Shown: in pieces, positions 1-28,289 of the stretch
How the letters are laid out: each line of letters opens with the position of its first letter
Numbering within the stretch: the first letter of the stretch is position 1
Source: Proteromonas lacertae
Taxonomy: Eukaryota > Sar > Bigyra > Opalinata > Proteromonadidae
DNA: 28,289 bases
Assembly: GCA_002245135.1 (NCBI GenBank)
Contig: NGBS01001229.1
Location: 1-28,289 of the forward strand
Direction of reading: 5' to 3'
Notes under the pieces: generated by a model
What the model was told of the DNA's origin: nothing
Databases searched by the model: none
The model's input: only the letters and a program-made list of their open reading frames with translations
Translations under genes and position numbers: made by a program

Positions 1-2
1 AG

Positions 3-287
3 CATCCAGATACAGAGGCAATATCTACAAGTAGAGCGAAGGAAGAATGGAGAGAATTAAAAAGAGATTTTTGGAGAAGAGTATATATATTATATTATAT
101 TATAATTCAATAATTAGACTCATTATGAATTTGTGGTTGAATGTATCTCCTTAGGAATGGGAGGAATTGTGCTTGTCTTGGTACATTAATATACCCAGGA
201 TTAGGAACAGTAACTGGTGAGATTATAACAAGCACAGTAATGTGTAATTTATGCAGTATGGAATCTAATCCAGTGATTGGAAGATAG
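3..287 (+). CDS. 3' end of unidentified protein with Gly-rich hydrophobic tail (partial, one frame shift)
   Basis: The gene enters from the left edge. Reading from base 3, an open segment of 26 codons ends at a 37-nt intron (81-117, GTATAT...TTAG, phase 0). The next exon runs THYEFVVECISLGMGGIV. A one-base shift near 171 (a G run one short) then continues ACLGTLIYPGLGTVTGEII and on to a TAG at 285-287. The spliced tail is rich in Gly and aliphatic residues and may be membrane-embedded. Gly-rich hydrophobic stretches also occur in the lipase-J protein at 14.2-15.2 kb, but I see no clear homology. Without the shift the protein would end at a TAA near 190. Function unknown. Confidence 0.4.
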
Positions 288-394
288 TAAATAATTAAGT
301 AATTTCTATTATTATTTCTCTATTTTTGGTAATTTAGGTTTTAATTAAGAAAAATAAATTGTTACATATATATATATATATATTTAATGTAATT

Positions 395-2115
395 TTATCG
401 TCTTCTAGTACTAACAGCTGGCTTTTTACTTGTCACTCTTCCTGCTGCAGCATATGCTCCTACTCCAGCATTTCGATGAGTTGTTTTTGGCTAATATGTT
501 ATATATATATAACATCATATATACCTTTGCAATGATATCTTTACACTTTGGTATATGTCTTTCAGCAACTTGAGCTTCAAATTTTCTTCCACAATAATTA
601 CATTTAATTAAAAAAACATATATATATATATTTAAAAAGGATATGGACAAGGAACTCTATCATCAATATCAGGTGGAGCTTCATATTTACTAGCATCATA
701 TCCACCACCACTATTATTACCATTACTATTTCCACCTTTCGTACTTCTCATTGCAGCTCTAAACTGTTCACTTTGTATTTTCCATTTAGGCATTGTTGGC
801 TTCTTCTTTTTAACTTCTTTCTTCTTTAATGCTGCTTTTACAATCTGTGCTGCATCTTGACCATTCATTTCAACTACTGCTTTCACTCTCAAATTAGTTG
901 AATTGAAAGTTTTCTCTTTTTACTTGCTTTTTGACAGGCTTGAATATGTTTGGGTAATACATCATCACTGAAATTTCTTCCACATATAGGGCAAGGTTGC
1001 AGTATCATATTAGCAGTTGGATCTTCTATTGGAGCGTATGAACTAATTGGTTGTGCTAAAGCTCCCATGGCATTCAAACAGTCTGGACATTGACAACCTG
1101 CTTTTCTAGTACATTCTACTCTTGGACCATTATTCCTTCGCTGTTGTGGTTGTTGCATTATTTGTGGTTGTGGTTGTCTTCGTTGTTGTTGTTGTGGAGG
1201 CGGTTGTTGAGGTTGAGGTGCTGGTTGATATCTTTGTTGTTGTTGTTGTTGGTGTGGTTGTCTATGAGATTGTAATTGTGGTTGTTGTCTAAATTTATTA
1301 TTATTATTATTATTATAGTTTTTATTATTAGAAGGTGAAGTTATAGGTGATGTGGGATATGTTGGTTCATATCCTCCATCATCTTCATTATTATAATCAG
1401 ATGAATTAGATTGATACATTCTGTTATTAATACGAGGTTGTGGTCTATTAGATATTTGTTTGGGTTTTTGGTATTGAGGATATCCGTTATCATCTTCATC
1501 TTCATAATTCACTTCTGCAGATTGTCTTTGGTAGTTACGTTGAGATTGAGTAATTCTTTGTTGTTGCGGTGGCATATTATACTGTGCAGGTGGTAAACTA
1601 TTGTATTCTTCATCTCTAAATGAGGGATGTTTATTCATTTTCGATTTTAGTAAAGCTAATCCTGCTCTACTTGCTGATCCACCCCTTTCTTTATTAGATC
1701 TAGCACCAAATCGAATGTGATCTGTTTCTTCATTAAATCTGGTCTTTGTGGAGCTGGTGGCACTGGAGAGGCATAAAGAGAACTCATTGCAGCTTTACAC
1801 TATTATTAGTAAAAATAACCGTTTCATACATTTGGACATTGACAATTGGAATTTCTAGTACATTTTATATTTTTACCTGAGCTTTTTCTAGAAGATTGTC
1901 TCAGGATTTCATTTTCTATAATATCTGGTCCAGGTGGTGGAACTTCATAACCTTGTAATGATTTTTGTCTCTGTGGAATTGATCCAGATCCTTGTCTCGA
2001 AAAATGATCTAAAGAGTCTTCAAAACCATTACTATATTAAAGATAAAACAATGATATATTTATACGAATTGCCTGGATTTCCATTAGTTCTGTATATTCC
2101 TCTATATTGAGCCAT
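395..2115 (-). CDS. ZC2HC1-type C2HC zinc-finger protein (5 exons, one probable U12-type intron)
   Basis: Model: exons 2115-2066, 2031-1830, 1799-645, 597-525 and 490-395 on the minus strand; about 525 residues after allowing two one-base shifts (T runs at 911-914 and 1744-1746). Two C2HC fingers of the ZC2HC1 (FAM164) family lie in the usual order: CPICGRNFSDDVLPKHIQAC followed by KASKKRK, then PCPYCGRKF...AERHIPKC. The tail PKTTHRNAGVGAYAAAGRV also suits the family. The middle is low-complexity (Q/P/N-rich, about 1100-1600). Upstream are two copies of a Cys motif, CTRNSNCQCPNCKAAM and CTRKAGCQCPDCLNAM, not part of the textbook family. The second finger is restored only if 598-644 is spliced as AT-AA. 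Zinc binding is expected from the fingers; the cellular role is unknown. Start chosen at MAQYRGIYRTNG, 69 bp from the divergent neighbour's ATG. Confidence 0.75.
598..644 (-). other. Candidate U12-type (AT-AA) intron in the ZC2HC1-like gene
   Basis: Read on the minus strand, the intron begins ATATCCTTTTT, a perfect match to the minor-spliceosome 5' site /ATATCCTTT. It ends TTTTTTTAATTAAATGTAA, which gives a T-rich branch-like element about 10 nt from the end. Removing exactly these 47 nt joins ...CCT TGT CC to T TAT TGT GGA and restores PCPYCGRKF, the conserved finger. No GT-AG pair can do this, because no AG lies between the two exon halves. AT-AA termini are a known rare U12 variant. Splice position is inferred from protein conservation, not from RNA. 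Confidence 0.6.
1800..1829 (-). other. Typical short GTAT-AG intron (example of the dominant class)
   Basis: A 30-nt intron (GTATGAAACGG...AATAATAG on the minus strand) that splits the first CTR-C-C-C motif in phase 0 between CPN and CKAAM. Removal keeps the frame. It represents the more than 35 similar introns modelled in this window. Confidence 0.8.
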
Positions 2116-2184
2116 TTAAAAAAATAAAACTGAAAAGTCAAATGCGGTTCTATCTGATCTTGATCACTTTTTGAATTTCAAAAA

Positions 2185-3119
2185 ATGGAAGAAAAAGAGA
2201 GTGTATAGTATATTTAACTAATTCTAATAGAACATATTCATTACTGAAGTAGATGAAGAAGTATGACTGTATCTCTAGTATTGTTTAGATAATTGAGACT
2301 TTAAGAGATGATAAGGATGTAAAGACATACCTGATACAGCAATCAGAGCATTCTCAGGTAGTTATCAAAACAATTTTTATGCATGATGAAGAAGTGTCAA
2401 AGATAAATCTACTAGTATAGCTTTCCATTAATATTTATATTAATATAGATTAGTGACCTTAATTCAATAACTGGAAATAACATCATTCCCTCAATGGTAA
2501 GTTATTCATCAGAAAAACACTTAATTACCTTAAGTCATACATATCAAGAGGAATATACACCATTAGATATGTTAATACTTGATGCACAGAGGTAATGGAA
2601 AACTACAATAGAATATTAATAGACATAGGTGAAGGCTTACTTCAATTATTAGATCAGAATTATTACCATCACAATCTCAAGCCAAGCAATATATTCGTTA
2701 TACCAACATCACAGTACCACACATTTGTAGCAGATTATTTACACAATTCATTATTCAAAAATCCTCAATTCTCATTCTTTCTTAGTCCAGAGCAATTAGT
2801 GAGTTCTAGTCATGATAAATCTGATATTTGGAGTTATGGATGTATAATATATTATTTATACACCAGTGGAGATATTTTATTTTCCACTACACACATTAAT
2901 TTTGACACTGAAAAAAAATACAGCTGAAAATCCTCGTGATTTACTATACGCTATGAGATGTTTTGATTATGAAGAAGATATTGATGATATGTTTTATGAA
3001 AATGAAGAAGATGAGGAAATAGGTAGATTATTAAAACAGATGTTAAACCCTGATGCAGATAGTCGAATGGATTTGAATAGTGTAGTAAATACAATAAAAA
3101 GTATATATCTATACATATA

Positions 3120-3159
<40 letters not shown>

Positions 3160-4920
3160 GATCTTGAAGCGAAGAAAAGGCATAATAGCAATAACAATAA
3201 TAGTTATGAAATATTACCAACCTATACACATGAAGAACAGGAATTATTATTATCAATACAGAATGAAAGTATTTATATAATAATAATATTGTTAATATAT
3301 AAATATATAGAAATAACTATTGAAGATTTACTTCATATCTTAGAGATAAATAGCAATAAATATATAATGAATAATCCTCTTTTTATATCTGCCTGTCCAA
3401 AGTCAATATGTAATTAACTTATTGATTAAATCTTATAATCATGAAAGGATATAACTCTGAAGTGTTTAAATTTATAGTTTTTATGGTATTTAGAATACCA
3501 AACCTAAAAGAATTGATGTTAAAATCATTACAACTGAAAAATGATCCAAATTTAATTCATCGAATAATCATAGAAGGAATAAAAGATAATTATAGCTTGT
3601 GCTTGAATAATCTCAATTTAGATGATAGTTTGATGAAGTTATTGAGTGAAGAATTAACAGAATATAAATTCCTGAAGAAATTAGACTTAAATGGTATATA
3701 ATATAATATAATATAATAATATAGATAATGAGATAAGTGATATAGGTATAAACTATATAAGTGAAACTTTGTACGAACTTAAGGAGTTGAAAGAGTTGAA
3801 TATATCCAACAATCGCATCACTAAATATGGAATTAAATATATTGTAGATCATTTATCAGATAATCATCATAATGAATTGAAATCATTAATATGTGAAAGT
3901 ATTATTATTATTATTATTAATAAATAGACAATATGATTGATGAAGAAGGTGCAGCAATATTGAGTAATGGTTTTAAGTACTTTCCAAATTTAGAATTGTT
4001 GAATTTATCCAGTATTATTAATATTATTGTTTTATGTTTATAATAGATTGTAATATATCAGATATGGGTTGTAAAAGTCTTTCAGATAATTTCCCATCAA
4101 TATCTCAACTGAAAATATTATGTTTAAATGATAATAATATTACAGATATTGGAATTAGAGATTTAACTAATTCATTCAAGTCAATAGTGCATTTGAAGAA
4201 GTTATTTATTAATAGTATATTTATATATTATAATTATTATGTTTTATCTATCTATCTATATATATATGTAGATAATATGATAGGAAACAAAGGAATGATT
4301 CATTTAAGTAAGAATATGAAACATATAAGTGAATTGATAGTATTAGAACTATCTAACAACAATATTGATGATGAAGGAATTGAGATATTTGCTCCTGATT
4401 TGACTTGGACAATTAAACTGGAAATATTGAACTTATCAAGTATGTTATATATATATATTATTATTATTATTATTAGATAATAAGATTACATCTGTTGGTA
4501 TAAAGGAATTATGTAAATTATTATATGTAATACCTCATTTGAGAGAATTATATTTGAATTATAATGTTTTACAGAATGATGGTGTAAATGTATTATGTGA
4601 GTATATGAGTATATGTTGTGATTTACAGATATTAGAAATTCAAAGTATATATATATATATAATATTATAGAGAATTACATAAGTGATAGTTGTATGAAAA
4701 TGTTATGTAATTGTTTAAGCAGTCTTCCTTATATAAGATGTTTGAATATGTGTGAGAATGATATAACCCCAATCGGTTTTAACTTAATGATTGAGAATTA
4801 CAGAAATTTAATAAATCAATTAGAAATATTGAATATTAAGAATAACAGAATTAATAAAATGAGGAGAATATTAGAAAAAGACTAATTGAAATTAACCCTG
4901 AGTTAATATTAAGAATATAG
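2185..4920 (+). CDS. Pseudokinase with C-terminal RI-type leucine-rich repeats
   Basis: Model: short exons 2185-2202, 2231-2260, 2289-2414 and 2449-3100, then LRR exons ending near 4920. The N-terminal kinase-like domain has a VVIKTIF lysine strand, an altered catalytic loop HHNLKPSN (canonical HRDLKPxN), ADYLHN in place of DFG, SPEQL for APE, and DKSDIWSYGCIIYYLY (subdomain IX). It is probably catalytically dead. From about 3450, LRRs of 28 residues follow (LxxLxLxxNxIxDxGxxxL). Exons 3725-3898, 3928-4011, 4047-4214, 4272-4439 and 4477-4644 are bounded by phase-1 introns; the last four are exact one- or two-repeat modules. One-base shifts: 2591-2592 (G; or a 20-nt intron), 2911-2918 (A8), 3399-3401, 3444-3446 and 4875-4879 (last codons). 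Without the last, the protein ends at 4885. Role inferred: protein-protein scaffold. Confidence 0.7.
3119..3158 (+). repeat. (ATT)n microsatellite inside an intron
   Basis: About 13 uninterrupted ATT units fill most of the intron 3101-3160 of the pseudokinase-LRR gene. The run is in frame with the flanking exons, so an unspliced reading would give poly-isoleucine. Similar ATT or AT runs occur in introns near 3901, 4449, 14511, 22098 and 27640. Confidence 0.9.
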
Positions 4921-4975
4921 TTATTATATATTTTTGACTTTTTTACAAACTGTATAGTATTATATTTCATAATTT

Positions 4976-5793
4976 TCACATGAAAATCTTTTTCATACAC
5001 CTTTTAATTGAATTACTATTTACAAGCATACTTTCAATCATCTCAAAATCAAATCTATATTTATCATTATTATCAATCATTTTCTTTATTATACTCTGTA
5101 AATAGTTTAACTTATTTAAATTATCTATTTCAAATATTCCTTTATAATTAATTTTAACTAGTTTTTCTCTAGGAATTTAATATCAAATAATTCTTTTCCA
5201 GTGTATATTTCATAGAATATACAGCCCAAGGCAAATATATCACTTGAATAAGAATAGTGAGGAGGATTCTTATTCCATAATTCTGGAGATAAATAATTAT
5301 CATTCTTTTCTACTATTTCTGATAGTTTTAGCTTTAGTTTTTTACCATCATCTACTACTAATATATTCTCAGAGTCTAAATATTTGTAAACACCATACTT
5401 ATGATAATCTTTCAACTCACTCATCAAATTACTCATATAATCAACTATCTCCTAATTGATAAATAATTCTTTTCCTGTTGTTTCTTGTTTATCATTTCCT
5501 TTAAAGTAACCATTTATGGAAGATTAATTTCATTAATGTCTACTATGTTTTGTTCGTTTAACTTTCTTTCCATCTTATCATCAATAGTCGTTTTATTAGC
5601 ATCATTTTCATCATTATGTGTAAATTTCTTTACACTTTTATTTATTTTTCTTAATGCATCAAAATCGGCTGTATTATAACCTATATCTAAAAATATTCAT
5701 ATAGCTGATACATGATATATCATTTACTTTTTCATTAACATAATTGTATGAAATTTCATTAATTAAAGGTAATTCTCTTTCATCTTCCGTCAT
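4976..5793 (-). CDS. Degenerate protein-kinase-like protein
   Basis: Exon 1 is 5793-5712 (start MTEDERELPLINEISYNYV); a 25-nt intron 5711-5687 (GTATCAGC...TTTTTAG) joins exon 2 in frame. The C-terminal half resembles a kinase C-lobe: MSNLMSELKDYHKYG (helix E), YLDSENILV where HRDLKPxNIL should be, no DFG, YLSPELW (APE region), SYSSDIFALGCIFYEIYTG (subdomain IX). The catalytic Asp triads are missing, so it is a pseudokinase. I see no clear N-lobe. Breaks: one-base shift near 5515 (CC), an in-frame TAG at 5452-5454, and a shift at 5162-5166 (T5). After the last, the frame continues to a TGA at 4976. The stop plus two shifts may mean a real pseudogene. It converges on the LRR pseudokinase gene with a 55-bp gap, which suggests related origin. 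Confidence 0.55.
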
Positions 5794-5805
5794 TTCCAAA
5801 ACACA

Positions 5806-6203
5806 ATGCAAAGAAAAAAAATAAAATATATAGGTAATAATTACAAGGTAAATTACTTGTTGTACAAATACATTTAAATATCTTACAGAACCTTTCGAAG
5901 AAGAAGAAAACAGACCTTGGACCTAATAAAGTAAGACGAAGAGGAAGATTTGATCCACGAGATGATAGATTCAGAAGAGATAACAGAGATTACAAACGTA
6001 GGTATGACAGAAGAGATGATCGTCGTGATGATAGATATCATAGATCAAGAAGCCGTAGTAGAAGTCGTAGTAGAAGCAGAAGTGGAAGAAGAAGAGATGA
6101 TGATAGATATTATAGTCGAAGAAGCCATCATAGTAGTGATAGATATGACAGTAGAAGAGATAGAAGAGATGATCGATATGAAGGTAGAAGATCTTATCAT
6201 TAA
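5806..6203 (+). CDS. Small Arg/Ser-rich (RS-domain) protein
   Basis: Exon 1 5806-5847 (MQRKKIKYIGNNYK), a 41-nt intron 5848-5888 (GTAAAT...CTTACAG), exon 2 5889-6203; 118 residues. The body holds repeated R-D-D-R units and a central run of alternating RS dipeptides, about residues 57-70, ending in GRRRDD and a tail SDRYDSRR...RRSYH. RS domains are typical of splicing regulators, but no RRM or other fold is visible, so the role is only inferred. The intron starts GTAAAT, unlike the usual GTAT. The assigned ATG is only 12 bp from the divergent kinase-like gene's ATG, so one of the two starts may be wrong. Confidence 0.55.
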
Positions 6204-6466
6204 TTTGTAAAAATTATGAGAAATTGATTCTTTTTGTATTTTAATTGTGTATATAGTTTAAAGATGGAATTAATTACAATATGATAATAGAAACCAGTTT
6301 ACAAATTATTTCTATAAAACAATTTCAAAAAATTAAATTCTTCAAATTGATTGGTTATACGTGGAGCAATTTGATTGGGTGTTTGATTAAATCAAATTTT
6401 TTGCTCATATCTCATCAACTAACTATTTTACTACGATTATTGTAATAATTATTGATAATTGATCAA
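6204..6466. other. Intergenic region with a 15-bp palindrome
   Basis: There is no gene in these 263 bp. A near-perfect palindrome TTTGATTAAATCAAA lies at 6382-6396, about 70 bp before the next start codon. A one-mismatch copy, TTTGATAAAATCAAA, sits at 17359-17373, 24 bp before the ATG at 17398. Regulatory role is a guess. Confidence 0.3.
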
Positions 6467-9400
6467 ATGCGAGGTATTTTTTTGTATGTTATTACTTTTT
6501 TAATAGTAAAGAGAAAGTTAGTTCAAGTAGATAAAGTAGATAAAAACACCAAAAAACGAAAAATAGAAGATATAGCTGAAGATAAAGATGAAGAAGGTAT
6601 AGAAGAAGAAATGACAGAAATTATTCATACAGGTGTTGTTAATGTTGCTACAGAAGATTGTCTAATCTCCGAAAAGATGGAGAATAAGATTTATTATTTC
6701 AAATTCAAAGTAGAAAGCTTAACTGATGGTATTAGTTTTGGTTATCGTCTGAAAGAAGACTCAATGAGTGAAGATGATGCATTTGTCGTTTCAACAGTAG
6801 GAGATACATATGAAGTGATATATGATATGATTAACAAAAGAATGTCAATTAGACAAGGAAATAACAAAGAAGTGAGTGTATGTAGAATTAGTTCAGAGCC
6901 AGTTTACCCATATATTGGTGCTAGAAATGGTTCAGTTGAATATTTAAGCTGTTGGAATCTTCCATTACCTATGATAGAAAGATATACAATTGAGGATTGT
7001 GATATTAATACGAATCAAGATAAAAGTTGTAATGTAGTTAATTACATTAAAGTATATCAATGAATTGTACAGCATATGATAATAATGGCAGTAGTGGTGG
7101 TAATAAAATGGATGAAATTCAATATGTAGTGTGTAATCAGTTATTTCAAGATATACGTAATAATAAGTATTATTTTAAAATAAATGAAGAAATGAAAGAG
7201 AAAAGTGGAATTTATCATTTCTATTTTGAAATAATGAATGTTGGTAGTGACAAATATTAGATTTGGTTATACAATTGGAGATAAAGTAATAGTAAAAAAT
7301 GATATTGATCAGAATGGTGAGGTATATGAAGTTAAATATAATATGAATGAAAAGAAAATGTTTATTAAACAGGGAAATGGTATTGAAAAACTAGTGTATG
7401 AAAACTTACCTGCATCAATATATCCATGTATTAGTATTGGTGATAGAAAAGGTTTAGTGAAATTAATAGAATATTATATAGAGAAAAAGGATTATCACTT
7501 ATTTAATGCAATTAATATTGAAGATGGTAAAGCTGTAATACATGGAATAAAAGTACCAAATACTATTTGTAGTATATACAACTATGAAAAGTATTACTGG
7601 ATATCTGAACTATTATCAATCAAAGCCAATCCATCAAATATTGATATTAACGAAATAAAAGAAAGAATAGAAGATATATTTATATTAGATGAAATACAAG
7701 AAGAATATTTATCTAATAGTGATATAAATGATTTAATAATACTATTAACATATTTTGATGATGAAAATGCAAAGTACTTAGATTCTCCAGATAGTTTTTG
7801 TTAAAATAGTGAATAATTTGAATATAATTGAACTTACTAAACTCGATGAAGATGGTAATATTGAAGAAAGCGGTGAAACAAAGAAATATTTAGAGTTTTC
7901 AAAAGCCAATGTGAAAGTATTCCAGTTTCCAAAGAATATTATTTACATTAGAGATTGTTACTATTCAATGTTTAGAGATATATGTAAACTCTTATCACTT
8001 GATAAGATAAATTTCAATATAGTGATTACAGGTCAGCCAGGTATTGGCAAAACCTCTTTTATATATGTATTGTTGTTCTTTTTAAAGAATAATCTATCAT
8101 ATGATTATAGAGAAGAAGAAAAAGAATATTTGAAGAAAATACAGTTAATTAAAGAAAATAAAGAGATAGAAGAATTTCTGAATGAATTGAATAAAGAAAA
8201 GGAGAAAAGAATTGTTGATTTGAATATTGTAATAAAACAATTAGAAAAAGATATAGAAGAAAGTAATAAATCTATAAATGTTTTAAAAGAAAATATTAAA
8301 ACAGTATTTGACAGAATTAAAAGAATATATGATAAAGAAGTTGATCATAGTGATTTATACATTCATGAAGGATGTAAATATACAATGAAAATATATGATA
8401 AAGAAATACAAGTTCAGATATTATAAAATTTAACTGAAGACAATATGTGAAGGAAAATATAATTCTAATATTAAAGAAATAGAGAATTTGCATAAATATA
8501 TTAAAATAATTGATGATAAAGAATTGAATCAATTGAATAATTGGATAAAAAGGAAAAATTATAACGATGATGTTGTATTAAAATATGTAATTACAGATAG
8601 AATATTAAACAGTTTGATGAATATAAAGAAAATGAATGATTCAATAGAATTATATAACAAAAGAATTGGAGAAATTACTGGTGAAATTAATAGTATTAAA
8701 AAAGAATATAATAAAACCAGAAAAGTTGTGAAAAAGAAAGAAGATAAAATAATAGCTGAAATTGATAAAATAAAAGATGTTGAAGTAAAAGAAGAAAATT
8801 TAGGTATTGGATTTAATTATTATATTTTGGATGCTTGTAAAAAGATGAGAAGCATATATTTCATTAAAGGGAAGAGAATATGGTGATGTTGCAGAAACTC
8901 AAATATACAAGTTTGAAAAGATCAATGGAGAATATATTCTATTTAAAATCAAAATAAATCCACATGATATTAAAAATTCATTGATAATAGTTGATACTTA
9001 TAATGAGGAGTTTGATGAAAGTAACATAGTAATATCAATCAGTTCTCCTGATTCTAAAAATTATGAAGCATATATTGATAACAATACTAAATATTTATAT
9101 TTTGATACTTTAAATAAAAGAGAAATAGAAGAATGGTTTAAATATTGTATTAATTTTGATAAAGGTAATGAATTTGATGGAATATGTGAAAAGTATGGTA
9201 ATAATCCTCGACAAATATATTATCACTATTTGTATAAAGAAAACTATAATGGTGATTATTGGAAATATTATAAGCAGTTAATAGAAAGTGTAGTAGGAAC
9301 AACAGGTTATATTCAGTTTGTAAATGATTATATGGGAAAGTATGAATTGAAAGAATTATCTAACATTATATTAAAATATGATTTGGAAAAAGTATGGGAT

Positions 9401-9835
9401 AATGATGTTAAAAGAATAATATTAAAACCAAAAGATTATTTAAAATTCATTTCTGAAGAAGTAGAAAAATTAATAGTTTGTAAATTTAATCCACCTAAAA
9501 ATGAAGAAGAATATCATCAGATTGAAGAATATTACACATCAACTAAAGATGAATATATGAGAAGAATGGCATTAAAACAGATAATAGCATATGAATTAAG
9601 TAGTGGTATAATTGAGTTCAATTATGAAGATTCTAATTTTGAAATGAATTCTGAATTATATGTTCCAGTTTATCATCCTCCAAATTCCTTACAGTCAGTG
9701 TTTTATATATTGGATGAAAATAATTTCTTTGATTTGATAATGAATGGAGTATTTATAAAAGTATTACTAAATCATGAAATTATTGAGAATGATGATAAAA
9801 CAAAAGAAAAAATGATAGAATCTATGAAAGTATAA
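6467..9835 (+). CDS. SPRY-SPRY-P-loop NTPase resembling Crinkler/RHS-type proteins
   Basis: Start MR at 6467-6473 with an in-frame 33-nt intron (6474-6506), then a basic, NLS-like KNTKKRK and an acidic stretch. Two SPRY-like domains follow, each with an aromatic entry strand (KIYYFKFKVES; GIYHFYFEIMN), a SxGFGY-type turn (ISFGYR; IRFGYT) and a GD...YEVxYDMxxKxMxI core. Next is a Walker A (ITGQPGIGKTSF, about 8025-8060), a coiled-coil insertion of roughly 200 residues, Walker B SLIIVDTYNE, then ISSPDSKNYEAY and YGNNPRQIYYHY. SSP and YGGxPR-like motifs after Walker B are typical of the CRN/RHS NTPase clade. About 1,100 residues once one-base shifts at 7049-7051, 7252-7254, 7795-7799 and 8869-8871 are allowed. 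The break at 8412-8439 may be a 28-nt GT-AG intron. Function inferred: nucleotide-dependent effector or conflict protein. Confidence 0.6.
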
Positions 9836-9871
9836 ATATATCTTGTATTTATAATTAAATAGAAATATAAT

Positions 9872-11158
9872 ATGAATGAAAGTGGCGAGTTTAAATATTG
9901 TATAATACAAAATAGAAGAGTAAAAGATTGTGATATTTTCCCTATATCAAATAAAGATGATGATGAAGAACAGAAACAAGAAGAAGGAAAAGAAAAACAA
10001 AAAGTAGAAATAGAAGAACAAGAACTAAAAGATGAAGATAGTGAACAACAAAATCAGGATATTAATACAATAGTTTTACCTCCAATGGATGTATATATAC
10101 AAAACAATAAAGTTTATTTGATGAGAGAATGTTTTTATAAGATGTTAAATTTTATTTTTCCTCAAAATTTTAATTTTAATTATGATAATCAAAGAAATTA
10201 TTTGATATTTGGTCATAATGGGATAGGAAAGTCAAAGTTTGCTGATATCATTAGAGAGAAAATTCATAAGAAATTCGGTAAAAGTGTTAGTATATTACAT
10301 TTAATTAAAGGAAAAACCTGTCCATACGAAAACAAAGAATATTACGATAAGAAAAAGAAATTTCAAATAGTAATTTCTGATGAAGCTGTAATTGGTGAAG
10401 ATGATTATGCAGATGCAAAAATGATAATATTATTAGCTAATCCATTCAAAAAGCAGTATAAAACATTTCAAAGTAAAAGATGTGCATTAATAATGTATAT
10501 ACCTCAATTAACACAAGAAGAAGTAGAGAAAGTTGGAGAAACAAAATTTATTATAGTTAAAAAATTGAATGGCATTGAACTGAATATTACATATAAAGGA
10601 TTTACAAATAGTGATGAAATAAATTCTGATAAATCACAAATATTTTTCAATAAGAATGGATATGATAAATGGAAAAAGGTGTATGAAGAAAAGTATTCAT
10701 TATATAAAGGTATTATTGGTTTTTACAGAAATAAAGACAATGAAAATTATATAAAAGCTTCAATTAATGATGAAAAGAACAAGGTGATAATGGAAGAAAT
10801 ATTAAAAGGAATAAATAAATCTCCATTTTCAAAAGGTGAATATGATTATGTATTGATATATGATACATATGAAGATGAAAATGGTATTTTTACATCAAAT
10901 CGACTTACATTTATATCTGAAGAAATCAAAAAGAAGGCATGTGATAAACTTTATAATATAAACGATAAAGAAAGTTGTAAAGAAAAGATAAAATCATTAA
11001 AAGAAAATCCAGTAGGAAGTCTAGCTGGAATATTATATGAAAGAATTATATCATATTTAATGAAGAATTGTGATTCTTTTAATAAAAATTTGATAGATGA
11101 TATTAAAGAATATTACTTAGATGAAAAAAAGAATAAATATATTGTTTATCACTTATGA
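9872..11158 (+). CDS. Second CRN/RHS-like P-loop NTPase, no SPRY domain
   Basis: A 428-residue open frame without introns, 36 bp downstream of the first NTPase gene and on the same strand. After a Glu/Lys-rich acidic stretch come YLMRECFYKMLNF (matches IYIRDCYYSMFRDI in the neighbour), Walker A IFGHNGIGKSKFADII, Walker B FQIVISDEA, then ILLANPFKKQYKTFQ and IMYIPQLTQEEVEKV. The last corresponds to the YMPxWSxEEL-type segment of CRN/RHS NTPases. GSLAGILYERIISYLM near the C-terminus resembles the helical G-x-LFE motif of that clade. There is no long coiled coil between Walker A and B, unlike the neighbour. One base gained or lost near 11126-11132 would extend the protein to a TAA at 11202-11204. 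The shared core with the neighbour suggests local duplication and divergence. Confidence 0.6.
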   Translation: MNESGEFKYCIIQNRRVKDCDIFPISNKDDDEEQKQEEGKEKQKVEIEEQELKDEDSEQQNQDINTIVLPPMDVYIQNNKVYLMRECFYKMLNFIFPQNFNFNYDNQRNYLIFGHNGIGKSKFADIIREKIHKKFGKSVSILHLIKGKTCPYENKEYYDKKKKFQIVISDEAVIGEDDYADAKMIILLANPFKKQYKTFQSKRCALIMYIPQLTQEEVEKVGETKFIIVKKLNGIELNITYKGFTNSDEINSDKSQIFFNKNGYDKWKKVYEEKYSLYKGIIGFYRNKDNENYIKASINDEKNKVIMEEILKGINKSPFSKGEYDYVLIYDTYEDENGIFTSNRLTFISEEIKKKACDKLYNINDKESCKEKIKSLKENPVGSLAGILYERIISYLMKNCDSFNKNLIDDIKEYYLDEKKNKYIVYHL

Positions 11159-11230
11159 TGAGTTGAATAATATTGATAAAGAGATTAATTTATATTATTC
11201 ATAAAGTATATTTTCTATTATTAAATATTT

Positions 11231-11478
11231 TCTGTTATTTTAGAATGACATTATTTTGGCAAAAGGAACAATGACAAAAGGAGTTTATCATTATAACATT
11301 ATATTTATACGCAAATAGAAGATACTATTCATTATTCAAAGATATAGATTTATAAATCAATGAAATGATAATATTAGTGGTAGAATTTACTACGCAGTTT
11401 GCAATGAAGTGTTTAAAGGTGATGATAATTGTTTATTGAGAGAATGGAAGAAGGAATACATTATTTATATTCTTTTCT
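11231..11478 (+). pseudogene. SPRY-like gene remnant
   Basis: In one frame the segment reads NDIILAKGTMTKGVYHYNII, matching the opening strands of the two SPRY-like domains upstream, then stops at a TAG. Further on, another open stretch reads ISGRIYYAVCNEVFKGDDNC...REWKKEYIIYIL. I could not join the two by a single shift or intron. It is best read as a decayed third copy, or as a distal exon of the same family. Confidence 0.4.
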
Positions 11479-11646
11479 TAGTGAATCACTAAATCTACTT
11501 CTTAATAATTTCCTTTCCCCTTGTTCTATTAATATCACATAATAATCACATTATAGGTGAAGCATATCACAATCACAAATAATCATCAACTGTATTATTT
11601 TATAAAATTTTATCCGTTTCATATTATTTCTTTTTATTCTTTTTCG
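11479..11646. other. Short intergenic region
   Basis: AT-rich, 168 bp. I see no gene or clear signal beyond pyrimidine-rich stretches just before the ATG of the small Cys-rich gene. Confidence 0.5.
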
Positions 11647-11808
11647 ATGTGTCGTAAAGTTACTTGTTCAAAATGTGGAAAACCAACATGGGCTGGTTGT
11701 GGTAATCATATAGAGCAAGCATTAGCTGGAGTATAGTTTTAGAAACATTTTTTGAAATAGATTCCTGAAGCTGATCGTTGCCATTGTCCTAGAGATGATA
11801 AGAAGTGA
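11647..11808 (+). CDS. 43-residue Cys-rich conserved small protein
   Basis: Exon 1 11647-11730, a 30-nt intron 11731-11760 (GTATAG...AAATAG), exon 2 11761-11808. The protein starts MCRKVTCSKCGKPTWAGCG, continues NHIEQALAGIPEADRC and ends HCPRDDKK. It has six Cys (at C2, CSKC, C18, C-H-C) and two His, suggesting a small metal-binding fold. I recall near-identical short proteins (CxKCGKPTWAGCGxHxEQAL) annotated as hypothetical in fungi, plants and bacteria, but I could not search. The intron falls in phase 0 exactly between AG and IPEAD, restoring the conserved sequence. Function unknown. Confidence 0.8.
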
Positions 11809-11948
11809 TAAAATTATTAATTAATTACTACTATATTATTTTTATATTACTTATCGTAATAAATTTACATCTATTATGTTTATGCTATTTTATTTCATAC
11901 AAAAGAATAATAATAATAACCAATATCATTTAAAAACTATCACCACAG

Positions 11949-12731
11949 TTAAATCAAATCTCTACAATCCTTTGAATGATTAGGATGAGGTGATCTTTCA
12001 AAGAATGAACTACATTCACTGTCACTATCACCACAATTCTTCTCAACCATATGCCCCATAGAGAATCCACTCTTTTTAGCAGCAGCATTATACTCCTTTG
12101 ATGTCTTATATTCTATTAACTTCTGTAATGCTGATAATCTAAATAATGTTGCACCATTCACATATCTCGTTCTACCATTACATACAGCTAACTTCTTACC
12201 ATTTTTATCAGTCACTTTCCAATCATCAGCACTACCATGACAATCATATGGAGCTAAACTTAAACCATATACACCTGTCCATGAATTAGTTAAGGTCTGA
12301 ATAGCTTCACGTAAAAATGGTCTTTTATGAATTTCAGGTGATTTCATTTTCATTCCTTCTTCTATTACAAAGATCCATGGAGCATTGTTACACAATATCC
12401 AAATTGTCTTGTAGGTCATCACATATCCATCTGTCTTGTCTAAAAATACGTGTTTGTTAAACTGATACCCATCTACAACATATTTTCTGTATTGGGAGTG
12501 AGTATCAATCCAAACTAACTCATATGGAATATGATCGTATAATTCTAAATGAGTAACCATTTCCCATAATGTTCTATTCAATTCTGTTGATCCATATTTG
12601 TTACAGGAGTTTAGGACAATACATATCTCTGGTTTCTTTTCAGTCGGTGTCTTTCTTGCTATATAAAGGTTCTTCTTTGCTGATACTTCAATTGCTAAAA
12701 ATAGCACAAAAAAAAGTACTAGTTTAGACAT
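11949..12731 (-). CDS. Secreted or Golgi GT-A-like glycosyltransferase candidate
   Basis: 260 residues, no intron. An N-terminal signal peptide (MSKLVLFFVLFLAIEVSA) precedes a charged KK. The mature part starts like a GT-A fold: PEICIVLNSCNKYG (first strand), YELVWIDTHS, APWIFVIEEGMKM where family-2-like enzymes have an E-D-D or DxD site, and RYVNGATLFRLSAL, a common acceptor-side segment (NGxxxYR). Nine Cys in the mature part suggest disulfides and an exported location. The metal-binding DxD is not clear, so activity is uncertain. Lack of introns and visibly less AT-rich coding DNA set it apart from neighbours and could reflect transfer or high expression. It is head-to-tail with the HIT gene. 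Family assignment is by motif memory only. Confidence 0.5.
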   Translation of the reverse strand: MSKLVLFFVLFLAIEVSAKKNLYIARKTPTEKKPEICIVLNSCNKYGSTELNRTLWEMVTHLELYDHIPYELVWIDTHSQYRKYVVDGYQFNKHVFLDKTDGYVMTYKTIWILCNNAPWIFVIEEGMKMKSPEIHKRPFLREAIQTLTNSWTGVYGLSLAPYDCHGSADDWKVTDKNGKKLAVCNGRTRYVNGATLFRLSALQKLIEYKTSKEYNAAAKKSGFSMGHMVEKNCGDSDSECSSFFERSPHPNHSKDCRDLI

Positions 12732-12882
12732 CTAAAAAAACAAATTAAATTTTTGGTGTATGAAAAATAGAGATTAATTTTGCTACACCAATTCTTTTCC
12801 TTCATCTTCATTTATATCAATATATGTATAATTCATTTTATTTTATTCCAAGATTAAAAAAAAAAGAAAATATATATCATAA
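12732..12882. other. Intergenic region between GT-A-like and HIT genes
   Basis: 151 bp, AT-rich. It holds the 5' flank of the GT-A-like gene and the 3' flank of the HIT gene. An A-tract near 12856 lies just before the HIT stop. I see no other feature. Confidence 0.5.
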
Positions 12883-13325
12883 TTACATTGCTTTCTTATA
12901 ATCCTCTAATACTTTATTAGCAACATCTACAGATATCATATCTTTAGAGTTTGGAGGTAATGTAAATAAATGATCATCACCTCTTCTTGGAATCAAATGA
13001 AAATGAACATGTGGAACTACTTGTCCGGCATCTTTACCATTATTTTGACATAGATTTACTCCTGTAACTCCTTCACATGTCTTAATAGCTTTTGTTATCT
13101 TCGAACATAAAGGAAGTATTTTAGCTGATACATCTTCTGGTAATTGATCTAAAGTTTCACAATGATGTTTTGGTACAACTAGGCAATGACCTTGAGTTAC
13201 TGGGAAGGCATCTAAAAAAGAAATCAAGTTTTCATCTTCATAAATCTATATATAGTTCGATATATAATAGATACTTTGAATGATGGAATTTCTCCTGATA
13301 TAATTTTGCAGAATATGCAAGACAT
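12883..13325 (-). CDS. HIT-family (HINT-like) nucleotide hydrolase or transferase
   Basis: Exon 1 13325-13275 (MSCIFCKIISGEIPSFK), a 29-nt intron 13274-13246 (GTATCT...ATATAG), exon 2 13245-12883; 137 residues, the normal size for HINT. Diagnostic segments: CIFCKIISGEIPS, YEDENLISFLDAFPVTQGHC, LVVPKHH, and the histidine triad VVPHVHFHLIPR whose central His is the nucleophile on the alpha-phosphate. The family hydrolyses nucleoside 5'-phosphoramidates such as AMP-lysine or AMP-NH2 in cytosol or nucleus. The intron removes an alternative frame and joins FK to IYEDEN exactly at the expected position. No frame shift. Confidence 0.92.
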
Positions 13326-13457
13326 TGAGTTTTTTCGAAAAGAATAAAAAATCCTATTTGCAAAATAGATTTGAATAATTGCTTTTATTTCACTTTCAAG
13401 ATAGAACATTTAAATATAAAACACAGAAATATATTATATCAAAATGTACGAATCTGA

Positions 13458-16400
13458 TTATTCTTTTGCTCTCTGTTGTAAACCCTATTTATATCAATAT
13501 TTATGAAATATACATATTGAAGGACTTGGGCTAATTCTTCAGATGAATTACTGTACAAATATGGGAAACCAATATCTGCTATCATTCTTCTTAATTGTTC
13601 TACAGATAAACAAGTCAAATCATCGTATTCAATAGCTAAATGCTTTCTTTGCTTTCTATTGATAAAAAAATAAATCATATTTTTATAAATATACACCACA
13701 TTCTCAACGCAAAACCATACTAATTCTTCTTTTCTCATATTGCTAGGCATAGGAAGTAGCCAATCGTTTAAAAACAATCTTATTCCATCAACATCTAATA
13801 GAGTACACATGGTGTGTATTCTTCTTTCTTCTACTGATAATTCATTCATTTTCTTGATAGTTTGTTTTTCTTTACCATCTTTTTCTACTTCAGATTCAAC
13901 TTGAGGAGTTGTAGGTGTTGTAGACTCATTTTTTTCAATATTCAATTTTTGAAATTCATTATAACTAATCCAATCCCAAAAAGTATACCAATCCAACTGT
14001 CCATCTTTATCTACCAGTTTATCAATTGTATATTCCAATATATCATCACTTTCATCCTTATCAATGTTAGATGCTTTAAACAGTGATGATAATAATGTTT
14101 TGGTTTGTTCTCTATTCAGATATCCATGATGATTTGTATCTAATTCTTCAAACAGTATTCTAATATATATAATTAAATATAGACATATATATACCTTGCT
14201 CCTACTTCTAATCTCTCAATTTCATCTGCAATTTGTTTATTCTTTTCATTTATTTTTCCATATAATTTCTTATGAATTTTATTCCCTATATAATAAAATG
14301 CAAATCCACTTGCTAATGCAGCTGATGTGCAAATGGCTAAACCTGCAGAAGCTGGTAAACATAAACAAATTAATAATGCACCTCCAGCTGCAGAACCACT
14401 AGTCATTGCTTGCTGTCTCATATTCTGAATAAATTCTTTTCTTAATAGAATTGTATCTGCACTTGTTAATTTATTATTTTGCTTTTTCTTTCTTTGCTTA
14501 TCTCTATAATAATAATAATTATTATTATTATTATTATATATATTCATTATACTTATATATCATATATTCTTTACCTAAATCAACTAATACAGATGCTACA
14601 GCAAATGGTGCAGCAATTCTACCACTACTTTTAGCAATTGTTTTTAACGCCATTCCTAAACCAGCTTTTATTCCTGTATCTTTTGCACCTGCTAATGTAG
14701 TATCTATTGTCTGATATACTGCTTCTTCTATTATTTGATTGTCTAATAATTTATATCTTCTCAATATATCATCTATTATTTTCGTTGCTTCTCTATATAT
14801 AATAATTATTTGAATATAATATACTCCATTGTCATTAATTCAAATGAATTATATACATCTTTCTTAGCTAATTCAATCATATCTTCAGAAACTTCAGCTT
14901 CAATTGGATTATTCTTAGTAATATTCAAAAGTATTGTAAAATCTTTAGAATTGACTTTTGTACTACCATTTGTTAATAATAACTTTATATCTTCTCCATT
15001 TTCTAATAATAATTGATTGACATTATGATGAATTAGTATATTTACTAATAATCTGTCAATATATCCTCTTGTCATTGTCTTTATTACTCCACTCATATAT
15101 TTCTTCTTATGATAAACAGTGAGTTGATTCCATGCTTCTAATAATCCACAAATTGTACCTCCTAACAACATACTACCTCCAACAACAGCTAAACTCTATA
15201 AAATATATAATAATACATTAAAACATACATTAAAACCAGTAGTAAGAGACTTTGTTATTATTGTTGTATCACTTGCTGCTATTCCTGAAGAAGATGATGA
15301 TGATGTTGAAGTTGCTGCCTTTGATGCAGCAGATGATCCAGCTTTAGACGCTGCATTTGAAGCAGCAGTTGCTGATGCTCGTGCTGGTACTACAGTAATA
15401 GTTGGAGCAGCTAAATATATTATAAAAATATTTAACTTAATACAGGATGGTATTAAAGAATCTGGATCTATTCCTCTATTAACTAATGGATAATTCATAA
15501 ATCTTTTAAATAAATCAGTAAATAGAGCAGTAGCTTGTTCCTTTGTAATCTCTTTATCTACTTCAATTGGTTTGTGATTATACAAACTTTCTAAATATTT
15601 CGATCTTCTTTCTTCATTATCTAATACCTTAAATGATTCACTTATATAAATAAATGCATTAGCAAAATCTTCAATATTAATTCCTGGATGATTATATGCT
15701 TTATCAGGATGCCAAATTAATATTTCTCTTCTATACGATTGCTTAATAAGTTGAACAGAACAGTTAATTGGTAATTTTAATCTTGTGTATAAATTCATAC
15801 TTTCTCTTGGAGGCTAAAAATAGTTATAACAATAATAATAATAAAATACCAAATCTCTTTCAATAAACTGAAAAATATTGTAAAAATAATTCACTATAAA
15901 GTGTCTATTTAATGATTCCTTATTAGTTTCATATTCTAAACATGATAATATTCTTTTTTCATATTTTTCTTCCCAAAGAACAATATAATTATCATAAGGA
16001 TTAGAATTACACATATGGTAATTACACTAATTGATATTTATATATATATATATATATAATCATACAAAATAATATGTTCCAAGAGGTACATAAATAGCAA
16101 TTTTATTATCTATTACATTATCCATTACTAAAGAAGGTGAATTTTTAAGTAGTTCAGCAAATAAAAGATAATTAGAATCTGATAAATCAACAAAAGATTT
16201 TACATATGATGAAACTATAGATAATAAAGGAATTTTTTGGTAAATCTCTGCTATTATTTTAACTATTTATAAAATAGAATATTATATATATACTTGCTGC
16301 TTTTCTATTAGAAGATATTGGAATAATATCACCTTCATTAACAAAATTTATAAAATGTCTCTGAAAATGTTTCTTTATACAATTATCTACTACTTCTTTT

Positions 16401-17032
16401 GATAAACAAAGAGGATTTCCAAATGCAATACAATAAACATCAACATCTTTCTCATTGTAGTAATCACTAAATAACACAATTAATGTGGATAATGTAGCTA
16501 CAGCTCCACCTAGAGAATGTCCACAGAAGATAAGTCTTTTACCCTTCGATTTAGCAAGTAGATATATTGATAAAATATCAACTGATTTGGCTCTTTCATA
16601 AAATCCTTTGTGTATTTTACCACCAAATTGTTTTTCTGAGATAAGAGTGAAATCCGTTGTAATATCAATCGTATCTGACATCTGTGTACCTCTGAAGCAT
16701 AAGAATATAGAGGTATTGCTTTCTACTAATACTGCTCTTGCTTCTGGTTCATACTGTATGTATTTCAATGTAGTATTCTCTTTAATCCATTTTGATATCT
16801 CATTTTTTGTTGTAGCCATTGCTAAATACAACGCAGAATACAATTCACCTATGTAAATGTCATCGAAGAATATTTTTTCCTTACTATTCTCAAAACCAAA
16901 TAGTTCAGGTTGAGTCTTCTTACAATATATATCTGATCAAGTAGAAAAGACAAATATACATTCACTTCTACTTGCTTTTATACGTTCTGCTTCCATATGA
17001 GCATTCTTTAGTAATACACTTACAAATACCAT
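13458..17032 (-). CDS. Class-3 lipase - J-domain - EF-hand fusion protein (12 exons)
   Basis: Exons on the minus strand: 17032-16960, 16932-16294, 16262-16066, 16026-15850, 15813-15444, 15410-15229, 15195-14825, 14792-14553, 14503-14195, 14159-13695, 13655-13514, 13484-13458; 1,063 residues. All 11 introns are GTAT-AG (27-49 nt) and every join keeps frame. Residues about 90-300 are lipase_3: FRGT (104-107), nucleophile elbow GHSLGG (Ser164), INFVNEGDIIP (Asp226); I did not find the catalytic His. A J domain follows (about 369-440) with LIWHPDK (HPD 397-399), which should stimulate an Hsp70. Then a Ser/Ala-rich linker, helical Gly-rich hydrophobic segments, and EF-hand-like loops LDTNHHGYLNREQ (from 860) and LVDKDGQLD. 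The EF loops lack the final Glu. Substrate and location unknown; membrane association is likely. Splitting into several genes is possible, but no stop separates the parts. Confidence 0.8.
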
Positions 17033-17397
17033 GTTTCTAAAAGAGTTTATCTCAAAAGAACAGTTCAATTAAAAAAATAAACTTGGTTTATGAAAAATTC
17101 TTTTCAAAATTTTTCAACCACCACAAACTCAAGAAGAGGGAAAAAAAACAACAGTAAATCCTTTCAAATGTATTGAGTATTTAATAAAATATCAGTATAT
17201 GTAAGAGTTAATTATTCATCTTAACTATTTCTCTATTTTTTTCTGTATAAAAATATTATTGGCATATATATATTAACGTAATATACAAATTTCCGTGAAG
17301 TAATCTGAAACAGAGGAGTAATTAATAGAAATGATATTAGGTTAGGCTCGATTCTTGGTTTGATAAAATCAAAATCATCAATTTAAGCGTTTTGTGA
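17033..17397. other. Divergent intergenic region (promoters of the lipase-J and membrane-protein genes)
   Basis: 365 bp between two divergent starts, AT-rich with A- and T-tracts. It contains the palindrome-like TTTGATAAAATCAAA at 17359-17373, close to the right-hand ATG. No gene seen. Confidence 0.4.
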
Positions 17398-18075
17398 ATG
17401 AATAACAACAGCAATATCATCAGAAAACGAAATATTGAAGAATATGATATAGAATCGGGTAGTATCGACGATATTTATATTCCATTTAGCCAACCTTCCT
17501 CATCTCGTGAAATATTCAACAAATATTTAGATGTATTATATAATTTGCTTGCTGTAGTTATTAATGCGAGTATAAATGTTATTAAAAGGGAAGTTGTTGA
17601 GTTTAATTACATTCTAACCAAAATATTACATATTAATATAGTTAGGATAATAATGGTTGTTATAGCTGTAATTATGGAGAAAAAGAGATTGTTGAAATTA
17701 ACATCTAAACCTCGAAGAGGTAATAATACATTACCAGCTGAAGAGTGGATAATAGATGATATTATTATAGGTAGTGATATGAATGATATGTCTTTAATTC
17801 GGAGAATAATAGATTTTCTATCAATTATAATTATAATTACTTCAACATTAACTGATGCAGTTATAATTATGGTGTGTTTAGAATGTATGAATGAATGGTA
17901 CACTATTGAAGCCGTTGCACAACTTACACTAACAAAATATTCAGTATATAAATCAACATTTGTGGTGACTTTTTATGTGTTAATATTAGATTGGTTAGAT
18001 TTTACTACAATACAGTCATATATATTGTTACCTATAATTATATTTTTGAAAATTTCAATATGTCACAATATATAA
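17398..18075 (+). CDS. Multi-pass membrane protein, unidentified
   Basis: 225 residues, no intron needed. The N-terminus is polar (MNNNSNIIRKRNIEEYDIE). Hydrophobic stretches suggest about four membrane segments: INIVRIIMVVIAVIM (about 80-95), FLSIIIIITSTLTDAVIIMV (about 140-160), STFVVTFYVLILDWL (about 183-197) and SYILLPIIIFLKISI (about 205-220). A basic loop KKRLLKLTSKPRRG separates the first two. I recognise no family. The start at 17398 follows a palindrome by 24 bp. Confidence 0.5.
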   Translation: MNNNSNIIRKRNIEEYDIESGSIDDIYIPFSQPSSSREIFNKYLDVLYNLLAVVINASINVIKREVVEFNYILTKILHINIVRIIMVVIAVIMEKKRLLKLTSKPRRGNNTLPAEEWIIDDIIIGSDMNDMSLIRRIIDFLSIIIIITSTLTDAVIIMVCLECMNEWYTIEAVAQLTLTKYSVYKSTFVVTFYVLILDWLDFTTIQSYILLPIIIFLKISICHNI

Positions 18076-18208
18076 TATAATTATAAATAATTATAAGAAA
18101 TTGAATTAATTTATCTGTTGTTTTTTGCCTAATTTAACAGTGTATCATATATTCTGCAGAATAACATACATTATGTGAAAAGTAATATTTGTTTAAAAAT
18201 GATTTGAC

Positions 18209-18222
18209 AAAAAGCTTGTCTT
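18209..18222 (+). promoter_or_regulatory. Shared upstream motif AAAAAGCTTGtCTT (copy 1)
   Basis: Lies 19 bp before the ATG at 18242. A one-mismatch copy precedes the next plus-strand gene. Candidate core-promoter or initiator element; no direct proof. Confidence 0.35.
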
Positions 18223-18241
18223 CATCAAGTCAATACAGAAA

Positions 18242-18754
18242 ATGTTACTTAAATCATCAATTCCTAGAGTTTTATTTGTTCACCCCAATATATCCAATCC
18301 ATCATTATCAAGAGACGCATTAGAAACAATTAGTAGCAATTACGGAGATATGACAATTGATTGTGCAAATTGTCTAGGCGATTCATTTTATTACCTTTCA
18401 AAGTATTATTACGATGCATTAATTGTGAATAAATACGTTTGCGGTGCGGATTATTCCGTATACAAGTTTATTTGCTTTTTATGTAAATTTCCACCTCCTA
18501 TAATTATTTCAAATGAAGCTTATGATAGAAATATAACAGATCATGACTATTATTCATTTATACAAGAAGACTACAACGAAGAACTGTTATTTCAGAGAAT
18601 CAAGAGACATTTTGAAGTATATTCAATATATAAGAATTATAATCATGTAATACTAAACAAATCTACAGCTCTATATATATTAAAATTATTAAGACTTACA
18701 TCTCATATTAACTGCTCAAAGTGTAAGAATATTTTAATTGGTTTAACTAATTAA
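18242..18754 (+). CDS. Degenerate response-regulator receiver-like protein
   Basis: 170 residues, no intron. The layout suggests a receiver (flavodoxin-like) fold: strand RVLFVHPN at residues 9-16, helix SRDALETISS, strand YYYDALIVN near residue 60, strand PPIIISNEAYD, and FIQEDYNEELLFQRIKRHF, which resembles the K-P-F-x-x-x-x-L-x-x-x-I end of receivers. The phosphoacceptor Asp is replaced (DALIVN has Asn) and the conserved Lys appears as Gln. It would be unphosphorylatable. After it comes a C-terminal segment with a Cys pair, NCSKCKN. Assignment is from pattern alone and could be wrong. Confidence 0.4.
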   Translation: MLLKSSIPRVLFVHPNISNPSLSRDALETISSNYGDMTIDCANCLGDSFYYLSKYYYDALIVNKYVCGADYSVYKFICFLCKFPPPIIISNEAYDRNITDHDYYSFIQEDYNEELLFQRIKRHFEVYSIYKNYNHVILNKSTALYILKLLRLTSHINCSKCKNILIGLTN

Positions 18755-18947
18755 TTTATATGTTCTATTTTATAACTTTCTTTGTTAGATGTAATTTTAA
18801 AACAAGTATAATAAAATAAGATATAACTACCACTAATTTTATGTTACATAAAATAAATAGTAAATATATAACACCAAAAAGCAAAAAATTGAAATGTATT
18901 TTGAATAAAAAGCTTGACTTGAAGTACAATAATCATTTTTTAATGAA
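18755..18947. other. Intergenic region
   Basis: AT-rich, 193 bp, no ORF of note. It holds the second copy of the AAAAAGCTTG motif near its right end. Confidence 0.5.
18907..18920 (+). promoter_or_regulatory. Shared upstream motif AAAAAGCTTGaCTT (copy 2)
   Basis: Lies 27 bp before the ATG at 18948 and differs at one base from the copy at 18209. Its position relative to the start is similar. Confidence 0.35.
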
Positions 18948-19804
18948 ATGGAGGATGAATTGAATAGTAAAAAAGAGGATCTAGATAAAACCAAGGAGGA
19001 TTTGGAAAATGAGTTAAATGATTTGAAAAAACAGCTGAATCAAAGTAATGAAGAAAAAGTAGAGTTGAAAGTCAATGTTCAAGAAATATCAAAAGAAAAA
19101 GATAACATAATTCAAGAATTAGAATCAGTTAGAAAATAAAATACTTCATTAAGTAAAGAAAAAGAAGAACTGAATATTAAAATAACAGATGCATATAAAG
19201 AATTTGGACAGAAAATAACTATGTTAAATATTCAAAATGGTTCCTTAAAAGATCAAAATGAAGAGTTAAACCAAAAAATAAGTTCATTGGAAGAAGTGAA
19301 TAGAATTCTAGCAAAGAGAAATGATGAATGTGAAACAGAAAATAAAATGATGGCTAATGAAAGGGATATAGCTAAAAAAAAGAATGATGCATTAAATAAT
19401 AAAATTAGTGATCTAAGAAGCCAAATAGAAAAATTAATAAAGAAAAAGAAAGTATCAATATACAATTGAAAAAAGAAAGAGATATGATAGTTAATGAAAG
19501 AGAAGAATTAACAAATAAGAATAAATCACTTGAAGAAGATAATGCTTCATTAGAAGAAAAAAATAGCAATATGACTAAAATATTGATTGAAATCGAAGAG
19601 GAAAATAAAAGTATGAAAAGTGAATTTGACAAATTAAACATAATTGTCAATAATTTGAATTTATTAATTGATTATTTAAAAAAGGAAATAGATGAATTAA
19701 AAAATAAAAATACCAAAAATAAAAAGCAATTAGAAGATATAGAACAATATACTACTTATATATCAAATTTATCAGATACTAACAATATTCAAATAACAGT
19801 ATAA
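18948..19804 (+). CDS. Coiled-coil protein with in-frame stop and one shift
   Basis: Nearly the whole frame is Glu/Lys/Leu/Asn-rich heptads (MEDELNSKKEDLDKTKEDL and on). An in-frame TAA interrupts at 19137-19139 (ESVRK*NTSLSKEKEELN), with the coiled coil resuming in the same frame. A one-base shift at an A run (19439-19441) then joins EKLIKK to EKESINIQLKKERDM. The end is SNLSDTNNIQITV with TAA at 19802-19804. About 285 residues if restored. The TAA is one substitution from GAA, so it could be a nonsense mutation or an error. No intron seen. Function unknown; a structural or tethering role is typical of such sequences. Confidence 0.5.
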
Positions 19805-19845
19805 TCATTATATTTTTATTTTATATTTTCTAATAGTTTTTTTTA

Positions 19846-20025
19846 ATGAATTGTGAAGAAGAAAATAAATATACACCAATAGTTGGGAAAATCAAGAAAA
19901 TATTGGTATATATATATATATATATGAAGAGTAATATAATTTAGATTGATTTGATTGTAATTACTAAAAGAATAGCTATAACAAAGTCTATTCAATTTAA
20001 AAATTTGATTACATTCGCAGTATAA
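19846..20025 (+). CDS. Possible 46-residue spliced protein
   Basis: Exon 1 19846-19905 (MNCEEENKYTPIVGKIKKIL), a 39-nt GTATAT...TTTAG intron (19906-19944), exon 2 19945-20025 (IDLIVITKRIAITKSIQFKN, then LITFAV and TAA). The splice signals and phase fit the local rule, but the ORF is short and unrecognised, and could be chance. Confidence 0.25.
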
Positions 20026-20259
20026 TATCTTTATGGTTATTATTTATTTATAATAATAGGATTGTTTTGAGATTCTTAATAGAATAGATAATTGATTTAG
20101 ATGTATGATTTTATTTAAATGTTGATTAAATCACACTGTTAGAAGCAAAATATGATAATACTCTTTATTTAATCCAACTTCTTCAAATTCTTACCAATTT
20201 AGCATATTTGTGTTGCTATTCCTTTCTAAAGCCATTTAAAACCATAAACAAATAAATAT
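20026..20259. other. Intergenic region
   Basis: 234 bp, AT-rich, no gene seen. The 3' flank of the long coiled-coil gene is here. Confidence 0.5.
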
Positions 20260-23200
20260 TTACATTAAATCATTAGTATTTAAAGAACGACTAACTGAAT
20301 TATCTAAATATGATGATTTGGGAGTATAATCCGAAAAAGACACTCTTCCTGTTGATAGTGGGTTTTTTCTTAACCTACTTTGCATATCAGCAACTGTTTC
20401 GTGAATATTATACAGCCTTTGAGATAAATGCTTAATATCGTTTGAAGGAGATTGAATATTTGATTTATATACAACCTTCTATAAATTAATTAATAACATT
20501 AATTATAAATATACTGATTTCATCTCTTCTCTTATATTCTCAATAAGTTTTTGCATATTTTGAAGTTTATTCTCTAATCCATTATTTGACAAACTATTAT
20601 CATTGTTTTTATATATTTCGTGAAGCATTAATGTAATTTTAGATTCTAAATCTGTTATTCTATTGGCTAATAATGAGAGATTTGAATAATTTGGATTATT
20701 CACATCACATTTTATCTGTTCAATTGTACTTTCCACTTCTCTTAACCACTGTTCAATTTTAAGAGGAGAAATGGTTGGATTTGAATTGCTAAAAGTGTTT
20801 GAGTTGTGAGTAATGTAGGATGAAGATGTAGCAGTAATATTAGGTTTAATTGAACTAATATTAGATAGTTTATTATAGTAATTCAAATTATTTTTTCTCA
20901 TTTCAGTTATTTTATTGTCAATTTGTGATGTATTTAAAGCATCCTATAAAAAATAAAATATATATAAATAAATATTATAATAAAAATTAGTTAGAATTAA
21001 AAGATGAAGCTATTTTATATTAATTGTACAACTGTAATGTTTCTAGACGGAAAAAAAGAAAGAAGAATATAAAGTTTTAAATATATATTTATATATAGAA
21101 AGACAGTTATAAATACATACTTCTAATTCTCTCGATCTATTTTGATATATTTTTACTTGTTCTCTCAACTGTCTTTCTGATTTTTCATGAGTATTTCTAT
21201 TTAAAAAATATATAAACAGAGCAATATATATACTGTAGTGATTTATATTGAGAATCTAACAAATCATATCTCTTTTTATACAATTTCAAATCTGAATTCT
21301 CATGTTGTAAATTATTCAGTTGACTATATACACTTCGACATTCTTCTTTATATTGATTCAATTCTCTTTCCATATTTGACAACTTCATTGGACTGACTGC
21401 ATTATTAAGTAATTGAGATCGTAATTGTTGTACTTGTTGTTGTGTTTGTGATGTTTCATTCTCTAATCTGCTGGCTCGAGATGATTCAAACTTTAATTGG
21501 ATTCTCATATTCTCATTTTCATTCTATATTTTAATTTATTACATATATGAATATATATATACTTTTAAAGATTCATTTTCTGACATTAATTGTTTCAATT
21601 TACTATCATATTCTCTTAAAGTACTTTCATTCTCTCTTAAACTATTCTAAAAATATACAATAATACTATAATATACAGATAATACATTCTTTGTTTCAAT
21701 AGCCAATTGTGTATCATTATTCAAATTATTCAGTGTATTTTTCAGTGTTTCATTATCTAATGATAAATGATGTAATTGTGTCTCATATTCTGATATTTTG
21801 GATTTATGTTCAATAAGACTATTGGCTAATGTATTTTTATTTTCTTCAGTGATTTTTAAATCTGTAGAGAGTGTATTTACTTGATTCTATTCATATTATT
21901 ATTATGATATATATATATATAACATGATAATACTCTTAATGATTGATTTTCATTTTGTAGTACACTTAATTGTGATTCATATTCTTGTAACTTATTCTTA
22001 TGTTCTATTAAACTATTGGCCAATGTGTTTTTTGATTCTGTAGCAAAAGATGCATCATATGATAATGTATCTAATTGATTCTATTAAATTATAATTATAT
22101 ATATATATATATATATATATTCTTCAATACTTTCAGTTGTGTACAGTTAATTATCAACTGATTTTGGTTTTGTTTAGAATTATCCAATTCTTTTTTTGTT
22201 AGTGATAATTCTTTATCTAATTTCATTGAAATATGTTTTTGGGTTGAATAATTATTCTTCACTTTCTTTAATTCTTCAGATAATTGAGTATTATCTGCAC
22301 TTAACTTCATTATTTGTTGTTTACTTTCATTCAAGTTTTTACTTACTGTTTCATAATTAGATTGAAGTATATCAACATTTCTAAATCCATCTAATTTGAT
22401 TTCCAATATTCGAATTTGTTCTTTTAACTTCTCTATTTCTTCATCTTTTTCTTTTATTATATTTATATAATCAACTTGTTTTTGAACTGCTTCGTTGGAT
22501 GTAGAATACATTTCTTTCACTGTATTATCTAATCTAATATTCTCTTGTTTAGTCATCTCTAATTGATTCTGTAACATGTTTATATCATCAATATATTTCT
22601 GTACATTTCTTTGATATTCATTCTGTGAATCATTTAAAGCTCTTAAAGCTGTTTCTAATTGCTGTTGAAGATCATCTGCTGATTGTTTTGTCTAATAATA
22701 AAAATAATAATAATAAATACTTTTTCTGTTACTTGTGATAATTCATTCACTTTCTTATTATTTGTTTGTATTTGATTCTCTTTTTCATTTATTTCTTTTC
22801 TATATTTATCTATCATATCATCTTGATCTCTAATTTTTCTACTCAATTCTTCAATTGTATTTCCATAATTATTCTTCAAATTCTCAACCTTTTGGTTTAG
22901 TGTATTTATTGTCTGATCTTTTACTTGCAATTGTGATTTTATCTCTTCATTTTGTGATATTAGTGTTTGAGATTGAATATATAAATCAGGATATTGCGTT
23001 TTTAAAACATCTAAACTTGAATAAGATTGTTGAATTTCACTTATCTTTTGAGAATGAGCTGTTTCCATCACTGTTAATTGATTCTGTAAATATTTAATTT
23101 GATTTTCATATTCTACTAATTTTGTACTTTGTGATTTTTGTTCTCCAAAATATTGATATTTCAATTGAGCATATTTATCCTTCAGTTTTGTATAATCATT

Positions 23201-24222
23201 TTGAATGTTTTTTATATTCTGACTTAATTCTGTTATCTTTTTATCTGCTTCATCTTTCAATATTTTATTCATTTCTATTTCATGTTCTAATCTTATTTGC
23301 TTCTTCTCAGCTTCTATAAATTTATTCTGATAATCCAATTGAGCTGACTGTAATTGTTGTATCTGAGGAGGAATTAAATAACTATTGGAATTGGTAGTAT
23401 TAGCCGCAGTAGATGCTGAATCATTCTTTGACCTTAATTCATAGTTTAAATGATCAATTTGTCTTTCTTTTTCTATTAAATCATTACGAAGTCTTTGTAA
23501 TTCTGATTCTTGTGATGATATTGTAATATTTAATTTCTTTTTTATTCTGTCTTTAACTTCTCTTTCTGTTGATTGGATTTTTGATTGGATATCTTGTTTT
23601 TCTTTTTCCGCCTTTTCTATTGATTGATTCTAGATATTATTATTAGTTAAAAAAAGTGGTTTTATACTAATTGATAATTCTCTTTTTCTAGAGAAGCTAT
23701 TTGATTTTGATATCTTTCAATATCTTTCTTTAAATTGGATAATTCTGTTGAATATTGTCTAATTGATTCATTTGATTGCATTATTGTAGTTTTAGCTTGA
23801 TTTGATATTTGTTTTACAGCCTAAATTATAGAGAAATAAAAGTGTAAATAATATATAAATATACATCATGTTGTCTCATTACGTCTTGTTCTAAAGATGA
23901 ATGCAGTTGTTTTGTATCATTCAATTCTTTCTTTAGTGATTCTATTTCTTTTTTATATCTCTATTTAATAGATAAGAATAAAAATGTCTTAATACTTCTT
24001 TTTCTCTATTGTCCCACTCCTTTTCCCTTTTTGTTGTTTCTAAATCAACTGATAAGGTTTTGTTAAGATTTTTGTATTCTGATATTTTCTCTGTTTTACT
24101 TCTTAATTCTGATTTTAGTTGTTCTATTGCCATTAGTAAAGATTGACTATTAAATAAAATAATTACCATTAATACTTATTGGTGGATGGTTCACTGTAGT
24201 TAGTTACAGTTCTTTCAACACT
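20260..24222 (-). CDS. Long coiled-coil protein (at least 14 coding exons; N-terminus unresolved)
   Basis: Exons: 24222-24176, 24146-23996, 23960-23865, 23820-23668, 23629-22721, 22691-22131, 22080-21934, 21886-21686, 21646-21563, 21523-21234, 21196-21121, 20943-20515, 20478-20260. All joins keep frame without any indel; about 1,150 residues. The sequence is almost entirely Gln/Asn/Glu/Leu heptads, ending in an ordered, less helical tail (IEQWLREVESTIEQIK; then PSNDIKHLSQRLYNIHETV and a Ser-rich end, stop TAA 20262-20260). One intron, 20944-21120 (177 nt), is far longer than the rest. Two adjacent exons encode related repeats. The exon at 24176-24222 has no ATG; a 28-nt intron (24223-24250) precedes it, so the first exon lies upstream, or translation starts at MAIEQLKSEL within 24146-23996. 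Likely structural (centrosomal, Golgi or cytoskeletal), unproven. Confidence 0.7.
20944..21120 (-). other. Unusually long intron (177 nt)
   Basis: Begins GTATGTATTT and ends TTTTTTATAG on the minus strand. It is three or more times longer than the other introns and may hold an alternative exon or a small RNA, but I see no recognisable RNA structure. Confidence 0.6.
21686..22080 (-). repeat. Two consecutive exons encoding a duplicated coiled-coil module
   Basis: Exon 22080-21934 (49 residues, starting NQLDTLSYDASF) and exon 21886-21686 (67 residues, starting NQVNTLSTDLKI) share NTLANSLIEHK with K-x-x-EYE-x-QL after it. Both are flanked by phase-0 introns. Exon 23629-22721 and others also begin with NQ or N. 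This points to exon duplication. Confidence 0.7.
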
Positions 24223-24250
24223 CTATGAAAGAATGAAAAGACAAATATAC

Positions 24251-24410
24251 TATTGCTTGATTTGCAAATACTCTTATTTTTATAATTTCATTATAAAACA
24301 CTAATAAGACAGTATATGTTTTATCTAATTTTCAAAAAATAATTAATATAAAAGAATTATTTAAATTTATTATATAAAATAATATATGTTTCTGTATTTT
24401 TTCCTATATT
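24251..24410. other. Region between HMG-box and coiled-coil genes
   Basis: 160 bp, very AT-rich. It should contain the missing first exon or 5' UTR of the coiled-coil gene. In the frame required by the 24223-24250 intron there is no ATG before a TAG. Confidence 0.4.
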
Positions 24411-26195
24411 TTATATAAAATAATCATTAATTAAGGATAGAAAATCGTTGTTATCATCATCCAAACAATTACTAACAAATGAGTTTTCTCTATCATTTCT
24501 AACATTATCTATATTCTCAATTGGATATATTTTTTCTTCCACATCATATTCATTACACCTATCAGAGTTTAACTTTCTACATTTAACTTGATAATCATTT
24601 TCATCATCCTCATGTCTACGTTTATTAGAATTTGAATCTGATAATTCTTCTATTTCTTCTTTCTTTTTAATTTCAATAATTTCTCTATATTCTATGTAAT
24701 TGTTTTGATCTTCAACTCTTTTAGGAAGGTATTTAATTACATTATCATTAATGAGTGTTAAATTTTCTTTGTTTAATTTTACATAACATTTTTTCTTTAA
24801 TCTGATGATTTCTTCATCACTATCATAAATTTTATCATAAAATTCATTGTAGATTATTTCTCCTATTTTATCAGGATTAACATTTGGATGAGAAGAAAAC
24901 AACTTACTAAATCTTTCATGATAGTACATAACAAAAGGTCCATTAATGTCTGTATCTCCTTTTTTCTGATGATCAGAAAATATTTGTTTAAAATGACATA
25001 CCTTACTCACTAATTCTTCCCTTTTTATAAAGTCCTTCTCTTCATTTACTATAAAACAGAATTTATCATAAGGATTTTTAAATTCTGGTTTTTCTAAAAG
25101 TAGTCCATATTTTTCATCATTAAATCTAATCCTATCAATGTATGCATACATTTCATATCGATGTATTTCATCATAAGTTTCTAACTTCCATCTTTCACCA
25201 ATAAATTTTGATATTTCATCTTTAGTATATACTTCATTTTGATTTGTATAGTATTCTTCAACAGAACATCTGATATCTTTTGAGTAGAGGTTGTAAGCAG
25301 AATATTTGTTTCTTATCATCTTTTCTCTTCTTGCTGCTTTTGATACTGTCTATAATATAATTATAATGTATTTAAAATACTTTAATTGAAGTTGGAAATG
25401 GTAGAAATGTAAATCTTAATTTGTACTCTTTTATAAATACTACCATAATTATCAAAATTAACTAATATTTCTGGATTCATTTCATACTTTTCACATTCTT
25501 CTTCATGAACAAAACATGTCAAATCTTTGAAAGTATAATTCTTACATTTTCCATTTAATAATTCTACATCGTATATGGAGTGTTCTCTGCCTCTGATGAA
25601 AATAAGCATTAATTTAGAATCTTTAGAAATTACATCTTCTTGATTGAATTGCTTGGTTGATCCTACTCTTAGTAATATCTGTCTTATATTTTCATCATAT
25701 TTTCTATTTATATCTAAAAAGATTTAACAACCAACCATCAAAATATAGTTTAATGCGAGGAACCTATATGATGATAAACATTATAAATCTATACCTCATT
25801 TACCAAATAGCAATACAGATATAAACCATCATCTAACTTTTATCTCTACAATAATCAGTAAAAACAACATTTTCACCATCGCTTAAAATAACCTCATAGT
25901 TATTATTATTTTTCAATTCTTTGAACTATAGTAATATATTATTGATATGAAATATACATTTGTTTATATAATCTATCATTAGTATATCGCCTGTAAGAAA
26001 TTTGTAATGGATCGTATTTTCACAAATTTCTGGATATAATTGCTCATTTGAGGTATAATTGCTGCTTGAGTGAGTAATAATAAATTAGAACTCTGCCATT
26101 TGATGAGAATCCTATTTTTCCGTGTAGGATCGACATTCACCTTAAATATTATCGATAAAAATAAATACTTCGTCTCCATCAAAACTTATAACCAT
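24411..26195 (-). CDS. HMG-box protein
   Basis: Last exon 25349-24411, a 31-nt intron 25380-25350, upstream exons to about 26195. The HMG box starts near MIRNKYSAYNLYSKDIR and continues EISKFIGERWKLETYDE and YEMYAYIDRIRFNDEK, matching the P-x-SAY-x-L-F and GERWK...Y...A..D..RY pattern. A long acidic/Lys-rich tail includes NSNKRRHEDD (possible NLS). Before the box is about 200 residues of unknown folding (EELKN...YEVILSDGENVVF; RQILLRVGSTKQFNQEDV; FDNYGSIYKEYKLRFTFLPF). One-base shifts: 25429-25432 (T4), 25716-25720 (A5), 25838-25841 (T4), all in homopolymers. Introns 25764-25794 and about 25927-25957. The 5' part (25960-26195, MVISFDGDEVFIFIDN) is uncertain. Expected to bind DNA in the nucleus. 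Confidence 0.65.
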
Positions 26196-27001
26196 ACCAT
26201 TCTTTCTTGCCTGCACTATTGAAGTGAGATAGGATATCAATGTGTATCTTCTCTTTTTTGATGATGTGAATGAGTAAATGGTACATTTCTATGAAGGTAT
26301 AAAAATAAAAGAGATACTAATAAGGTGTTTTTTGAAAAGCTGAAGTAAAAAATGAGAGTATTGACAAGCCGTTATCAAGCTTTTGCTAAAATGAAAAATT
26401 TTCATTCATATTGTTATATTTATAACATCTTCATTTCCGCATACATTCATTTATCCTATTTCTCATTTACTTAAACTGTTAAATATACTTTTATATGATA
26501 ACACTTATATTGCTTATATTTTCACAGAAATAAACCAAATCATCGACACAACTCATGCATCATGGATATACATATATATTCATCATTTGTTTATAACAAA
26601 TGTAAAGGACTTTAAGATACTTATATCCAGTATATTCATTGGAAAAAAATGCATAATCCACAGCATATGTTATTAATAATATTTATAATATCACTAGAGT
26701 ATAAAGTAGACAAAACACAAATATAAAAGAACAATCACTTTAATAATCTCAAATTTTGTATAATATTCTATAGATCTGTTTGTAAGTTTGCATTTCGTTG
26801 GATATTGTTTCTTCCTTCTTTTTCTATTATAAAAATGAAAATGTAAATAGTTTGGCTTGATAAATCATTTTTAAATATAAAAAATACTATGAAAAATATT
26901 ACTAATCTTTGTTAGGAAATTCACATTTGAATTAAACAAGCATAATAAAAATCAAATTCAAAATAAAAATAAAATAATTACTGATTGATTTGTTATTATT
27001 A
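26196..27001. other. Largest gene-free stretch
   Basis: 806 bp of AT-rich DNA. A 40-codon ORF at 26352-26474 (+, MRVLTSRYQAFAKMKNFHSY...) is present but unsupported. An AAGCTT hexamer at about 26378 resembles the motif at 18209. I see no tRNA, repeat or conserved gene. Confidence 0.4.
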
Positions 27002-28289
27002 TTAAACTGAATGAATATTATCAATATTTAACAATTCTATGTTAATTTCATTTATTATCTCTACATAATTCATTATATAATCACTTACTATAAATTTACC
27101 ATAAAATAAACAATATATCGAATATATTGGTATTAGCATAATAAAAAACACTATTATTCTGGGAATGACGTTGTTAAAGAATAGCAAGATACAAATTGAA
27201 AATATATATGACAATATTCCTAATAAATAGCTATTACTTTTATCTTTTTCACATTCTTTTATTCCTTCATGTAATATCATTTTAGCTTTATCTAATGTAG
27301 TACAACACTTTTATAATTATATTGATTAAACTGATGATTATTTACTATGCTTGTTGGACAAGTAGTTTTATTATAATTATTATTATTGTCATTATATTTA
27401 ATATATTGAAATGTTCCACTAATTCCAACATGATCAGATATATTGTAACCTTCCAAAGTATGATAATTTTCATAGCCACAATCATATATATTCCATTCAC
27501 CTATATTCATTTCATTTCTTTCATTTATATATTTGGAATATAATAAATAGTCTATTCTTATTGGTTGTTGTTTTTCATTCTTATATGTATTGTCATTTGT
27601 ATTGAATGTTGTACTTGATAAATAATCATTTTCTATTCATAATAATAATAATAATAATAATTTATACTATTACTATTACATTCATTCCAACCATCATAAA
27701 AATTAGGTAATAAATCTTTCAATAATGAATATGTTATTTCGTTCTTTTGACTGTTTAAATCACCTACTAATATCACTAATGGACTTTTTGCTGTTGATTT
27801 TATGAATTTATTAATTCATACATCTGACTTACTCTACATGGTAAATAATCTAAACGATCTTTACCATAACATGCATGTAAGTGAGTTATATAGATTTCTA
27901 TATCTCCTTCATAACTGTGTAGTTTACAATATCCTACTCCTTTGCTACCATAATAATCACTATGCTCCAGATGGGAATTCCATTAATATTGAAACTGTGA
28001 TACATTGTCTTTATTATTGGAAGTTTTGAAATATCATCATACCACTACCATGTACACGAGGGAATGGAACTCCCTATACCTGGACTGAAGTGATATGAGC
28101 TAACATAGCTCGTATTCTCACATACATGTAATAATTCTTCACGATCTGTCTCACTCCACACTTCAATCAGAACGACTATGTCGTAACATTGACTAGACAG
28201 AATCTCTTTAATTTTGTGGAATCTTTCTTTCAAATCTTTCCCAATAATTGGAACTCCCCATGTATTTTGATAGAATATAGAAAAACGTC
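27002..28289 (-). CDS. Neutral sphingomyelinase (SMPD2-type EEP phosphodiesterase), 5' end cut off
   Basis: Exons 28289-27668 and 27632-27002, intron 27667-27633 (GTATAAATTATTATT...AATAG). The reading starts inside the family's NTWG motif (FYQNTWGVPIIGKDLKERF), so only a few N-terminal residues are missing. Key segments: YDIVVLIEVW (the Glu is a Mg2+ ligand; usual LQEVW), VHGSGMMIF, NGIPHLEHSDYYGSKGVGY, YITHLHACYG, VILVGDLNSQ (Asp and Asn), RIDYLLYS, ISDHVGISG (catalytic SDH). Two C-terminal membrane helices (LLGILSYIFSICILLFF; IIVFFIMLIPIYSIYCLFYG) are typical of nSMase1. The enzyme hydrolyses sphingomyelin to ceramide and phosphocholine at cytosolic membrane faces. One-base shifts at 28072-28074 (G3), 27973-27975, 27804-27806 and 27309-27312, all homopolymers; frames match the family on both sides. 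Confidence 0.85.

Follow-up and report, generated by a model that had tools for sequence, protein, structure and literature searches.

A class-3 lipase fused to a J domain in Proteromonas lacertae, and its relatives in oomycetes

On contig NGBS01001229.1 of Proteromonas lacertae (the window: the whole stretch of 28,289 nucleotides that was analysed), one long spliced gene is read as joining a class-3 lipase domain to a J domain, hydrophobic segments and EF-hand-like loops. Three questions are raised by this locus: whether these parts belong to one gene and one protein, whether the combination is found elsewhere, and what such a protein could do.

Gene model, allele and paralogues

The gene was rebuilt independently from the sequence. 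It starts at 17032 and stops at 13458, and the model obtained is identical to that of the initial annotation (11 short GTAT-AG introns, one 1,063-residue gene; Table 1). The introns are 27-49 nt long; 11/11 have GTAT at the 5′ end and AG at the 3′ end. They had been described as in phase, which is true in the sense that splicing preserves the frame; the intron length is divisible by three for 6 of the 11. The motifs named at that stage (GHSLGG with S164, FRGT, D226 and HPD) were all found on the rebuild. The lipase-J fusion is confirmed as genuine; the sequence shows a single frame after splicing, the domain order, conservation, the conserved residues and HPD. The earlier proposal is judged right in reading one gene and one protein, made up of lipase, J domain, hydrophobic helices and degenerate EF hands, with a membrane as its plausible site.

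Table 1. Features of the lipase-J gene in the window (a)
Feature	Residues	Positions	Strand	Support (b)
Whole gene, 12 exons	1-1,063 (1,063 aa)	13458..17032	-	Rebuild; frame backed by allele C226 and paralogue C188
Lipase_3 core	102-233	16307..16702	-	Pfam E 1.7e-19; genome profile search agrees on coordinates
Ser164 codon, putative nucleophile of GHSLGG	164	16514..16516	-	Relatives: S 63, A 1, gap 3
Asp226 codon	226	16328..16330	-	Relatives: D 65, gap 2
His345 codon, proposed catalytic His, exon 4	345	15901..15903	-	Relatives: H 65, gap 2
Intron 4, separates lipase and J parts		15814..15849	-	C188 intron of equal phase, 1 pairwise column off (3 in the multiple alignment)
J domain	369-435	15595..15795	-	Pfam DnaJ E 1.6e-9; genome profile search agrees on coordinates
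HPD motif	397-399	15703..15711	-	HPD in 64/67 relatives, gap in 3; absent in C188 and C1172
First hydrophobic segment, VVGG motif	547-566	15136..15195	-	Hydropathy; VVGGAVxxG aligned in oomycetes
Second hydrophobic segment, Gly/Ala-rich	787-814	14311..14394	-	Hydropathy; oomycete G-rich stretch longer
EF-hand-like pair	853-924	13946..14196 (intron 14160-14194 within)	-	Pfam EF-hand_7
C-terminal motif MCTLLDVDGIRLFLNDW...EELVWFCVENV	965-1007	13697..13825	-	MCSLLSxxGLxxFL...HEDLHxLAL aligned in oomycetes
a Positions are those of the window. b Relatives: n = 67. C226, C188, C1172: contigs of the same genome (see text).

The genome assembly comprises 50.2 Mb in 1,181 contigs, and the window contig is referred to as C13. 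Contig C226 is 98.4% identical to C13 across 3,396 bases, and its copy reads as the other allele of the window gene. Over 3,192 exon bases, 17 substitutions (10 synonymous, 7 nonsynonymous; pN/pS 0.18) and no indel separate the two; both indels found within the gene (n = 2) are intronic. HPD is also present in C226.

A paralogue on C188 is collinear with the window gene. Its initial model ended early; when other splice choices were tried at three places, four combinations exceeded 900 aa. The longest has 996 aa and 11 introns, this exact intron count depending on model choice since a 12th, optional intron is found in two of the other three. Its phases (1,1,0,0,1,0,2,2,2,2,0) are all 11 phases of the window gene. 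Intron positions are shared exactly for 7/11 and within 2 pairwise columns for 10/11; the fifth C188 intron falls in a poorly aligned linker. C188 retains the first J helix and lacks HPD, and Pfam DnaJ is undetected in its model. The paralogue on C1172 retains MDLYTRLKLP, and HPD was not seen in it. Both retain the lipase and the remainder of the protein despite this loss, so J function is dispensable in some copies. In a tree built from 21 rows of the 69-row alignment, the branch of C188 measures 2.73 vs 0.75 for the window gene: the loss of HPD accompanies fast change.

Profile matches across the genome number at least 17 for Lipase_3 and at least 53 for DnaJ. Among the matches listed, compared by eye, a DnaJ match lies within a lipase gene only on C13 and C226. 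The C-terminal motif also occurs on C188, C1172 and C116. The C116 gene (L022) is lipase-like, with GYSYGG in place of GHSLGG followed by the shared C-terminal motif. A degenerate copy of the gene's C-terminal region, interrupted by many stops, lies at C205:48178-48636, and a run of several lipase_3-like stretches, in some of which the GxSxG motif is altered, at C158:152500-162400 (L013).

Other genes were observed in passing. In the window, some 130 bases downstream of the lipase-J stop, the minus strand encodes a HIT-type protein (named by eye) at 12883-13325, with a short intron from 13274. A small CxxC protein of 43 aa lies on the plus strand at 11647-11808; its frame requires a 30-nt GTATAG...TAG intron. 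Elsewhere in the genome, C158:69282-70883 (L028) encodes a TPI-GAPDH fusion in a single open frame of 567 residues; TPI and GAPDH domains are also close together on C172 and on C778, the latter with stops. In PMC3527533, this fusion is described as widespread in stramenopiles and as found also in three cercozoans and an apusozoan; as a marker it suggests, short of proof, a stramenopile. With ribosomal protein L3, by contrast, Tetrahymena and plant entries rank highest among the best 60 of 73 matches.

Relatives in oomycetes

The initial annotation knew of no described protein with this domain order and proposed a domain-architecture search in protist genomes. The search is positive and the supposed absence does not hold. 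The whole window protein, compared with about 5.8 billion proteins, gave one match at E ≤0.01, from Pythium insidiosum (3.7e-30); the protein model of this match begins within the lipase domain. A search from the P. insidiosum protein gave at least 66 proteins, query included. Their precomputed Pfam lists in public records contain Lipase_3 and DnaJ for 38, DnaJ only for 25, Lipase_3 only for 2 and neither for 1. Every organism-labelled protein among the 66 is from an oomycete (several have no organism label); since scoring in each protein search was limited to the 7,986-7,996 candidates with the most words in common, relatives outside the oomycetes may have been missed. The genera include Phytophthora, Pythium, Saprolegnia, Albugo and others. 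A search from P0065 gave six proteins: five already found and a new one, P0067 (no organism label). A fusion unique to this locus is ruled out by the public oomycete proteins carrying both domains.

The similarity extends over the whole protein. In BLAST, the window protein matches that of P. insidiosum in three main pieces, whose order is conserved (3e-28, 3e-11, 3e-4). An alignment of the window gene, C188 and eight chosen relatives shows collinearity all the way from lipase to C-terminal motif; the eight have 22-25% identity to the window protein. They belong to an uncharacterised family of oomycete "J domain-containing proteins"; examples are P0014 (Phytophthora nicotianae), P0047 (P. infestans) and P0063 (Saprolegnia diclina), the last with a Lipase_3 score of 20.9 bits, slightly under the cut-off of 22. 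The order common to these proteins and the window protein is: lipase_3, J domain with HPD, VVGG segment, LVDIGKEYxxY, G-rich hydrophobic stretch, EF-hand-like pair, MCSLL motif. The window protein is shorter than the oomycete ones (mostly 1,200-1,500 residues), and the stretch that folds as a Tudor-like barrel in the oomycete model is missing from it. Judged from these alignments, the window gene is a member of a conserved family also present in oomycetes.

This family is not recognised in the titles and abstract openings of the papers listed on lipases, J domains and oomycete domain combinations; the Saprolegnia domain-combination table (PMC3681718) may list the order. The protein would thus represent an undescribed kind of J-domain protein fused to an EDS1-type lipase, though present in the public records of many oomycete species.

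Candidate functional parts

Lipase_3 (PF01764) scores 70.6 bits, above its curated cut-off of 22. The Ser and Asp of its catalytic set are in place, as the initial annotation had stated; the third residue, unnamed there, has His345 as best candidate. The canonical lipase His directly after the YxP motif was considered and rejected: no His is found at that place, and H345 is invariant in the 10-row alignment. Of the four EDS1 profile alignments printed, one reaches H345 and pairs it with a His; three end earlier. The fold alignments (EDS1, fungal lipases) terminate at H345, where the model has a pLDDT <50. His345 is the weakest assignment of the putative Ser164-Asp226-His345 set. In P0061 (Aphanomyces cochlioides), the Ser of the lipase motif is replaced by Ala (GHA), which suggests that this copy is a lost hydrolase.

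The closest solved fold to the lipase domain is that of EDS1, and the domain is assigned to the EDS1-type lipase fold. With EDS1/PAD4 the window protein shares the class-3 lipase fold, the Ser and Asp at their places and a YxPxGTYxF motif; the His is probably shared as well. It differs by its J domain, its hydrophobic segments and its EF-hand-like pair. The C-terminal EP domain of the EDS1 family is not among the 10 Pfam families matched by the window protein (E ≤1). Fungal class-3 lipases (Rhizomucor miehei, Thermomyces) are secreted, single-domain and devoid of the helical insert.

DnaJ (PF00226) scores 38.2 bits, HPD included, above its curated cut-off of 27.8. P0058, a long oomycete protein, has a gap at the HPD position. 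Class C J proteins are defined by a J domain with HPD attached to unrelated domains; the window protein resembles them by its HPD-bearing J domain fused to such domains. To our knowledge, no class C J-domain protein with a lipase has been described.

The loops had been called EF-hand-like, and the term is apt because EF-hand_7 (PF13499; E 8.8e-6) scores 26.4 bits, below the cut-off of 30. The classical 12-residue EF-loop pattern is failed by the window loop and passed by 11 of 68 rows, so that calcium control via this pair is weakly supported. Two full-length models are weak (pLDDT 60.7, pTM 0.39; pLDDT 67.7, pTM 0.32). For the C-terminal half, none of 136 Foldseek matches reached E ≤0.001, which is no proof of a new fold.

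Proposed reading and alternatives

The preferred reading, given a probability of about one half, is as follows. The protein would be a membrane-tethered, probably catalytic EDS1-type lipase. The N-terminal lipase domain, with its putative triad and helical insert, would face the cytosol. The neighbouring HPD-bearing J domain would recruit and stimulate cytosolic Hsp70. The Gly-rich hydrophobic segments would anchor the protein in a membrane, and the EF-hand-like pair with the conserved C-terminal motif would constitute a regulatory or partner-binding end. Local Hsp70 may work the access to a lipid or acyl substrate, or the assembly and turnover of the hydrolase; put otherwise, its target might be substrate access, the enzyme's own state or a bound partner. 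A cytosol-facing head tethered to a membrane is the simplest reading because no signal peptide is obvious by eye at the N terminus, a J domain is expected to act with cytosolic Hsp70, and hydrophobic segments lie downstream. Lipid hydrolysis, the recruitment of Hsp70, anchoring in a membrane, the cytosolic orientation and regulation are all inferred. A more specific version is doubtful: a stramenopile Hsp70-coupled membrane lipase, whose attached J domain would bring Hsp70 to the bilayer so that an ATP-driven chaperone feeds or controls hydrolysis, the HPD-less paralogues being uncoupled.

Two alternatives each take away one activity. The lipase fold might be a non-catalytic scaffold, the protein serving chiefly to position Hsp70 as a J protein of the membrane; this is rather unlikely. 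The plant EDS1 lipase-like domain is described in PMC6377607 as such a scaffold, so a retained triad is no proof of catalysis; EDS1 being the closest solved fold, this favours the scaffold, as does the Ala of the Aphanomyces protein. It is opposed by the conservation of Ser, Asp and His among relatives (Table 1), where all exceptions but one are gaps. Conversely, the lipase might be active and the J domain a mere leftover structural spacer. C188 and C1172, which keep the lipase and the rest without HPD, and the undetected Pfam DnaJ of C188 point in this direction; the presence of HPD in the window gene, in its allele and in nearly all relatives, and the association of its loss with fast change in C188 (in the 21-row tree), make it improbable.

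Other explanations concern the nature of the whole protein. An EDS1/PAD4-like signalling node, with a small ligand bound at the lipase fold and relayed by the helical C-terminal part, agrees with the EDS1-type fold and with the conserved C-terminal motif; the lack of an EP domain match in the Pfam results for the window protein speaks against it, and it is held very improbable. Least credible is a misjoining of two adjacent genes via read-through. MNLYTRLKLP does start with Met; however, the identical order is found within single public oomycete proteins and C188 has an intron of equal phase between lipase and J domain, on which grounds the two-gene reading is rejected, and the alleles are free of exon indels.

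If the preferred reading of a membrane-tethered, J-domain-bearing lipase is true, Hsp70 would be tied directly to membrane lipid chemistry. The family would place the EDS1-type lipase fold in a setting outside plants, and its HPD-less paralogues would be natural material for testing the contribution of the J domain.
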